64,000 bases of DNA. Source: a bacterium (lineage in GTDB: Bacteria > Actinomycetota > Thermoleophilia > Solirubrobacterales > 70-9). The DNA is taken from the NCBI GenBank assembly GCA_023251935.1, contig JAHEXV010000001.1:1-64000 (forward strand), read 5' to 3'. Under the pieces are notes generated by a model. The model ran no database searches. It saw only the letters and a list, made by a program, of their open reading frames with translations, and was not told the DNA's origin. How positions within the stretch are numbered: the first letter of the stretch is position 1; the number at the start of each line of letters is the position of its first letter. Shown here in pieces: positions 1 through 64,000 of this stretch. The position numbers and the translations under genes were made by a program.

Positions 1-685
1 TGGCCAGCACCCCCTTCTCGAGCTCCCCGGCCCGGATCCGGCCCACCCCCAGTGCGACGGAGCGCTCAAACCGCTCGGGGGGTAGCGCGCTGGCGATCCG
101 GGCCTCTGCGGTGGGGTGCGGGTCGGCGAGCGGCAGCGCCCCCTCCCGCAGGGCGCCCAGCCGGGCCCTCAGGCGGGTCGCCGTGACCGCGGCGTCGGTT
201 CCCGGGCCAGCGATCGCGCAGAGCGTCAGATGGGTGCGGCCATCGGCTCGGTGGAGGACCAGCTCGGGCATCACCAGGAGCGCCGGCGGAAACGAGGACC
301 ACTGCGGCTCCCGAGCGCCCTCGGCATCGAACGAGAACCCGCCGACCCACACGGGCCCGGCGCCGGCAGGCAGGCTTGGCGGCTCCGCCGCCAGCCGGTC
401 CCGGGTCACCTCGGCGCAGGCCCCGGCGACGTCACGAAAACGCCCCCCTCCCCGCGAGACCACCTCGTGGGCGCTGCCGAGCGCCGCGATCGCGAACCCG
501 TCGCGATCCGGCTGCTCCCAGCAGAACCACCGATCCCCGGCGAGCCGCGAGCCAAAGACCGCCGCGCTCGGATCCCCCGGCTCGACCGACGCCGTGGCAC
601 TGACCAGCCGCCGCCTCCCCCCCGCCTCGATGAGCAGCGCCTCGACCGAGTCAAGCAGCGCAGCTGTTACAGACGAGTCGATCAA
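1..685 (-). CDS. menF: isochorismate synthase, N-terminal part (cut by left edge)
   Basis: The frame is open from a TTG at 685 to the window edge, giving about 228 N-terminal residues; the catalytic chorismate-binding domain lies outside. FCWEQPDRDGFAI (about residue 54), VWVGGFSFD (112) and FPPALLVMPELVLHR (132) are typical of the N-terminal half of the MenF/EntC/DhbC family, which turns chorismate into isochorismate for menaquinone or a catechol siderophore. An in-frame TAG six codons upstream of the TTG limits the start; ACGAGG lies about 5 nt before it. The visible part cannot decide between the two pathways. The type II NADH dehydrogenase nearby fits a menaquinone respiratory chain, but that is inference. 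Confidence 0.75.
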   Translation of the reverse strand, partial: MIDSSVTAALLDSVEALLIEAGGRRRLVSATASVEPGDPSAAVFGSRLAGDRWFCWEQPDRDGFAIAALGSAHEVVSRGGGRFRDVAGACAEVTRDRLAAEPPSLPAGAGPVWVGGFSFDAEGAREPQWSSFPPALLVMPELVLHRADGRTHLTLCAIAGPGTDAAVTATRLRARLGALREGALPLADPHPTAEARIASALPPERFERSVALGVGRIRAGELEKGVLA

Positions 686-734
686 GGAGCCTCGTCCGAG
701 CTAGCGACGACGTCGCGGTTAGGAGGTGTCCGAC

Positions 735-768
735 CTGCCGCCACGCCGGAACCCTAGCCCGGCGGCAG
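735..768 (-). terminator. hairpin downstream of ilvN, possible terminator
   Basis: CTGCCGCC (735-742) and GGCGGCAG (761-768) are perfect complements around an 18-nt loop, between the ilvN stop and the menF start. There is no T-run after it in the minus direction, so it is at best an actinobacterial-style terminator without a U-tail. Confidence 0.35.
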
Positions 769-780
769 CGGACGCGAAGC

Positions 781-824
781 GGAGCAGCCGCCGGTTGGAT
801 TCGGAGCAGCCGCCGGTTGGATTC
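781..824. repeat. 22-bp perfect tandem repeat, two units
   Basis: Two identical 22-bp units (781-802 and 803-824), each starting GGAGCAGCCGCC and ending GGTTGGATTC, end exactly at the base before the ilvN stop codon. They lie in the ilvN 3' untranslated region and contain no plausible gene. Confidence 0.85.
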
Positions 825-1376
825 CTACTGGTCGGGGCGGGAGCGGGCGATGGCGACTTCGCCGGTCCTGGCCATCTCGATCAGGCCGTGGGGGCGAACC
901 ATCCGCTCGAAGGCGTCGATCTTGTCGTTCGACCCGGTCACCTCGATGGTCAGCGTGCGCCGGGAGACGTCGACGATCTTGGCCCGGAAGATCTCCGCGA
1001 AGTGCATGATCTCGGCGCGGCCGTCGACCGCCGCCTGGACCCGGAACAGGGCCATCTCCCGGGAGATCGTCTGATCCGGCTCCATGTCGCGGATCTTGAG
1101 CACATTGACCAGCTTGTGGAGCTGCTTGGTGACCTGGTCGATCGGATGCACCGCCCCGTCCAGGGTCAGGGTGATCCTGGAGACATCGGGGTCGTCGGTC
1201 GGCCCGACCGCGAGGGTGTCGATATTGAAGCCACGGCGGCTGAACAGGCCGGCGATTCGGGCCAGCACGCCCGGCTTGTTCTCGACCAGCAGCGAGAGCA
1301 CGTGCTTGCGCCCGGTCAGGGCGCGCGACGCCTCGAGGTCCTCGAGCTTGACGAGCTCTGGTGTTCCGGCTTCCAT
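825..1376 (-). CDS. ilvN: acetolactate synthase small (regulatory) subunit
   Basis: 183 aa. The ACT domain (about residues 25-100) carries the signature VENKPGVLARIAGLFSRRGF followed by NIDTLAVG, as in IlvN/IlvH. The C-terminal ALS_ss_C-like domain follows. The protein binds the catalytic IlvB subunit and gives valine feedback inhibition in branched-chain amino acid synthesis. It lies 18 nt downstream of ilvB on the same strand, so the two are almost surely one transcript. An N-terminal stretch of about 20 residues before the ACT domain is slightly longer than in many homologues. The ATG at 1376 is the only sensible start. Confidence 0.95.
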   Translation of the reverse strand: MEAGTPELVKLEDLEASRALTGRKHVLSLLVENKPGVLARIAGLFSRRGFNIDTLAVGPTDDPDVSRITLTLDGAVHPIDQVTKQLHKLVNVLKIRDMEPDQTISREMALFRVQAAVDGRAEIMHFAEIFRAKIVDVSRRTLTIEVTGSNDKIDAFERMVRPHGLIEMARTGEVAIARSRPDQ

Positions 1377-1394
1377 CTCTACCCGCTCCTTCCC

Positions 1395-3074
1395 TCAACC
1401 CACCATGTCCCGGGCGGCGGCGCCGGCCGGGATCATCGGGAAGCAGTTCTCCGTTTTCGACACCTGGACGTCGAGCAGCGCCGGGCCCTCCGCATCGAGG
1501 GTCGCGCGCATCGCGTCCTTGAGCTGGCGCTTGTCGGCGCAGCGCATCCCGGTCCACCCGAAGGCCTCGGCCAGTTTCACCCAGTCCGGGCTGTCGCCCA
1601 TCTCGACCGATGAGTAGCGCCCGTCCCAGAACAGCTCCTGCCACTGGCGGACCATGCCGAAGTGGCCGTTGTTCATCAGGAACACCTTCACCGGGATGTC
1701 GTGCACGGCGGCGGTGGCGAACTCCTGGCAGACCATCACCAGGCTGCCGTCGCCGGCCAGGCAGACGACCGTGTCGTCCGGGCGCGCGACCTTGGCGCCG
1801 ATCGCCGCCGGCAGGCCGAAGCCCATCGTCCCGAGACCTCCTGAGTTGATCCACTGGCGCGGCCGCGAGAAGTGGTAGTACTGCGCCGCCCACATCTGGT
1901 GCTGGCCGACGTCGGAGGTGATGATCGCCTCGCCCTCGGTCGCCTCGTACATCGCCTCGATCATGAACTGCGGCTTGATCTCCGAGTCGCTCGAGTCCTC
2001 GTAGCCCAGCGGGTATTCCGCCTGCCAGGCGCGAATCTGCTTCCACCAGTCGTCGAGTCGCGCCGAGTCGGCCTTCAGCGCCCGGTACTCGCGGGTCAGC
2101 TTCGCGAGCACGTCCCTGGCGTCGCCGACGATCGGGATGTGGGCGGGGACGTTCTTGGAGATCTCGGCCGGGTCGATGTCGACGTGGACGAACTTCGCCC
2201 GCGGCGCGAACTCCGACAGCTTGCCGGTGATCCGGTCGTCGAAGCGGGCGCCGATCGCGAGGATCAGGTCAGCGTTGTCCATCGCGTAGTTGGCGGTTCG
2301 GGTGCCGTGCATGCCGAGCATCCCGAGCCACTGGTCGTGCGGCGCCGGGAAGGCGCCGAGCCCCATCACCGTCAGGGTCACGGGGAGCTTGTCCGAGGTC
2401 GCGAACTCGATCAGCTCCGCTGACGCGTCGGCGTTGACGATCCCGCCGCCGGCGTAGACCACCGGCCGCTGCGCGTTGGCCAGCGCCTTTGCGGCGAGGC
2501 GGATCTGCTTGATGTTGCCCTCGGTCGGGGGCTTGTATCCGGGCAGGTTGGGGCGACCTTCGGCCGGTTCGTACTCGATGTCGGCGCGCGAGAGGTCCTG
2601 CGGGACGTCGACCAGCACCGGGCCGGGGCGGCCGGTGGAGGCGATGTGGAAGGCCGCGTGGATGTACTCGGGGATCTGGCGGGGATCGGTGACCAGGAAG
2701 GAGTGCTTGACGATCGGCAGCGTGATCCCGGTCACGTCGGCCTCCTGGAAGCCGTCGGTGCCGATCAGGTCGGTGCGCACCTGGCCAGTGATGAACACGG
2801 TCGGGACCGAGTCCAGCATCGCGTCGGTGATCGCCGTGACCAGGTTGGTCGCCCCGGGTCCCGAGGTCGCGAAGGCGACCCCCACCCGCCCCGAGGCCTT
2901 GGCGTAGCCCTCGGCGGCGTGACCGGCGCCCTGCTCGTGGCGCGCCTGGATGTGGGTGAACTCGGCATCGTAGATCGCGTCGTAGGTCGGCAGGTTGGCG
3001 CCGCCGGGGATGCCGAAGACGTGTTCGACCCCCTCTGCCTTCAGCGCTTCACACAATGCATCCGCGGCCCGCAT
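1395..3074 (-). CDS. ilvB: acetolactate synthase large (catalytic) subunit
   Basis: 559 aa ThDP- and FAD-dependent enzyme that condenses two pyruvates (or pyruvate with 2-oxobutyrate), the first common step to Val, Leu and Ile. The order is N-terminal ThDP/PYR domain with the catalytic Glu in HEQGAGHAAEGYA (Glu about residue 47), central FAD-binding domain, and C-terminal ThDP/PP domain with GDGSLVMVCQEF and NNGHFGMVRQWQ. It is slightly shorter than many relatives because it begins directly at MRAADALCEAL. The ATG at 3074 has no Shine-Dalgarno sequence, but TACAAT lies 7 nt upstream (see promoter entry). It forms a pair with ilvN. Confidence 0.96.
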   Translation of the reverse strand: MRAADALCEALKAEGVEHVFGIPGGANLPTYDAIYDAEFTHIQARHEQGAGHAAEGYAKASGRVGVAFATSGPGATNLVTAITDAMLDSVPTVFITGQVRTDLIGTDGFQEADVTGITLPIVKHSFLVTDPRQIPEYIHAAFHIASTGRPGPVLVDVPQDLSRADIEYEPAEGRPNLPGYKPPTEGNIKQIRLAAKALANAQRPVVYAGGGIVNADASAELIEFATSDKLPVTLTVMGLGAFPAPHDQWLGMLGMHGTRTANYAMDNADLILAIGARFDDRITGKLSEFAPRAKFVHVDIDPAEISKNVPAHIPIVGDARDVLAKLTREYRALKADSARLDDWWKQIRAWQAEYPLGYEDSSDSEIKPQFMIEAMYEATEGEAIITSDVGQHQMWAAQYYHFSRPRQWINSGGLGTMGFGLPAAIGAKVARPDDTVVCLAGDGSLVMVCQEFATAAVHDIPVKVFLMNNGHFGMVRQWQELFWDGRYSSVEMGDSPDWVKLAEAFGWTGMRCADKRQLKDAMRATLDAEGPALLDVQVSKTENCFPMIPAGAAARDMVG

Positions 3075-3087
3075 GGCAGAGATTGTA
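3075..3087 (-). promoter_or_regulatory. ilvB -10 box placed for a leaderless mRNA
   Basis: On the minus strand TACAAT (3087-3082) is followed by only 7 nt before the ATG. A sigma-70-type -10 at this distance would start transcription at or next to the A of ATG. No Shine-Dalgarno sequence is present. The -35 region is weak. Confidence 0.5.
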
Positions 3088-3119
3088 GGGCCCCATCCGA
3101 GCGGGTCTTTTCGGGGTCG

Positions 3120-4322
3120 CTAGCGGGGACGCGGGGCTCGAAGAGCGGCGATCTCGGGCACCTCGAGCTCGCCCGGCTTCCACTGCGTGCTGGGGAGGAT
3201 CGCCCGCTCGATCACCCGATCCCGATGGCGCTCGATCGTCTCGAGCATCGAGCGAACCAGCTCCTCACCCAGATGGTGCGGCTTCAACCCCAGGTCGAGC
3301 AGCTTCGTGTTGACCGCGTTGTAGTAGTGCTGCTCGGCCTCGACCCTGGGGTTCGGGTACTTGCGGACCTCGACCTCGTAGCCGACCTCGGCGGCGCTGC
3401 GACGGACGAGCTCGGCGAGCTCCGAGACGCTGAACTGCTCGGTGAACTGGTTGAAGACCCGGTACTCGCCGAGTTCCGGAGGGTTGCCGATCGCGAGCTC
3501 GACGCACTGAAGCGTGTCGCGGATGTTGAGGAAGCCGCGCGTCTGGCCACCCTCCCCGTAGACGGTCAGCGGATGGCCGATCACCGCCTGGACGCAGAAG
3601 CGGTTGAGCACCGTCCCGAACACCTCGTCGTAGTCGAACCGGGTGGTGAGCCGCTCGTCGAGGGCCGTCTCGTCGGTCTCCACGCCGTAGACGACGCCCT
3701 GGTTGAGGTCGGTGGAGCGCAGGCCCCAGATCCGGCAGGCGAAGTGGATGTTGTGCGAGTCGTGGACCTTGGACAGGTGGTACAGCGAGCCGGGCATCTT
3801 CGGGAACGGAAGCGTGTCCTTGCGTCCCTTGTGCTCGATCTCGATGAACCCCTCCTCGATGTCGATCTCGGGGGTGCCGTACTCGCCCATCGTCCCGAGC
3901 TTGACCAGGTGGCAGTCGGGGACCTTGTCGCGGATCCCGAACAGCAGGTTGAGCGTCCCGAGCACGTTGGTGCGCTGGGTCTCGAGCGCATGCTTGCGCG
4001 AGATCATCGAGAACGGCGCCGATGGCTGCTCGCCGTAGTGGACGATCGTCTCCGGCGCGGTGTCGGTGAGCACCGCGTCGATGAACTCGGCGTCCTCGAT
4101 GCTGCCGACGAAGCTCGAGATCTCGTTGCCGGAGACCTCCCGCCAGGCGTCGATCCGCTCGGCGAGGGGGCGAACCGGGATCAGCGAGTCGGTCGAGTGC
4201 TGGACGTGCCAGCGCCGCCGCGAGAAGTTGTCGACGACGGAGACCTCGTGGCCCCGCGCCGAGAGCCGCATCGCGGTGGGCCAGCCCAGGTATCCGTCAC
4301 CCCCGAGGATCAGGATCCGCAT
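3120..4322 (-). CDS. sqdB: UDP-sulfoquinovose synthase (SqdB/SQD1)
   Basis: 400 aa short-chain dehydrogenase/reductase-type enzyme that forms UDP-sulfoquinovose from UDP-glucose and sulfite, the head-group donor of sulfolipid SQDG. The Rossmann motif GGDGYLGW is at residues 7-14. Long stretches match plant SQD1 and cyanobacterial SqdB closely: VDNFSRRRWHVQ, HYGEQPSAPFSMI, KLGTMGEYGTPEIDIEEG, the YHLSK active site followed by VHDSHNI, DLNQGVVYGV, FNQFTEQFSV and NPRVEAEQHYYNA. The conserved Thr in KLGTMGEYG and the Tyr and Lys of YHLSK supply the catalytic residues. It is divergent from a GT2 glycosyltransferase, with starts 49 nt apart. No recognisable SqdX lies beside it. TACCCT sits 9 nt before the ATG. 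Confidence 0.92.
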   Translation of the reverse strand: MRILILGGDGYLGWPTAMRLSARGHEVSVVDNFSRRRWHVQHSTDSLIPVRPLAERIDAWREVSGNEISSFVGSIEDAEFIDAVLTDTAPETIVHYGEQPSAPFSMISRKHALETQRTNVLGTLNLLFGIRDKVPDCHLVKLGTMGEYGTPEIDIEEGFIEIEHKGRKDTLPFPKMPGSLYHLSKVHDSHNIHFACRIWGLRSTDLNQGVVYGVETDETALDERLTTRFDYDEVFGTVLNRFCVQAVIGHPLTVYGEGGQTRGFLNIRDTLQCVELAIGNPPELGEYRVFNQFTEQFSVSELAELVRRSAAEVGYEVEVRKYPNPRVEAEQHYYNAVNTKLLDLGLKPHHLGEELVRSMLETIERHRDRVIERAILPSTQWKPGELEVPEIAALRAPRPR

Positions 4323-4370
4323 GATCGCGCGAGGGTAGCGGACCGACCCCCCATCTATTCTCTTGCGGCC

Positions 4371-5447
4371 GTGGAATCGGCGATCTTGCAGGCGAATCTC
4401 CTTCCCCCCGAGCTGACCGCGATCCGCGCGGTCGGCCTCGGCCTCGCCGTGCTGATCGCCGCCTTCGCGATCTGGCGGCGGCGATCGCTGCGCAACGCCG
4501 ACGTCCTGATCCTGCTCGTGATCGCCCTCGGCTTGGCGATCGTCTCCGGCACCCAGCTCCTCGACACGATCCTCAGCGCCTTCTCGTTCAAGCGCTCCAA
4601 CGGAACCCGGATCGTCGGCGTCGCGGTGTTCGCGATCCTGATCCTGTTCCTGCTCGTCGTCCGCGCCCTCGCGCAGGGATCGCGGATCACCCGCGAGCTC
4701 TCCGAGGTGCTCGAGGGGCTCGCCTGGGAGCAGTTCAAGGCCAGCGGGCACCCGGAGCGGTTCCGGGGCCGGATCGGCGTCCTGGTGCCCGCCTACAACG
4801 AGGCGGAGAGCATCGGCTGGGTGCTCGATCGGATCCCGGCGCGGGTGTGCGACGTCGAAACCGCGGTGCTGGTGGTCGACGACGGCTCGCGCGACGCGAC
4901 CGGCGAGATGGCGGCCGAACGCGGCGCCGTCGTGGCCCGCCACGTGATCAACCGAGGGGGCGGCGCCGCCCTGCGGACCGGCTACCGGCTGCTCGCCGAC
5001 TCGGGGGCGACGGTGGTCGTCACCCTGGACGCGGACGGTCAGCATCTGCCCTCCGAGATGGAGCGCCTCGTCGAGCCAGTCGTCTCGGGGGAGGTCGCGG
5101 TCGCCCACGGGTCCCGCGTGCTGGGCAGGGCTGACCCCAACCACTACTCCCGCGAGCTGGGGATCGTCTTCTTCAACCGAACGGTGTCGTTGATCACCCG
5201 GACCAAGGTCAGCGACTGCTCGAACGGCTACCGGGCCGTGCGCAGCGACGTGCTGCCGCAGCTCGTCCTGCGCCAGGAGCAGTTCCACACCTCGGAGTTC
5301 CTGATCGAGGCGATCAAGCGCGGCATCCCCGCCAAGGAGGTCCCCGTGACGGTCGCGAACCGCCGCCACGGGCACTCGAAGAAGCCCGCCGTCGTCCGCT
5401 ACGGCCTCGGGTTCGCGAACGCGATCGTCCGGACGTGGCTCAGGTGA
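4371..5447 (+). CDS. membrane glycosyltransferase, DUF2304-like plus GT2
   Basis: 358 aa from a GTG at 4371. Residues 1-115 hold about three hydrophobic helices and the tail SRITRELSEVLEGLAWEQ, the layout of DUF2304 proteins that usually sit beside GT2 enzymes; here the two are fused. The GT-A domain starts near 135 with VLVPAYNEAESIGWVLDRIP, then VVDDGSRDATGE and the metal-binding LDADGQHLP. This resembles dolichol- or polyprenyl-phosphate sugar transferases, so the acceptor may be polyprenyl phosphate (inference). The pairing with sqdB raises the possibility that it handles a sulfoquinovose-containing glycan. TATTCT lies 9 nt before the GTG and there is no Shine-Dalgarno sequence. Confidence 0.85.
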   Translation: MESAILQANLLPPELTAIRAVGLGLAVLIAAFAIWRRRSLRNADVLILLVIALGLAIVSGTQLLDTILSAFSFKRSNGTRIVGVAVFAILILFLLVVRALAQGSRITRELSEVLEGLAWEQFKASGHPERFRGRIGVLVPAYNEAESIGWVLDRIPARVCDVETAVLVVDDGSRDATGEMAAERGAVVARHVINRGGGAALRTGYRLLADSGATVVVTLDADGQHLPSEMERLVEPVVSGEVAVAHGSRVLGRADPNHYSRELGIVFFNRTVSLITRTKVSDCSNGYRAVRSDVLPQLVLRQEQFHTSEFLIEAIKRGIPAKEVPVTVANRRHGHSKKPAVVRYGLGFANAIVRTWLR

Positions 5448-5448
5448 T

Positions 5449-5628
5449 GGCTGGGTAGGGGAAGGCGATCACGCCCAGGGCCGATTCACGACTCCGCGCG
5501 CCGCCGGGTGCGTTCCGTACGCGAATTCCGCCGAGAGGAACTTTGTGCATGGCATAGGTGCATATGCGTCCCCTCGACTACCTGGACTCCCCAACGCTGG
5601 ACCGCCAGCACCATCCCCTTACCCAGCC
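5449..5628. repeat. convergent gap bounded by inverted copies of GGCTGGGTAGGGGA
   Basis: GGCTGGGTAGGGGA lies at 5449-5462, just after the GT2 stop. Its inverted near-copy (one extra A) lies at 5628-5614 and contains the TAA stop of the opposing gene. A third copy, identical to the first, is at 36338-36325 in another convergent gap. The 150 bp between the arms contain no gene that I can support. The arms could form a long-range stem that terminates both transcripts. Confidence 0.5.
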
Positions 5629-5924
5629 TTCTGCGGGCCAGCCGCGCTCGGCTGGCGGACCTCGGAGGGGTCGGGCAGGTAGAGGTCGGTGCCGCAGCGG
5701 GTGCAGACCTGGACGTAGAGCTTGTGGACCTTGCCGCAGCGGGGGCAGCGGCGCTCGGGCTCCTCGGTCTCGCCCCGATAGAAGATCACGGCGACCAGGC
5801 CGATCACCGGCAGGACCGAGCCGACCAGCAGCCAGATGAAGAAGGAGCTGCCCTTGGCGCGCCCGATGATCCCCGTGGCGATCCCAAAGCTGAGCGCGAT
5901 CACTACGTAGGGGGCGCCGGACAT
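5619..5924 (-). CDS. small membrane protein with C-terminal zinc ribbon
   Basis: 101 aa. Two hydrophobic helices (about 6-24 and 29-47) are followed by RRCPRCGKVHKLYVQVCTRC, a CxxC-x(n)-CxxC zinc-ribbon. The family is common as an uncharacterised membrane protein in actinobacteria; no reaction can be assigned. It follows ndh by 20 nt on the same strand, so it is probably the second gene of the ndh transcript. Confidence 0.75.
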   Translation of the reverse strand: MSGAPYVVIALSFGIATGIIGRAKGSSFFIWLLVGSVLPVIGLVAVIFYRGETEEPERRCPRCGKVHKLYVQVCTRCGTDLYLPDPSEVRQPSAAGPQKAG

Positions 5925-5944
5925 GGCCGAATTGTGACGCTCGA

Positions 5945-7267
5945 TCAGTCCAGCGGGCGGTGGGTCCCACCGCGCGCATACTCCTCCGCGCGCAGGGGCC
6001 GAGGATGGCCGATCGATCCGACCTCGGCCACGTCGCGCCGGAACGGAAGCCCGACGGTCCAATCGGCGACCGCGCGGATCTTTCGCGCCAGGCCCGGGAT
6101 CCGGCTCATGTGGTAGGTGCGCGCCATCCACCAGGCCACGAAGCCGCGGAACTTCTGCGGTCCGAGACGGCCGACCGCCTTGTGGCGGCCGAGGTTGACG
6201 AACGCGACCCGAGTCCGGTACCGAAACGGCTTCGCGGTGCCGATCCCGAGCTCGGCGGCGATGTTGCGCGCCGCCAGCGGCCCCTGGCGGACCGCGTGCT
6301 GGGCGGTGGGCGGGCTGGGCGCCTTCCCCCCGGTTCGGGGGTCGGGCACCGCGGCACAGTCGCCGACCGCCCAGACGCCGTCCATCCCCTCCACCCGGAG
6401 GTGGCTGTCGACCAGCACCCGGCCCCGCCCGTCGAGCGGAAGGCCGAGCGACGAGAGGCTGGGATGCGGGATCACCCCGGTGGTCCAGACGATCGTGCGG
6501 GTGGGGATCCACTCGCCGGTCGAGAGGCGCACGCCGTCCGCCCCCGCCTCCTCGAGCCGGGTGCCGAGGCGGATGTCGATCCCCCGCGCCCGCAGCTCCG
6601 TCGCCGCGTAGTCGGCGAGGTCGGGATCGATCTCGGGCAGCACCCGGTCGGTCGCCTCGACCAGGATCCAGTGCATCCCGTGCAGGCGCGCCCGCGGGTA
6701 TCGCTCGATCGCGTCGACGGCGAAGTCCTGAAGCTCGGCCAGCGCTTCGAGGCCGGCGTATCCGCCACCGACGAATACGTAGGTCAGCAGCTCCTCGCGT
6801 CGGGCGGGATGCTCGCTGGCGTTCGCGGCCTCGAGCGTCTCGACGATGTGGTTCCGCAGCCAGATCGCGTCCGCGAGGCTCTTGAAGCCGACCGCGTGCT
6901 CCGCCAGTCCCGGCACCGGCAGCAGCCGCGACACCGACCCGAGCGCCAGCAGGAGCTGGTCGTAGCGCAGCTCCTCGACCTCGTCCTCGTGGCTGGTCAG
7001 CTGCACGGTGCGGGCCGCCGGGTCGTGCCCGGTGACGGCGCCCAGGCGCAGGTAGGTGCGGTGCAGGATGTCGCGCAGCGGGGTGACGACGTGCCGCGGC
7101 TCGAGCGTCCCCGCCGCCGCCTCGGGGAGAAACGGCGTGTAGAGCAGGAAGTTGACGTCGTTGACGAGCACCAGCCGGGCCGCCTGCCGCGGGATCAGCC
7201 GCTCGAGCTTCCGGGCCGCCGACGCCCCGGCAAACCCGCCACCGACGATCACCACGTTCCAGGCCAC
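5945..7267 (-). CDS. ndh: type II NADH dehydrogenase (NDH-2), FAD-dependent
   Basis: 440 aa single-subunit NADH:quinone oxidoreductase, non-proton-pumping and peripheral to the membrane. The N-terminal FAD site is VGGGFAGASAARKLE (residues 8-22). The second dinucleotide site, for NADH, is YVFVGGGYAGLEALAEL near residue 165. WAVGDCAAVPDP near 300 is the second FAD-contact motif. The C-terminal part has the amphipathic KFRGFVAWWMARTYHM typical of NDH-2 membrane contact. The start is a GTG at 7267. A perfect palindrome and a -10 box lie directly upstream, so expression is probably repressed by a dimeric regulator. Confidence 0.92.
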   Translation of the reverse strand: MAWNVVIVGGGFAGASAARKLERLIPRQAARLVLVNDVNFLLYTPFLPEAAAGTLEPRHVVTPLRDILHRTYLRLGAVTGHDPAARTVQLTSHEDEVEELRYDQLLLALGSVSRLLPVPGLAEHAVGFKSLADAIWLRNHIVETLEAANASEHPARREELLTYVFVGGGYAGLEALAELQDFAVDAIERYPRARLHGMHWILVEATDRVLPEIDPDLADYAATELRARGIDIRLGTRLEEAGADGVRLSTGEWIPTRTIVWTTGVIPHPSLSSLGLPLDGRGRVLVDSHLRVEGMDGVWAVGDCAAVPDPRTGGKAPSPPTAQHAVRQGPLAARNIAAELGIGTAKPFRYRTRVAFVNLGRHKAVGRLGPQKFRGFVAWWMARTYHMSRIPGLARKIRAVADWTVGLPFRRDVAEVGSIGHPRPLRAEEYARGGTHRPLD

Positions 7268-7304
7268 GGGCCCAGTATTACACCTTGTAACAGTTTGTTA
7301 CAAG
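7268..7304 (-). promoter_or_regulatory. ndh promoter with 9+3+9 palindromic operator
   Basis: CTTGTAACA (7284-7292), spacer GTT, TGTTACAAG (7296-7304) form a perfect inverted repeat. On the minus strand TAATAC (7280-7275) lies 7 nt before the GTG. With a 17-bp spacer the -35 would be TTGTAA inside the palindrome, so a bound dimer would block RNA polymerase. The mRNA would be leaderless. The sequence is not the usual Rex site (TTGTGAA-N4-TTCACAA); a TetR- or GntR-like factor is possible. Confidence 0.7.
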
Positions 7305-7315
7305 TGCGTCCCGTG

Positions 7316-8764
7316 CTAAGCGGCGCCGAGCTTCTCTCGGATCAGCCGCGTCACCTCGCCACCGTCCGCACGGCCCTTGGTCTCGCGCATCACCGCGCCG
7401 ACGATCGGGCCGATCGCCTTCGGGTTGCCCGACCTGACCTTCTCGGCCGCCGCCGGCTCGGCCTCGATCGCCCGCTCGACGATCGCCTCGAGCTCGCTGG
7501 AGTCCGAGACCGCCGCCAGTTGACGGCTCTCGACGACCTCCTCCGGGTCGCCGATCGACGAGCCCGGGTCGACCAGTGCGTCGAGCACCTCACGGCCGCT
7601 GGCGTGGGTGATCCGCTTCTCGACCACCATCCGCGCCACCGCGACCAGGTGCGCGGGGGCGACCTCCCGTCCGTCGGCGCCGAAGTGGCGGCGGGCCGCG
7701 GCGAGGTCGCCGGTCACCCAGTTGGCGATCACGCTCGGCTCCACTCCGTCGCCGGCCTCCAGCGCCCCCTCGAAGTAGGTCCCGAGCTCGGCGTCGAAGG
7801 CGAGCTGGCGGGCGGTGACCTCGGGAACGCCGAACTCGGCCTCGTAGCGCCGTCGCCGTTGATCGGGGAGCTCGGGCAGGGCCTCGCGGGCCTCGCGCAG
7901 CATCTGCTCGGTCGGCGCCAGCGGCACCAGGTCGGGCTCGGGGAGGTAGCGGTAGTCGTGCGCGTACTCCTTCGAGCGAAGCGGCGTCAGCGATCCAGTC
8001 CGGGGGTCGAAGTGGAAGGTCTCCTGGGCCACCTCGCCCCCCGCCTCGAGTACCGAGGCCTGACGCTCGAGCTCGGCGGCGATGCCCCGTTCGAGGAAGC
8101 GGAAGCTGTTCATGTTCTTGAGCTCGGTCTTCGTCCCGAGCTCCTCGGCGCCCGGCGGCCGGATCGAGACGTTGGCGTCGCAGCGCAGGCTCCCCTCCTC
8201 CATGTTCACGTCGGAGACGCCGAGCTGCTCGACCGTGGTCCGCAGCAGCTGCGCCCACTGCCGGGCCTCGCCCGGGTCGTGCAGGTCGGGCTCGGTGACG
8301 ATCTCCACCAGCGGGGTGCCGCCGCGATTGAAGTCGACCAGCGAGGCGGCCGAGCCGTGGATGCGGCCGGACTCGCCGAGGTGGACCATCTTCGCGGCGT
8401 CCTCCTCGAGGTGGACGCGGTGGATGCGGACCCCCGCCAGGCTCCCGTTGGCGGCCAGCGGGATGTCGTACTGGCTGATCTGGTAGCCCTTCGGGCTGTC
8501 GGGGTAGAAGTAGTTCTTGCGGTGGAAGATCGACCGCGGGGCGACCTCACAGCCGAGCGCCAGGGCGATCTGAAGCGCGTACCGGACCGCCCGCTCGTTG
8601 ACGACCGGCAGGGTTCCCGGGTGGGCGAGACAGACCGGACAGGTGTGGACGTTCGGCTGGTCGCCGAACGAGAGGGCGCAGCCGCAGAACATCTTCGTCT
8701 GAGTGCTCAGCTGGACGTGGATCTCGAGCCCGATCACCGCCTCGTATCCGCTCGGAACGCTCAT
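7316..8764 (-). CDS. gatB: aspartyl/glutamyl-tRNA amidotransferase subunit B
   Basis: 482 aa. GatB carries the kinase-like activity that activates Glu on Glu-tRNA(Gln) (or Asp on Asp-tRNA(Asn)). Signatures are YEAVIGLEIHVQLSTQTKMF at the N terminus, CPVCLAHPGTLPVVN, FHRKNYFYPDSPKGYQISQY, VDFNRGGTPLVEIVTEPD and NMEEGSLRCDANVSIRP. The C-terminal YqeY/tRNA-binding domain ends in REKLGAA. Its ATG at 8764 overlaps the gatA stop by ATGA, showing translational coupling in the gatCAB operon. Length is normal for the family. Confidence 0.96.
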   Translation of the reverse strand: MSVPSGYEAVIGLEIHVQLSTQTKMFCGCALSFGDQPNVHTCPVCLAHPGTLPVVNERAVRYALQIALALGCEVAPRSIFHRKNYFYPDSPKGYQISQYDIPLAANGSLAGVRIHRVHLEEDAAKMVHLGESGRIHGSAASLVDFNRGGTPLVEIVTEPDLHDPGEARQWAQLLRTTVEQLGVSDVNMEEGSLRCDANVSIRPPGAEELGTKTELKNMNSFRFLERGIAAELERQASVLEAGGEVAQETFHFDPRTGSLTPLRSKEYAHDYRYLPEPDLVPLAPTEQMLREAREALPELPDQRRRRYEAEFGVPEVTARQLAFDAELGTYFEGALEAGDGVEPSVIANWVTGDLAAARRHFGADGREVAPAHLVAVARMVVEKRITHASGREVLDALVDPGSSIGDPEEVVESRQLAAVSDSSELEAIVERAIEAEPAAAEKVRSGNPKAIGPIVGAVMRETKGRADGGEVTRLIREKLGAA

Positions 8765-10224
8765 CCGCCACCGAGCCCTGGCGTCGCGTCGAATCCGATC
8801 GCGCCCTCGATCGCGTGCGCCGCGTCGAGCAGGCGCGACTCGGCGAACGCGGGAGCGGCGATCTGCAGGCCGACCGGGAGCTCTGGCCCTCCGCCGTCCG
8901 GCTCGGCGAGTCCGGCGGGGATCGAGATCGTCGGGATCCCGGCCAGCGACATCGGCACCGTGCAGTAGTCGGACAGGTACATGGCCAGCGGGCTGTCTGT
9001 CCTGGCGCCGAGCTCGAAGGCCACCGTCGGCGAGGTCGGCGTGACCAGGTAGTCGAACCGACCGAAGGCGCCCGCGAAGTCCTCGACGATCCTGGTCCGC
9101 ACTCGCTGGGCGCGACCATAGTAAGCCTCGTAGTAGCCCGACGAGAGAGCGTAGGTGCCGAGCATGATCCGCCGCTTGACCTCGGCGCCGAACCCCGCGT
9201 CCCGAGTGCGCTCGTACATGTTGAGGAGGTCGGCGTCGCCGTCGGCCCGCAGGCCGAACCGCACCCCGTCGTAGCGGGCGAGATTGGCGGATGCCTCCGC
9301 CGGGGCGAGCACGTAGTAGGCGGACAGGCCGTGGGCCGCGTGCGGGAGCTCGCACTCGTCGACCTCGCCGCCAAGCTCGCGAATCAGGCCGAGCGCCCGC
9401 TCGAAGGCCGCCGAGACACCCGCCTCCAGACCCTCGGCGTCGGCCGACAGCTCGCGCGGGACACCGAAGCGGAGCCCCTCCAGGTCCTCGCGCGAGGGGA
9501 GCTCGACCCCCCCTTCGATCCCGACCGAGGTCGAGTCGCAGCGGTCGCGACCCTCCATCGCGCGCAGCAGCAGGGCGGCGTCGGCGACGTCGCGGGTCAA
9601 CGTTCCGCATTGGTCGAGCGAGGAGGCGAAGGCGATCATCCCCTGGCGCGAGATCGCGCCGTAGGTGGGCTTGAGGCCGACGATCCCGCACAGCGAGGCG
9701 GGCTGGCGGACCGAGCCACCGGTGTCGGTGCCGATCGCGCAGGGCGCCAGCCGAGCCGCGACCGCCGCCGCCGAGCCCCCCGAGGACCCCCCGGGCACAC
9801 GCCGGCGATCCCACGGGTTGAGGACCGGGCCGTAGCCGGAGTTCTCGTTCGAGGAGCCCATCCCGAACTCGTCCAGGTTCGTCTTTCCGAGCACCAGGGC
9901 GCCGGCATCGGTCAGCTTGCGGACCGCGGTGGCGGTGTACGGAGGCCGGTAGCCCTCCAGGATCCTCGACCCTGCGGTGGTCGGGACGTCCTCGGTGCAG
10001 AACAGGTCCTTGACCGCGACGGGAACTCCTCCCAGCGGCGCGTCGGCCGGGCGATCGCGCCCTCCCCCCCGCCCACCGTTTGGATCCTCCCGCCACAGGT
10101 AGGCGTTCAGCTCTTCACCTGCCGCCGCCTCGGCGTAGGCGTCGAGGTACTCGTCGGCGCCGAGCTCGCCGGCCTCGATCTGGCGAGCGGCCTGAGCGGC
10201 GGTGAGCTCCAGCACGTCCGTCAT
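8761..10224 (-). CDS. gatA: aspartyl/glutamyl-tRNA amidotransferase subunit A
   Basis: 487 aa amidase-signature glutaminase that frees ammonia for GatB. The Ser-cisSer-Lys triad is visible: Lys in GVPVAVKDLF, and the serines of GGSSGGSAAAVAARLAPCAI and of GTDTGGSVRQPASLCG. GLKPTYGAISRQGM and SLDQCGTLTRDVADAA complete the core. It lies 9 nt after gatC and overlaps gatB by 4 nt. With gltX also in the window, the organism very likely makes Gln-tRNA indirectly (inference). Confidence 0.97.
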   Translation of the reverse strand: MTDVLELTAAQAARQIEAGELGADEYLDAYAEAAAGEELNAYLWREDPNGGRGGGRDRPADAPLGGVPVAVKDLFCTEDVPTTAGSRILEGYRPPYTATAVRKLTDAGALVLGKTNLDEFGMGSSNENSGYGPVLNPWDRRRVPGGSSGGSAAAVAARLAPCAIGTDTGGSVRQPASLCGIVGLKPTYGAISRQGMIAFASSLDQCGTLTRDVADAALLLRAMEGRDRCDSTSVGIEGGVELPSREDLEGLRFGVPRELSADAEGLEAGVSAAFERALGLIRELGGEVDECELPHAAHGLSAYYVLAPAEASANLARYDGVRFGLRADGDADLLNMYERTRDAGFGAEVKRRIMLGTYALSSGYYEAYYGRAQRVRTRIVEDFAGAFGRFDYLVTPTSPTVAFELGARTDSPLAMYLSDYCTVPMSLAGIPTISIPAGLAEPDGGGPELPVGLQIAAPAFAESRLLDAAHAIEGAIGFDATPGLGGG

Positions 10225-10233
10225 CGCCCTGCG

Positions 10234-10518
10234 CTAAGCCTGCGGAGACGGCACGCGGAAGGCGCCCCCGGAGGGATCGGGCGCGCCGTCGAGGATCCGG
10301 TCTCGCTCCCAGCTCGGCCGTGGCTCGTCGGCGCGCAGCACGTTCTCGAGCGCCACCACGTGGGAGGTGGGCTCGACGCCGTCGAGGTCGAGCTCGTTCA
10401 TGCGCTCCACGTGCTCGAGGATCGCGGGCAGCTCCCCCGACATCCGCTCGATCTCCTCGTCGGTGAGCGCCAGGCGCGCGAGCCGGGCGACGTGCAGGAC
10501 CTGGTCGCGATCGATCAC
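10234..10518 (-). CDS. gatC: aspartyl/glutamyl-tRNA amidotransferase subunit C
   Basis: 94 aa small stabilising subunit that wraps the GatA-GatB interface. VLHVARLARLALTDEEIERM and ILEHVERMNELDLDGVEPT are standard GatC. The start is a GTG at 10518: TATGAT (10530-10525) lies 6 nt upstream, which again suggests a leaderless transcript, although AGGGA touches the codon. It is first in the gatCAB operon and divergent from a membrane protein gene. Confidence 0.93.
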   Translation of the reverse strand: MIDRDQVLHVARLARLALTDEEIERMSGELPAILEHVERMNELDLDGVEPTSHVVALENVLRADEPRPSWERDRILDGAPDPSGGAFRVPSPQA

Positions 10519-10530
10519 TCCCTGATCATA
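10519..10530 (-). promoter_or_regulatory. gatC -10 box 6 nt before the start codon
   Basis: TATGAT (10530-10525) is followed by CAGGGA and then GTG. The box matches sigma-70 consensus except for one base. The spacing fits transcription starting at the GTG; no good -35 is visible. Confidence 0.45.
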
Positions 10531-10576
10531 GGTACAGCGGGCCGAGCGGCAGACGGCGGTTAGGATCACCCCGCCA

Positions 10577-11020
10577 ATGACCGGAGCGCGCGCGGAGCGG
10601 TTCGTCGTCCTCAACCTCCGTCTGCTGGCGGCGAGCTTCGCCGTCGTCGGGGTCCTGTTCATCGCGGTGCCGAACGGGGTGCTCGACGTGATCAGCGACC
10701 TCGGGGACGAGATCGGCAGCTTCACCACCGCACCGGAGACGGTCGAGAAGCTGTGGCTGGCGCTCGCCTTCGCCTACATGGTGGTGATCACTGGGATCTG
10801 CCTCGTCGTACAGGCGGACGTGCTCCGCTACCGGCCCCTGCTCCTGGTGCTCGCCGCCGGCAAGACCGCCTCCTCGCTGGCCGCGCTCGGCTTCTACGTC
10901 TTCGACTCCGACGTCTTCATCTACCTGCTCAACTTCCTGGTCGACGGCTTCCTGGTCGGCGTGTCCCTGCTGCTCTGGTCGGTCGCCGGCCGGATCGGAG
11001 CGCCCGCCGCTCCGTCCTGA
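10577..11020 (+). CDS. four-helix membrane protein, unknown function
   Basis: 147 aa with four hydrophobic segments (about 12-32, 58-80, 85-108 and 112-135). I recognise no catalytic motif. It lies just upstream of a GMC oxidoreductase, and the two reading frames are in register across the TGA at 11018-11020 (see findings). The layout resembles small DoxX-like or DUF-type membrane partners, but that is only a shape comparison. TAGGAT lies 10 nt before the ATG. Confidence 0.65.
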   Translation: MTGARAERFVVLNLRLLAASFAVVGVLFIAVPNGVLDVISDLGDEIGSFTTAPETVEKLWLALAFAYMVVITGICLVVQADVLRYRPLLLVLAAGKTASSLAALGFYVFDSDVFIYLLNFLVDGFLVGVSLLLWSVAGRIGAPAAPS

Positions 11021-11125
11021 AGGGCCCCGCCGGGGCTCGGTGCCGCCGAGCTCGCGGTCGCGCCTGCCCGCCGATCCGCCCTCAGCGCCGGTGAGACGCG
11101 GATTCTGCGCGCCTTCGCCGAGGCG

Positions 11126-13006
11126 ATGGCGCCCGGCTTCGGCGCCCTGCCGCCGGCCGCCGGGCCCGATCGCCCGGGGAGTCCCCGACGCCTCGACGCG
11201 GTCGATGTCGCGGAGCCGCTCGACGGCTTCCTGGCCAACCTGCCGAAGCGAAGCCTGAGGCAGGTTCGCCTCGCGCTCCGGGCGCTCGACTGGCTCCCCT
11301 TCCCGTGGCGGTTCAGCCGCGCGAGCCTCGACGCCCGTCAGGACTTCCTGCGCCGCCTCGAGGGCTCCAATCTCCGCCTCGCCGGCGACCTGCTGCTGTT
11401 CCTGAAGGTCCTCGCCGGGCTTGGCTACGGGAGCGACCCCCGGGTGCGGGCCGCGGTCGGCTATGAGATGCGCTGCGAGGTCTCCGAGCCGGCGCCGGTG
11501 AGCGACCGGGCGCCGAGCGACCTCGGCGACATGCGGCCGCCGGTCGGCGGTGAGGAGTGCGACGTGGCGATCGTCGGCTCGGGCGCTGGCGGCGCCGTGG
11601 CGGCCGCGCTTCTGGCCGAGGCGGGGCTCGAGGTCGTGGTGCTCGAAGCGGGTCGCCACCTCGACCACCGCAGCTACCCGGAGGAGCCGCTCGCGGCGCT
11701 CGGCGCCCTTTACCGCGACGGCGGCCTGACGATCGCCGAAGGCCGTCCGGCGATCCCGACGCCAGTCGGTCGCGCGGTCGGCGGGACGACGGTCATCAAC
11801 TCGGGCACCTGCTTCCGGGCGCCGGACACCGTCCTCGCCGGTTGGAGCTCCGAGCACGGGATCGGGTGGGCGACGGAGCTCGAGGGCGACTACGCGGAGG
11901 CCGAGGAGATGCTCGACGTGCAGCCGGTCGACCCCGAGCGGATGGGCCGCAACGGCCAGCTCCTGCGGGAGGGCGCCGAGGCCCTGAGGGCTCGCCACGA
12001 GCCGCTGAGCAGGAACGCCGGCCGCTGCTTTCAATGCAGCTCCTGCCCCGCCGGGTGTCGCCTCGACGCCAAGCGGGCGATGCACGTCTCCTACCTGCCC
12101 CGTGCCGTGGCCGCGGGGGCCCGGCTACGCGCCGAGACCGAGGCGCGCCGGATCGCGTTTCGGCGCGGCAGCGCGACGGGGCTCGACTGCGTCGTCCGGG
12201 TCGACGGCAGGACGCGCGCCTTTCAGGTCCGTGCGAGGCGCGCGGTGGTGCTCGCGGGTGGAGCGTTCGGAACCCCCGAGCTGCTCCTGCGCTCGGGCTT
12301 TAGCTCGTCCGGCGGGGCGCTCGGCCGCAACCTGCGGATCCACCCCGCCTGCTGGGTCGGGGCGCGGTTCGCCGAACAGGTGCGCGGCTGGGATGGCGTG
12401 ATGCAGAGCTACGCGGTGCGCGAGTGGGAGGACCGGGGACTGCTGCTCGAGGCGACCTTCACCCCGCTGGCGTTCGGCGCCCAATGGCTCCCCGGCACCG
12501 GGGTCGAGCATCAGGAGAGGGTGCTGGCCTATGACCGGATCGCCTCGACCGGCGTTCACCTCTCCGACCGCTCCAGCGGTCGCGTCGGGCTCGCCCGGGA
12601 CGGCTCGCTGCGGATCACCTACCGGCTGACGGACGACGACGGGGCCCGGCTGGCGTACGGCATCGCTCGCGCCGCGGAGCTCTTCTACGCGGCCGGCGCC
12701 CTGGAGGTGTACCCGCAGATCGCCGGAATCCCCACCATCCCGAGGGACCGGATCGCGGAGCTCGAGGCCTCGCCGCCGAGCACCTCGGCGCTGCGCCTGG
12801 AGGCCTTTCACCCGATGGGGACGGCGCGCATGGATGCCGACCCGGCGGCGGGCGTTGTCGGCATCGACGGCGCCGTCCACGGCGTCGACGGCCTTTACAT
12901 CGCCGACGGAAGCCTCCTCCCCAGCTCGCTCGGCGTCAACCCGATGATGACGATCATCGCGATGACCTCCCGCGTCGCCCGCCAGCTCGCGGATCGCCTC
13001 AACTAG
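11126..13006 (+). CDS. GMC-family FAD-dependent oxidoreductase
   Basis: 626 aa from the first ATG. Residues 1-110 form a helical N-terminal domain. FAD binding follows with VGSGAGGAVAAALLAEAG near 150 and VVLEAGRHLDHRSYPEE. CFQCSSCPAGC near 305 is a Cys cluster seen in bacterial GMC enzymes of this type. The C-terminal FHPMGTARM and ADGSLLPSSLGVNPMM contain the conserved His and Asn of the GMC active site. The substrate (alcohol, sterol or sugar) cannot be told. Coding-like sequence continues upstream of this ATG (LSAGETRILRAFAEAM) without any ATG, GTG or TTG before the in-frame TGA of the preceding gene, so the true start is uncertain. Confidence 0.88.
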   Translation: MAPGFGALPPAAGPDRPGSPRRLDAVDVAEPLDGFLANLPKRSLRQVRLALRALDWLPFPWRFSRASLDARQDFLRRLEGSNLRLAGDLLLFLKVLAGLGYGSDPRVRAAVGYEMRCEVSEPAPVSDRAPSDLGDMRPPVGGEECDVAIVGSGAGGAVAAALLAEAGLEVVVLEAGRHLDHRSYPEEPLAALGALYRDGGLTIAEGRPAIPTPVGRAVGGTTVINSGTCFRAPDTVLAGWSSEHGIGWATELEGDYAEAEEMLDVQPVDPERMGRNGQLLREGAEALRARHEPLSRNAGRCFQCSSCPAGCRLDAKRAMHVSYLPRAVAAGARLRAETEARRIAFRRGSATGLDCVVRVDGRTRAFQVRARRAVVLAGGAFGTPELLLRSGFSSSGGALGRNLRIHPACWVGARFAEQVRGWDGVMQSYAVREWEDRGLLLEATFTPLAFGAQWLPGTGVEHQERVLAYDRIASTGVHLSDRSSGRVGLARDGSLRITYRLTDDDGARLAYGIARAAELFYAAGALEVYPQIAGIPTIPRDRIAELEASPPSTSALRLEAFHPMGTARMDADPAAGVVGIDGAVHGVDGLYIADGSLLPSSLGVNPMMTIIAMTSRVARQLADRLN

Positions 13007-13007
13007 C

Positions 13008-13490
13008 TCACGGGGTTGGAGGGGACGGGCCGGACGACGTTTCCTCCTCCCGCATCGCCATGTAGCCGCCGGCGGCCACCCCCGCGGCCGCGATCAGCCC
13101 CAGCCACACGCCGATCTTTCGCTCGTGGTCGATGCCGGGGCCGGAGACGTCGACGCCGCCCAGGTTGGGCGGGCTGATGATGCTGATGACCACCAGGAGA
13201 ACCGAGAGGAGGCCGAGGCCGGCGACGATCGCGCTCGCGGCCGGCAGCCGCACCTCGCGCTCGGAGGCAGCCAGAAGCGCCAGCCCGATCGCGGCAAGCG
13301 CGGAGATGAACAGCACGATGTCCGTGAAGTCGTATGAGCCCCAAGCGTCGCCGGTGATCTCGTTCGGCAGCGCGACCACTCCAGCCTCGAGCTTGAGGCC
13401 GAACCAGTTGAAGGCGAACATGAACACGACCAGGAGGACCCCGGATACACCCGCGACCCTCTCGCCCTGACCGAGTCTGGCGAAGTCCAT
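13008..13490 (-). CDS. four-helix membrane protein, paralogue A
   Basis: 160 aa with four hydrophobic helices. It starts MDFARLGQGERVAGVSG and carries DIVLFISALAAIGLALLAAS and AAAGVAAGGYMAMREE near the C terminus. The next gene upstream is a close paralogue with the same order of segments, so this is a tandem duplication. Function is unknown. The gene converges with the GMC oxidoreductase gene with a 1-nt gap. TATAGG lies 9 nt before the ATG and there is no Shine-Dalgarno sequence. Confidence 0.75.
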   Translation of the reverse strand: MDFARLGQGERVAGVSGVLLVVFMFAFNWFGLKLEAGVVALPNEITGDAWGSYDFTDIVLFISALAAIGLALLAASEREVRLPAASAIVAGLGLLSVLLVVISIISPPNLGGVDVSGPGIDHERKIGVWLGLIAAAGVAAGGYMAMREEETSSGPSPPTP

Positions 13491-13583
13491 GGCGCGCAGC
13501 CTATAGCGGAGAAGGAAGCGCGACGGCCGCCTCAGGGGCGGCCGTCGCTTGCAGGGTGTCGGGGCCGATGCCCCGAGCCGGTC

Positions 13584-14171
13584 CTATGGGTTCGAGGGCG
13601 GTGGGCTGGACGGCGGGGGCGCGCTGGAGGTGGGTGGAGGAGGCGGAGGAGGCGGTGAGCCGGCGCCCGCGTCGCCACCGCCGCCGAAGCGGCCAGCCTC
13701 GCCGCCGAACGAGGTCCCCTCCTCCTGCATCGCCATGTAGCCGCCTATGGCCACTCCCGCCGCCGCGATCAATCCGAGGAAGACCCCGATTTTGCGAGTG
13801 TGCTCGATCCCGGTGCCGGACAGATCGGCTCCCCAGTCGGGCGGGCTGATGATGCTGATGATCACCAGGACGACCGAGAGGATGCCGAGGCCGGCGACGA
13901 TCGCGCTCGCGGCAACCGGCAGCCCCATCTCGCTCTCGGAGGCAGCCAGAAGCGCCAGCCCGATCGCGGCCAGCGCGGTGATGAACAGCACGATGTCGAT
14001 GAAGCCGTACGAGCCCCATGCGTTCTGTGAGCCCTCGACCGAGACGGCAAACGTGCCCGCGCCGCCGCTGATCTTGAGACCGAACCACTTGAAGATGAAC
14101 ATGAACAGGATCAGGAGGATCCCGGATACACCCGCGACCTTCTCGCCCTGACTGAGTCTGGTGAAGTCCAT
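13584..14171 (-). CDS. four-helix membrane protein with Pro-rich tail, paralogue B
   Basis: 195 aa, paralogue of the downstream gene: MDFTRLSQGEKVAGVSG, DIVLFITALAAIGLALLAAS and GVAIGGYMAMQEE align without effort. It differs by a C-terminal tail of about 35 residues made of Gly and then runs of Pro and Ser, absent from paralogue A. AGGAGGG lies 3 nt before the ATG, so unlike paralogue A it has a Shine-Dalgarno sequence. Function is unknown; the low-complexity tail suggests an extended segment outside the membrane core. Confidence 0.75.
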   Translation of the reverse strand: MDFTRLSQGEKVAGVSGILLILFMFIFKWFGLKISGGAGTFAVSVEGSQNAWGSYGFIDIVLFITALAAIGLALLAASESEMGLPVAASAIVAGLGILSVVLVIISIISPPDWGADLSGTGIEHTRKIGVFLGLIAAAGVAIGGYMAMQEEGTSFGGEAGRFGGGGDAGAGSPPPPPPPPTSSAPPPSSPPPSNP

Positions 14172-14264
14172 AGACCCTCCTCTTATGGGTGACTTCCGCT
14201 GTTCGCTGCGCCTGTATCGCAGATCCGTCGGATGGAACGGCTATCGACAGATGCGCCCTGCTGC

Positions 14265-15119
14265 TCAAGCCCGTCGCCCGCGGGCGGCTCGGACCGTGTT
14301 CTGAAGCAGCATCGCGATCGTCATCGGGCCGACACCGCCGGGGACCGGCGTGATCGCCCCGGCGACCTCGCTTACGGCGGCGAAGTCGACGTCGCCGACC
14401 AGGCCGTCGTCAGTTCGGTTCATGCCGACGTCGATCACCGCCGCCCGGGGCTTCACCCAGTCCGCGCGGACCAGCCGGGGCGAGCCGACCGCGGCCACCA
14501 GGATGTCGGCCCGGCGACAGACCGCGGCGAGGTCGGCGGTCCGCGAGTGGCAGACGGTGACGGTGGCGTTGGCGTTCAGCAGCAGGCTGGCGAGCGGCCT
14601 GCCGACCAGGATCGAGCGCCCGACGACCACCGCCTCGGCGCCGTCGGGGTCGGCCCCCGCATGAGCGAGGAGCTCCATCACCCCCTGCGGCGTGCAGGGA
14701 ACGAGGCCCGGGCGGCCCTGGGCAAGCAGGCCGGCGCTGCCCACGGTCAGCCCGTCGACGTCTTTGGCTGGATCGATCGCGGCGATCACCGCGTCCTGGT
14801 CGATCTGCTCGGGCAGCGGAAGCTGGACCAGGATGCCGTCCACCTCGTCGTCGGCGTTCAAGTCGGCGACCAGATCGACGAGCTCCGGTTCGGTCGCCGA
14901 GGCGCCGAGCCCGTGATGGATCGAGTGCATCCCGACCTCCTCGGTGCCCTTTCGCTTGTTGGCCACGTAGACCTCGGAGGCGGGGTCGTCCCCGACCAGG
15001 ACGGTGGCCAGCCCCGGGACCCGGCCGTGGTCGGCGGCCGCGAGCTCACGAACCTCGTGGGCGACGCGCTCCCGCACCTCGGCGGCGACCGCCCTGCCGT
15101 CGATCACGACCGCGCTCAT
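14265..15119 (-). CDS. folD: methylenetetrahydrofolate dehydrogenase / cyclohydrolase
   Basis: 284 aa bifunctional enzyme of one-carbon metabolism interconverting 5,10-methylene-THF and 10-formyl-THF. The catalytic Lys lies in [20 protein letters not shown], and the other conserved motifs are [20 protein letters not shown] and [16 protein letters not shown]. The NADP site [18 protein letters not shown] is intact. Length is normal. It follows pcrA by 44 nt on the same strand and may share its transcript. Confidence 0.96.
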
Positions 15120-15163
15120 CCTCGCCCTCGGGCGGTGAGCGCCCCGCGCCTCGCGGCCCGCAC

Positions 15164-17434
<2,271 letters not shown>

Positions 17435-17446
17435 CGGTCGAGCATA
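17435..17446 (-). promoter_or_regulatory. pcrA -10 box 6 nt before the start codon
   Basis: TATGCT (17446-17441) is followed by CGACCG and the GTG. No Shine-Dalgarno sequence is present, which fits a leaderless transcript. Confidence 0.45.
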
Positions 17447-17486
17447 GCTGCGGCCCCGGCCAGGCTCGGGGGCGGCCCGAAGCGCC

Positions 17487-18221
17487 TCAGCCGCCGGCCG
17501 AGGAGGGTCCCTGCTTCGGGCGCAGCTCGCGCACGTCGCCTTCGGTCGGCTTGCCGTCCAGCTCGGCGATCCGGGTCTCCAGCGCGGCGATTCGCTCGGC
17601 GAGGCCCTTGATCGCGTCGGCGACCGGGTCCGGCAGGTGGATCCAGTCCGCGTCCGGGCCCTCGACCCGCCGGCCCTCGACCCGGACTGGGTGGCCGGGG
17701 TTGCCGACCACGGTCGAGTCCATCGGCACGTCGTCGATCACCACGGTGTTCGCTCCCACCTTGGCGCAGTGGCCGACCGTGACCGGGCCGAGGAGCTTGG
17801 CGCCCGAGCCGATCGTGACGTCGTCCTCGATCGTCGGGTGTCGCTTGCCGCGCGCGAACCCCGTCCCCCCCAGGGTCACCCCCTGGTAGAGCGTCACCCG
17901 ATCGCCAATCTCGGCCGTCTCGCCGATCACGACCCCGGAGCCGTGGTCGATGAAGAAGTCCTCGCCGATCTGGGCCGCGGGGTGGATCTCGACCCCGGTC
18001 ACCGCCCGACTCGCGTACGACAGCGCCATCGGCGCCACCGGAACCCCGGCCTCCTGGAGCGCGTGGGCGACCCGGTAGGCGAGGATCGCCTGGACGCCCC
18101 CCCAGTTGATCAGGATCTCGAGGCTGCCCACCCCGCGGGCCGCGGGGTCTCGATCTCGCGCCGACGCGATGTCCGACCTGATCTCTCGGGCGACGCGCCG
18201 GAGGGTGTCGAATCCGGCCAT
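17487..18221 (-). CDS. cysE: serine O-acetyltransferase
   Basis: 244 aa from the ATG at 18221 (a TTG two codons earlier is possible). It makes O-acetylserine from serine and acetyl-CoA. The N-terminal helical part contains DRDPAARGVGSLEILINWGG and the left-handed beta-helix contains EIHPAAQIGEDFFIDHGSG, VIGETAEIGDRVTLYQGVTL and the acetyl-CoA loop GTGFARGKRHPTIEDDV. The His of DHGSG is catalytic in the family. The C-terminal 30 residues add a short coiled coil (GLAERIAALETRIAELDG). It is downstream of cysK, so the two give serine-to-cysteine synthesis. Confidence 0.94.
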   Translation of the reverse strand: MAGFDTLRRVAREIRSDIASARDRDPAARGVGSLEILINWGGVQAILAYRVAHALQEAGVPVAPMALSYASRAVTGVEIHPAAQIGEDFFIDHGSGVVIGETAEIGDRVTLYQGVTLGGTGFARGKRHPTIEDDVTIGSGAKLLGPVTVGHCAKVGANTVVIDDVPMDSTVVGNPGHPVRVEGRRVEGPDADWIHLPDPVADAIKGLAERIAALETRIAELDGKPTEGDVRELRPKQGPSSAGG

Positions 18222-18277
18222 GGCCAAAGCGTACGGGGTAAGGACGAAGTCCTGGTAAGGGCGAGTACGACCTGCCG

Positions 18278-18343
18278 TTACGTAACAGGCCCTGACCCGC
18301 CGCCCCCGGACGCGAAGCGGAGGATGTCGGCGAAGTTGTTCAT
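18278..18343 (-). CDS. possible 21-residue micropeptide between cysK and cysE
   Basis: An ATG at 18343 overlaps the cysK stop as ATGA and opens a 22-codon frame ending in TAA. The peptide starts [12 protein letters not shown], continues with a glycine run and ends SGPVT. Translation would be coupled to cysK. A 16-bp stretch of it (18307-18322) recurs identically at 769-784, downstream of ilvN, where it would read LLRFAS in one frame. The stop lies in the palindrome GTTACGTAAC. It contains no Cys, so it is not a Cys-codon attenuator. It could also be untranslated. Confidence 0.35.
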
Positions 18344-19299
18344 TCCGGGGCGAAGAACGGGAGCGACATGTAGCGCTCCCCGCAGTCGGGGACGATCACC
18401 ACGATTCGCTTTCCGGCCAGCTCCGGCCGAGCGGCGAGCTCGAGCGCGGCCTCGATCGCGGCGCCGGCCGAGATCCCGACCAGGAGCCCCTCCCGCGCCG
18501 CCGCCTCCCTGGCGCGGGCCAGCGCCGTCTCGTCGTCGACGGCGATCACCTCGTCGATCACCTCGCGGTCGAGCACCTTGGGCACGAACCCGGCCCCGAT
18601 CCCCTGGATCTTGTGCGGCCCGGGGAGCCCGCCGGAGAGGACGGCGGAGGCCGCGGGCTCGACCGCCACCACCCGCACCCCCGGGCGACGCTCCTTGAGC
18701 ACCTGCCCGACGCCGGTGATCGTGCCACCCGTGCCCACCCCGCAGACCAGGCAATCCACCTCGCCATCGAGGTCACGCCAGATCTCCTCGGCGGTGGTGC
18801 GTCGATGGATCTCAGGGTTGGCCGGGTTGTTGAACTGTTGGGGCATGAACCCCCCGCGCTCGGCGACGATGCGCTCGGCGAGCTCCACCGCCTCGTTCAT
18901 CCCCCCTAGGGACGGCGTCTCGTGGACCTCGGCGCCGTAGGTGCGGAGCAGCGAGGTTCGCTCACGGGTCATCCCCTCGGGCAGCGTCAACACCAGCTCG
19001 TAGCCCCGCGCCGCGCAGACCATGGCCAGGGCGATCCCGGTGTTGCCGCTGGTCGGCTCGACGATCAACGAGCTTCCGGGCTCGATCAACCCGTCGCGCT
19101 CCGCGGCGTCGATCATCGCCACCCCGATCCGATCCTTGACCGAGCCGCCCGGGTTCAGGTACTCGAGCTTGGCGACCACCCCGGCTCCCAGCTCCTCCCC
19201 CATCCGCCGGATGGCGACCAACGGCGTGTCGCCCACGGCGCCCGAGGCCTGCTGGGCCACCGCCGGGCGGCCCTGGGTTGCTCGTCCCTCTGGGTCCAC
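18340..19299 (-). CDS. cysK: cysteine synthase (O-acetylserine sulfhydrylase), PLP-dependent
   Basis: 319 aa. PLP-dependent beta-replacement of O-acetylserine by sulfide. The PLP-binding Lys is in [16 protein letters not shown], the substrate loop is [19 protein letters not shown], the phosphate-binding loop is [13 protein letters not shown], and [12 protein letters not shown] lies near the C terminus. It ends SLPFFAPE, typical of the CysK/CysM group. The GTG at 19299 gives about 20 residues before the first conserved motif VGDTPLV, slightly long but acceptable. It leads the cysK-micropeptide-cysE order. Confidence 0.94.
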
Positions 19300-19367
19300 G
19301 TCAAGGCCAAGGTATAGGCTGCGGCGCGATCGTCGCGCATCGTGTTGTTCAAGGGAGGTTCCGTCTC

Positions 19368-19799
19368 ATGCTCTTGTCCCGGCTCACAGGCAGGCTCAAT
19401 CCGCGCCTGACGCTGACCGCGCTGCTCCTCGCGACCGCCACGCTCACCCTGGCGGCCTGCGGCGATAACACCACGACCGTGGTCACCACCGGCGCCACCA
19501 CCGCCCCGACGACGACCACCGCGCCGACCACGACCCCGACCACAAGCACCACGACCTCCTCGACGGCAACCTCCTCGGGCGCCACCACCACGAGCGACCT
19601 GCGGAACGCCTTCGACACTGCCCTTCGCCAGAACCTCGTCCAGCAGCAGAACCTCAGCACCGCGCAGGCCAACTGCGTCCTGGACGAGCTCCACAAGACC
19701 CTCCCCGACTCCCAGATCGAGGCGACCGTCTCCGGTCAGGTTCCGAAGGCGGTCACCAACGCGGCCTTCAAGGCCGGCCTCACCTGCGCCAACAAGTAG
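19368..19799 (+). CDS. Thr-rich secreted lipoprotein
   Basis: 143 aa. AAGGGAGGT lies 9 nt before the ATG. A signal peptide with charged start and hydrophobic core ends in the lipobox LAAC (Cys near residue 30), so it is predicted to be lipid-anchored outside the cell. Residues 33-68 are mainly Thr with Pro, Ser and Ala, an extended linker that may be glycosylated (inference). The C-terminal 70 residues (DLRNAFDTALRQNLVQQQ to CANK) form a small helical domain with two Cys. Function is unknown. Divergent from cysK. Confidence 0.8.
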   Translation: MLLSRLTGRLNPRLTLTALLLATATLTLAACGDNTTTVVTTGATTAPTTTTAPTTTPTTSTTTSSTATSSGATTTSDLRNAFDTALRQNLVQQQNLSTAQANCVLDELHKTLPDSQIEATVSGQVPKAVTNAAFKAGLTCANK

Positions 19800-19800
19800 T

Positions 19801-19897
19801 CGGCGAGCGCCGCCGCGTCAAGGCGTAAGCAGGGTCGAGCTGAGCATCACGGCGATCGCGACCGAAACGCTCCTCTGAGGAGTCACGGCGCTCGCCG
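19801..19897. repeat. convergent gap with long-range inverted repeat
   Basis: CGGCGAGCGCCG (19801-19812) and CGGCGCTCGCCG (19886-19897) are perfect 12-bp complements around a 73-nt loop, directly after the lipoprotein stop. Inside, CTCCTC-T-GAGGAG (19870-19882) is another perfect inverted repeat. A bidirectional terminator is the simplest reading. Confidence 0.45.
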
Positions 19898-19915
19898 CTT
19901 TGGCTTAGAGCGGGC

Positions 19916-20065
19916 CTAATCGCCCCCGCCAGTGCCTGCAAGGTCGTGCGTGATCGACCACACGTCGATCAACACGAGCAGGATCAGCGCGAGCACGGCG
20001 ATGGCGAGCAGCAGCAGAACGATGAGCAGGGTTTGAGGAAGCCAGCGTGGCGCCCAGCCGGTCAT
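19916..20065 (-). CDS. 49-residue single-helix membrane protein
   Basis: ATG at 20065, TAG at 19918-19916. The peptide begins MTGWAPRWLPQ, has one uninterrupted hydrophobic helix of about 23 residues (12-34, LLIVLLLLAIAVLALILLVL at its core) and ends with a polar DVWSITHDLAGTGGGD tail. Codon choice is GC3-rich like the neighbours. No family is recognised. Nothing else fills the 19.8-20.2 kb gap. Confidence 0.5.
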   Translation of the reverse strand: MTGWAPRWLPQTLLIVLLLLAIAVLALILLVLIDVWSITHDLAGTGGGD

Positions 20066-20227
20066 CGCCGCTTCAGCCTAGCCCTAAATGTGGTACGTCC
20101 CGAGGAGTGTCACCACGGGACACCACCCGACACGGGCTAGCGAGTCGGAACCGGCTCCGCGATGCGGTTTACGCCCAGTCGGCCTCGAGCACATTCTCGT
20201 TGTGTTCGGTGGCTATTGCAGGATGAG

Positions 20228-21067
20228 TTATTGAACGATCGACTTCCTCGACGGGACGCAGAGCAGGAACCGCTCAACGGCGGTGAACTGCCGCCGGCCG
20301 AACTGGTTCAGGAGCGAAACCACCGGGCCGTGGCCGGCTGGGAAACGGAACGGCGAGATCGTGTAGCAGACCAGGTGCTGGTTCAAGTGCAGGATCGGGA
20401 ACGTCTGCATCCCCCGCTTCTTCGCCGCCGGGTTGCAGATCAGGACGGCCTTCTGGACCACGACGGGGCCACCGGACCACTGGTCCTGCACAATGACCTG
20501 CTGGTCGATCGCCACCGGCTTCGTCTTGTAGCACTTGAAGTGATTGATGTCGGTGGGCGGCGGCAGTGAGCCCTTCTGAGTCGGGACCAGGACCAGCGGG
20601 TGGTTCGGGTACACAGCCGTCCCGGGGTCGGTGACCAGGTTCGGGGCACCGCTCGCCGGGGCCTTCTGGAACTGGTTGTTGACCCGCAGCTTCCGCGGCG
20701 GGACCCTGCCGTCGAGCCCGTAGGCGGTCAGGTGGTTGTTGGGGTGGACGATCGGGAAGGTTCCGACGCCGGGGTGCTGCTTCTCGGCCGGGTTGCAGAA
20801 CCACCGGGGTGGGCCGACCTTGTGCGCCACCGGCCGGGTCGAGAACTCGTCCTTGAGGGTGATGGAGGCCCCGACCGCGGTCGAGGGCTTGAAAGCGCCC
20901 TGGTAGCAGAGGAAGTGGTCGAGCGGCTTGGCGGGCGCCGCGTGTGCGGCGCTACCGCCGCCCCCCCCGCCGGAGGGGCCGAAGAGAAGCCAGGCCGCGA
21001 CGCCGAGCCCCACAAGCGCAGTTGCAACCGCCAAATTGCGCCGACTTCTGCTCCGTGCAATTTCCAT
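20228..21067 (-). CDS. secreted or anchored protein with two related domains
   Basis: 279 aa from the ATG at 21067, with GGAGGT 7 nt upstream. An Arg-rich N terminus and one hydrophobic helix (about 11-30) are followed by a Gly run. Two domains of about 100 residues then share a pattern: LDHFLCYQ...FCNPAEK...TFPIVHPNNHLTAYGL in the first and INHFKCYK...ICNPAAKK...TFPILHLNQHLVCYTI in the second. Each has paired Cys that could form a disulfide outside the cell. Such repeats occur in uncharacterised actinobacterial exported proteins; no function is known to me. Confidence 0.72.
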   Translation of the reverse strand: MEIARSRSRRNLAVATALVGLGVAAWLLFGPSGGGGGGSAAHAAPAKPLDHFLCYQGAFKPSTAVGASITLKDEFSTRPVAHKVGPPRWFCNPAEKQHPGVGTFPIVHPNNHLTAYGLDGRVPPRKLRVNNQFQKAPASGAPNLVTDPGTAVYPNHPLVLVPTQKGSLPPPTDINHFKCYKTKPVAIDQQVIVQDQWSGGPVVVQKAVLICNPAAKKRGMQTFPILHLNQHLVCYTISPFRFPAGHGPVVSLLNQFGRRQFTAVERFLLCVPSRKSIVQ

Positions 21068-21173
21068 CACGCCGACCTCCGTTGAGCACATCCTCCATCT
21101 CGCGCCCACTGTCTCACTCGGGGGCGGTCGCGTCAACCCCCGGCGGCGAGGTTTCTCGACCGATTAACAACCA

Positions 21174-21401
21174 ATGTGGGGCGCGGCGGGCTCAACTCTG
21201 ACCCTAACCTCGGCTGGCCGTGACCCGGGCCGGCGAGCGGCTCCAGCAGGCGGGCTAGTTCCAGGGCGGTCCGAGCGGGCCCTAGTCAACCTCGCCAGGG
21301 TCCGGCGATTCCTGCGGGAGCTGCGTCGTCTGGGACCCATCGGGGACGGCCTGGCGGGCGACATCGCCAGCGCAGTATCCCGCGCCGTGTCACGCGGCTA
21401 G
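21174..21401 (+). CDS. possible small basic protein (doubtful)
   Basis: 75 aa frame from ATG 21174. The first half is Gly/Arg/Pro-rich and not convincing. The second half, RALVNLARVRRFLRELRRLG and the helix that follows, has GC3-rich coding-like codons and could form amphipathic helices. There is no Shine-Dalgarno sequence, and the last 4 nt overlap the opposing small gene. Otherwise I see nothing between 21068 and 21397. Confidence 0.25.
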   Translation: MWGAAGSTLTLTSAGRDPGRRAAPAGGLVPGRSERALVNLARVRRFLRELRRLGPIGDGLAGDIASAVSRAVSRG

Positions 21402-21619
21402 TCCGTGACGCACTGACGCCAGGCCGGCCAGACCCGATCAAGCGCCTCGGCGACCACCGCGTCCGGGTCCGCACTTGCGTCCAGCCTGAGGTCGAATACG
21501 AGCCAGCCGTCGCGTTGGAGGTCGGCGAGGATACCCCGCGATCGCAACTGCGCCACCGCCTCTTGCGCCTGGCCGAGGCAGCTCGGGATCACCTTTCGCC
21601 GCCACTCCTGCGGGGCCAT
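21398..21619 (-). CDS. small hypothetical protein, 73 aa
   Basis: MAPQEWRRKVIPSCLGQAQE to WPAWRQCVTD. The codons are GC3-biased like real genes here. The pattern (helix, then RDGWLVFDLRLDAS, then helix) suggests a small folded domain. I recognise no family. It is downstream of the methyltransferase gene on the same strand, 65 nt away. Confidence 0.45.
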   Translation of the reverse strand: MAPQEWRRKVIPSCLGQAQEAVAQLRSRGILADLQRDGWLVFDLRLDASADPDAVVAEALDRVWPAWRQCVTD

Positions 21620-21684
21620 GAGTCGAGGGTACTCTCGCGACGGCGCCTACTTCTGCAGCCCGGGGCTTCGAGGGCTTGTCCGTC

Positions 21685-22581
21685 TTAGCGCGAGCGAAAC
21701 GAGCGGGCCACTCGCCCTGCCGCCCGCAGTGGTCGGGTGACCCTCCAACTCAGGGACTGCTCGTGGGCTTTCAGGGACTGCTCGTGGGCTTGCTGCTCGA
21801 GCTCAATCTCGCGCTGGACCTGACGGAGGTTGTGGCGAAGGGCCGCGAACTCTCGCGGGCCGTCCTCCGGCCGCTCCAGCTCCTCGGTCGTGAGCTCGAT
21901 GTCGCGCTTTCGCATCAGCGCCCAACTCTGGCCATGGATCAGCGGCTCGACCTCGAGGATCTCGAAGGCTCGTCCCCAGTGGGCGCGGACCCACCAGTCA
22001 GACATCAGGGCTACCGGGCCTCCCAGGCTCCAGTCCTGGTCGTGCCGCAGGACGTTCATTCCTACCCGATCCTCGTCCCACGGCTCGCCCGCGAGCGCCT
22101 CGGAGGTCCAGCGGCCCATGTAGGTGGCGATCAACAGGCCCTTCGGCTTGAGGAGGCGGTGAAGCTCCAGAAGCCACGGGATCGAGTTGTCGGTCAGATG
22201 GGTGAACACCGAAAGCGCCCAGATGAGGTCGAAGGAGCCGTGCTCCAATCCGAGCGGCGGGTCGACCTCGCACCGCAGGACGTGAAGCGGCGGGCAGAGG
22301 GCCTCTTGGAGCCAATCGATGCTTGCGGCGTCGATGTCAGCGCCCCAGAGCTCCCCGGCCTCGGCCTCCGACAGAAAATGCCGCAGCGTGCGACCGGCGC
22401 CGCAGCCGAAGTCAAGGGCGCGCTTTCCCTCGAACGACCACTGATCGGGCAGGAGCCCAACCAGCGCAGTCCTGGTCTCGGCGCCGAGCTGTTCGTAGGC
22501 GGTGAACGGATCACCACGGCCCTCGAGGGAGCACACGCGGTCCGCGAGCTTGAGAGGCGGGTAGGGGTGGTCCTGCGACAT
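21685..22581 (-). CDS. class I SAM-dependent methyltransferase with coiled-coil tail
   Basis: 298 aa. SAM motif I is ALDFGCGAGRTLRHFL (residues 55-70), with GADIDAAS as motif II, then FDLIWALSVFTHL and LLKPKGLLIATYMG. The C-terminal 60 residues form a charged helix with a duplicated HEQSLKAHEQSLSWRVTRPL. A 'SWRVTxPLR' tail is common in actinobacterial glycan-locus glycosyltransferases and methyltransferases, so a surface-glycan substrate is plausible (inference). The duplication is visible at DNA level as a repeated CAGGGACTGCTCGTGGGCTT. Confidence 0.82.
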   Translation of the reverse strand: MSQDHPYPPLKLADRVCSLEGRGDPFTAYEQLGAETRTALVGLLPDQWSFEGKRALDFGCGAGRTLRHFLSEAEAGELWGADIDAASIDWLQEALCPPLHVLRCEVDPPLGLEHGSFDLIWALSVFTHLTDNSIPWLLELHRLLKPKGLLIATYMGRWTSEALAGEPWDEDRVGMNVLRHDQDWSLGGPVALMSDWWVRAHWGRAFEILEVEPLIHGQSWALMRKRDIELTTEELERPEDGPREFAALRHNLRQVQREIELEQQAHEQSLKAHEQSLSWRVTRPLRAAGRVARSFRSR

Positions 22582-22639
22582 CGCCCGCGCAGTATCTCGG
22601 CGAAGTCTCCGCGTGAGCTACGCGAGACGCTCCATCGAG

Positions 22640-23029
22640 CTATGGCAGCGCCCAGACGACGGCTGCCGGCTCGCAGACTTTGCGGCGATGATGGATGCGG
22701 AACGCGCTCTTGGTGACTACCGCCTTGACGCGGTCTGCCCCCGAAAGGTCCGCCTTCGTCGCCCAAGCGCCACGTATGCTCGTGAGAGCGGCATCGAGCA
22801 GTTGCGCACTCCCATCCGGGTAGTGGCCGATCAGCTTCATAGCCCGGAGCAGAGAACAGAGGCGATACGACGACGTCACGTGGCCGCTGACGATGGTTTC
22901 GCCTCCGGGCAGCGTCACCGAGCCGTCGTGGGTGATCTTGGTCGGAAAGGACGTTCGCGCACTCGCCGTGGCAACCCCGAGGATTCCGACGACGGCGGCG
23001 ACAAACAAGATCGAGATCGCTCGCTTCAT
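22640..23029 (-). CDS. small exported protein, unknown function
   Basis: 129 aa with AAGGAG 6 nt before the ATG. A classic signal peptide (MKRAISILFVAAVVGILGVA, cleavage after TASA) precedes a mature domain with SGHVTSSYRLCSLLRAM and KSAFRIHHRRKVCEPAAV, the two Cys probably making one disulfide. No catalytic motif is recognised. Confidence 0.65.
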   Translation of the reverse strand: MKRAISILFVAAVVGILGVATASARTSFPTKITHDGSVTLPGGETIVSGHVTSSYRLCSLLRAMKLIGHYPDGSAQLLDAALTSIRGAWATKADLSGADRVKAVVTKSAFRIHHRRKVCEPAAVVWALP

Positions 23030-23433
23030 TCCCGACTCCTTCGTTGGTTGGACCGACCCTACCGCCCGACCCCGGCGTATAGCAATCCCTGTGGAGCTAC
23101 ACAGACCGGCAATAGCGTGTCAGGGGTAGGGTCCTTACCCCCGGCCGCCCGCGCCGCGAAGGGGTGGGCGCCCTGCGCGTGCGCGACGGGATGGGAATGA
23201 GATCGGGATCTCGCCACGATTTGCCTCTCTGTTGCTCGGGTCGGTCTGCTCCTAACCGGGTACAGGAAGTGTGAAGCCGCCACCCGCGCGATTCTGCCGG
23301 GAGGGGTGGCACGGGTTCGACGCCGCGCAACCGGATGCGCCAGTAATGCGCCAGTCCGCGCCAGTAACAACCGGGTTCCAGGGGCCCCCAGAGGGGTATT
23401 TCGTGCCTGCGCGGCCGCGGCCGTGCGTGGCTC
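23030..23433. other. 404-bp gap, no supported gene
   Basis: The region separates two minus-strand genes. It has the inverted repeat GGGGTA...TACCCC (around 23125-23145), CTGTG...CACAG near 23091, and three imperfect copies of TGGCGC with TTACTGGCGC twice (23335-23370, minus sense). TATACG upstream of the exported-protein gene is a weak -10 candidate. No tRNA fold, open frame or riboswitch consensus was found. Confidence 0.4.
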
Positions 23434-23832
23434 TTAGATGTGGTACATGCCCGCGCCTGCCTCCTCCGACTCGCGGCGGGCGATGTCGGCGATCGTCGTC
23501 GAGCGAAATACATCGCGCAGCGACTCGACTCCCTCTGCCCAGATCCCGCCCGCCTCCTTGCCCTCCTGCCCCAGCCTGCCGTCGAGCGACTGCACCACCT
23601 CGAGCACGTTGATCTCGGCGGCGGGGCGCGCCAGCGTGTAGCCGCCCTTGACGCCGCGATGGCTCTGGAGGAGCCCGTCGCGGCGCAGGGTCGTGAACAG
23701 CTGCTCCAGGAACTGCACCGGCATCCGCCGGCGCTCGGCAATCTGGGCGATCGGGACCGGGCGCTCGCCGGAGCGGGCCAGCTCGGCCATCGCGACCACC
23801 GCGTAGCGGGACTTCGAGGTGACGGAGATCAT
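23434..23832 (-). CDS. Rrf2-family transcriptional regulator without Fe-S cysteines
   Basis: 132 aa. The winged helix is MISVTSKSRYAVVAMAELAR, VPIAQIAERRRMPVQFLEQL and RRDGLLQSHRGVKGGYTLAR, classic Rrf2. The C-terminal half lacks every Cys, so it cannot bind the Fe-S cluster of IscR or NsrR. Cys-free members such as CymR regulate cysteine metabolism by binding CysK, and cysK-cysE lie 5 kb away; a CymR-like role is therefore a testable guess. TACAAC lies 8 nt before the ATG. Confidence 0.88.
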   Translation of the reverse strand: MISVTSKSRYAVVAMAELARSGERPVPIAQIAERRRMPVQFLEQLFTTLRRDGLLQSHRGVKGGYTLARPAAEINVLEVVQSLDGRLGQEGKEAGGIWAEGVESLRDVFRSTTIADIARRESEEAGAGMYHI

Positions 23833-24009
23833 CGCCGTCTGTTGTATCGGACTCGGCGGCGACGGAAAAGCTCGCTGTTTCCGCCCAACGCCCCACCGGA
23901 CCTCGGCGGCGCCGCTAGGATGCGACCGGCCGGCTCGGACTGGTCAATATCGTGCACCGGGGCGCACGAGGCCGTACCGCACCGGGGAACCGCGTCCGGA
24001 TCGAGAGAA

Positions 24010-24633
24010 GTGAACGAGGGCCGACGCTGCCTGGTGATAGACCCGCACCCCACCGTTCGTCTCGGGGTGCGCGAGGCGCTTGCCAACCGCTATGAGGTCG
24101 AGGAGGCCGAGGACGGGAGCGGCGCGCTCGAGCTCTTGACCTCGATCGGCGACTTCGACGTCGTCGTCGTCGACCTGTGCCGCGGGAACGGCAACGACCC
24201 GGACGGTCTCCGCGGCACGGGGACGATCCAGGCGCTGCGCAAGGTACAGCCAGGGATCGGGATCGTCGCCCACGGACCTCACGCCCAGCAGCATGCCGCG
24301 ACCGAGGCGATGCGGGCGGGCGCCACGGCCTACGTGGTCAAGAGCTCGCCGGTTGAGGCGCTCAGCGAGGCGGTGGACGCCGCCGCTGACTCGGAGCGGT
24401 TTGTCGATCCCGCCGCCAGGGAGCGGGCCCGGGGGCGTGCGGCGCTGACCCGGCGCCAGCGCCAGATCCTCCAGCTCTACGCCGACGGCCAGTCGACGGC
24501 GACGGTCGCCAGGCGGCTCGGCCTCAGCGCCGAGACCATCCGGACGCACACCAAGGGGGTCCTCGCCCGATTGAGCGCTCGCGACCGCGCCCACGCCGTC
24601 GCGATCGCCCTCCGGTCGTCCTTGATCGAGTAG
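24010..24633 (+). CDS. response regulator, REC plus LuxR-type HTH
   Basis: 207 aa from a GTG at 24010. The receiver domain starts CLVIDPHPTVRLGVREAL, has the phosphoacceptor Asp in VVVVDLCRG (near residue 57) and the conserved Lys in AYVVKSS (near 115). An insert around GNGNDPDGLRGTGT lengthens the loop after the Asp. The LuxR/GerE HTH is LTRRQRQILQLYADGQSTAT followed by LSAETIRTHTKGVLARL. No histidine kinase is adjacent. It is tail-to-tail with the HDOD-LuxR gene, 6 nt apart. Confidence 0.88.
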   Translation: MNEGRRCLVIDPHPTVRLGVREALANRYEVEEAEDGSGALELLTSIGDFDVVVVDLCRGNGNDPDGLRGTGTIQALRKVQPGIGIVAHGPHAQQHAATEAMRAGATAYVVKSSPVEALSEAVDAAADSERFVDPAARERARGRAALTRRQRQILQLYADGQSTATVARRLGLSAETIRTHTKGVLARLSARDRAHAVAIALRSSLIE

Positions 24634-24639
24634 GCGACC

Positions 24640-25776
24640 TCAGATCCAGCCGTGATCGCGCGCGATCAGGACGGCCTGGGCGCGATCCACGGCGCCGATC
24701 TTGCGGTAGACGTTGTGCAGGTGGGTGCGGATCGTGCTCACCGAGAGCGACAGCTCCTGGGCGATCTGCTTGTACACCTTGCCCTCGGCCAAGCCGCGCA
24801 GCGCGTCCACCTCGCGCACCGAGAGCGGGCAGGGGTCCGAGGCGCGCCGGCGCGGCGTGCTCGAGTGGGGGAACTCGTACAGAAGCGGCGCCAACCGATC
24901 GCGATCGAGCCCGATCCCGTCGGCGGCGCGGATCAGCGCCTCCGTCGGGGCCGGCTCGCCGCTCGTGTAGTGGACCACCAGGTCGGCGAGCCGGATCGCG
25001 GCGGCGTGTCCCTGGGCCTGCGGCGAGTGATGGCGCTCGACCGCCATCGCGATGCTCGACGACATCCCCCAGCGACGCACCAGAACCGCGCCGACCAGGG
25101 CGTGATCGATGCCGAGCTCGCGCCGCTCTCGGCGGATCCGCTCGTCGGGCGTCGCGTCGTGGTCGTCCAGCTCGAAGTCCCCGTAGAGCTCGGCGAGTAC
25201 ACGGCGGCCCACGTCGTGGAGGAGCGCGGCCACCGCCAGCTCGTCGCGGGCGGTCAGGCGGGCCAGCTCGGCGATCCGGTCGGCGGCGTGACGGGTCCCG
25301 ACCGCGTGGCGCCGGAACCGCTCCTGGCGCTCCGCCCAGGCGGTCGGCGCCGCCAACGGGTCGTAGCTCTCGATCGACGCCCCGACCGCCCGCAGGCCCG
25401 CCGGGCCCAACGTCTCGACCGCCTGACGCACCCCCCCGCCGTCGGCGGGTTCGCCGCCGTCGCCGGCGGCCCGCATCACCGCGATCGTCAGCGCGACATC
25501 GGATTCGACCGCGTCGGCGACCTCGCCGGCCGGTGGCCTCCCGCCCTCGCAGGCGAGCAGCAGGCGCCGGCGGGACTCCGCCAGCACCGGCATGCTGGAG
25601 ACGGCGTCGAACGCGTCCGAGAGTCGGCGCCCTCCCTGCCCGATGCGCTGCTCCGCGGTCGCCGCCTGCTTCGAGCCCGCCGTGCCGCGGCTCGCCTTCC
25701 TGGCCGCGGGGCGCCGCGACTTGACGGCGCGACGGCTCCGCTTTCGGGTGCGTGACTTGGTGGCGACCTGGCTCAT
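24640..25776 (-). CDS. HDOD-domain protein with C-terminal LuxR-type HTH
   Basis: 378 aa from the ATG at 25776; a further GTG upstream is possible. Residues 1-45 are Lys/Arg/Ala-rich and disordered. The HDOD domain (about 60-290) contains VAALLHDVGRRVL, HALVGAVLVRRWGM and AVERHHSPQAQ. The C terminus has LSVREVDALRGLAEGKVYKQ and LSVSTIRTHLHNVYRKIG, a LuxR HTH. HDOD domains relay signals without known catalysis; joined to LuxR HTH this makes a one-component regulator of unknown input. It may regulate with the opposing response regulator (inference). Confidence 0.85.
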   Translation of the reverse strand: MSQVATKSRTRKRSRRAVKSRRPAARKASRGTAGSKQAATAEQRIGQGGRRLSDAFDAVSSMPVLAESRRRLLLACEGGRPPAGEVADAVESDVALTIAVMRAAGDGGEPADGGGVRQAVETLGPAGLRAVGASIESYDPLAAPTAWAERQERFRRHAVGTRHAADRIAELARLTARDELAVAALLHDVGRRVLAELYGDFELDDHDATPDERIRRERRELGIDHALVGAVLVRRWGMSSSIAMAVERHHSPQAQGHAAAIRLADLVVHYTSGEPAPTEALIRAADGIGLDRDRLAPLLYEFPHSSTPRRRASDPCPLSVREVDALRGLAEGKVYKQIAQELSLSVSTIRTHLHNVYRKIGAVDRAQAVLIARDHGWI

Positions 25777-25880
25777 GGGTGTCCCTACCCGAGTAGATGA
25801 TCGGCACGGGGAAGCCGCGGATTTAGCTCCGCCACGCAAATCGCATCCCCGCTGGGCGCGGAGGCGCCGGCCGCCGGCGC

Positions 25881-27278
25881 TCAGCCGGCCAGCTCCGCCA
25901 GGGCGCGCTCGATGCGCGTCACCGACGTCTCGCGCCCCAGCGCGGCAAGCGAATCGAAGATCCCGGGCGAGATGGTGGTGCCGGTGATCGCCACCCTGAT
26001 CGGCTGGTAGACGTCCTTCGGCCTGCGGCCCGAGCGCTCGACCGCCGCCGTCAGCGCGGCCTCGATCGAGGCGACGTCGAAGCCGTCCAGGGCACGCAAC
26101 GCCTCCAGCCCCTCGGCCAGCGCCGGGCCGGCGTCACCCTTCATCACCTTCCCCCAGGCCGCGGGATCCCGAGCCGGCTCGACGAACAGGAACCGGACCA
26201 GCGGCCAGATCTCGTCGAGGGTCTGGGCCTTGTCCCGGACGATCTCGCAGGCGGCGCGGCGGCGCGCAGGCGCCGCGGCGGCGAAGGCGTCCGCCTCGTC
26301 GGGCGACCGCTGCCGCAGATGATCGGCGAGCCGGGCCTCGTACTCGGAGAGCGGCAGGGCGCGCATGAAGCGGCCGTTCATCCAGCGCAGCTTCCGCTCG
26401 TCGAAGATCGCCGCGGAGCGACCCACCCGCTCGATCGAGAACCGATCCACGAGTTCATCCGTGGCGAGGATCGTCTCGTCGTCCACCGTCCCCCAGCCGA
26501 GCAGGGCGAGGTAGTTGCGGACCGCCGCGGGCAGGTACCCGAGGTCACGGAGCTCTTGGACCGAGGCGGCGCGGTCGCGCTTCGACAGCTTGCGCCCATC
26601 GGGGCCGTGCAGGAGCGGCAGGTGCGCGTAGCGAGGTGGCCGGACCCCGAGGGCCTCCAGGACCAGCAGCTGCTTCGGCGTGTTGGAGAGATGATCGTCG
26701 CCCCGGACGACGTCGGTGATCCCCATCTCCGCGTCGTCCACCGCGACCGCGAGGTTGTACAGGGGGGTGCCGTCCCCGCGAGCGATCACGAAGTCGTCCT
26801 GGGTGTCGTTCGCGAACCGCACCTCGCCCCGGATCAAGTCGTCGACCACCATCTCGCCCCGGTCGGGGACGCGGAGGCGGACGGCGGCGCCGGGCTCCTC
26901 GCTTGGCTGGCCCCGGTAGCCGATCCCGCCATGGCTCTTCTTCCAGGCGCGGACGTCGGCGGCGGTCGCCGGATCGTGGTAGGCGTGACCGGCCTCGACC
27001 AGCTCCGCGAGACGCTGGGTGTGGCGCTCGCGGCACTCGTACTGGCTGACCGGCCCCTCGTCCCAGTCGAGCTCCAGCCAGCGAAGGGCGTCGAGGATCT
27101 GCTCCGTGTTCTCGGGCGTCGAGCGCTCCCGATCGGTGTCCTCGATCCGCAGCACCAGCGCGCCGCCCGACCCCCTCGCCAGCAGCCAGTTGTAAAGCGC
27201 CGTCCTGGCGCCCCCGATGTGCAGGGCACCGGTCGGCGAGGGCGCGAAGCGAAATCGAGGCGGCGAGGGGGCGTTCAC
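25881..27278 (-). CDS. gltX: glutamyl-tRNA synthetase
   Basis: 465 aa class I synthetase from the GTG at 27278. FAPSPTGALHIGGARTALYN holds the HIGH-equivalent motif, LRIEDTDRERS follows, and the KMSKS loop is KLSKRD. GTPLYNLAVAVDDAEMGI and VVRGDDHLSNTPKQ are typical GluRS. The C-terminal anticodon-binding domain is present. Together with gatCAB, it probably mischarges tRNA(Gln) (non-discriminating; inference). Divergent from nfo with starts 71 nt apart. Confidence 0.95.
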   Translation of the reverse strand: MNAPSPPRFRFAPSPTGALHIGGARTALYNWLLARGSGGALVLRIEDTDRERSTPENTEQILDALRWLELDWDEGPVSQYECRERHTQRLAELVEAGHAYHDPATAADVRAWKKSHGGIGYRGQPSEEPGAAVRLRVPDRGEMVVDDLIRGEVRFANDTQDDFVIARGDGTPLYNLAVAVDDAEMGITDVVRGDDHLSNTPKQLLVLEALGVRPPRYAHLPLLHGPDGRKLSKRDRAASVQELRDLGYLPAAVRNYLALLGWGTVDDETILATDELVDRFSIERVGRSAAIFDERKLRWMNGRFMRALPLSEYEARLADHLRQRSPDEADAFAAAAPARRRAACEIVRDKAQTLDEIWPLVRFLFVEPARDPAAWGKVMKGDAGPALAEGLEALRALDGFDVASIEAALTAAVERSGRRPKDVYQPIRVAITGTTISPGIFDSLAALGRETSVTRIERALAELAG

Positions 27279-27348
27279 GGTCGCGGGTTGCGGATACCAA
27301 CAATAGAGTGCCGCGAATGGCTTGGGAATGCCGGAAACGGGCGGCCCC

Positions 27349-28209
27349 ATGCTGATCGGCGCCCATGTCTCGACGGCGGGTGGGCTGGCGAAGGCGGTCG
27401 AGCGCGGGGTCGAGCGCGATTGCGACGCGATCCAGATCTTCCACCAGAGCCCGCGGATGTGGCGGCCGACCGCCTACGGCCCCGGCGACTTCGAGGCCTT
27501 CCGCGAAGCCATCGACCGCTCGCGGATCGAATCGGTGGTCATCCACGCCGTCTACCTGATCAACTGCGCGAGCAAGGAGTCGGCGATTCGTCGTAAGTCG
27601 CTGGCCTCACTCGAGCAGGCGCTTCGGGTCGGCGACGGGATCGGCGCGGACGGGGTCGTCCTGCACGCCGGGGCCCGCAAGGGGGAGCCGTACGCGCCGT
27701 CGGTGAGGCGGGCCGGAAAGCTGATCCGTGAGGCGCTCGGGCGCTCGGAGCGCTGTTCGCTGCTGCTCGAGAACACCGCCGGCACCCAGGGGCCCCTCGG
27801 CCGCGACTTCGACGAGCTCGCCGAGCTGATCCACGCCGCCGGGGGCGGCGAGCGACTCGGGGCCTGTCTGGACTGCTGCCACCTGCTCGCGGCGGGATTC
27901 GAGATCCGCTCGGGCGAGGCGCTCGGCGAGGTGATCGACGACTTCGACGCCAAGGTCGGGCTGGAGCGCCTTCAGTGCATCCATGTCAACGACTCAAAGG
28001 TCCCACTGGGGGCCAACCGCGACCGCCACGCCAATCTCGGCCGAGGCGAGCTCGGGCCCAGGGGCCTGCGCGTCTTCCTGTCCGAGAGGCGCTTCGAGGG
28101 ACTCCCGGCGCTGATCGAGACGCCCGGGCCGGACGGCAGGGGCCCGGACCGCAAGGAGGTCCGGACGGCGAAGCGCCTCCGCCGCGAGGGGATCAAGCGA
28201 CTCAGCTAG
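27349..28209 (+). CDS. nfo: endonuclease IV (AP endonuclease)
   Basis: 286 aa from ATG 27349; an in-frame ATG at 27328 would add seven residues not expected from homologues. TIM-barrel enzyme cutting at abasic sites in base excision repair. Metal-binding motifs are visible in order: GAHVS, QIFHQSPRMW, VIHAVYLINCAS, LHAGARKG, LLENTAG, GACLDCCHLLAAG, HVNDSKVPLGANRDRHANLG and ALIETPG. All expected His, Glu and Asp ligands are present. Confidence 0.94.
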   Translation: MLIGAHVSTAGGLAKAVERGVERDCDAIQIFHQSPRMWRPTAYGPGDFEAFREAIDRSRIESVVIHAVYLINCASKESAIRRKSLASLEQALRVGDGIGADGVVLHAGARKGEPYAPSVRRAGKLIREALGRSERCSLLLENTAGTQGPLGRDFDELAELIHAAGGGERLGACLDCCHLLAAGFEIRSGEALGEVIDDFDAKVGLERLQCIHVNDSKVPLGANRDRHANLGRGELGPRGLRVFLSERRFEGLPALIETPGPDGRGPDRKEVRTAKRLRREGIKRLS

Positions 28210-28214
28210 GGAAC

Positions 28215-28610
28215 CTACGCGAGGGCGTCGCGGAGGTCGAAGGCGGGCTCCCGCCCGTCCTCGGCGTCGAAGAAGCCCGGGTTGACGCACTCGTGGCCGG
28301 GCTCGGCGCGCTCGTAGGCGGGCTCGACCCGGAACTGGCACTGCGGCAGCGGCTCGCCGGTCATCTTGATTCCGCCATAGCCGCCGTTTCGCTCCTGGGC
28401 TTCGAACATCGCCACGTCGATCTCGGCCCGAAACACCTTGCGCATGCAGCCCATGTAGAGGCCGCCGCGGAACGGGTCGACGTAGCTGTAGAGGTAGGAG
28501 CACCGAAGCTCGAGGCATCCGCGGGGCTCGACGAGCCGATCGCAGAAGGTGCGGCACTGCCGGCACTCGCCGACCGCGGACCCGGGCTCTCCTCGCTCGG
28601 CGAGCGGCAT
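28215..28610 (-). CDS. Cys-rich conserved hypothetical protein
   Basis: 131 aa. Eight Cys include CRQCRTFC near residues 16-23, CLELRC near 32-37, then one each in GCMRK, PQCQF and HECVN. The spacing suggests a zinc or Fe-S site. YSYVDPFRGGLYMGCMRKVF and NGGYGGIKM look like conserved motifs. No reaction can be assigned. It lies 20 nt downstream of dnaE and is probably co-transcribed with it; it converges with nfo with a 5-nt gap. Confidence 0.6.
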   Translation of the reverse strand: MPLAERGEPGSAVGECRQCRTFCDRLVEPRGCLELRCSYLYSYVDPFRGGLYMGCMRKVFRAEIDVAMFEAQERNGGYGGIKMTGEPLPQCQFRVEPAYERAEPGHECVNPGFFDAEDGREPAFDLRDALA

Positions 28611-28630
28611 GCGGAGAAGTCTAGACCCGC

Positions 28631-31600
28631 TCAGGCCGCCAAAGCCCGAGGGCCGAGCAGCTGGTCGAGCTCGGCCCGCAGCGCCGCCGACGGCGTGACG
28701 CGGTGCTCGTCGCCGAACCGGAGTCGCCGCGTCCCCTCGCGGGTCTCCATCTCGAGCAGGACCTCGCAGTCGCCGGGGAAGGACTCGAACAGCGACCTCA
28801 GCTCCTCGACCAGCTGAGGGCCGAACTCGGCGGCTCGGACACGGAGCAGGATCCGCTCCGGCTCGCGAGTCTTCGCCTTCGCGCGCGCCGCCGCCAGCTC
28901 GTCCTCGCCCGGCTCGAACGACTCCGCCTCGGCGACCACGAGACTCATCTCACCGCGCCCCTTGTGGTCGACCCGGCCCCGGACCAGGATCACCCGATCG
29001 AGCTGGACCTGCTCGGCCGCCTCGCTCGCCGCGTCGCGCACGAACAGCTCGGCCCTTCCCTCCAGGTCATCGAGGGTGGCGAACATCACGTAGGCGCCGC
29101 TCCGGGTTCGGACCCGCTTGGCCTCGCTGACGATCCCGCCGACGGTCACCCAGGCGCCGTCCTCCCTGGACGCCACCTCGGCGAGGCTGCAGTCGACCCG
29201 CTCCCGAAGCGCGTCGCGGACCTCGCCCAGCGGGTGGGCGGACAGGAAGGTCCCGAGCGTCTCCTTCTCGAGCCGGAGCAGCTCACGCTGGTCGAACTCG
29301 TCGGCGGGGATCGAGGGGCGGTGGACGCCCAGCGCCTCGCCCTGGGGAGCGTCAACCGGCTGCTCGCCACCCAGGTCGAAGATCGAGCCCTGGCCGTTGC
29401 GGGCATCCTCTTGCGACTTGGAGGCGCTCGCCTGGGCCGCGGAGAGCACCTCGAGCATCCCCTTGCGGCCATCGCCAGTGGAGTCCAGGGCGCCGCACTT
29501 GACCAGGCACTCGACGGCGCGCTTGTTCACGGCTCGAGCGTCGACCCGCTCGCAGAAGTCCCAGATCGAGGAGAACGGGCCGCCGCGATCCCGCGCCGCG
29601 ATGATCGCCTCGACCGCCGCGTGGCCAACGTTCTTGACCGCGTCCAGCCCGAACCGGATCGACTTGCCACTGACCACGAAACCGTGGTCGGAGGAGCTGA
29701 CGTCCGGAGGCAGGACCTCAATCCCCATCTCCTCGCACCGATTGACGAAGAACGGCACCTTGTCCTTGGTCGACATCACGGAGGAGATCACCGCCGCCAT
29801 GTACTCGGCCGGGAAGTTGGCTCGAAGGTAGGCGGTGCGGTAGGCGATCAGCGCGTAGCAGGCGGCGTGCGAGCGGTTGAAGGAGTAGTCGGCCGCCGCG
29901 GTCATCAGCGACCACAGGTCCTGAGCGACGCGCCGATCGGTCCCGGACTCGGCGAGGCCGGCGAGGAACTTGTCCTTCATCTGGGCCATCAGGTCGCGCT
30001 TCTTCTTCCCCACCGCCTTGCGCAGGTCGTCGGCCTCGGCGGGGCTGAACCCGGCCATCTGCTTGGCGATCTCCATCAGCTGCTCCTGGTAGATGCAGCA
30101 GCCGTACGTGGACTCGGTGATCGGGCGCAGGCGAGGGTCCGCGTACCTGACCGAGGTCGGGTCGCGCTTGCCGCTCGCGTAGTCGTCGATGAACCGCATC
30201 GCGCCCGGCCTGTACAGCGAGACGAGCGCGACGATGTCGTTGAAGTCGGTCGGGCGCACCCGGCGAAGCGCGTCGCGCATCCCGTCGGACTCGAGCTGGA
30301 AGACCCCGATCGAGTCCCCGCGGGCGAGCATCTCGAAGGTCTTCGGATCGTCCAGCGGGATGCCCTCGATGTCGACCGAGGCTCCCCGAGAACGCTCGAT
30401 GATCGCGACCGCGTCCTCGATCACGTCGAGGTTCCGCAGCCCGAGGAAGTCCATCTTCAGGAGGCCGATCTCCTCGATCGGGCCCATCGAGTACTGGGTG
30501 ACGATCTTGTAGGAGCGCTCGGGCTTGCCATTGGCCCCGCGCTCGCCCCCGGTGGCGCGATCCTCGGCCAGCTGGAGCGGGACGATCTCCGCCAGCGGTC
30601 GGTCGGCGATCACCACCGCCGCCGCGTGGATCGAGTTGTTGCGGACGATGCCCTCGAGCCCCTGGGCGACGTCGAGGATGCGCCTCGCGTCGGCATCCGA
30701 GTCGTAGGTGCGCTTCAGCTCCTCGCCGTCCTTCAGGCACTCCGTGAAGCTCGGGTTCCTGCCCAGCACGGGCTCCGGGATCTGCTTCGCGATTCGGTCG
30801 CCGGTCGCGTAGTCGAAGCCGAGCACCCGGGCCGCGTCGCGGGTGGCGGCCCGCGGCGCCATCTTCCCGAAGGTGATGATCTGGGCCACCGACTCGCGCC
30901 CGTACTTGTCCGCCACGTAGCGGATCACCCGCTCCCGCCCGCGGACCGAGAAGTCGATGTCGATGTCGGGCATCGACTTGCGGGCGGGGTTCAGGAAGCG
31001 CTCGAAGAGCAGCCCGTTGGCGAGCGGGTCGAGGTCGGTGATGTTGAGGCAGTAGGCGACGATCGAGCCCGCCGCCGATCCGCGCCCGGGGCCGACCGCG
31101 ATCCCGTTGTCCTTCGCGTACTTGACGAAGTCCCAGACGATCAGGAAGTAGGACTCGAACCCCATCTCGTCGATCACCCCGAGCTCGAACTCGAGCCTCT
31201 CCACCGCCTCGGCCGGCGGGGGATCGCCGTAGAGGCGTCGCAGGCCCTCGGTGGCCAGCCGCCGGAGCAGCGCGCCCGGCTCCTCTCCCTCCGGAGTCGG
31301 GAAGCTGGGCAGCAGCAGCTGGCCGAGCTCGACCTCGACCTCGCAGCGATCAGCGATCTCGAGCGTCGTCGCAACCGACTCCGGCCAGCGCGAGAACGAC
31401 TCCGCCATCTCGTCCGAGCTCTTGAGGAAGAACTCGTTGGTTTCGAAGCGGAGCTTTGGCCGCTCGACCGTCGACTTCGTCTGCACGCAGAGCAGCGCGG
31501 CGTGGTTCGAGTAGTCCTCGCGGCGCAGATAGTGAACGTCGGCGGTGGCCACCAGGGGCCGGCCGAGCTCGCCCGCGATCCGGACGATCCCCTCGTTCGC

Positions 31601-32152
31601 CTTCTCCTGTTCCGGCAGCCCGTTGGCCTGGATCTCGAAGTAGACGTTGTCGACGCCGAAGATGCCGACCAGCTCGTCGAGATGGGCGCGCGCATCCTTC
31701 GGGCGAGCCGAGATCAGCCGCTGGCAGAATCGCGACTGCAGGCACCCGGTGAGCGCGATCACGCCATCGGAGTGGCGGTCGAGGAGCTCGGGATCGACGC
31801 TTGGTTTCCCGCGCGCGAACCCCTCCAGGAAGCCCAGCGAGGTGAGCTTGACCAGGTTTCGAAACCCGGCCTCGCTGGCCGCGAGGAGGGTGAGATGGTT
31901 GCGCTCGCCGGGAGGGTCGGCGCGGCGGTCGTCGACCAGGTAGGCCTCGAGGCCGACGATCGGCTTGATCCCGTTCGCTTTGCAGGCCTTGTAGTGCTCG
32001 ACGGCCCCGTTCATGACCCCGTGGTCGGTCAGCCCCAGAGCCGGCATCTCGAGCTCCGCGGCCCGCGCCGCCATCGACCTGATCTTGCAGGCGCCGTCGA
32101 GCAGCGAGTACTCGCTGTGGACATGGAGGTGGACGGCCCCGGGGCTCGGCAT
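28631..32152 (-). CDS. dnaE: DNA polymerase III alpha subunit
   Basis: 1173 aa replicative polymerase. The N-terminal PHP domain has HLHVHSEYSLLDGACKI, GLTDHG and TADVHYLRRED with metal-binding His residues kept, so it could retain proofreading exonuclease activity as in many actinobacteria (inference). The palm has GPGRGSAAGSIVAYCLNITD and the catalytic MPDIDIDFSVRGRERVI near residue 395. Fingers, HhH and the C-terminal OB fold (AWVTVGGIVSEAKRVRTRSG) follow. Length and order fit DnaE1 rather than the shorter error-prone DnaE2. CATGAT lies 9 nt before the ATG. Confidence 0.96.
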   Translation of the reverse strand: MPSPGAVHLHVHSEYSLLDGACKIRSMAARAAELEMPALGLTDHGVMNGAVEHYKACKANGIKPIVGLEAYLVDDRRADPPGERNHLTLLAASEAGFRNLVKLTSLGFLEGFARGKPSVDPELLDRHSDGVIALTGCLQSRFCQRLISARPKDARAHLDELVGIFGVDNVYFEIQANGLPEQEKANEGIVRIAGELGRPLVATADVHYLRREDYSNHAALLCVQTKSTVERPKLRFETNEFFLKSSDEMAESFSRWPESVATTLEIADRCEVEVELGQLLLPSFPTPEGEEPGALLRRLATEGLRRLYGDPPPAEAVERLEFELGVIDEMGFESYFLIVWDFVKYAKDNGIAVGPGRGSAAGSIVAYCLNITDLDPLANGLLFERFLNPARKSMPDIDIDFSVRGRERVIRYVADKYGRESVAQIITFGKMAPRAATRDAARVLGFDYATGDRIAKQIPEPVLGRNPSFTECLKDGEELKRTYDSDADARRILDVAQGLEGIVRNNSIHAAAVVIADRPLAEIVPLQLAEDRATGGERGANGKPERSYKIVTQYSMGPIEEIGLLKMDFLGLRNLDVIEDAVAIIERSRGASVDIEGIPLDDPKTFEMLARGDSIGVFQLESDGMRDALRRVRPTDFNDIVALVSLYRPGAMRFIDDYASGKRDPTSVRYADPRLRPITESTYGCCIYQEQLMEIAKQMAGFSPAEADDLRKAVGKKKRDLMAQMKDKFLAGLAESGTDRRVAQDLWSLMTAAADYSFNRSHAACYALIAYRTAYLRANFPAEYMAAVISSVMSTKDKVPFFVNRCEEMGIEVLPPDVSSSDHGFVVSGKSIRFGLDAVKNVGHAAVEAIIAARDRGGPFSSIWDFCERVDARAVNKRAVECLVKCGALDSTGDGRKGMLEVLSAAQASASKSQEDARNGQGSIFDLGGEQPVDAPQGEALGVHRPSIPADEFDQRELLRLEKETLGTFLSAHPLGEVRDALRERVDCSLAEVASREDGAWVTVGGIVSEAKRVRTRSGAYVMFATLDDLEGRAELFVRDAASEAAEQVQLDRVILVRGRVDHKGRGEMSLVVAEAESFEPGEDELAAARAKAKTREPERILLRVRAAEFGPQLVEELRSLFESFPGDCEVLLEMETREGTRRLRFGDEHRVTPSAALRAELDQLLGPRALAA

Positions 32153-32266
32153 CGTCGCCTGATCATGTCAATCCGCTCAGATGCCACCGGCCCGGGATCT
32201 CGCAGCGTGGGAGGATTCGGTGCGATCGGTCGAGCCCCGTCTCGCGACCACTAAGCTGCCCGCCCC

Positions 32267-33208
32267 ATGAAGGCCCTGGTCAGCGGCGGAGCGGGTTTCA
32301 TCGGCTCCCACCTGGTCGACGCGCTGGTGGAGCGAGGAGACCAGGTGACCGTGGTCGACGACCTCTCGACCGGGCGACGGGAGAACCTCGAGACCCCCAC
32401 CGGCCGGCGGGCCGAGCTGGTCGAGGTTGACGTCACCGACGCGGCCGCGATCGCGGACACGTTCGAGCGCCGGGGCCCGGAGCTGGTCTTCCACCTCGCC
32501 GCCCAGATCGATGTGCGACGCTCGGTCACCGATCCGGTCTTCGACCTGAACGTCAACGTCGGGGGGACGCTCAACCTGCTCGAGGCGGCACGGACGACGG
32601 GCGCCCGGGGGTTCTTGCTGGCCTCCACCGGAGGCGCGGTCTACGGCGAGGGCGCCGGCCTCGCGCTGCCCCTCGACGAGAGCGCCGCGTGCCGGCCCGA
32701 CGCGCCCTACGGGCAGAGCAAGTTCGCGGCCGAGGGCTACGCCTCGCTGTTCGGGCGCCTGTACGGACTGCGAGCCACCGCGCTTCGGCTCGGCAACGTG
32801 TACGGGCCGCGCCAGGATCCCCTCGGGGAGGCCGGGGTGGTGGCGATCTTCTGCGGGGCACTGCTCACCGACGGCACCCCCCGCGTGTTCGGCGACGGCC
32901 ACCAGACCCGGGACTACATCTACGTCGGCGACGTGGTCGAGGCATTCCTGGCCGCGGGCGCATCCGAGGCGTCCGGGACCTACAACGTGGGCACCGGAGT
33001 CGAGACCAGTGTGCTCGAGCTCGGCGAGCTGATCGGCGGCGTCTGCGAGCGCCCGTTCGAGCCCGAGCTGGCGCCCGCGCGGGCGGGCGAGGTCCAGCGG
33101 ATCGCGATCGACTCAAGCCGGGCCGCGGCCGACTTCGGCTGGAGCGCGCGCACCGCGCTCGTCGACGGCCTCCGGACTACGGCGGCATCGTTCGCGACCG
33201 CTAGCTGA
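32267..33208 (+). CDS. NAD-dependent sugar epimerase (UDP-glucose 4-epimerase-like)
   Basis: 313 aa extended SDR enzyme. NAD site GGAGFIGSHLVDAL (residues 7-20), VVDDLSTGRRENLE, VFHLAAQIDVRRSV, the catalytic Ser region LASTGGAVYGEG, and YGQSKFAAEGY with the YxxxK pair. LRLGNVYGPRQDP and GDGHQTRDYIYVGDVV complete the nucleotide-sugar pattern. It could be GalE or a related 4-epimerase/dehydratase feeding surface glycans. The 3' end overlaps the opposing coiled-coil gene by 8 nt. TAAGCT lies 9 nt before the ATG. Confidence 0.88.
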   Translation: MKALVSGGAGFIGSHLVDALVERGDQVTVVDDLSTGRRENLETPTGRRAELVEVDVTDAAAIADTFERRGPELVFHLAAQIDVRRSVTDPVFDLNVNVGGTLNLLEAARTTGARGFLLASTGGAVYGEGAGLALPLDESAACRPDAPYGQSKFAAEGYASLFGRLYGLRATALRLGNVYGPRQDPLGEAGVVAIFCGALLTDGTPRVFGDGHQTRDYIYVGDVVEAFLAAGASEASGTYNVGTGVETSVLELGELIGGVCERPFEPELAPARAGEVQRIAIDSSRAAADFGWSARTALVDGLRTTAASFATAS

Positions 33209-33995
33209 GCGGCCCGCCGGCCGACTCGTCGTCCGGCTCCGCTAGCCCGAGGAGCCGGCGCTCGGCATCCTGGATCCGGCGAGCGACCTCGGCCTCGGTC
33301 CGGGCGGCGGCGGTCATCCGCGCCTCCCAGTCGACGGCGCGGGCGGCGGTCTCCGCGGCCTCCGCCATCCGCCCCTCCATCCGGGCGGCCCGCTCCTCGA
33401 CCCCCCGCACCCGACGCTCGGTCTCGCCAACCTCGGCGATCGCGCGCTCGATCCGCGCGGTCGCCTGCTCGACTCTGGCCACGGCATCCTCCGTGTGGCG
33501 CTCGGTCCCGGCGAGCGTCTCGGTCGCCTCGGAGATGAACCGAACCGCCCTCGACTCGGCTTCCCGGATCGAGGCGAGCGCATCCCCCACGGCGCGTTCG
33601 AGGAGATCGCGCTGGGCACCGGCGTCGACGCCCGGCCCGGCGGATCGGCCGGCCAGCTCTTCGAGCTGGACCTGGGCCGCGCCCAGCCGCTCTCCGACCT
33701 CGGCGGCGAGGCGCTCGATCGCCATCTCGAGGCGCCGCTCGACCTCGCCCTGGAGCTGCCCCTTCTCGACACCCAGCCGGATCAGGGCGTCGTCGACCCG
33801 CTCGGCGGCGATCCGGCTGAGCCGGTCCTCGGCGGCGCGCAGGGCGGCCCGCTCCTGCTGCTCGAGTCGCTCCATCGCCTCGCGCAGCATCTCGCCGATC
33901 GACGTCCGCGCGGCGGCGACCCTGTCGCGCAGGCGATCGTCGGCCCCTCCTGACCCCTCGCCGGGCTCGAACGGCTCGCGCTTCTCGTCGCCCAC
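33201..33995 (-). CDS. long coiled-coil protein, unknown function
   Basis: 264 aa from a GTG. Nearly all of it is alanine-, glutamate- and arginine-rich helix with heptad character (for example LREAMERLEQQERAALRAAE and VRGVEERAARMEGRMAEAAE). No enzymatic motif is present. Together with a second such protein at 48703-49431 it may be a structural or division-associated coiled coil (inference). It shares 8 nt with the epimerase gene at the convergent end. Confidence 0.7.
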   Translation of the reverse strand: MGDEKREPFEPGEGSGGADDRLRDRVAAARTSIGEMLREAMERLEQQERAALRAAEDRLSRIAAERVDDALIRLGVEKGQLQGEVERRLEMAIERLAAEVGERLGAAQVQLEELAGRSAGPGVDAGAQRDLLERAVGDALASIREAESRAVRFISEATETLAGTERHTEDAVARVEQATARIERAIAEVGETERRVRGVEERAARMEGRMAEAAETAARAVDWEARMTAAARTEAEVARRIQDAERRLLGLAEPDDESAGGPLS

Positions 33996-34072
33996 GGCCC
34001 GCGAATGGTCCTATACGCATCGGTCGGCCCGAAGCGGGCGAGGTCCCGTCGCTCCTCCGCCCGTCCGAACGC

Positions 34073-34084
34073 TAGCTTGAGCCG
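34073..34084 (+). promoter_or_regulatory. -10 box 6 nt before the Wzy/TPR gene
   Basis: TAGCTT (34073-34078) is followed by GAGCCG and the GTG at 34085. No Shine-Dalgarno sequence is present. Confidence 0.4.
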
Positions 34085-36097
34085 GTGCGCGCGCTCCCCG
34101 ACGCCCCCAGCGGCGCCCCCGGCGAAGGCAGCGCTCGGCGGTCCGCTCGGCTCGAGCCGGCCGCGCTGCTGCCGCTGGTCGTCCTGACCGTCGTGTGGTG
34201 CTGGTGGAGCGCCAAGTCGGGCGGGTTCTTCGGCACCGTGCTGCTCCCGGGCACGGTGGTCCTCTGCGCGACGCTCGCCCTGCTCGCCTGGATCGCCCCC
34301 TGGCGGGGCAACCTGCGCGCCTCGCCGGCGGTGGCGGTGGCCGCGGGAGCGCTGATCGCGCTCGGCGGGTGGGCCGCCCTCTCGGCCGCCTGGAGCCCGG
34401 CTCCCGAGATCGCGATCGCCGATGCGCAGCGCATCCTCGCCTACGCGGTCGCCTTCGGCCTCGGCCTCGGCCTCGGCGACCTGCTGGGTGGCCGCGTCCA
34501 CCTGGCGCTCGTCCCGCTGACGGTCGCGGGGATGCTCGCTGGAGCGATCGCCGTGATCGGCATGCACGGCGGCGACAACCCGGGTCACTACCTGGACACC
34601 GACGGGACGCTCGAGTTCCCGTTCGGCTATCGGAACGCGAACGCCGCCTTCTTCTTGATCGCGCTGTGGCCGGCGCTCGGTCTCGCGGCGCGTCGCGGCG
34701 GGCTCGTGATCGGGCGCGCCGCGGCGCTGGCGAGCGCCACCCTCTGCCTCTGCATGGGGATGCTGAGCCAGAGCCGCGGGTCGATGATCGCCGGGGCGCT
34801 CGCCCTCTGCGTGTATGTGGCCTTCTCGCGCGACCGGGCCCGGCGCCTCGCCTGGCTGGCCGCGGCGGTGCTCCCAGCGTTGATCGTCCTCCCGGCGCTG
34901 ACCGACCTCTATCAGGCGGCGAACGGCGGCGCCCCGCTCCACTCGCTCGGCGGGGAGCTTCGGCGCGCCGCGAACGCGGCGGCCTTGAGCACCGCGGTCG
35001 CGCTGGTCGTCGGGGCGGCGCTGGCCTGGCTCGAGACGCGCCTCCCGGCCTCCGCGCGGGCCGGCAGGGCCGCCGATCGGATCGCGCTCGGGGGCCTGGT
35101 CGCGATCGTCCTCGGCGGGTCGATCACCTTCGTCGCCGTCGTCGGCGACCCGCTCGACTGGCTCGGCCGGAGGGCATCCGAGTTTCGCGCCGGGGAGTCC
35201 TCGCAGCCGATCGGCAAGGCAAGCCGGTTCACCCTCAACGCTCGCACCGGCCGAGGCGAGCTGTGGCGGATCGCGCTGCTCAACTTCCGACACCACCCGG
35301 TGCTCGGCGACGGCGCCGGCGGGTACCGCTACACCTATCTGCGGGAACGGCGGGCGGATGCACCGCCGGCGGTTCGCGATGCCCACAGCGTCGAGCTCGA
35401 GAACCTGTCCGAGCTCGGGATCGTGGGGCTGGCCCTGTTCGCGAGCGCGATCGCCGGGGCCGGGGCCGGGGCCGTCCGGGCCCGGAGGATCGGCCCGGCC
35501 GCGGCCTGGGTGTCGGCGTTCGCGCTCACCGCCGGCGCCTACTGGCTGGCCCACTCTTCGCTCGACTGGTTCTGGCCCTATCCGGCGGTGACCGCGCCGG
35601 TCTTCGCCCTGCTCGGCTCGGCCTGCGCGCCTGCGGTGGGGGCCGATCGGCCCGCTCCCGGGCGGGGCCGATGGCGCCTGATCGCGGCCGCCGGGGCGAT
35701 CGCGCTGGCGGTGTCGACCGTGCCCCCGTTCCTCAGCCAGCGCTACGTCGACGACGCCTACGACACCTGGCGGTCGGATCCCGCCCGTGCCTACGACGAC
35801 CTCGACCGAGCGCGCTCGCTCAACCCCCTGAGCGTCGATCCGCTGCTCGCCGAGGGCGCGATCGCCCGCGCCAACGGGGATCGCGAGCGCGCCATCGACG
35901 CTTTCCGCGATGCGATCGCGAAGCGCCCCGAGGAGTGGGTGTCGTACTACCTGCTCGCGGTGCTCCACGAGCGCGGGGATCCGGCGCTGGCGCGCCGCGA
36001 GCTGGCCGCAGCGCGGGCCCGCGATCCCCACAACGCCGAGGTCGCGGCGCTGGCCGACAAGCTGCGTTCCAGTTCCCCCGACAATGCGAGGCAATGA
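34085..36097 (+). CDS. O-antigen ligase/polymerase-like membrane protein with TPR tail
   Basis: 670 aa. About a dozen transmembrane helices carry the Wzy/WaaL-like pattern FPFGYRNANAAFFLIALWPA, SQSRGSMIAG and the large loop with LWRIALLNFRHHPVLGDGAG followed by DAHSVELENLSELGIVGLAL. The last 110 residues are soluble, TPR-like helices (RSLNPLSVDPLLAEGAIARA, DRERAIDAFRDAIAKRPEEW). Such proteins join or polymerise surface glycans on lipid carriers outside the membrane. The GTG at 34085 has a -10 box 6 nt upstream. Confidence 0.82.
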   Translation: MRALPDAPSGAPGEGSARRSARLEPAALLPLVVLTVVWCWWSAKSGGFFGTVLLPGTVVLCATLALLAWIAPWRGNLRASPAVAVAAGALIALGGWAALSAAWSPAPEIAIADAQRILAYAVAFGLGLGLGDLLGGRVHLALVPLTVAGMLAGAIAVIGMHGGDNPGHYLDTDGTLEFPFGYRNANAAFFLIALWPALGLAARRGGLVIGRAAALASATLCLCMGMLSQSRGSMIAGALALCVYVAFSRDRARRLAWLAAAVLPALIVLPALTDLYQAANGGAPLHSLGGELRRAANAAALSTAVALVVGAALAWLETRLPASARAGRAADRIALGGLVAIVLGGSITFVAVVGDPLDWLGRRASEFRAGESSQPIGKASRFTLNARTGRGELWRIALLNFRHHPVLGDGAGGYRYTYLRERRADAPPAVRDAHSVELENLSELGIVGLALFASAIAGAGAGAVRARRIGPAAAWVSAFALTAGAYWLAHSSLDWFWPYPAVTAPVFALLGSACAPAVGADRPAPGRGRWRLIAAAGAIALAVSTVPPFLSQRYVDDAYDTWRSDPARAYDDLDRARSLNPLSVDPLLAEGAIARANGDRERAIDAFRDAIAKRPEEWVSYYLLAVLHERGDPALARRELAAARARDPHNAEVAALADKLRSSSPDNARQ

Positions 36098-36384
36098 GGG
36101 AGGAGGTGCCGGGGAACTGCGGCGGATCGTGTCCGGTGGACGGACGCGACGGGGACGCAGTTCGGATCGCTGGCCGAATTGTGGCGCGGCGTGTCCGGTG
36201 GACGGACGCAACGGGACACGGTTCGGTTGGCGGGCGCGCCCCGGCGCTTTCGCACCATCGATGGCCGAGTTGCGTCGACTAGACGAACGCAACTCGGCCC
36301 TCGGCGAGGCCTACGCAGCCTCGCTCCCCTACCCAGCCCTAAGCAATTCGATCGCGCTCGTGCCCGTGGCCAGCGCAGCCGCCC
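36098..36384. repeat. convergent gap filled with REP-like repeats and hairpins
   Basis: GTGTCCGGTGGACGGACGC occurs at 36129-36147 and again at 36191-36209, each followed by a diverged ACGGG...GTTCGG segment, so two imperfect units 62 bp apart lie in tandem. Each core folds as GTCCG-GTGGA-CGGAC. Further on, GGCCGAGTTGCGT (36263-36275) and ACGCAACTCGGCC (36287-36299) make a perfect 13-bp stem, and GCGAGGC...GCCTCGC (36304-36324) a 7-bp stem. A copy of GGCTGGGTAGGGGA (minus sense) ends at 36325. There is no supported gene. Confidence 0.75.
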
Positions 36385-36978
36385 TCAGGCGATGTCGATC
36401 ATCCCGCCCTGGAGCGCGAGCGCCACCGCCTGCGCCCGGGTGCGCGCGCCGAGCTTCGCCTTCGCGTTGCGAACGTGCGTCTGGACGGTGGCGGGCGAAA
36501 GCTCGAGCATCCCCGCGATCTGCTCGTCGGTGGCCCCCGCGGCGAGCAGCGCGAGCACCTCGCGCTCCCGCGAGGTCGGGCCACCGCGAGTGAAGCGCGA
36601 CACGTGGTTGGCGGGCTGGCTCTTGCGATTCGGCTCCGGCTGGGCCTCGGGCTCGCTGATCCTGGCCCCGCCGGGCGAGAGGATCAGCAGGTGGCGCCCT
36701 GGCAGCACGTTGGCGGTCACGGTGATGTGGACCTCGTCGGTGGCGGCGGCCTGCGAGCTGAGCTCGAACGGCCCCGCGTGCCCGCCGCCTTCGCGGAAGG
36801 CCCGCCAGACGTGGTCGACCCGCGAGCGCATGCCCGTGGCAAGGAAGTCGTCGAAGGTCCGGCCGACCACCGCCCTGCGCGGCAGTCCCAGCAGGCGGCA
36901 CGCCGCCAGGTTCGCCTCCAGGCACCGGCGATCGTCGTCGACGACCATGATCGCGAGCTGGGCCGGCACCCCGGCCAT
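36385..36978 (-). CDS. PAS-LuxR one-component regulator
   Basis: 197 aa from the ATG at 36978, chosen because a longer frame would overlap the upstream gene's end. The PAS fold contains IMVVDDDRRCLEANLAACRL, GRTFDDFLATGMRSRV and HITVTANVLPGRHLLILSP. A linker leads to the LuxR HTH PTSREREVLALLAAGATDEQ and LSPATVQTHVRNAKAKLGAR. The HTH ends with RAQAVALAL, nearly identical to the LuxR-GAF protein at 39117. Ligand unknown. Confidence 0.85.
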   Translation of the reverse strand: MAGVPAQLAIMVVDDDRRCLEANLAACRLLGLPRRAVVGRTFDDFLATGMRSRVDHVWRAFREGGGHAGPFELSSQAAATDEVHITVTANVLPGRHLLILSPGGARISEPEAQPEPNRKSQPANHVSRFTRGGPTSREREVLALLAAGATDEQIAGMLELSPATVQTHVRNAKAKLGARTRAQAVALALQGGMIDIA

Positions 36979-37009
36979 CGCCCCGCCGCCGCTTGAACTG
37001 GCGCCCCGC

Positions 37010-38482
37010 CTAGTCACTGGCCTCGCCGACAATGAACCTCCGTTCCGGCGCCCGCAGCGCTCGATGAGCGTCGCGACCCGCCTCGAAGAGGGTCTCGACG
37101 ATGATCAGCCAGTCCGCGAGCACGGACCGGCGCTTGACATAGAAGAGGTCGTGGCACAGCTTCCACGCCGTGCCGAGCTCGGATCCCGCGTAGCCGCAGC
37201 GCAGCTGCGCCCAGCCGGTGATCCCGGGCTTGACGAGGTGGCGGCGCGTGTAGTGAGGAAAGCGCCGCTCGAGATCGGTGACGATCTCGGGCCGTTCGGG
37301 CCGTGGGCCGACCAGGGTCATCTCCCCCCGCAGGACGTTCCAGAGCTGGGGGATCTCGTCGAGATGCGTCCTGCGCAGCATCCTCCCGAGCCGGGTCACC
37401 CGCTCGTCGCCCGGCGCGCACCACTGCGGACCGGCGGCCTCTGCGTCAGGCACCATCGTCCGCAGCTTGAGGACGTAGAACTCGCGCCCCCGCTCCCCGA
37501 CCCGCCGCTGCCGATAGAGCACCGGGCCCGAATCCGTGAGCTTGATCGCGATCGCCAGCACGGCGACGAAGGGAAGCGCCAGGATCGCGGACGGCAAGGC
37601 GATCGCGAGGTCGGAGGCGCGCTTCCAAAGCGGGGAGGTCGGCCGGAAGCGCGGGTGCATCATGTAGCGGAACCACGCCGAGTCGATCGTCCCGAGCGGC
37701 ACGTGACCGAGCGCCTCCTCGTACAGCTGAGAAGCCTCGATCATCCTCACCGGCAGGTCGAGGCAGGCATCGGCGATCAGCGCGCAGGGATCGACACCCC
37801 CGTCGGCGCCGCCGCGCTGCTCGCTGGGCTCCTCCCGGGCCCAGACGAGCAACTCGATCCTCCGCGCGATCACCGCCGCGCGGACCCCATCGAGCGTGCC
37901 GAGGCACTCGAGCCCGCTCGAGTGCTCGGCAGGCGCGGCGGCGCCGAACCATCCGACCACCTCGTACCCCCGAATCCCGGCCGCCCGGAGCTCGGCCGCG
38001 AGGTCGGACGCGAACCCTGCCGATCCGACCACCGCCACCCGCGCCGGGCGACCCTCCTGGAAATGCACCGTCATCCATGCCCCGAGCGCCAATACGAGCC
38101 AGGCGCCGATGACCGACGGCTCCAGGGGTCCCAGAGCCACGTGGTCGCCGGCGCCCAGCTCGAGCACCAAAGCCAGCAAGGCGCCAAGAACGGGCGCCAC
38201 CAGGGCGAGCGCGATTCGCGCCGCCGGCATCAGGTCGAGCGGCAGCGCGCAGCGCTCCACCAGCTGCAGCGTGACCAGCATCGCGGCCGCCAGCACCACC
38301 GCGTAACCGACTTGCCCCAGGTGCAGATAGGCGATCACCCCGGCGGCCAGGGCCGGCATCACCTTCAGCGCGATCAGGTCGAGAAGGCGCTGGGCCTCGA
38401 GCGCGCGCAGCGCGCGGGGGGGCCGATCGTCGGCCAACGGATAACCGTTGGTGTCAGCGATTACGCCTTCCCTGGCGGACAC
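37010..38482 (-). CDS. polyprenyl-phosphate sugar phosphotransferase (WbaP/CpsE type)
   Basis: 490 aa. Several N-terminal helices and a CoA-binding-like Rossmann segment ([19 protein letters not shown]) precede the catalytic bacterial sugar transferase domain: [85 protein letters not shown] and [14 protein letters not shown]. It loads the first sugar phosphate onto undecaprenyl phosphate, so it can prime synthesis of the exopolysaccharide encoded at 49.6-60 kb, where no such enzyme is present (inference). Confidence 0.93.
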
Positions 38483-38538
38483 GATCTGCTCCTCGGGTCT
38501 GGTCTCGTTCGCGGTTGCCGTGATCTGGTGGCCTTGGG

Positions 38539-38862
38539 CTAGGAAGACGAACGCTTTGCCGGATCGGACAGGCGTCGCAGGGCGAAGCCAGCGCCGAGCA
38601 GGGCGGCCGCCGCGAGCGCCAGGACGCCGATGTCGAGCCCGGTGAAGGGCAGATTGCCGATCGTGCTGCGACTCGGCGCGGAGGGCCCGCTGCCGCCGCC
38701 TCCGCCCACAGAGATCTGGTGGTTCTGGGGCTCATACTGGGCGTGGCTGGGCGATGCGGCCGTGGCCATCGACGGAGCCGCAAGCGCAAGGACAAGCAGC
38801 CCGGCGGCGAGCCACACGGCGGGACGACGTCGTCTGGACGAACCAAAGTGCCGGTTGATCAT
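38539..38862 (-). CDS. small LPFTG cell-wall-anchored protein
   Basis: 107 aa from the ATG at 38862. Arg-rich start, signal peptide (PAVWLAAGLLVLALAAPSMA), a short mature part of about 30 residues with a Gly run, then the sorting signal: LPFTG (71-75), a hydrophobic helix and the RR stop. This is a sortase substrate; almost nothing but linker would remain on the surface, so it could be a spacer or a coat-like peptide (inference). AGGAG lies 11 nt before the ATG. A class E sortase is encoded at 47996. Confidence 0.8.
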   Translation of the reverse strand: MINRHFGSSRRRRPAVWLAAGLLVLALAAPSMATAASPSHAQYEPQNHQISVGGGGGSGPSAPSRSTIGNLPFTGLDIGVLALAAAALLGAGFALRRLSDPAKRSSS

Positions 38863-38900
38863 TGAGATGATTGCTCCTGCCGCTATGCAAACGGCTGTAC

Positions 38901-38958
38901 GCCACACGACCCTGTCGCCCCGGATCAAAGGGACCCGGATACGACCGGGTCGTGTGGC
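38901..38958 (-). promoter_or_regulatory. 12-bp stem in the leader of the LPFTG gene
   Basis: GCCACACGACCC (38901-38912) and GGGTCGTGTGGC (38947-38958) are perfect complements with a 34-nt loop, 39 nt before the start codon. The loop itself holds CCGG-rich partial repeats. It could be an RNA structure in the leader or a large operator. No known riboswitch consensus was matched. Confidence 0.4.
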
Positions 38959-39116
38959 CGGGCCAACCCGACCTGGGCCGACCCAACTTGTTTTCGGGAC
39001 GTCGCCACTCTGCCTGACCACTAGCGAAAGTCAAGGATTCAGGGCTGGGAATACCCAGAAATCGTTGCTGCATTACCGCAATGCGGGTAGTGCTAGCCTC
39101 GCAAACGACTAAGCTC

Positions 39117-40025
39117 ATGGACGAGCGGAGCCGCGAGACTCAGACTGTGAACGAGAACGAGAACCGATCCACTCGCGGCCGTGGTGGTCCATCCGGGGTG
39201 GCATCCGAAGACCGCGATGCTCGGCCCGGCGGACGTCGGGTGGCCGGCGCGCCGCTGTCCACGCGTGAGCGCGAGATCCTCGGCCTGCTCGCCGGCGGGG
39301 TGAGCGGCGCCCAGATCGCGGAGAGCCTCGTGCTCTCGCCCGAGACCGTGCGCACGCACATTCGCAACGCGATGGCGAAGCTGGGCGCCTCGAGCCGGGC
39401 CCAGGCGGTGGCCCTCGCGGTGAAGCGCCAGGAGATCGAGCCGCACGCCGAGGTCGCCGACGGACAGCCGCACGCCGCCCCGGCTCCGGCCCCTGCGGCG
39501 GGCAGCGCCCGGGCCCGGGCTCGCGCGGCCCTCGCCGCGGGAGAGTCGGATGCGATGCTGGCCGCCCTCCTCGGCGGGTTGGTATCCCTGTACGACGTCG
39601 AGGGCGGGATGATCTTCCTCGCCGACGAGGACGGGCTGGCGATGAGGCGCGCCGCCGTCATGGGCGAGGAGGACGAGCCGGACGGCGTGCAGGCGCCCGA
39701 GCGGATCGCGGTTGGCGAGGGCGCCCTGGGGCGGGCGGCGCTCGAGCGCCGAGCGCAGCTCGTTCACAGCTCGGGATCGCAGGGCGCCAACCTCGGCAGA
39801 ACGTCGATCTGCGCGCCGATGGTCACCGCGGGGAAGCTGGTCGGCGTGATCTACCTCACCACCCGACCGAGCCGGCTGACCGGGCGCACGGAGCTGCTCT
39901 TGCTACAGGCGTTCTCGAACCGGGTCGGCGAGATCCTGGTCGGCGGGAGCTCCGACGAGGGGCCCCTGAGGGACTCGCTGCAGCGCTTCCGGACCGCCTG
40001 GTCATCGGCCAGCGGCTCCGGCTAG
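39117..40025 (+). CDS. regulator with N-terminal LuxR HTH and C-terminal GAF
   Basis: 302 aa from ATG 39117 (an ATG at 39081 is possible). The HTH comes first, LSTREREILGLLAGGVSGAQ and LSPETVRTHIRNAMAKLGAS (about 57-115), then an Ala/Pro linker, then GAF-like residues 140-285 with VEGGMIFLADEDGLAMRRAA, VGEGALGRAALERR and APMVTAGKLVGVIYL. HTH before sensor is the reverse of most LuxR proteins. CTGGG-AATA-CCCAG (around 39045) upstream is a perfect inverted repeat and possible operator. Confidence 0.82.
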   Translation: MDERSRETQTVNENENRSTRGRGGPSGVASEDRDARPGGRRVAGAPLSTREREILGLLAGGVSGAQIAESLVLSPETVRTHIRNAMAKLGASSRAQAVALAVKRQEIEPHAEVADGQPHAAPAPAPAAGSARARARAALAAGESDAMLAALLGGLVSLYDVEGGMIFLADEDGLAMRRAAVMGEEDEPDGVQAPERIAVGEGALGRAALERRAQLVHSSGSQGANLGRTSICAPMVTAGKLVGVIYLTTRPSRLTGRTELLLLQAFSNRVGEILVGGSSDEGPLRDSLQRFRTAWSSASGSG

Positions 40026-40055
40026 CCCCGGCGGTCCGCCCCAGCCGCCGGCGGC

Positions 40056-40421
40056 CTACTCGCCGGGGTCGCGCAGCACCTCTACCGCGGCCTCGACGGT
40101 GGCGTCCATCGGGGCGACTTCCTCGATGTCGCACAGATCCAGCACCCGCCGCATCGGCGCCTGAGCCGGAACCACCAGCCGGAGCCGCTGCCGGTGGGAC
40201 CGCAACCGGCGCGCGAGATCGAACAGCAGCTCAACTCCAGCGCTGTCGAGGTACGCGGCGTCGGTGAGGTCGAGCACCAGCCCGGGGCTGTCGTTGGTGA
40301 GTCGCTGCGCGAGCGCACCCCGCAGCTGGTGGGCGTTGACGCTCTCGATCTCGCCCTCGATCCGCCCGACCAGGACGCTGTCGATCTCGTCGAAGCTGAG
40401 CTGGACCAGCGGATCCCTCAT
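40056..40421 (-). CDS. STAS-domain anti-sigma factor antagonist
   Basis: 121 aa single STAS domain. The phosphorylatable Ser is in AAYLDSAGVELLFDLARRL (Ser60), as in SpoIIAA/RsbV. It starts four bases inside the end of the SpoIIE-HATPase gene (ATGA), so the two are translationally coupled: kinase and phosphatase of one partner-switch acting on this protein. No sigma factor is encoded nearby, so the target lies elsewhere. Confidence 0.9.
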   Translation of the reverse strand: MRDPLVQLSFDEIDSVLVGRIEGEIESVNAHQLRGALAQRLTNDSPGLVLDLTDAAYLDSAGVELLFDLARRLRSHRQRLRLVVPAQAPMRRVLDLCDIEEVAPMDATVEAAVEVLRDPGE

Positions 40422-41653
40422 CGCTCGCCACCCTCCCGGAGTCGTCGTCGCATGGTCACCGTCGTGCCCTCGGCGCCGGGCTCGATCTTCACCTCGTCCA
40501 TCAGCTCCCGCATCAACGGCAGGCCCCGGCCGCGCCCCTGCTCGGCCGGGGGGCGCCAGCTGCCACCGTCGCTGACGACGATCTGGATCTGTGGCCCGTC
40601 GCGCTCCGCCCTGACCTCGAACTGCGAGTCGGAGATCGCCGAGTGGGCATGGGCGACGGCATTGGCGCTAGCCTCCCCGCAGGCGACCAGCATCTCGTAG
40701 ACCTCCGCCTCGCTGGCCCCGGAGAGCCGGAGCCACTGCGCCACCGCCCGGCGCATCGAGGCGAGCGACGACGGCTTCGCCGGCAGAGCCAGGGAGAGGA
40801 CCTCGCCGGGGGGGGTGAGCTGGATCGCCAGCAGGGCGAGATCGTCTCGAGACCCACCCCTCGAGTCGACGGTGGCCAGCAGGGCCCGACACAGTCCCTC
40901 GGGCTCGGGCGGGCAGTCCTCGGCGGCGCTACGGAGGCCGTCCAGCCCCTCGCCGAGTGGCAGATCGGGAGCCTCAACGAGCCCGTCCGTGTACAGGAGC
41001 ACGGTCGACCAAGGGTCGAGCGTCGCCATGCTCTCCGCGTAGGAGGGAAAGCGGTTGACGCCGAGCGGGCTCCCCGCGGGAGCCTCGGCGAAGGTGGGGC
41101 CGTCCTCCGGGCGCAGGACCAGCGGCGGCGGGTGGCCGGCGGTCGCGACCTGCAGGGTGGAGGCGTCCGGATCGACGATCGCGTACAGCAGGGTGACCAT
41201 CCCGCCCTTCTCCCCTTCGAGCACGAAGCTGTTCATCCGCTCGAGCACCAACTCCGGTCGCAGGGCCTCGAGCGCGTATGCGCGCAGCGCGCTCTGCAGG
41301 TGGGCCATCCGCGCCGCGGCCTCGACCCCCCGGCCGACCACGTCCCCGATCGCGATCCCCACCTTGCCGCCCCGCAGCGGGATCGCGTCGTACCAGTCGC
41401 CGCCGATCCGGGTCTCGGCGCTTCCCGGCCGGTAGCGAGCCGCAAGCTGAAGGCCCGGGATGGCGGGTAGCTTCGGAAGCAGGCTCCGCTGCAGAGTCTC
41501 CGCCACTTCGCGCTCGATCTCCACCCCGTGAGCCGCCCGCTTGAGGGCATCGATCGTCGCGCCGAGGATCGGGTCGCCCTCGGCGGGCTCGCCCAGCTCA
41601 TCTGGGGGCGCGGCCCGCTCCGGGGCCGCTCCCTCTGCCTCCGGATCGACCAT
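40418..41653 (-). CDS. SpoIIE-type phosphatase fused to anti-sigma HATPase
   Basis: 411 aa. Residues 40-70 form a coiled linker (GVEIEREVAETLQRSLLPKL). The PP2C/SpoIIE domain follows with ETRIGGDWYDAIPLRGGKVG, GDVVGRGVEAAARMAHLQ and GSRDDLALLAIQL supplying metal-binding Asp residues. The C-terminal 130 residues are an RsbW-like HATPase: N-box CGEASANAVAHAH, G1-box VSDGGSWRPP and RGLPLMRELMDEV. Phosphatase and kinase in one chain, coupled to the STAS gene, give a compact stress-response switch. Confidence 0.9.
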   Translation of the reverse strand: MVDPEAEGAAPERAAPPDELGEPAEGDPILGATIDALKRAAHGVEIEREVAETLQRSLLPKLPAIPGLQLAARYRPGSAETRIGGDWYDAIPLRGGKVGIAIGDVVGRGVEAAARMAHLQSALRAYALEALRPELVLERMNSFVLEGEKGGMVTLLYAIVDPDASTLQVATAGHPPPLVLRPEDGPTFAEAPAGSPLGVNRFPSYAESMATLDPWSTVLLYTDGLVEAPDLPLGEGLDGLRSAAEDCPPEPEGLCRALLATVDSRGGSRDDLALLAIQLTPPGEVLSLALPAKPSSLASMRRAVAQWLRLSGASEAEVYEMLVACGEASANAVAHAHSAISDSQFEVRAERDGPQIQIVVSDGGSWRPPAEQGRGRGLPLMRELMDEVKIEPGAEGTTVTMRRRLREGGER

Positions 41654-41712
41654 CGTCGTAGTGCGCGAGTGTATCCGCGGTGGCGACTGGGGCGTAGGCT
41701 ACGTTTCGGCGC

Positions 41713-42654
41713 GTGCACCCAGTGGCGACCGCGACGAGCTCCGATCCCTCCGCGGACCAGCTCGCCAAGGCGTGGCTCGTCGGGGTGATCGAGCGGACGC
41801 CGCTCGACCAGGTCCCGGAGCTCGATCTCGACGTCTTGACCAGCCAGGCGACCCCGCTGATCGCCGCCATCCTCGACGGCCTCGACCCCGGCCGCCGCGT
41901 CCCGCCCGAGCTGGCTCCCGATGCCAGCGGGCGAGCGCGTGAGCTGGGCAGATTGCGGCCTGCCGCTCGTGCCTGCGCCGAGGTCCCGCGCGACCTGGCC
42001 GTGCTGCAGTCGGTGCTGATCACCTCGCTGCACCGCGGAGGCCCCGGGGGGCGGTCGTCTGACTTCGGGCGCGCCGTCCAGCGCCTCGCCGAGATCTTCG
42101 GCGCGCTGCACGGGGCGGTCGCCGAGGGGCTGGTTCATGAGCGTGATCTCGCCGACTCTCCCGAGCGACCGGCCGCGCCGCCGGGGAGCGCCGACCTCGA
42201 AGGGTGGCTCGCCGTTCTGGTCGCGGAGCATCGACGCTACGGGCGCCCGTTCGCCGTCGCCCTGCTCGAGCTCGACGGCCTCGGGCCGATCGTCGAGGCC
42301 CACGGCCGTCGGTCGGGCGAGTTGATGTCGACCGCCGCGACCACGGTGATCCGCAGCCAGATCCGGATCGTGGACCACGCGTTCCGGGTCGACGACGACA
42401 GGTTCTGCGTGCTCGCCCCCAACGTGGACGCCGGGCGCCTGCGCCGGATGGCGGACCGCCTGGCGCGCGTGGTCGAGGCCTCCCAGGCCGCCGACGGCCC
42501 TCGGATCGCGATCTCGGCCGGGGTCTCCGCCTGCCCGGAGCACGGCCACGACGCAAGCCGGCTGCTCGAGGTCGCCGGCGACGCGCTCGACGTCGCCAAG
42601 GCCGCCGGCGAGCCCGTCCAGATCGCTGCCCGGAACGGCTCCCGCTCCCCGTAG
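41713..42654 (+). CDS. degenerate GGDEF-domain protein
   Basis: 313 aa from a GTG with TACGTT 7 nt upstream. Residues 1-150 are an uncharacterised helical region. The last 150 have diguanylate-cyclase shape (LVAEHRRYGRPFAVALLELD, AATTVIRSQIRIVDHAFRVD, RMADRLARVVEASQAADGPR, ISAGVSACPEHGHDASRLLE) but the signature is DDDRF instead of GGDEF. It is therefore probably inactive as a cyclase and may act as a sensor or binder. Also seen in this lineage as stand-alone helix-GGDEF proteins (my impression, not checked). Confidence 0.78.
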   Translation: MHPVATATSSDPSADQLAKAWLVGVIERTPLDQVPELDLDVLTSQATPLIAAILDGLDPGRRVPPELAPDASGRARELGRLRPAARACAEVPRDLAVLQSVLITSLHRGGPGGRSSDFGRAVQRLAEIFGALHGAVAEGLVHERDLADSPERPAAPPGSADLEGWLAVLVAEHRRYGRPFAVALLELDGLGPIVEAHGRRSGELMSTAATTVIRSQIRIVDHAFRVDDDRFCVLAPNVDAGRLRRMADRLARVVEASQAADGPRIAISAGVSACPEHGHDASRLLEVAGDALDVAKAAGEPVQIAARNGSRSP

Positions 42655-42961
42655 AGTTGGCCGAAGCTGCGAAAAGCGGCCTCTAGTTGCGAAGAGCTCC
42701 ACTCGATCATCGGCGAGCCCCGGTGGGCAACCGTGCCAACTATCCCCGAGGCATCCCCCAGGCGCTAACCTCGCTTCATACTGGGTATCGCGTACGGAAG
42801 CTAGGTATGGATGAGCGGCTTTCCACGACACGTCTGGCGGCCGGCGCACCCCCCCTTGCGAAGGGGTGGACGGAACACGTCGGCCGGCGCACCACAGGCG
42901 TCAAGTGGTCTAGGAAGTGGAAGCCGCGCTCAAGTTCTCGCGGCTTCGGGTCGAGACGCAT
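42655..42961. other. upstream region of the BldC-like gene with direct repeat and hairpin
   Basis: ACACGTC plus GGCCGGCGCACC appears at 42828-42850 (with four extra bases between the parts) and again at 42875-42893. Between them CCCCTT-GCG-AAGGGG (42852-42866) is a perfect hairpin. ACTGGGTATCGCG near 42779 resembles the CTGGGAATACCCAG palindrome before the LuxR-GAF gene. No gene is supported here. Confidence 0.45.
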
Positions 42962-43195
42962 ATGCAGGATCAACCAATGGAAGGACGAACGAAACTTCTG
43001 AATGTCGGCCAGGCGGCAGCGTACCTCGGAGTCAGCGCCGCCTCGCTGCGCAAGTGGTCGAACCAGGGGCTGGTTCCCGTCTATAGGACGCCGGGTGGCC
43101 AGCGCCGCTTCTCCACCAGCGACCTCGACGAGTTCATGCGCTCGATGAGACAGCCCTCCGCCGACACACGTCGCGCCGCCGGCGCTCGCGGCTAG
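42962..43195 (+). CDS. BldC/MerR-like helix-turn-helix regulator
   Basis: 77 aa from ATG 42962; ATG 42977 and a GTG at 42917 are alternatives. The winged HTH LLNVGQAAAYLGVSAASLRK, WSNQGLVPVYRTPGGQRRFS and TSDLDEFMRSM is that of small MerR-type, excisionase-like proteins such as BldC, which bind DNA by head-to-tail oligomerisation on direct repeats. No effector domain is present. The gene is followed after 9 nt by a membrane HD-GYP gene, probably in one transcript. Confidence 0.85.
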   Translation: MQDQPMEGRTKLLNVGQAAAYLGVSAASLRKWSNQGLVPVYRTPGGQRRFSTSDLDEFMRSMRQPSADTRRAAGARG

Positions 43196-43204
43196 CCCCC
43201 GACC

Positions 43205-44602
43205 ATGCCCACACGTCCCAGCAGGAGGGTGATCGGCCTCGAACTGGTCGCGCTCGGGCTGGCGGTGGCGGTGGCGGTCTGGCGCAACTGGGACGGCAGC
43301 ACCGACTGGAACCTGCCGCTCTTCGGACTTCTGCTGGCGGTATCGGTCGCGGGGGACGTGACCGCCCTCGAGACGTCCGCCACCCGGGTCAAGGCGTCGA
43401 GCAGCTTCCTGGCGATCGTCACCGCGATCGTCTTCCTCGGCGAAACCCCGGCGGCGCTGATCGGGGTGGTGACGATCATGATCGGCTGGGCACGCTCTCG
43501 CTACCCGCGCGAGGACCTGCTGATCAACCTCGTCACCTACACCTGGTTCCCGCTGCTCGCCGGGATCGGCTTCGACACGGTGATGAGCTCGACCGCGACG
43601 GGGCGTGGGGACGACGCGTTCTATCTGCTCGTCTTCTGCCTCTTCCTCGTTGCTTTGCTGCTCGACTTCGTCCTGATCGCCGCCTACTCGTCCTACGTGG
43701 AGGGGACTCGGCTGTCGACCAAGGTGCGGCGGGTCCTCGTCCCGGTCCTCCCCTCCGAGCTCGCCTCGGCGCTGCTGGGGGTCGGGATCGCCTACCTCTA
43801 TGTCGAGATCGGCCTCGCGACGGTGGCCCTGTTCGCGATCGTCTTGATCACCTTCCAGTACCTGCTCGGCGCCCTGGTCCTCTCCCAGAAGCGCGCCGAC
43901 GAGCTCGAGCTCAAGGCCAAGCAGCTCGCCGGCTTCCAGGTCGCCCTGCTAGGCGCGCTGCTCCGCACCCTCGACCTGCGCGATCGGATGACGGCACGTC
44001 ACAGCGCGGCGGTCGCCCGCTACTCGCGCGAGATCGCCGCCGCCGCCGGACTCCCCGAACCCGATCAGGAGCTCGTCCACACGGCCGGCCTGCTGCACGA
44101 CATCGGAAAGTTCGTGCTCCCCGACCGAATCCTGAAGGGCGATGTCGAGCTCACCGAGTCCGACTGGGAGGAGATCAAGAAGCACCCCTACGAGGGTGCG
44201 CGAATCGTCTCCCAGATCGACGGCTACCAGCCGGTCGGCGAGATCGTCCTCGCGCACCACGAGCGGATGGACGGGCTCGGCTACCCGCGCGGCCTCCAGG
44301 GTGCCGAGATCCCGGTCCTGGCGCGGATCATCGCGGTGGCCGACACCTACGACGTGCTCACCGCCCGCGATTCCTACCGCGAGCCGGTGAGCTCATTCGA
44401 GGCGATCACCGAACTGCGGCGCGTCTCGGGCACCCAGCTCGATGGCGGCTTCGTCGAGATCCTCAACGACATGCTGGCCGACAAGGGGTTCTCCTATCGG
44501 CACGGACAGGATGCCGACTTCGAGGCCGAGCTGGCGCTCGACAAGCGGATCCATGACTACGTCACCGGGGGCACCACCGCGAGCCCCAGACTCCCGCTCT
44601 AG
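43205..44602 (+). CDS. membrane-anchored HD-GYP phosphodiesterase
   Basis: 465 aa. About seven to eight N-terminal hydrophobic helices (10-225) are followed by the HD-GYP domain: TARHSAAVARYSREIAAAAG, HTAGLLHDIGKFVLP, HPYEGARIVSQIDG, ILAH-type motif VLAHHERMDGLGYPRGLQG and ARIIAVADTYDVLTARDSYR. All metal ligands and the GYP triplet are present, so it should hydrolyse cyclic di-GMP or a related dinucleotide. No Shine-Dalgarno sequence precedes the ATG, suggesting coupling to the BldC-like gene. Confidence 0.92.
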   Translation: MPTRPSRRVIGLELVALGLAVAVAVWRNWDGSTDWNLPLFGLLLAVSVAGDVTALETSATRVKASSSFLAIVTAIVFLGETPAALIGVVTIMIGWARSRYPREDLLINLVTYTWFPLLAGIGFDTVMSSTATGRGDDAFYLLVFCLFLVALLLDFVLIAAYSSYVEGTRLSTKVRRVLVPVLPSELASALLGVGIAYLYVEIGLATVALFAIVLITFQYLLGALVLSQKRADELELKAKQLAGFQVALLGALLRTLDLRDRMTARHSAAVARYSREIAAAAGLPEPDQELVHTAGLLHDIGKFVLPDRILKGDVELTESDWEEIKKHPYEGARIVSQIDGYQPVGEIVLAHHERMDGLGYPRGLQGAEIPVLARIIAVADTYDVLTARDSYREPVSSFEAITELRRVSGTQLDGGFVEILNDMLADKGFSYRHGQDADFEAELALDKRIHDYVTGGTTASPRLPL

Positions 44603-44619
44603 GGGCGGGTCCGCGACTC

Positions 44620-44646
44620 AAAGAAAGGGGCGCCGAGCGGCGCCCC
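44620..44646 (-). terminator. strong intrinsic terminator
   Basis: GGGGCGCC-GAGC-GGCGCCCC (44627-44646) is a perfect 8-bp GC stem with a 4-nt loop. On the minus strand it is followed by TTTCTTT (44626-44620), a good U-tail. In the plus direction only TTCGT follows, so it works best for minus-strand transcription but may also stop the HD-GYP transcript. Confidence 0.75.
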
Positions 44647-44841
44647 TTCGTGAACGACCACGCGCCCGGTCGCTCCTGGCGACCGAGCGCAACAAGTCAT
44701 CTCTGGTCTGTCTACGTCGCTTGACTAACCGCGGCGAAAGCCCATTGATGCCTCCTGGCCAATTCGGGAACGCTTGATTCCGCCGGGAGGCTACACGAAC
44801 CGGGTGAAACTTGCAAATAGCATCGAAGCGGCGCTCAAACT
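44620..44841 (-). ncRNA. candidate small non-coding RNA
   Basis: On the minus strand a transcript starting near 44841 would end at the U-tail after 44627, about 220 nt. It would fold GCCTCCCGGC with GCCAGGAGGC (44791-44782 and 44759-44750, one G-U pair), then GGTCGC...GCGACC (44684-44668) closed by an outer GCGC pair, then the terminator. TATTCT (44853-44848) is a possible -10, inside an AT-rich stretch. There is no open frame and no protein gene on this strand between here and the terminator. It matches no RNA family that I recognise. Confidence 0.4.
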
Positions 44842-44854
44842 TGAACGAGAATAT

Positions 44855-44886
44855 GCAAATGAGGTAGTCGCTGCGCAAATGAGGTA
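44855..44886. promoter_or_regulatory. direct repeat GCAAATGAGGTA, 20-bp period
   Basis: Two perfect 12-bp copies start 20 bp apart, two helical turns. That places them on one face of the DNA, as expected for a tandem operator. They lie just upstream of the candidate small RNA's possible -10. Confidence 0.45.
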
Positions 44887-44974
44887 CCCCACGTCGGCTG
44901 ACCGTGAGGCGGATGTGCAAGCCGATCGCCCGGCGAGCAGCGAGCCTCCGCTGACGAACGAATTGAGTCCCGGT

Positions 44975-44993
44975 ACGTCCGTCCTCCGGACAC
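44975..44993 (-). repeat. third copy of the REP-like element
   Basis: In minus sense the sequence is GTGTCCGGAGGACGGACGT, matching 17 of 19 bases of the copies at 36129 and 36191. It is followed by a similar ACCGGGAC...TTCG segment. It also lies in a convergent gap. Confidence 0.65.
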
Positions 44994-45090
44994 GAGGGGA
45001 CGCGGTTGGTGGCCCCGGGCGCTACCCGCGCCGGTTCGCTAGTGCCTCAATCGTGGGCCGGATAGCGCGCTGGTTCGTGGAGCCCAGGCG

Positions 45091-46161
45091 CTACTGGGCG
45101 CATTCCCAGGCGCTGGCCCCGGAATCCGCCCAGATCTGGGCGGCAACCTGGCTCTGCTGCTGCGGCGAGGCGTCCTGGGGCGCCCCGCTGCCTCCGTACA
45201 GGCGCCAGGTCGAGGGCAGGATCTGGTAGGCCCCACCGGCCCCCGAGGAGGGGTTGACCGCGTTGAAGTTGCCGCCCGACTCGCACATCACGATCGCCTG
45301 CGGGATCGCCCATTGGCCGACCCAACTGGAGACCGTCTGCTGCGCCTGGGCGGCGGCGGCCTGCTGGCTTTGCTGCGCCTGGATCTGCTGAAGCTGCGTG
45401 ACCTGCTGCTCCCACCCCGCGACTTGTGAGCGCAGGCTCGAGGCCGCGGCCGCCTCCTGCTGGCGGGCCTGGTCGAGCTGGGCCGCCTGGGCCTCGGCGT
45501 TGGCCCGGACCGAGGCGATCTGGTCGCGGGCGGTGGCGATGCGCTGATTGAACGCGATCTGCTCGGCCCTCGCCTGCCGGACCTGGGTGAGCTGGGCCGC
45601 GACCACGTTGCGCAGCTGGCGCACGCGGGCGGCGAGCGACGCGTCCGCGTCCTCGATTCGGCCGACCAGCTCCGCCCGGTTGGCGAGATCGTCGAAGCCC
45701 CTGGCGCTGAGCAGCAGCTCGGTCAGGTCGGGCGCGTCGCCCTGGTAGATCGAGACCAACCGTTGCGACAGGGCCGTCAGCGCGCGGCGCAAGCTGGCCC
45801 GAGCCCTGGCCAGCCGCGCCTGGGTCTGCGCGACTCGGGCCTCGAGCTCGGCCTGGCGCTGCTCGCCCTGCGCGAGCACGCCCGAGAGCTGGGCCTCTCG
45901 TTGGGCGGCCGCCGCGGCCTGCTGGCGCGCCGCCGCGACCTGGCCCGCCTTGGCGTCGATGTCCGCCGCCAGGCTCTGTGCCTGCGACTGGGCGGAGGAG
46001 ATCTGCGAGTTGAGCTCGGTGACGCTCTGCGCACCGGCGCTGGCGGCCGCGAGGGCCAGGACCGCGCCCGCCGCGAGAGCTGCGAGCAGCATGACGACGC
46101 CCCCCCGAAACCTGGCCGGGCGGCGACCACTGGGCGAACGCGTGTAGCTCTTCGACTCCAT
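45091..46161 (-). CDS. secreted coiled-coil protein with Rpf-like muralytic domain
   Basis: 356 aa if started at ATG 46161; ATG 46092 (333 aa, beginning MLLAALAAGAVLALAAASAG) gives a cleaner signal peptide. The mature protein has a long Gln/Ala-rich coiled coil (about 45-270; SQISSAQSQAQSLAADIDAK), as in RipA/CwlO N termini. The C-terminal 75 residues (VGQWAIPQAIVMCESGGNFN, SSGAGGAYQILPSTWRLYGG, AAQIWADSGASAWECAQ) are a resuscitation-promoting-factor/transglycosylase fold with the catalytic Glu in CESGG. It should cleave peptidoglycan glycan strands. A c-di-AMP riboswitch precedes it. Confidence 0.88.
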   Translation of the reverse strand: MESKSYTRSPSGRRPARFRGGVVMLLAALAAGAVLALAAASAGAQSVTELNSQISSAQSQAQSLAADIDAKAGQVAAARQQAAAAAQREAQLSGVLAQGEQRQAELEARVAQTQARLARARASLRRALTALSQRLVSIYQGDAPDLTELLLSARGFDDLANRAELVGRIEDADASLAARVRQLRNVVAAQLTQVRQARAEQIAFNQRIATARDQIASVRANAEAQAAQLDQARQQEAAAASSLRSQVAGWEQQVTQLQQIQAQQSQQAAAAQAQQTVSSWVGQWAIPQAIVMCESGGNFNAVNPSSGAGGAYQILPSTWRLYGGSGAPQDASPQQQSQVAAQIWADSGASAWECAQ

Positions 46162-46314
46162 CCTTCGTATGCCTACGGGGTTAGCTGTCGGGCTCGCGCC
46201 GAAGGACTGGCGCTACGCGGCGGTGGCCGCGATTCGCCCCCGGGGCATCTCCGCGTCAGCGGTGCCTGGCCCCAGCGGTTCCCCCGCTCCCTCGGGATGG
46301 GCCCAAAGGATTCG
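46160..46314 (-). promoter_or_regulatory. c-di-AMP riboswitch (ydaO/yuaA class)
   Basis: On the minus strand the hallmark blocks of the ydaO/yuaA aptamer appear in order: GAGGGAGCGGGGGAACC (46293-46277), GGGGCGAATCGC (46240-46229) and CAGCTAACCCCGTAGGC (46187-46171), the last ending in ATACGAAGG. ATCCTT (46311-46306) can pair with AAGGAT (46165-46160) as a closing helix. In actinobacteria this riboswitch class precedes Rpf and NlpC/P60 cell-wall hydrolase genes and acts as an OFF switch on ligand binding. The closing helix would cover the AUG at 46161. Confidence 0.9.
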
Positions 46315-46438
46315 GCGGTGAAAGGCGAGCGGCATCCTAGCGAATCGTTAGCGAGTTATGAATCCAGGGCCCGCCGGCGGGCCCTTGCAGGAGGTCCTGC
46401 AGGCACGCCGAGGCGGCCTGCGCGGGGGCGCGCCCGGT

Positions 46439-46633
46439 TCAGCCCTCGGGCGGCTCGCGGGTCATCGCCACGTAGCCTGCGACCGCCGCGGCGGCGATGC
46501 CGAGCGCGGCCGCGATTCGGATCTGTCGCCGGTAGCGGACCCGAACGAACCAGACCACGAGACGTCCGAGCAGGCGACCCCGGATCACCCGCATCACCAG
46601 GCGTCCAATCAGCTCGTAGATGGCGGCCGTCAT
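46439..46633 (-). CDS. small membrane protein, 64 aa
   Basis: Starts MTAAIYELIGRLVMRVIRGR with a basic amphipathic part, then one transmembrane helix (IRIAAALGIAAAAVAGYVAM) near residues 38-57. Its ATG overlaps the argG stop by ATGA, so translation is coupled to argG. Function unknown. The 277 bp between it and the Rpf-like gene hold the c-di-AMP riboswitch. Confidence 0.65.
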   Translation of the reverse strand: MTAAIYELIGRLVMRVIRGRLLGRLVVWFVRVRYRRQIRIAAALGIAAAAVAGYVAMTREPPEG

Positions 46634-47919
46634 TCGCCTTCCCCCTTCCGACCGTGATCGCTCGCTCGGGCCCGGATCCGGTGCGCCATCCGGCTCTGGA
46701 GCGTGAACAGCTCGATGAACCCGGGGCTCGCGGCCTGGCTGAACTCGCCCTCGGACTCGCCGAACGAGGCCAGCGAGCGGTCATAGAGCGCGTGCGGGGA
46801 GCTCCGCGCCACCGGCGTCGCCGACCCCTTGTAGAGCCTCATCGCGACCTCCCCGGTGACCAGCTGGTTGGCCGAGTCCATGTAGGCGTCGAGGTCGAGG
46901 CGCAGCGGCTCATGCCAGAGCCCGGCGTAGCACAGGTACGCCCACTTGTCCTCGAGCGCGCGCTTGAAGTTGTTCTGGTGAATCGTCGAGACCAGCTTCT
47001 CGAGCTCGCGATGGGCCGGCAGGATGATCGCAGCCGCGGGCACCTCGTACACGTCCCGGATCTTCAGGCCGACGATGCGGTCCTCGACCTGGTCGACGAT
47101 CCCCACTCCGTGCCGCATGCCGAGCTCGGCGGCCCGCTCGAGCAGCTCGACGAGCCCGAGCTCGGCGCCGTCGAGGGTCACTGGGCAGCCTCGCTCGAAG
47201 CCGACCCGGACGAGCTCGGGCTCGTCCGGGGCTTCGGTCGGCAGGGTGACCAGACGGAAGACGTCGTCGGGCGTCGGCGCGTTGAGGTCCTCGATCGCCC
47301 CTCCTTCCGAGGAGCGTCCCCAGAGGTTGTCGTCGATCGAGTAGGGCGGGGCCTCCGTCCCGCCCTTGACCGGAATGCCGTGGGCGCGCGCGTAGGTGAT
47401 CTCCTCCTCGCGACCCATCCGCCACTCGCGGACCGGCGCGATCACCTTCAGCTCGGGGTCGAGCGTCGCCACCGTCGCCTCGATGCGCACCTGGTCGTTG
47501 CCCTTGCCCGTGCAACCGTGGGCGACCGTGTCGCACCCCTTCGCACGGGCGTGCTCGACCGCGAGCTTGGCGATCAGGGGGCGCCCGAGCGCCGTGAACA
47601 GGGGGTAGCCCCCGCCATAGAGGGCGTTCGCCTTGATCGCCGGCGACACGTAGTCGCGGGCGAACTCCTCGCGGGCATCGACGACGATCGCGTCGACGAC
47701 CCCGAGGTCTCGCGCCTTGCCGACCACCACGTCCCAGTCCTCCGCCGGCTGGCCGAGGTCGACGGTCAGGGTGACCACCTCGGCGCCGTACCGCTCCTGG
47801 ATCCAGTGCAGCATGACCGAGGTGTCGAGTCCGCCCGAGTAGAGCAGCAGGACCCGCCCGACCCACTCCGGGTCGGCTTCGTAGGAGGCGGTCCGCTGCG
47901 TGGGTGGCCGGTCGCTCAT
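46630..47919 (-). CDS. argG: argininosuccinate synthase
   Basis: 429 aa from ATG 47919; an ATG at 47940 is possible. ATP-dependent ligation of citrulline and aspartate. The PP-loop is VLLLYSGGLDTSVMLHWIQE. AHGCTGKGNDQVRIEA, ITYARAHGIPVKGG, SIDDNLWGRSSEGGAIEDLN and GIGD-type GVGIVDQVEDRIVGLKIRDV are family hallmarks. The N-terminal 20 residues and the C-terminal tail are longer than in the 400-aa standard type. It is separated from the argCJBD cluster by 13 kb. Confidence 0.95.
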   Translation of the reverse strand: MSDRPPTQRTASYEADPEWVGRVLLLYSGGLDTSVMLHWIQERYGAEVVTLTVDLGQPAEDWDVVVGKARDLGVVDAIVVDAREEFARDYVSPAIKANALYGGGYPLFTALGRPLIAKLAVEHARAKGCDTVAHGCTGKGNDQVRIEATVATLDPELKVIAPVREWRMGREEEITYARAHGIPVKGGTEAPPYSIDDNLWGRSSEGGAIEDLNAPTPDDVFRLVTLPTEAPDEPELVRVGFERGCPVTLDGAELGLVELLERAAELGMRHGVGIVDQVEDRIVGLKIRDVYEVPAAAIILPAHRELEKLVSTIHQNNFKRALEDKWAYLCYAGLWHEPLRLDLDAYMDSANQLVTGEVAMRLYKGSATPVARSSPHALYDRSLASFGESEGEFSQAASPGFIELFTLQSRMAHRIRARASDHGRKGEGE

Positions 47920-47995
47920 CGCGGTGGCGAAGTCTCGCATGCGGTGGGCGCCCGTACGGGCGCGGTACGACGAGGCCGTGCGCCATGATCCCGGA

Positions 47996-48679
47996 ATGCA
48001 CCGGTTGCTTCGGGTCGCGTCCGTGGCGCTGATCACCGCCGGGGTGGTGATCCTCGCCGACGTGGCCGCCACCCTGGGCTGGAGGGAGCCCGTCTCGAGC
48101 CTCTACGGCTCGATCCAGCAGCACAAGGCGGCGAGCGAGCTCGCCGACCTCGAGGCCAGCTTTCCGAGCTCGGCCGGCGTCCGCAGGGCGGCGACGGTAA
48201 AGAGCCGACACCGCAAGGTCGGGGTGCTCGCGGACCTGTTCTCGAACCGGGTCCATGAGGGCCAGGCGATCGGCCGGATCGTGATCCCGAGCATCGACCT
48301 CGACGTGATCGCGGTCCAGGGCACCGACACCGCAAGCCTCCAGAAGGGCCCGGGCCACTACCCCGAGACCCCGTTTCCCGGCCAGGGGGGGACGACGGCG
48401 TTCGCCGGTCATCGCACCACCTATCTGGCCCCTTTCCGTCACCTCGATCAGCTCGGGGCCGGCGACGCGATCGAGGTCGAGATGCCGTACGCGACCTTCA
48501 CCTATCGGGTTCAGGGCACCCGGGTGGTCGCCCCCTTCGACCTCGGGATCATCCACCGGGTGAGCTACGACCGACTCGTGCTGACGGCCTGCCATCCCCT
48601 GTACTCGGCGTCCGAGCGGATCGCCGCGTTCGCCAAGCTTCAGCGGGTCAGCGACGTCTTGGCCGGCCCCGGCGGGTAG
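47996..48679 (+). CDS. class E sortase
   Basis: 227 aa. N-terminal membrane anchor (RVASVALITAGVVILADVAA). The catalytic fold contains RIVIPSIDLDVIAVQGTDTA, the His motif FAGHRTTYLAPFRHLDQL, and VLTACHPLYSASERIAAF with the active Cys and Arg. TLTACHP-like motif and length fit class E sortases of actinobacteria, which in known cases prefer LAxTG; the only substrate seen here, at 38539, reads LPFTG. CATGAT lies 6 nt before the ATG. It is divergent from argG. Confidence 0.9.
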   Translation: MHRLLRVASVALITAGVVILADVAATLGWREPVSSLYGSIQQHKAASELADLEASFPSSAGVRRAATVKSRHRKVGVLADLFSNRVHEGQAIGRIVIPSIDLDVIAVQGTDTASLQKGPGHYPETPFPGQGGTTAFAGHRTTYLAPFRHLDQLGAGDAIEVEMPYATFTYRVQGTRVVAPFDLGIIHRVSYDRLVLTACHPLYSASERIAAFAKLQRVSDVLAGPGG

Positions 48680-48702
48680 GGCCGCCGTGGCCCAGCGGCC
48701 GC

Positions 48703-49431
48703 CTAGCGCCGCGGGCCGAGGAGCTCGTCGACGATCGGGGCGGGGTCGCGTATCGCGAGCTCGGCCGCCAGCGCCCGCTCGATCTCCTCGCGCGAGCTCC
48801 CCGCGACCGCCATCTGCGCCGCCCGCAGCAGCGCCGTCTCGCGCCCGTGCGAGCTCGAGCGCCGCGGTGAATCGGGCGCCGCGGCGCCCTCGGCCTGGCC
48901 CGAGACCGGTCGATCGGGCTGCTCGGATCCGGGACCGGGCTCGACCCTCTCCCCCTGCTCGGGCGTTGGCCCCGGGGAAGCCGGCGGCGCCTGCGGGGAT
49001 GAGGCGGGTGACAGCTCCCGGCGGCGATCGAGCTCCGGCGGGATCCGCCCGAGCACGGCGGCGATCTCCTCGAGCTCGGCGATCATCGCCTCGGTGAGCT
49101 CCTTGAGCCGGTCCTCCTGCTGGCCCAGGAGCTCCGCGAGCCCCTTGAGGTCGGCGCTCCAGGCGTCGATCGCCCGCTCGACCTCCTCGCGGCGCCCGTC
49201 CACGTAGCGCGCCGCATCGGCCTCGGCCTCGGCGAGGATTCCCGAGGCCACCCTTTCGGCCCCGTCGACGATCTCGTCGACTCGCTGCGCCGCCGCGTCC
49301 ACGACCCGCTTCAGCTCCGACCCCGACCCGGCGCCCGGCGATCGCGCCGGCGGGGCCGGCGAGCTTGCGGCAGCCTGCTCGGCCCCGAGTTCGGGCTCCG
49401 TCCTCTGCTCTGCGCGGTTGAAGATCGCCAC
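48703..49431 (-). CDS. coiled-coil protein with Pro-rich linker
   Basis: 242 aa from a GTG with AGGGG just upstream. After a disordered start, residues 38-135 are a heptad-rich helix (LKRVVDAAAQRVDEIVDGAE, REEVERAIDAWSADLKGLAE). A Pro/Ser/Glu-rich linker of about 70 residues leads to a short C-terminal domain ETALLRAAQMAVAGSSREEI and AIRDPAPIVDELLG, which resembles a small helical adaptor. It recalls DivIVA/Wag31-like or polar scaffold proteins only in layout. It sits between sortase and exopolysaccharide genes. Confidence 0.65.
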   Translation of the reverse strand: MAIFNRAEQRTEPELGAEQAAASSPAPPARSPGAGSGSELKRVVDAAAQRVDEIVDGAERVASGILAEAEADAARYVDGRREEVERAIDAWSADLKGLAELLGQQEDRLKELTEAMIAELEEIAAVLGRIPPELDRRRELSPASSPQAPPASPGPTPEQGERVEPGPGSEQPDRPVSGQAEGAAAPDSPRRSSSHGRETALLRAAQMAVAGSSREEIERALAAELAIRDPAPIVDELLGPRR

Positions 49432-49619
49432 TTCCCCTGAAACAACGGGTGGCGAGCGATTCTACTCGCGGCTCGCAAGCCGGATTGCGGTTCTCGTGCC
49501 CGCCCGCGCCGGATCCGAGATCTATTCAGGACGACCGAAAACGACGCACGCGGGGTTTCCTCGACTGTCACAATCACCCCGCACGAGGAGCTTTGGCGCA
49601 ACGCGAATCACAGCGAGGC

Positions 49620-51221
49620 ATGGGCCCATCCGGTGCGGACTGGCTGCAGCCGCCCGCGCAGGAGAAGGGCCTCGCGGGCTACGTGCAGACCCTGCGCGAG
49701 CGCCTCTGGCTGATCGTGCTCGCGGTCGTGGTCACGACCGGGGCGTCGATCCTCTACGTCGCCACCGCCTCGAAGACCTATGAGGCCGAGTCGGACATCC
49801 TGGTGACGCCGGTGCCGCAGCAGAGCGATCTGCTGTCAAGCCTGGGGCTGATCCAGCAATCCGCCGATCCGGTGCGCGAGATCGAGACCGTCGCCCGGTT
49901 CATCGACACCAACGAGGTCGCTGCGCAGGCCCAGAAGAAGATGCCCCCCGGGATCCCCGAGGCAGCGGAAACCCCCCAGAACCTGCTCGATCACATCAGC
50001 ACCGAGCCGGTCGCCGACAGCAACATCGTCGCGGTGACCGCCAAGGCGTCGACCGCCGACGACGCCGCCGAGCTGGCGAACGTCTTCGTCAGCTCGGCGA
50101 TCAGCTACCGGACCGCCCAGCTCCATGACCGGGTCGCGACCGCTGCCCAGGGGATCGAGGCCCAGCTGAAGCAGAACCCTCCGGACGCGAGGAGCCTCGA
50201 GGCCCAGCTCTCGCAGCTGAACCGGCTCGAGAACAGCCCCGATCCGACCGTCCAGGCGGCCACCAAGGCGGTGCCGCCGACCTCCCCGTCGTCCCCGAGA
50301 CCCGTGCTCAGCATCGCCGGTGGGCTGCTGGTCGGCCTGGTGCTGGGAATCGGGGGGGCCTTCGCCTACCAGGCGCTCGATCCCCGGTTGAGCCGCGAGG
50401 AGCAGCTCCGCGCCCGATTCAGGCTGCCGATCCTGGCCCGGGTCCCAAGGGAGTCGCGGGCACAGCGCAATCAGCCGATCTCCCCGGAGGGCCTGTCGCC
50501 CGGAGCGACCGAGGCCTACCGCGCGCTGCGTGCCTCGCTGGGCAAGGGTCGCGCCAACGACGGGCGGGCCCAGGCGGTCCTGGTCACCAGTCCGTCGGCC
50601 TCGGAGGGCAAGACGACCACCGCGATCAACCTGGCGGCGTCGCTCGCCGTCGCCGGGCGCAACGTGATCCTGATCGACGGCGATCTTCGAAAGCCCGAGG
50701 TGGGCCCGGCCCTGGGGGTGGAGAGCCCCCAAGGCCTGGTCGCCGTCCTGCTCGGCGAGGCGAGCCTGGACGACGCTCTGGTCGCCTCCCCCGAGCTGCC
50801 GAACCTGAAGCTGCTGCTGGCCGAGCAGACGGCCCCCTGGACCTCCGAGATCTTCTCGCTGCCGACCACCCAGCCGCTCGTGGACGAGGCACGGTCGCGC
50901 GCCGACTTCGTGGTCATCGACTCCTCCCCCTTGAGCGAGGTGATCGACGCCCTGCCCCTGGCGGAGGCGGTCAACACCGTGCTGGTCGTCGTCAAGCTCG
51001 GCAGGACACGGATGGGCCAGCTGACCGAGCTCGGTGAGCTGATGGCCGAGAACGGGATCAAGCCGGCTGGGTTCGCCGTGGTCAGCGCCCCGAAGGCCGC
51101 CCGCTCCGACTACCACCAGTACGCGGGACGGCCGAAGATCGTCCGTTCCGACGACGGCCGGGTGCCGGAGCCAAAGCGAAAGGCCTCACCGGCCGGAGCC
51201 CGACCCGGCGCGCCGGGTTAG
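49620..51221 (+). CDS. Wzz-type chain-length regulator fused to BY-kinase-like ATPase
   Basis: 533 aa from ATG 49620 (TTG 49593 is in frame and follows GAGGAG). N-terminal Wzz domain with helix RLWLIVLAVVVTTGASILYV and periplasm-like loop, second helix VLSIAGGLLVGLVLGIGGAF near 225. The ATPase has Walker A SPSASEGKTTTAINLAAS (about 322), Walker A' VILIDGDLRKPEVG and Walker B FVVIDSSPLSEV. Such proteins set export and chain length of capsule or exopolysaccharide. The C-terminal tail has only two Tyr (DYHQYAG), far from the usual Tyr cluster. Confidence 0.88.
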   Translation: MGPSGADWLQPPAQEKGLAGYVQTLRERLWLIVLAVVVTTGASILYVATASKTYEAESDILVTPVPQQSDLLSSLGLIQQSADPVREIETVARFIDTNEVAAQAQKKMPPGIPEAAETPQNLLDHISTEPVADSNIVAVTAKASTADDAAELANVFVSSAISYRTAQLHDRVATAAQGIEAQLKQNPPDARSLEAQLSQLNRLENSPDPTVQAATKAVPPTSPSSPRPVLSIAGGLLVGLVLGIGGAFAYQALDPRLSREEQLRARFRLPILARVPRESRAQRNQPISPEGLSPGATEAYRALRASLGKGRANDGRAQAVLVTSPSASEGKTTTAINLAASLAVAGRNVILIDGDLRKPEVGPALGVESPQGLVAVLLGEASLDDALVASPELPNLKLLLAEQTAPWTSEIFSLPTTQPLVDEARSRADFVVIDSSPLSEVIDALPLAEAVNTVLVVVKLGRTRMGQLTELGELMAENGIKPAGFAVVSAPKAARSDYHQYAGRPKIVRSDDGRVPEPKRKASPAGARPGAPG

Positions 51222-51239
51222 GGCTCTCGAGGAGGGGCC

Positions 51240-52634
51240 GTGGCCGCCCTCCGGCTGGACACCGAGCGATCCCTGCTGGCGTTCGGCTTCGCCGCCGTCT
51301 GCCTCGTCTTCGGCGTCCTCGCCGGCCTCAATCCGCAGCTGGCGATCGGCGGCGCGCTCGCGCTGGGGTTCCTCGCCCTGGCGATCGCCGACCTCACCGC
51401 CGGGCTGATCGTCTTCGCGCTGCTCGCCTACTTCGCCCTCACGCCAGGGGCGGTCGGATCCTACGTCAGCGCCCAGGCGGCGAGCCTGGTGCTCGCCCTC
51501 TCGTGGCTGGCTCGGATCGCGACCCGCGCCACGCCGGCCGACTTCTTCTGGTCGCGGCACCCGGCGATCTCCTGGCTCGCCGTCGCCTTCCTGGCCTGGG
51601 TGGCGCTGAGCTCGCTGTGGGCCGAGAACGCCGGCGACACCTCCGCCGTCCTGCTCAAGTACGGCCTCGACGCCCTGCTGTTCGTGATCGTGTTCGAGGC
51701 GGTGCGCACCCCGGCCCACGTCAAGGGGCTGCTCGCCGCCCTGGTCGCGGGCGGCACGGTGGCGGCCGCCTACGGGATCGTCGCCTCTCCGAACCTGTCG
51801 AGCCTGGCCGGAAGCCCGACCGCGGCGACCGATCTCGATCGCCTCGGCGGCACGATCGCCGACCCGAACCTGCTCGCCGCCGTGCTGGTGGTGGCCTTCG
51901 TCCTCGCCGTCGCCCTGGCGGTGACGACCAGCTCGCCAGCGGCGCGGGTGGCGCTCATCAGCGCCGGCGGGTTGGCGCTCTTGAGCGTCTTCTTGACGGC
52001 TTCTCGAGGCGGGCTGGTCGGGCTGATCGCGGCGCTCGGAACGGGGATCGTCCTCGCGCGAGGGCGTCGTGGGGCCGCGATCGGCGTCGCCCTCGTGGTG
52101 GTGGCGGCGAGCGTCGTCTACGTGGGCCTGTTCGACCCCGGGGTCGCGCAGAGGTACTCGACCGCCGACGGGGGCAACGGGCGAACCGACCTCTGGAAAG
52201 TCGGATGGAGGATGGCCGAGGCCAATCCCGTGCGGGGCGTCGGGGCCGGGAACTTCCGCGACTCGTCAGCCCACTACGTGCTCGCCGAGCCGGGCTCGAT
52301 CGAGGACAGCCAGTTCATCATCGACCAGCCCCGCTTCGCCCACAACGTCTATCTCGAGATCCTCGCGGAGCTCGGGGTGGTGGGGCTGGCGCTCTTCCTC
52401 GCCCTGGTCGGCGCGGCGATCGGCACCGGTGTCCAGGCCGCGCGCCGGTTCGCCCGGGTCGGCGACTCGAGCATGGAGCTGCTCAGCCGCGCCGTGGTGG
52501 TGGCGCTCATCGCCCTGCTGGCGATGGACTTCTTCCTCTCCGACCAGTTCAGCAAGCAGCTGTGGCTGCTGCTCGCCCTCTGCCCCGCCCTGCTGGCGAT
52601 CGCCAGCAGGCGGCCCGATTCCGAGGCTCCCTGA
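51240..52634 (+). CDS. O-antigen ligase-family (Wzy-like) polysaccharide polymerase
   Basis: 464 aa polytopic protein from a GTG preceded by GAGGAGGGG. About 11-12 helices. The Wzy_C/WaaL signature is LTASRGGLVGLIAALGTGIV followed by the outer loop with RTDLWKVGWRMAEANPVRGV, GAGNFRD and QPRFAHNVYLEILAELGVVG. It joins repeat units on undecaprenyl diphosphate. It follows the Wzz/BY-kinase gene by 18 nt, so the two form an operon. Confidence 0.88.
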   Translation: MAALRLDTERSLLAFGFAAVCLVFGVLAGLNPQLAIGGALALGFLALAIADLTAGLIVFALLAYFALTPGAVGSYVSAQAASLVLALSWLARIATRATPADFFWSRHPAISWLAVAFLAWVALSSLWAENAGDTSAVLLKYGLDALLFVIVFEAVRTPAHVKGLLAALVAGGTVAAAYGIVASPNLSSLAGSPTAATDLDRLGGTIADPNLLAAVLVVAFVLAVALAVTTSSPAARVALISAGGLALLSVFLTASRGGLVGLIAALGTGIVLARGRRGAAIGVALVVVAASVVYVGLFDPGVAQRYSTADGGNGRTDLWKVGWRMAEANPVRGVGAGNFRDSSAHYVLAEPGSIEDSQFIIDQPRFAHNVYLEILAELGVVGLALFLALVGAAIGTGVQAARRFARVGDSSMELLSRAVVVALIALLAMDFFLSDQFSKQLWLLLALCPALLAIASRRPDSEAP

Positions 52635-52662
52635 GCGCCGGCCAGGCGGCGGGGGCCGGAAT

Positions 52663-53820
52663 CTAGGCCGGGCCGGCTCGAGCGCGCAGAAAATCGGCCA
52701 CCCGCCGCACCTCGCCGCTGGCGGTGCGCGGCGCCGCGTAGTCGTGGCCGGCCTCGACCAGCCGCCTCCGCAGATCCGGATCGGCGACGACCGCCTCGAG
52801 CTCGGCGGCCGCCGCCGCGGCGTCGCCCGCGGGTACCAGGCGCGCGGCCTCCCCGACCGCGTCCCGGATCCCGCCGACGTCAGTCGCCACCACCGGGACC
52901 CCGGCCGCGAATCCCTCGACCAGGACCTGGGGCAGGCCCTCCGTCCAGGAGGTGTGGAGTAGCGCGTGGCTCGAGCGGTAGAGCTCCACCAGCCGCGGCC
53001 CGTACGGCACGTAGCCGGGCAGCTCGGCCCGCTCGGCCACGCCCAGCTCGCGCAGTCGGTCCGCGAGCGCATCTCGAAGCGAGCCGTCGCCGCAGACGAG
53101 CAGGCGCCAGGGACGCCCGCCGTCCACCAATCGGCGGAAGACGTCAGCGATCAGCAACGGGTTCTTCTCCGGATCGAGCCGCCCGACGCTGATCAGGGTC
53201 AGCTCGCCGCCGTACGGGCGGGCGGCCGCCACCTCGGGCGAGACGACGTCGTCGGCGTCGATCAGCGAGACGGTGATCTCCAGCAGCGCCCTGGCACCCC
53301 GGTATCGGCGCGCCAGCTCGGGCCCGACCACGATCACGCCGCGCCGCCGGGCGAGGAGCCGAAACGCGGCCTCGAGCGCGGTCGCCGCGGCGCTCATCAA
53401 CCGGCGACCGGGACGCCGGTTTCGGACGTACGCGGGCAGGTCCTGGCGGACGCCCAGCACCACGCGCCTGCGGCGCACGGCGGCGAGGACCGCGAACGCC
53501 ACAGCGAGCGGATGGGGGCCCAGCAACCAGACCACCTCGACGTCTCGGAGCGCCCGCCAGAACCGCGTCAGCGAACCGGCGGCGGCGCGGACGACGCCGG
53601 CCGGGTGGGCGAGGCTCTCGTAGTACGGGAGCGGGACGAACTCGACCCCGTCGCCGCACGGATAAGGGGTGAGCTCCGGCGAGGGGCTGAGGCGCCCGAT
53701 CAGGACCAGGCGATCGAACTCCCGCGCGAGCCTGGCGGCGAACAGCGCGAAGGAGACCTCGGCGCTCAGCTCCGCGTTCTCGAGGTGGTAGGAGTAGTCG
53801 CCGTAGACGAGCAGGCGCAC
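52663..53820 (-). CDS. GT4-family glycosyltransferase
   Basis: 385 aa from the GTG at 53820. GT-B fold: N-terminal domain with RLLVYGDYSYHLENAELS, C-terminal domain with LISVGRLDPEKNPLLIADVF, LLVCGDGSLRDAL, GYVPYGPRLVELYRSSHALL and HTSWTEGLPQVLVEGFAAGV. The EGxPxxxxE motif that binds the nucleotide sugar is present. Sugar and acceptor unknown; the position indicates exopolysaccharide assembly. It overlaps none of its neighbours and lies 4 nt after the next GT4 gene. Confidence 0.88.
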   Translation of the reverse strand: MRLLVYGDYSYHLENAELSAEVSFALFAARLAREFDRLVLIGRLSPSPELTPYPCGDGVEFVPLPYYESLAHPAGVVRAAAGSLTRFWRALRDVEVVWLLGPHPLAVAFAVLAAVRRRRVVLGVRQDLPAYVRNRRPGRRLMSAAATALEAAFRLLARRRGVIVVGPELARRYRGARALLEITVSLIDADDVVSPEVAAARPYGGELTLISVGRLDPEKNPLLIADVFRRLVDGGRPWRLLVCGDGSLRDALADRLRELGVAERAELPGYVPYGPRLVELYRSSHALLHTSWTEGLPQVLVEGFAAGVPVVATDVGGIRDAVGEAARLVPAGDAAAAAAELEAVVADPDLRRRLVEAGHDYAAPRTASGEVRRVADFLRARAGPA

Positions 53821-53824
53821 GGCG

Positions 53825-54997
53825 TCAGCCCCCTCGCCGGGCGGCTGCGTACAGCTCCTCGTAGAGCTCGCCGATCCGGCGGGCGGTGACATCGAGGTCG
53901 AACTCCTCGCGCCGGCGCCGCCGGCCGCGGCGGCCCATCTCGGCGGCACGACCGGGGTCGCGAAGCAGCTCGGCGACCGCTGCGGCGATCGCCTCGGGCT
54001 CCCCCGGCGGCACCAGCACCCCCTCCACCCCGCTGGAGATCATGTCCGGTATCCCCCCCACGCGGGTGGCCACCACGGGCAGCTCGGCCTCCATGTACTC
54101 CATCACCGACAGCGGGCTCCCCTCCCAGTCCGACGAGCAGACGGCGACGTCGAGTGCCCGCAGGAAGTCGGGAATGTCCCCCCTGCCCCCCAGCAGGGTG
54201 ACCGTCTCGCGCAGGCCGAGCTGGTCGATCGCGGATTCCACTCGCGCGCGGTCGGGCCCCTCACCGGCGATCAGCACCCTGAGGTCCGGGAAGTTCTCGA
54301 CCAGCGCCGCGGCTGCCCGGACCAGCACCTCCAGCGCCTTCTCGGGCCGCAGCGTGCACGCGGTGCCGATCACCGGCGCCCCGTCTTCGATCCCGAGCTC
54401 CGTCCGGACGTCGGCCCCGGGAGTCGCGGCCGGCGTCGCGATCCCGAGCGGGACGAAGCGAATCCGCTGCGGGTCGATCCCCTCGAGCTCGATCATCCCC
54501 CGACGGGTCTCCCGGGAGACGGCGAGGAAGGTGTCGGCGCGATTCGCGATCACGTGCCGGTCCACGAAGCGGCGCAGCCGCTGGCCCTCGAAGGACCAGT
54601 TGTGCTCGTGGGCGATCACGACCGGCGTACCGGCCATCCTGCCCAGGATCGATGCCCAGAAGTTGGACCCGAACTGATGGCTGTGGAGAACGTCGATCCG
54701 TTCGGCGCGCAGCAGAGAGAGGAGCGGCGCCCAGGCCCAGACCGCGAGCCTCGAGTGGCGCTTGATCCCGACGATCCTCACCCCCGCTTCACGCAGGGCG
54801 CGGGCCCTGGGCGCGATCAGGGGATCGGCCTCCTCCTCGGCAGTCCAGCGGCTGACGCAGAGGGTCCGCTCGAAACGGTCCGGGTCGAGGCGCCTGACGA
54901 CCTCGGTCGCGACCCGCTCCGCCCCTCCGGTGATCCCCAGCTGGTCGATCAGGGTCACGACACGCAGCTTTCGCCCCTCTTGCGGCCGAGCCGCCAT
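53825..54997 (-). CDS. GT4-family glycosyltransferase
   Basis: 390 aa GT-B enzyme. Typical GT4 start VVTLIDQLGITGGAERVATE, then DVLHSHQFGSNFWASILGRM, AHEHNWSFEGQRLRRFVDRH, GTACTLRPEKALEVLVRAAA, VLIAGEGPDRARVE and SDWEGSPLSVMEYMEAELPV with the Glu pair of the donor site. The pair of GT4 genes on the minus strand faces away from the flippase gene. Confidence 0.9.
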   Translation of the reverse strand: MAARPQEGRKLRVVTLIDQLGITGGAERVATEVVRRLDPDRFERTLCVSRWTAEEEADPLIAPRARALREAGVRIVGIKRHSRLAVWAWAPLLSLLRAERIDVLHSHQFGSNFWASILGRMAGTPVVIAHEHNWSFEGQRLRRFVDRHVIANRADTFLAVSRETRRGMIELEGIDPQRIRFVPLGIATPAATPGADVRTELGIEDGAPVIGTACTLRPEKALEVLVRAAAALVENFPDLRVLIAGEGPDRARVESAIDQLGLRETVTLLGGRGDIPDFLRALDVAVCSSDWEGSPLSVMEYMEAELPVVATRVGGIPDMISSGVEGVLVPPGEPEAIAAAVAELLRDPGRAAEMGRRGRRRRREEFDLDVTARRIGELYEELYAAARRGG

Positions 54998-55076
54998 CAG
55001 GCTCTAGTTTCTCGAAAGTGGGGGTCATGAGACGCGACGCTCCCCGGCCCGATCACGCCGGGTCGGGTGGTGAGGA

Positions 55077-56648
55077 ATGACTGAGCAGGGCGGCGAGAGC
55101 CTGACCGGCCGCGTGCTCCGGGGGGTCGGGCTGGCCGGCTCGGGCTACGCGCTGACCCAGCTGATCACGCTGGCGACCTACCTCGTCCTCGCGCGCCTGA
55201 CGACCCCGCTGGCCTTCGGCCAGTACGCGGAGGCGGCGGTGCTGGTCGGGGTCGGGCTCCTGTTCACCGAATCGGGCATGCTCGCGGCGCTGATCCAGCG
55301 CCGCGAGCGGATCGCCGAGGCGGCCAACACGGTGCTGATCTCGACCCTGGCGAGCGGCGTGGCCGTCAGCCTGCTGGCGCTCGCCGTCGCGCCCCTGATC
55401 GGCCACTTCTTCCGAAGTGACACGGTTGGCGCGGTCGCGGCGGCGATCTCCGGCCAGCTCTTCCTGCGCTCCGCGACCGTCGTCCCCAACGCGATGATGG
55501 AGCGCGAGCTCGCCTTTCTTCGGCGCACCGTGGTCGAGCCCCTGGCGGCGATCGCCTTCGCGGCGGCGGCGATCGTGGCGATGGCCAACGGGCTCGGGGT
55601 CTGGGGGCTGGTGATCGGCAACTACGTCCAGATCGCCGTCGACGCGGTGCTCACCTGGGTGCTGGCCCGGTGGCGGCCCCGGCCACGCCTCGCCTCGCTC
55701 GGGATGTGGCGAGAGCTGGTTCGCTTCGGCAGGCACGTGATCGCCGCGGGGATCGTGCAGCGGGTCGGCGAGCAGGCCGATCGGGTGCTGGTTGGGCGCT
55801 TCGTCGGCACCGCCGCGCTGGGCCAGTACCAGTACGCCCTGCGTTTGGCGATGGCCCCGTTCGAGGCGACGCTCTCGGTCGCCTCCCACGTCCTGTTCCC
55901 GGCCTTCGCGCGCATCTCCCACGACCGCGAACGGCTCGGCTCGGCCTACCTGCGCTCGCTCCGCTGGGTGATGGTCGCCGCGATGCCGGCCTCCCTGATC
56001 CTTCTCCCGCTTGGCGAGCCGCTCACCGTGGTCCTGTTCGGAGACGTGTGGCGACCGGCCGGGCAGGCGCTGATGGCGATGTGCCTGTTCGCGGCGGGCA
56101 ACTCGCTGCTGTCGATCTGCCTGGAGGGCGCGAAGGCGTACGGACGGCCCGCGGTGCTGGCGCGTGTTCACCTGTTCATGGTGCTGGTCACGGTGGCGGC
56201 GATGGTGGCGCTGCTGCCGCTGGGGCTGAACGGCGTCGCGGCCGGCCTCTCGGTGGGCGCCGTCGCCGGTGGCGTCTACGCGGCGCTCTCCTTCTCGCGG
56301 ATCGTCTCGATGCCGATCGGCAGGATCTGGGCCCAGGTCTGGGCGCCGGCGCTGGCCGCCGTGGTGATGGCGGCCTGTCTCTATCCGGTCGAGCACCTGG
56401 TCATCCATGCAGACGAGCACGGGACGCTCGCCGGCCTCGGCCTGCTCGCGGTCGAGGGCCTGCTGGGGGTGGCCCTCTACGTGGCCTCGCTCTCGCTGCT
56501 CGCGCCGGCGACCGGCCGCGCGATCGTCAGACTGCCGGCGATGATCCTCCGCCGCGCCCGCAGCCGCCGCGGGGGCGCCGGCCCGGGGCCCGGGGGCGGC
56601 GGCGACCCCCGGAGCGATGTCCTCGACCGAACGGGTGAGGGTGTCTGA
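55077..56648 (+). CDS. Wzx-type polysaccharide flippase
   Basis: 523 aa with 12-14 hydrophobic helices, beginning RVLRGVGLAGSGYALTQLIT and continuing YLVLARLTTPLAFGQYAEAA, the pattern of the Polysacc_synt/MATE-like flippases. GAGG precedes the ATG by about 3 nt. It moves undecaprenyl-linked repeat units across the membrane, so it links the cytosolic glycosyltransferases to the Wzy polymerase at 51240. The end overlaps the next GT2 gene by 32 nt in another frame. Confidence 0.88.
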   Translation: MTEQGGESLTGRVLRGVGLAGSGYALTQLITLATYLVLARLTTPLAFGQYAEAAVLVGVGLLFTESGMLAALIQRRERIAEAANTVLISTLASGVAVSLLALAVAPLIGHFFRSDTVGAVAAAISGQLFLRSATVVPNAMMERELAFLRRTVVEPLAAIAFAAAAIVAMANGLGVWGLVIGNYVQIAVDAVLTWVLARWRPRPRLASLGMWRELVRFGRHVIAAGIVQRVGEQADRVLVGRFVGTAALGQYQYALRLAMAPFEATLSVASHVLFPAFARISHDRERLGSAYLRSLRWVMVAAMPASLILLPLGEPLTVVLFGDVWRPAGQALMAMCLFAAGNSLLSICLEGAKAYGRPAVLARVHLFMVLVTVAAMVALLPLGLNGVAAGLSVGAVAGGVYAALSFSRIVSMPIGRIWAQVWAPALAAVVMAACLYPVEHLVIHADEHGTLAGLGLLAVEGLLGVALYVASLSLLAPATGRAIVRLPAMILRRARSRRGGAGPGPGGGGDPRSDVLDRTGEGV

Positions 56649-57594
56649 CCCCGCGCATACGGTGATCGTCCCCGCGTACAACGCGGAGGGCACGATCGAG
56701 CAGGCGATCCGCTCCGTCCAAGCCCAGACCACCAGCAGCTTCGAGGTGATCGCGGTCGACGACGGCTCGCGCGACGCGACGCCGGAGCTGCTGGAGCGGA
56801 TGGCCGGCGACGACGACCGGATCACCGTGGTTCGCCAGCGAAACGCCGGGCCGAGCGCCGCCCGCAACGCCGCCATCGGCCGGGCGGCGGGCGACTACCT
56901 GACCTTCCTCGACAGCGACGACCTGCTGATGCCCCCGTACCTGGAGACGATGGCAGCGGCGTTCGCGAGGGAACCGCGGGTCGGCCTGGCCCACGCCCGG
57001 GCGTGGGTGCTCGACGAGGCCGCCGGCGGCGGCAGGGTGAGGCGCGAGATCTGGCCTCCCCCCGGATACGTCACCGGTTCGAGCGCCGAGCCCGCCGAGC
57101 CCGCCGAGGCGGTGGTCGCGCTGGCGTCCGGCAATTACGTCGGGGCCGTGCAGACGGCGAGCCGCGCCGCGCTCGAGCGCGCCGGGGACCTCGACGACGA
57201 CCTTCACCAGGCCGAGGACTACGACCTCTGGGTGCGGATCGCGATCGCGGGGTTTCGGGTCGTCGCCGCGCCGGGGACGCTCGCGGTGATCCGCAATCGC
57301 CCCGGGTCGCTGTCGAAGGACGAGCTCGAGCTCACGCGGGGCGTGCGCTCCGTCTGCGAGCGGCTGCTGTCCGTCTACGACGTCTCCGACCAGGCGCGGG
57401 CCGCGGCCGCCGGTCAGCTGCGGGTGGCCGACCGCCAGATCGAGCTGCTGAGCGGAGGGGCCCCCGGGCGCGCGGCGCTGAGGCGGATGCGACTTGCCCT
57501 GGGCAGGATCAAGCGCCGCGTCCTCGCCGGGCGCCTCTGGTACCGGGAGCCCCCGCCCGAGGTGGCGGAGGCGTTTCCGGAGCTCGTCGGCTAG
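56617..57594 (+). CDS. GT2-family glycosyltransferase
   Basis: 325 aa. GT-A motifs: HTVIVPAYNAEGTIEQAIRS, VIAVDDGSRDATPELLERMA, GPSAARNAAIGRAAGDYLTF, LDSDD as the metal-binding DxD, and the acceptor-side EDYDLWVRIA. The C-terminal 90 residues are helical and uncharacterised. The 32-nt overlap with the flippase gene implies coupled expression. It adds a sugar to the growing exopolysaccharide repeat. Confidence 0.9.
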   Translation: MSSTERVRVSDPAHTVIVPAYNAEGTIEQAIRSVQAQTTSSFEVIAVDDGSRDATPELLERMAGDDDRITVVRQRNAGPSAARNAAIGRAAGDYLTFLDSDDLLMPPYLETMAAAFAREPRVGLAHARAWVLDEAAGGGRVRREIWPPPGYVTGSSAEPAEPAEAVVALASGNYVGAVQTASRAALERAGDLDDDLHQAEDYDLWVRIAIAGFRVVAAPGTLAVIRNRPGSLSKDELELTRGVRSVCERLLSVYDVSDQARAAAAGQLRVADRQIELLSGGAPGRAALRRMRLALGRIKRRVLAGRLWYREPPPEVAEAFPELVG

Positions 57595-57693
57595 CTGGAA
57601 CGTCGTTCACGGCCGACAGGACACTTGAGCACCTATACGGTGCGGAACGTTCCTCTCGTCGGAGCCGAGACGCCCGCGGCCTGGTCCCACCTG

Positions 57694-58053
57694 CTACGGG
57701 CCTGGGGTTCCCCCGCTGCCGCCCGTGGTCGTCGTGGTCGTCGTGGTGGTGGTCGCGGTGCTGGTGGTGATCGAGGTCGTCGTGGTCGGGGTGGTGGTGG
57801 TCGTGGTCGGCTGAGTCGCGGTGGTCGTCGGGGGAACGGTCGAGGTCGTCACCGAGCTCGTGCTCGTGCTGCCGCCCCCACTGTCGGAGGAGGCGACCAG
57901 GGCCAGGGCGACCCCGAGGCCGATCACGACGGCGACCAGCACGGCGATCGCCCACTTGACGCCGCGGCTCATGCCCCCCGACGGCGGCTGCTCGGCCGGC
58001 GGCGGGCCCGGGCCGTCGGGCGGACCCATGTGGCGGGTGGGATCCTCGTGCAT
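57694..58053 (-). CDS. single-helix membrane protein with Thr-rich extracellular tail
   Basis: 119 aa. Pro/Gly-rich cytosolic start, one transmembrane helix (WAIAVLVAVVIGLGVALALV, about 34-53), then some 50 residues that are nearly all Thr with Ser, Pro and Val. A long Thr tail of this kind is a likely O-glycosylation or wall-spanning segment (inference). A second protein of the same design lies at 60361. Low-complexity codons (ACC/ACG/ACT) make the locus repeat-like. Confidence 0.6.
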   Translation of the reverse strand: MHEDPTRHMGPPDGPGPPPAEQPPSGGMSRGVKWAIAVLVAVVIGLGVALALVASSDSGGGSTSTSSVTTSTVPPTTTATQPTTTTTTPTTTTSITTSTATTTTTTTTTTGGSGGTPGP

Positions 58054-58065
58054 CAGCGGGCGAGT

Positions 58066-59136
58066 CTAGCCGCCGCCGGGGCGCTCCCGCTCGGCCCGCC
58101 GATCTCCCGGCCTGACGAGCAGGGCCACCGCCCGCAGCGGCGCTCCGAAGCGGCCCGCGCCGACCAGGAATCCGCACCCCCAGCTCAAGTGCATGGTGGC
58201 CAGCACGATCGGCAGCCAGCATGCGTCGCGGACGCCGACCCGAAGCCGAGAGGCAGCGGTCGCGGCCAAAGCGGCGAGATAGGCCGCGATCCCCACCCGG
58301 GCCAGCCGCGACGCTCGCCCTCCGGGCAGCGCCGCGATCGGGAGCGTCAGCACCAAGGCCGGTGGGAGCAGGTGCGAGCGCCGCATGCTCTCGGGGTGGG
58401 CGCGGCAGGTCTTGGCCCGGTAGATCCCGTAGCGCCAGTATTGGCGCACGAGCGCTCGAAGGCTGTCACGGGGGGCGTACTGCGCCGCCATCTCGGGGAT
58501 GCAGACGATCCGCCCGCCTGCCTCGCGGATCCGGGCGGCCAGCTCGCCGTCCTCGTTGATCGGCCAACGTTGATCCCAGCCTCCGTGGCGCAGCAGGGTC
58601 TCCCGGCGCCAGATCCCCGTGTAGCCGGCGTCGACGTCGATCTCGTGCCGCGCGTTGCGGAAGGCGGCCCCGCCGATCCCGAGCCGCGTGCCGAGCGCGA
58701 GCGCGATCCGGCGCGACCACCTGCCGACCCCGTGCGGGAGCTGCGGGCCGCTCACCCACTGGACGTCGCCGCGGCGCAGGCGCTCGAGGCCGCGGGCGAG
58801 GTAGTCGCGCGGGTAGAGGGTGTGGGCGTCCATGCGGGCCACGAACTCGCCGCGAGCGTTCTCGAGCCCGATGTTGAGCGCGAACGGGATCGCCCGGTGC
58901 GGGTTGTCGAGGATCCGGATCCGTGGGTCGTCGCCGGCGAGGCGCTCCAGCACCGATCGGGTGGCATCGTCGGAACGTCCGTCCATGAACAGGAACTCGA
59001 CCCTCTGGTCGAGGCGCTGCGCCTGCAGGCACCGCACCGTCTCGACGATGTGCACCTCCTCGTTCAGGGTCGGTATGAGGACGCTCACCGCCACCGCCCG
59101 CCGGCCGTTCCGAGATCGCCTCTCTGAGCTCACCAC
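58066..59136 (-). CDS. GT2-family glycosyltransferase with membrane tail
   Basis: 356 aa from the GTG at 59136. Catalytic motifs VSVLIPTLNEEVHIVETVRC, MDGRSDDATRSVLERLAG, RARGEF-type NARGEFVARMDAHTLYPRDY, and INEDGELAARIREAGGRI. The C-terminal 90 residues contain two to three hydrophobic helices, as in succinoglycan-type (ExoA-like) transferases that work at the membrane. It lies between two other exopolysaccharide genes on the same strand. Confidence 0.88.
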   Translation of the reverse strand: MVSSERRSRNGRRAVAVSVLIPTLNEEVHIVETVRCLQAQRLDQRVEFLFMDGRSDDATRSVLERLAGDDPRIRILDNPHRAIPFALNIGLENARGEFVARMDAHTLYPRDYLARGLERLRRGDVQWVSGPQLPHGVGRWSRRIALALGTRLGIGGAAFRNARHEIDVDAGYTGIWRRETLLRHGGWDQRWPINEDGELAARIREAGGRIVCIPEMAAQYAPRDSLRALVRQYWRYGIYRAKTCRAHPESMRRSHLLPPALVLTLPIAALPGGRASRLARVGIAAYLAALAATAASRLRVGVRDACWLPIVLATMHLSWGCGFLVGAGRFGAPLRAVALLVRPGDRRAERERPGGG

Positions 59137-59215
59137 GCGCCCGAACGGTAGCGGCGCCAGAAGCGCCAAACGCGGCGCCGGACCGGGCCGCCAACCGGTT
59201 CGCCGAGCCCGCCGC

Positions 59216-60304
59216 TCAGCCGCGGTTGGCCTGGCGCTGGCGTAGGCGGACGGCACCGGTGATCGCCGCCCCCGCGAGTCGGCCACCGGCCGAGGCCATC
59301 GGGATCGCCATGGTGACGATCGGCCTGCTGTCCGGCCACAACCTGTTGACGAGCTCGTTGTCCGGCTGCACGCAGGAGTCCATCCAGGCGGCGTCCTGGT
59401 CGCGGTCGAACCACGACAGGTGATCGAGCACCAGCTGGGCGCCGGGGGAATAGCGGCGCCAGCGTTCGTCGAAGGCGATCTTGAGGCAGAAGATCCCGTC
59501 GGCGGCGCGCAGGTTGCAGGCCATCGCGACCCGCTGGCCGTCGGCCTGCAGCGACAGGAGGTGAAGGCGCCCGAGCTCGCGGAAGGAAGCGCAGACCGCG
59601 CGGAAGAACTCGGCGTCTCGCGCAAGAGAGGCGACGGCTGTCCCGCTCCGCCCCTTCCAGCCCGACGCCTCCAGCTCCAGGAACCCCTCGACGGCCCCGG
59701 CGTCGTCCGCCAGGTCGACCATCGCAAGTGGGGCGCCGAGCTCCTCCTCGAAACGCCTTCGCTTGCGTTCCAGCTCGCGCCTTTGCTTGCCCTTCACGGC
59801 GAGAGGCGCCTCCCCCGCCGCCCGGCGCCGCAGCACGGCACGCCGGTGCTGATTGACCGGCAGCTCGTCGGCGCCCTGATGCTCGATCGCCAGCCGCAGG
59901 GCCTCCCGCACCGGACCCTCGTCGGCCAGGGCGTCGAGGCCCACGTAGGAGGCCCAGCGCTGGCGCATCAGCTCGCGAGCCATCGCGGGAATCGCCGCCT
60001 CGACCCGGTCGGAGCGGACCAGTGGCGTGCCGAGGAAGCAGTACCTGTGCTGCCACGTGGCGACGCACCCGAGCGGCACCCGGTGCCAGCTTCGCGGCCG
60101 GTGGATCGGCAGGCAGGCCGACCAGCCGTCGGCCCCCCGCACCACCACCACGCCCAAGCGGCGCCCGCCGATCAGCTCCGCGGCGGGAAGCGCGTACTCG
60201 GGCTCGAAGAAGGGGTTCGGCTCTGCGGCCTGCGCGGCCAAAGCCCTCCACCGCTCCAGATCTTGGTCCGAGAGATCGCGAAGCCCCAGGATCGAAGCGC
60301 GCAC
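59216..60304 (-). CDS. GNAT/BioF2-type acyltransferase (FemAB-like)
   Basis: 362 aa from a GTG. NPFFEPEYALPAAELIGGRR near the start, KQRRELERKRRRFEEELG in the middle and ACNLRAADGIFCLKIAFDER plus RRYSPGAQLVLDHL near the end fit the Acetyltransf_6/CelD-BcsL family seen in cellulose and exopolysaccharide loci. It probably decorates the glycan or its carrier with an acyl or aminoacyl group. The exact donor is unknown. It lies 79 nt upstream of the GT2 gene on the same strand. Confidence 0.8.
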   Translation of the reverse strand: MRASILGLRDLSDQDLERWRALAAQAAEPNPFFEPEYALPAAELIGGRRLGVVVVRGADGWSACLPIHRPRSWHRVPLGCVATWQHRYCFLGTPLVRSDRVEAAIPAMARELMRQRWASYVGLDALADEGPVREALRLAIEHQGADELPVNQHRRAVLRRRAAGEAPLAVKGKQRRELERKRRRFEEELGAPLAMVDLADDAGAVEGFLELEASGWKGRSGTAVASLARDAEFFRAVCASFRELGRLHLLSLQADGQRVAMACNLRAADGIFCLKIAFDERWRRYSPGAQLVLDHLSWFDRDQDAAWMDSCVQPDNELVNRLWPDSRPIVTMAIPMASAGGRLAGAAITGAVRLRQRQANRG

Positions 60305-60360
60305 AGGCCCTGCAGTATTACTCGACCGGCGGCCGAGGTCCCCCGGTCAATCCGCCGAGG

Positions 60361-60774
60361 TCAATCCCCGCCGCGCTTCGGGGCTCCCCCGGTCGGCCCC
60401 GGAACCTGCCTAGTCACGGTCGCCGTCGAGGTCACGGTTGACAGCTCGGTGACCGTCTTGGTGGTCTTGGTGATCGTCGTCGTGATCGTGGGAACGGTGG
60501 TGAGCACGGTCGTGACCGTCGTCGGCCGGCTGGTGCTGACGCTGGTCGTGGTCCGAATCACCGTCTTCTTCTCCGGTCCCGACGCGACGATCGCCGCCAC
60601 CGCGACGCCGAGGCCCAGGGCCAGCGCCGCGACCACGACCAGCACCACCCTCACCCGTCGGCTCGACGGCGGCCCGCCGGAAGGCGCCGGCGTGGCCTGG
60701 GGTGGGGTCGTCCGCCCCTCGGCTAGCACCCGCCTCGGGTCCGCCGGCGGCGGTGGGCCCTCAGCCGAGGACAC
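60361..60774 (-). CDS. single-helix membrane protein with Thr/Val-rich tail
   Basis: 137 aa from a GTG. Pro-rich start, transmembrane helix VVLVVVAALALGLGVAVAAI (about 44-64), then a Thr-rich tail (VTTVLTTVPTITTTITKTT and similar). Same design as the protein at 57694. Its start overlaps the argD stop by 14 nt, so it may be translated from the arg transcript, an odd link between arginine synthesis and the cell surface. Confidence 0.6.
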   Translation of the reverse strand: MSSAEGPPPPADPRRVLAEGRTTPPQATPAPSGGPPSSRRVRVVLVVVAALALGLGVAVAAIVASGPEKKTVIRTTTSVSTSRPTTVTTVLTTVPTITTTITKTTKTVTELSTVTSTATVTRQVPGPTGGAPKRGGD

Positions 60775-61936
60775 GAGCCAGGATCGCCCCCGCTTCGTCG
60801 ACCTCCTCCGGGCCGATCGTCAGCGGCGGCAGGAAGCGGAGCATGCCCGGTCCGGGCACGTTGATCACCAGTCCCTCGTCGAGGGCGCGTCGAGCCGCTC
60901 CGGCGGCGTCGGTGCCGGCCGCCAGGCTGACTCCGACCATCAGGCCGCGACCCCGGACCTCGGCGACCCGGTCGAGGCCCGCCAGCCCCCCCATGAAGCG
61001 GGCGCCGAGCTCACGGGTGCGTCGCAGGAGCTCCGGATCGTCGATCACCTTGATCGCCGCCAGCGCCGCCGCGCCGGCGACGGGCGCGCCGGCGAACGTC
61101 GAGCCGTGATCACCGCGCTCCAGCACGTCGCCGAGCTCCGGGGAGGTCACGCAGGCGCCGACCGGAAGGCCGCCGCCGAGCGCCTTCGCCGCCGTGATCA
61201 GGTCCGGGGCCACCGGCAGCTGCTGGTAGGCCCACAGCGATCCCGTTCGCCCCATCCCCGATTGGATCTCGTCGAAGACGAGCAGCGCCCCCGACTCGGC
61301 GCAGGCCTCCCGCGCCGCGACCAGGACGTCGTCGCCGATCGGGAACACCCCGGCCTCGCCCTGAATCGGCTCGATCATCACCGCCGCGGTCCGCTCGCCG
61401 ACCGCGTCGCGCAGCGCCGCCGGCGACTCGCGCGGAACGGCGAGGTAGCCGGCCGGCAGCGGTCCAAAGAGGTCGTCGCGGGCGAGCCGCGGGGTCGCGG
61501 CGAGCGTGCCCAGGGTCCGGCCGTGGAAGGCGCCGTCGAGGACGACGATCTCCGGGGCCGCTATCCCGCGGCCGTGGGCGTGCTTGCGAGCCAGCTTGAT
61601 CGCGCACTCGTTGGCCTCGGCCCCCGAGTTACACAGGAACACCTTGCCCCCGAGGCTCGATTCCGCCAGGCGCTCGCACAACCGCATCCCGGGCTCCGTG
61701 TAGTAGAGGTTGGAGACGCCCGCCAGGCGCCCCACCTGCTCGCGGATCGCGGCCACGATCCTCGGATGGCAGTGACCGGCGTTGTGGACCGAGAGCCCCG
61801 CGAAGAAGTCGAGGTACTCCCTACCGTCGGCGTCCCAGAGCCGAGCGCCCTCGCCGCGCACGAACTCCACCGGCGCTCGCGCATAGGTCGGCATCGCATA
61901 CCGCTCCTCCAACTCCTGCAGCTCGGCGAGGCTCAC
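60761..61936 (-). CDS. argD: acetylornithine aminotransferase
   Basis: 391 aa PLP class-III aminotransferase. YAMPTYARAPVEFVRGEGAR at the start, HVHNAGH-type FAGLSVHNAGHCHPRIV, FLCNSGAEANECAIKLARKH, AFHGRTLG, LLVFDEIQSGMGRTG and the PLP Lys in DLITAAKALGGGLPVGACVT. Ends typical of ArgD. It starts with a GTG that overlaps the argB stop, completing a four-gene overlapping arg operon. Confidence 0.95.
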   Translation of the reverse strand: MSLAELQELEERYAMPTYARAPVEFVRGEGARLWDADGREYLDFFAGLSVHNAGHCHPRIVAAIREQVGRLAGVSNLYYTEPGMRLCERLAESSLGGKVFLCNSGAEANECAIKLARKHAHGRGIAAPEIVVLDGAFHGRTLGTLAATPRLARDDLFGPLPAGYLAVPRESPAALRDAVGERTAAVMIEPIQGEAGVFPIGDDVLVAAREACAESGALLVFDEIQSGMGRTGSLWAYQQLPVAPDLITAAKALGGGLPVGACVTSPELGDVLERGDHGSTFAGAPVAGAAALAAIKVIDDPELLRRTRELGARFMGGLAGLDRVAEVRGRGLMVGVSLAAGTDAAGAARRALDEGLVINVPGPGMLRFLPPLTIGPEEVDEAGAILARVLG

Positions 61937-62796
61937 GGCACGACCATTGTTCCGATGCCGGCATCCGTGAACAGCTCGAGCAGCAGCGAATGCGGCTGGG
62001 AACCGTCGATGATGTGGGCGGAGGAGACGCCGCCCCGAATCGCCTCGACGCAGGCGCCCAGCTTCGGCCGCATGCCGCCGCTGACGCCGTCGAGGGCGCC
62101 AGCCACCTCGTCGACTCGCGCCCGCGAGACCAGCGACCCGGGATCGGCGGGATCGGCGAGCCAGCCGGCGATGTCGGTGAGAAAGATCGCCTTATGGGCG
62201 GGCAGCGCCGCCGCGACCTTGCCGGCGGCGGTGTCCGCGTTGACGTTGTAGGAGTTGCCTTCGCCGTCGGTGCCCGCGGAGGCGATCACCGGGATGTAGT
62301 CCTCGGCGATGTGGTTGAGGACATCGACGTGAACGCGCTCGACGTCGCCGACCAGGCCGACCCGCTCGGCGTCCGGATGGGGGCGGATCTCGAACAGCGT
62401 CCCGTCCTCGCCCGATAGCCCCACCGACGGCTGGCCGTGGCGGTTCAATCGGCTGACGATATCGGCGTTCACCTTGCCGAGCAGGACCATCTTCGCGACC
62501 TCAACGGTCTCGGGGTCGGAGACCCGCACGCCCTCGACGAAGCGGACCTCCATCCCGAGACGCTCCATGTAGGTCGTGATCTCCGGGCCCCCACCGTGGA
62601 CGATCACCGGGTTGAGCCCGACGTACTTGAGCAGCACCACGTCGGTCGCGAAGCCCTCCCGCAGTGCCTCGTCCCGCATCGCGGCGCCGCCGTACTTGAT
62701 CACCACCGTGCGGCCGTGGAAGTCCCGGATGTAGGGCAGCGCCTCCAGCAGGGTCTCAACCCGGACGTTGGGATCCGGCTCTCGCTGCCCGCTCAC
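61933..62796 (-). CDS. argB: acetylglutamate kinase
   Basis: 287 aa amino acid kinase. VVIKYGGAAMRDEALREGFA with the catalytic Lys, NPVIVHGGGPEITTYMERLG, SGEDGTLFEI and NVNADTAAGKVAAALPAHKA are hallmarks. Arginine inhibition is usual in enzymes of this hexameric type, but the sequence features needed were not checked. The start is a GTG at 62796 overlapping the argJ stop by GTGA. Confidence 0.96.
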   Translation of the reverse strand: MSGQREPDPNVRVETLLEALPYIRDFHGRTVVIKYGGAAMRDEALREGFATDVVLLKYVGLNPVIVHGGGPEITTYMERLGMEVRFVEGVRVSDPETVEVAKMVLLGKVNADIVSRLNRHGQPSVGLSGEDGTLFEIRPHPDAERVGLVGDVERVHVDVLNHIAEDYIPVIASAGTDGEGNSYNVNADTAAGKVAAALPAHKAIFLTDIAGWLADPADPGSLVSRARVDEVAGALDGVSGGMRPKLGACVEAIRGGVSSAHIIDGSQPHSLLLELFTDAGIGTMVVP

Positions 62797-63944
62797 GTCG
62801 TGTACTCCGAGTTCAGCTTCACGTAGGCCTCGCCGAGGTCCGAGAAGTAGACCTGCGAGGCGCCGTCGCCGCGCTCGAGGCGCAGGGAGACCTCGGCCTC
62901 GAAGACGTCCGAGCTCAGCTCGGCGGCCTCGATCGCCTCCGGTCCGATCTCGTCGAGCTCCTCGCCCGCCAGGGCCATCCCCGCGGCCTGGGCGATCCGG
63001 CCCCAGTTGGGGTCGCGGCCGTGCAGCGCCGTCTTGACCAGCGGCGAGTTGGCGATCGCCCGGGCGACCCGCTCGGCCTCCTCCGCGGAGGCGGCCCCGG
63101 TGACCCCGATCCGTCCCACCCTGGTCGCGCCCTCGCCGTCGGCGACCACCTCGAGTGCGAGCTGCAGCAGGATCGCGTCCAGGAGGCCCGCCGGCAGCGG
63201 GCGCCCGGACGACCCGGTCGCCTGAAGCACGATCGTGTCGTTGGTGCTCATCTGGCCGTCGACGGTGATCCGCTCGAACGACCGGGAGACGGCGGAGCGA
63301 AGGGTCGCGTCGGGGTCGTCGATCTGGGCATCGGTCTGGATGAAGCACAGCATGGTCGCCAGCGCGGGCTGGATCATCCCAGCGCCCTTCGCCTGGGCCG
63401 AGATGGTGACGCCGTCGGCCCGCACCGCGCAGCTCTTGCGGTCGCGATCGGTCGTCATGATCGCCCGCGCGAACTCCTCGCCGCCGCCCACCGACAGCGC
63501 CTTCGCCGCATCGGCGATGCCGGCGCGGACCGCGTCGATCGCCAGCGGCACGCCGATCGTCCCCGTCTCCGCCACCGCCACCGAGCGCGGCTCGAGGTCG
63601 AGCGCCGCGGCGGCCGCGTCGCGCATCTCGAGCGCGTCGCGATAGCCAGGGGCGCCGGTCGCCGCGTTGGCGTTGCCGGAGTTGACGACCACGGCCTTGA
63701 CCCCGGCGCGATCGGTCCGCTCCCGGCAGACCCTGACCGGTGCGGCCGCGGCGGCGTTGCGGGTCAGAAGCAGCGCCGAGGCCACCTCGGCCTCGCAGGC
63801 CAGCAGCCCGACGTCGGTGCCCCCTCCGCCCTTCAGCCCGCAGGCCACCCCCGCGGCGCGAAACCCAGGCGCCAGCTGGGCTGGATCGAGCTCCTCGAGC
63901 TCGGCCGGCGCCTGCACCCACCGGGATCTGAAGAAGCCGCCCAT
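62793..63944 (-). CDS. argJ: glutamate N-acetyltransferase / amino-acid N-acetyltransferase
   Basis: 383 aa self-processing enzyme that transfers acetyl from acetylornithine to glutamate. The autocleavage region is AKGAGMIQPALATMLCFIQT; cleavage is expected before the Thr of ALAT. NSGNANAATGAPG forms the oxyanion region, VDGQMSTNDT follows, and the C terminus ends KLNSEYTT. ATG 63944 overlaps the argC stop by one base. A TTG at 63947 would add one residue. Confidence 0.95.
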   Translation of the reverse strand: MGGFFRSRWVQAPAELEELDPAQLAPGFRAAGVACGLKGGGGTDVGLLACEAEVASALLLTRNAAAAAPVRVCRERTDRAGVKAVVVNSGNANAATGAPGYRDALEMRDAAAAALDLEPRSVAVAETGTIGVPLAIDAVRAGIADAAKALSVGGGEEFARAIMTTDRDRKSCAVRADGVTISAQAKGAGMIQPALATMLCFIQTDAQIDDPDATLRSAVSRSFERITVDGQMSTNDTIVLQATGSSGRPLPAGLLDAILLQLALEVVADGEGATRVGRIGVTGAASAEEAERVARAIANSPLVKTALHGRDPNWGRIAQAAGMALAGEELDEIGPEAIEAAELSSDVFEAEVSLRLERGDGASQVYFSDLGEAYVKLNSEYTT

Positions 63945-64000
63945 CAACCCAACCCCTCGGTCTCGGGCAGGCCGAGCATCAGGTTGAGGTTCTGGATCGC
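63944..64000 (-). CDS. argC: N-acetyl-gamma-glutamyl-phosphate reductase, C-terminal end (cut by right edge)
   Basis: Only the last 18 codons are present. They read AIQNLNLMLGLPETEGLG and the TGA overlaps the argJ ATG. QNLNLMLGLPETEGL is the conserved ArgC C terminus. With argJ, argB and argD following, it is the first gene of the arginine operon. Confidence 0.85.
   Translation of the reverse strand, partial: AIQNLNLMLGLPETEGLG

What the first reader, a model, noticed from the sequence alone, without database searches (positions are those of the whole stretch)
7268..7304. Perfect 9+3+9 palindrome overlapping the ndh promoter
The palindrome overlaps the predicted -35 and lies next to TAATAC, with a probable leaderless start at the GTG. 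The site is not a standard Rex box, so an unknown regulator probably senses redox or quinone state and controls NDH-2.
Basis: partly seen in the sequence, partly recalled or inferred. Interest (0 to 1): 0.5.

Follow-up and report, generated by a model that had tools for sequence, protein, structure and literature searches.

The report
Variant Rex operator controlling NADH dehydrogenases
The palindrome in front of this bacterium's NADH dehydrogenase gene is very probably the docking site of Rex, a repressor that reads the cell's NADH balance; both the site, one base longer than normal, and the local Rex, which lacks its usual NADH-switch residues, are unusual variants.

Summary
Confirmed: a perfect 9+3+9 palindrome (CTTGTAACA-GTT-TGTTACAAG, 7284-7304) overlaps the ndh promoter, and nothing else in the genome comes within 3 mismatches. 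It is a real operator. In Solirubrobacterales relatives both arms are conserved, the 3-bp centre is free, and the same palindrome also precedes nuoA (complex I): in 32 of 35 genomes of the window's family, with ndh sites in the remaining three. One genus changed both arms symmetrically. The regulator is very probably Rex, not an unknown protein. In two other families of the class the same 19-bp site lies just upstream of rex itself (7 of 8 genome-wide hits in one family). Rex is encoded in the genome with its DNA-contacting residues intact, and Streptomyces Rex represses nuo and ndh from the same promoter position. Two things are unusual. The operator is 19 bp (8-3-8), not the 18-bp Rex box, which is not enriched in this order. 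This Rex belongs to a Thermoleophilia-wide subfamily (60 of 60) whose NADH-switch Tyr and Asp are Ser and Ser/Asn; canonical Rex in sister families keeps them (7 of 7). Best reading: a variant Rex operator that represses both NADH dehydrogenases by covering the promoter. What this Rex senses, and its binding, are unproven.

The parts
7284..7304 (.). Operator: perfect 9+3+9 palindrome CTTGTAACA-GTT-TGTTACAAG; conserved 19-bp core TTGTAACA-N3-TGTTACAA at 7285-7303
   Evidence: Sequence; unique in genome; conserved at 25 distinct ndh promoters, free 3-bp centre
7298..7303 (-). Probable -35 element TTGTAA, inside the palindrome
   Evidence: 17 bp upstream of TAATAC; inferred from layout, not mapped
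7275..7280 (-). Probable -10 element TAATAC
   Evidence: TAnnnT at the same place, 7 nt before the start codon, in related ndh promoters
7267..7267 (-). Probable transcription start and first base of the GTG start codon (leaderless)
   Evidence: Inferred from the conserved 7-nt distance between -10 and start codon; no 5'-end data
5945..7267 (-). ndh, type II NADH dehydrogenase (440 aa)
   Evidence: Pfam Pyr_redox_2; best PDB match 4nwz NDH-2-type oxidoreductase, E 1.8e-47
7316..8764 (-). gatB, upstream co-oriented gene ending 48 bp before ndh; the palindrome is not tied to it
   Evidence: NCBIfam GatB; in one relative an ORF separates gatB from the palindrome

Best explanation
The palindrome is the operator of Rex, the NAD(H)-responsive winged-helix repressor, in a lineage-specific form. 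A dimer of the Thermoleophilia-type Rex encoded elsewhere in this genome (G000:C39) binds the two TTGTRACA half-sites, covers the -35 element and the -35/-10 gap, and blocks RNA polymerase at ndh. The same protein binds a related site at nuoA, so both NADH:quinone oxidoreductases sit under one redox switch, and in sister orders it binds at its own gene. Shown by sequence: the operator, its conservation and symmetry, its targets (ndh, nuoA, and rex in other families), the presence of Rex with intact base-contact residues, and the 19-bp geometry. Inferred: physical binding, repression rather than activation, and release when NADH rises. Because the Arg/Tyr/Asp switch residues of classical Rex are replaced, the NADH response may be altered.
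For: (1) Order-wide conservation: ndh (25 distinct promoters) and nuoA (34) share arms with a free 3-bp centre; in the 79 order genomes the strict-pattern hits all trace to ndh or nuoA promoters, with the control pattern near zero. (2) Symmetric change TTGTAACG-N3-CGTTACAA in genus g2, p=0.002 against column shuffles (three related genomes, possibly one event). (3) A genome-wide scan of other families with the same pattern found 8 hits in 17 f5 genomes, 7 of them just upstream of rex. (4) With spacing left free, 14 of 17 f5/f7 rex promoters pick 7 bp between 6-bp half-sites, i.e. 19 bp; 9 canonical rex promoters show no such site. (5) Rex in 58 of 61 relatives including own; R48, R49, R60 and G61, base contacts in solved Rex-DNA complexes, are kept. 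(6) Streptomyces avermitilis Rex represses nuoA1-N1 and binds ndh2; the nuoA1 operator lies between -35 and -10 and covers the -35 (PMC5355995). (7) The 18-bp Rex box is near control level in order f1-f4 (39 vs 30) but enriched where canonical Rex exists (136 vs 36).
Against: The spacing is 1 bp longer than any Rex operator found in the papers read, and spacer-length changes strongly impair S. aureus Rex binding (PMC2883068). The G contacted at position 7 of the half-site is mostly A at ndh. No 19-bp site was found at rex in the window's own order, nor in f10/f11, although those families carry only this Rex type. Two f3 genomes keep Rex but lack the nuoA site. No binding data exist.
Confidence: 0.8

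Rival explanations
1. The operator belongs to another redox regulator, for example an Rrf2-family [Fe-S] protein such as RsrR, which binds 11-3-11 inverted repeats and targets NAD(P)H metabolism in Streptomyces venezuelae.
For: Some sites extend to 11-3-11 (ACTTTGTAACA-N3-TGTTACAAAGT); RsrR class 1 sites are 11-3-11 and one lies inside the nuo operon (PMC5015018); the genome encodes four Rrf2 proteins above cut-off.
Against: The 19-bp site recurs at rex, not at an rrf2 gene. Rex is the known regulator of exactly these two targets in Streptomyces. The half-site start TTGTRA matches the Rex half-site and its contact residues.
Confidence: 0.12
2. It is an RNA element: a hairpin terminating gatB or acting in an ndh leader.
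For: The RNA would fold well (-14.1 kcal/mol, z -4.8).
Against: No T-run, and no terminator-like site found. The probable transcript starts downstream of it. The element stays with ndh when an ORF is inserted after gatB, and occurs at nuoA and rex, away from gatB.
Confidence: 0.03
3. It is only a -35 element with a fortuitous repeat, or overlapping divergent promoters.
For: The left arm serves as a -35-like TTGTAA.
Against: The distance from palindrome to -10 differs between ndh (4 bp) and nuoA (8-10 bp); the right arm in the spacer is as conserved as the left; symmetric arm change in one genus.
Confidence: 0.02

Closest known systems
Rex operator (ROP) of Streptomyces, Staphylococcus and others: TTGTGAA-N4-TTCACAA
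   Same: Outer half-site TTGTRA; position over the -35 and -35/-10 gap; targets nuo, ndh and rex itself
   Different: 19 bp (8-3-8) instead of 18 bp; inner bases CA instead of AA; mostly A rather than G at the fifth half-site base at ndh
Rex repressor family (PF06971 + Rossmann domain; NCBIfam NF003995)
   Same: Winged helix with conserved base-contact residues, GxGxxG NAD(H) domain, C-terminal helix
   Different: A clade-wide subfamily in which the switch Tyr and Asp are Ser and Ser/Asn-Pro, Arg16 is usually Gln, and Tyr53 is Gly/Ala/Thr
RsrR (Rrf2 family) 11-3-11 operators
   Same: Odd centre of 3 bp; targets in NAD(P)H metabolism
   Different: No linkage of the site to an rrf2 gene here; different protein family

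Membership tests
Canonical Rex operator (ROP) | 18-bp TTGTGAA-N4-TTCACAA spacing | tested here: not met
   Site is 8-3-8, 19 bp; same at nuoA and at rex of f5/f7
Canonical Rex operator (ROP) | Half-site with T-T-G and A at the Rex-contacted positions | tested here: met
   TTGT(A/G)A in both arms; contacts per PMC8836258
Canonical Rex operator (ROP) | Lies in promoters of respiratory genes, over the -35 / -10 region | tested here: met
   ndh and nuoA promoters; compare PMC5355995
Canonical Rex operator (ROP) | Autoregulation of rex through the same site | tested here: met
   Families f5 and f7; not seen in the window's own order
Canonical Rex operator (ROP) | Bound by Rex, relieved by NADH | not testable with these tools
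   Needs EMSA or footprinting with NAD+/NADH
Rex protein family (own genome, G000:C39) | Rex sequence family membership | tested here: met
   NCBIfam NF003995 236.5 bits vs cut-off 126; PDB Rex hits to 9.7e-41
Rex protein family (own genome, G000:C39) | DNA base-contact residues R48, K/R49, R60, G61 | tested here: met
   QIRRDLSGFGKFGKRGVGY
Rex protein family (own genome, G000:C39) | NADH switch residues Tyr98/100 and Asp188/191 | tested here: not met
   Ser in 60/60 and Ser/Asn-Pro in 60/60 of the subfamily; Tyr and Asp in 7/7 canonical Rex of sister families
RsrR-type Rrf2 operator | 11-3-11 repeat | tested here: inconclusive
   Only some sites extend to 11 bp per arm; the RsrR logo letters were not available as text
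RsrR-type Rrf2 operator | Site linked to an rrf2 gene | not tested
   Rrf2 loci of the own genome were not scanned for the site one by one; the own-genome scan gives only the ndh site

The most novel reading that the evidence does not exclude
A class-wide Rex subfamily has lost the classical NADH-switch residues and, with a changed dimer geometry, uses an operator one base longer; it may sense something other than, or differently from, the NADH/NAD+ ratio while still governing both NADH dehydrogenases.
Probability: 0.4. Interest if true: 0.75.

Novelty: new variant of a known kind. Interest (0 to 1): 0.6.

Why it matters
Rex is a textbook NADH sensor whose operator spacing and Tyr/Asp switch were thought characteristic. 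A natural branch in abundant, mostly uncultured soil and water actinobacteria that changed both, while keeping the same respiratory targets, lets one test how Rex dimer geometry sets operator spacing, and whether redox sensing survives without the classical switch. It also gives a usable motif for annotating respiratory control in Thermoleophilia.

Tried and rejected
Canonical 18-bp Rex box in the order: near control level. 19-bp site at rex in the window's own order: none. Terminator/RNA hairpin: rejected. Rfam: no family at the site. Rrf2/RsrR: considered, not favoured. f4 sites TTGTTACTAAATGTTACAA before a sigma factor plus monomeric IDH: not symmetric, left out of the regulon. Phylum-wide search with the extended palindrome: five genomes, three outside the class; the one inspected closely lies near a LysR gene and gave no lead. 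Literature search for Rex in Thermoleophilia: no relevant paper. Per-position covariation was significant only at +-2; most other positions are invariant.

Full report
THE OBSERVATION. Window 7284-7304 is a perfect 9+3+9 inverted repeat, CTTGTAACA-GTT-TGTTACAAG. Read on the minus strand, ndh's strand, it gives TTGTAA at 7298-7303, 17 bp, TAATAC at 7275-7280, 7 nt, GTG at 7267. The 19-bp core is unique within 3 mismatches in the window (expected 0.00) and in the whole 2.49-Mb assembly. ndh is a type II NADH dehydrogenase (Pfam Pyr_redox_2; best solved relative 4nwz). The gene upstream, gatB, ends 48 bp before ndh on the same strand.

CONSERVATION. Thirty-two of 61 related genomes have the palindrome within 2 mismatches, while the control pattern matched in one genome. 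Most of these lie upstream of ndh, typically 17 bp before the start codon. A second set lies upstream of nuoA, the first gene of the complex I operon. Record titles of ndh relatives name Solirubrobacterales and Thermoleophilaceae MAGs. In the window's family (f1), 32 of the 35 genomes with a nuoA match carry the nuoA site within 3 mismatches of the symmetric pattern; the other three (G004, G009, G022) keep the ndh site. Random 261-bp stretches of the window reach 3 mismatches or fewer only where they contain the palindrome itself (6 of 2000). The own nuoA copy is partly degenerate (ATGTAGCAAGTCCGCACAA). A strict symmetric pattern run over 249 genomes of the class gave, within the order, hits that trace to ndh or nuoA promoters, with one control genome.

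AN OPERATOR, NOT A PROMOTER BOX OR A HAIRPIN. Both arms are near invariant and the three central bases are free. In genus g2 both arms changed together (TTGTAACG-N3-CGTTACAA; p=0.002 against column shuffles, though three related genomes may share one event). The palindrome-to-minus-10 distance is 4 bp at ndh but 8-10 bp at nuoA, so it is not a fixed core element. The RNA could fold, but there is no terminator T-run, and the -10 lies 7 nt before the start codon in related ndh promoters, with or without the palindrome, implying a leaderless transcript starting downstream of it. In G011, ndh has decayed to its first 28 codons, an ORF separates gatB from the site, and the palindrome persists: the element goes with ndh, not gatB.

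WHICH REGULATOR. Rex is encoded once in 58 of 61 relatives, including the own genome. The canonical 18-bp Rex box was near control level in these genomes (39 vs 30 hits). Among families elsewhere in the class, the 18-bp box is enriched in f6/f8/f9 (136 vs 36), where canonical Rex exists, and less strikingly in f5/f10/f11 (20 vs 3) (counts summed from the table). The 19-bp palindrome, scanned genome-wide, gave one hit in each of 8 of 17 f5 genomes, and 7 of the 8 lie just upstream of the rex reading frame. When the spacing is left free, 14 of 17 f5/f7 rex promoters select 7 bp between 6-bp half-sites, i.e. the 19-bp geometry; canonical rex promoters show nothing comparable. A motif taken from ndh/nuoA in one order thus lands on the rex promoter in others, which is the strongest link between motif and protein.

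FIT WITH KNOWN REX BIOLOGY. Streptomyces avermitilis Rex represses nuoA1-N1 and binds the ndh2 promoter; the nuoA1 operator lies between -35 and -10 and includes the -35 region (PMC5355995). Solved Rex-DNA complexes contact T3, T4, G5, G7 and A8 of the half-site through R48, K/R49, R60 and G61 (PMC8836258, PMC8376106). The own Rex keeps these residues (QIRRDLSGFGKFGKRGVGY), and the half-site TTGT(A/G)A keeps T3, T4, G5 and A8.

WHAT IS UNUSUAL. (a) Spacing: 19 bp instead of 18; in S. aureus, changing spacer length strongly impairs Rex binding (PMC2883068). (b) The protein: the class carries a distinct Rex subfamily, separated from canonical Rex of sister families by a 100/100 branch; two f8 genomes carry both types. 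In 60 of 60 members the Tyr of the NADH switch is Ser and the Asp-Leu is Ser/Asn-Pro; in 7 of 7 canonical sequences Tyr and Asp are present. Arg16 of the T. aquaticus switch is Gln in most members (alignment). In T. aquaticus and T. maritima Rex these residues couple NADH binding to the swapped C-terminal helix, which sets the distance between recognition helices (PMC6125430, PMC8836258). It is therefore attractive, but only inferred, that the altered C-terminal helix and the longer operator are linked, and that the redox signal is read differently.

MECHANISM. A Rex dimer on 7284-7304 would cover the -35 and the spacer and block RNA polymerase. Loss of binding, classically when NADH rises, would release ndh and nuo to reoxidise NADH. 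Repression is inferred from position and from Streptomyces; the signal is inferred and may differ here.

LIMITS. No binding or expression data exist. The own order shows no 19-bp site at rex, f10/f11 have this Rex without the site at rex, and some order members lack the nuoA site. The Rrf2/RsrR alternative (11-3-11 sites, PMC5015018; four Rrf2 genes in the genome) is less likely but not excluded. Most genomes are incomplete MAGs, so absence of a gene or site is weak evidence.

Noticed in passing
window 46155-46327 (-): c-di-AMP riboswitch (ydaO/yuaA leader), 69 bits against a cut-off of 38.
   Followed up: no
window 23434-23832 (-): Rrf2-family regulator (132 aa) without an obvious three-cysteine cluster motif, divergent from a response-regulator-like gene.
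   Followed up: partly
L046:4077-4197: In G011 ndh is decayed (about 28 codons left) but its operator is a near-perfect 27-bp palindrome, a fossil promoter.
   Followed up: yes
L173, L178, L185, L190-L194: In family f7, same-shape palindromes lie near unrelated genes (dcd/peptidase divergent pair, recR and others); the TTGTAACAG(A/T)CTGTTACAA form recurs in several genomes.
   Followed up: partly
L035-L039: In family f4 a conserved TTGTTACTNAATGTTACAA-like element precedes a sigma-70-type factor followed by monomeric isocitrate dehydrogenase.
   Followed up: partly
L202-L208, L212: In f7 and f11 the nuoA upstream regions share a single half-site (A)CTTTGTRACAC far upstream of the -10, without a clear second arm.
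   Followed up: no
L049-L053, L195-L199: nuoA is preceded by a divergent small membrane-protein gene in many relatives, so the operator could regulate both directions.
   Followed up: no
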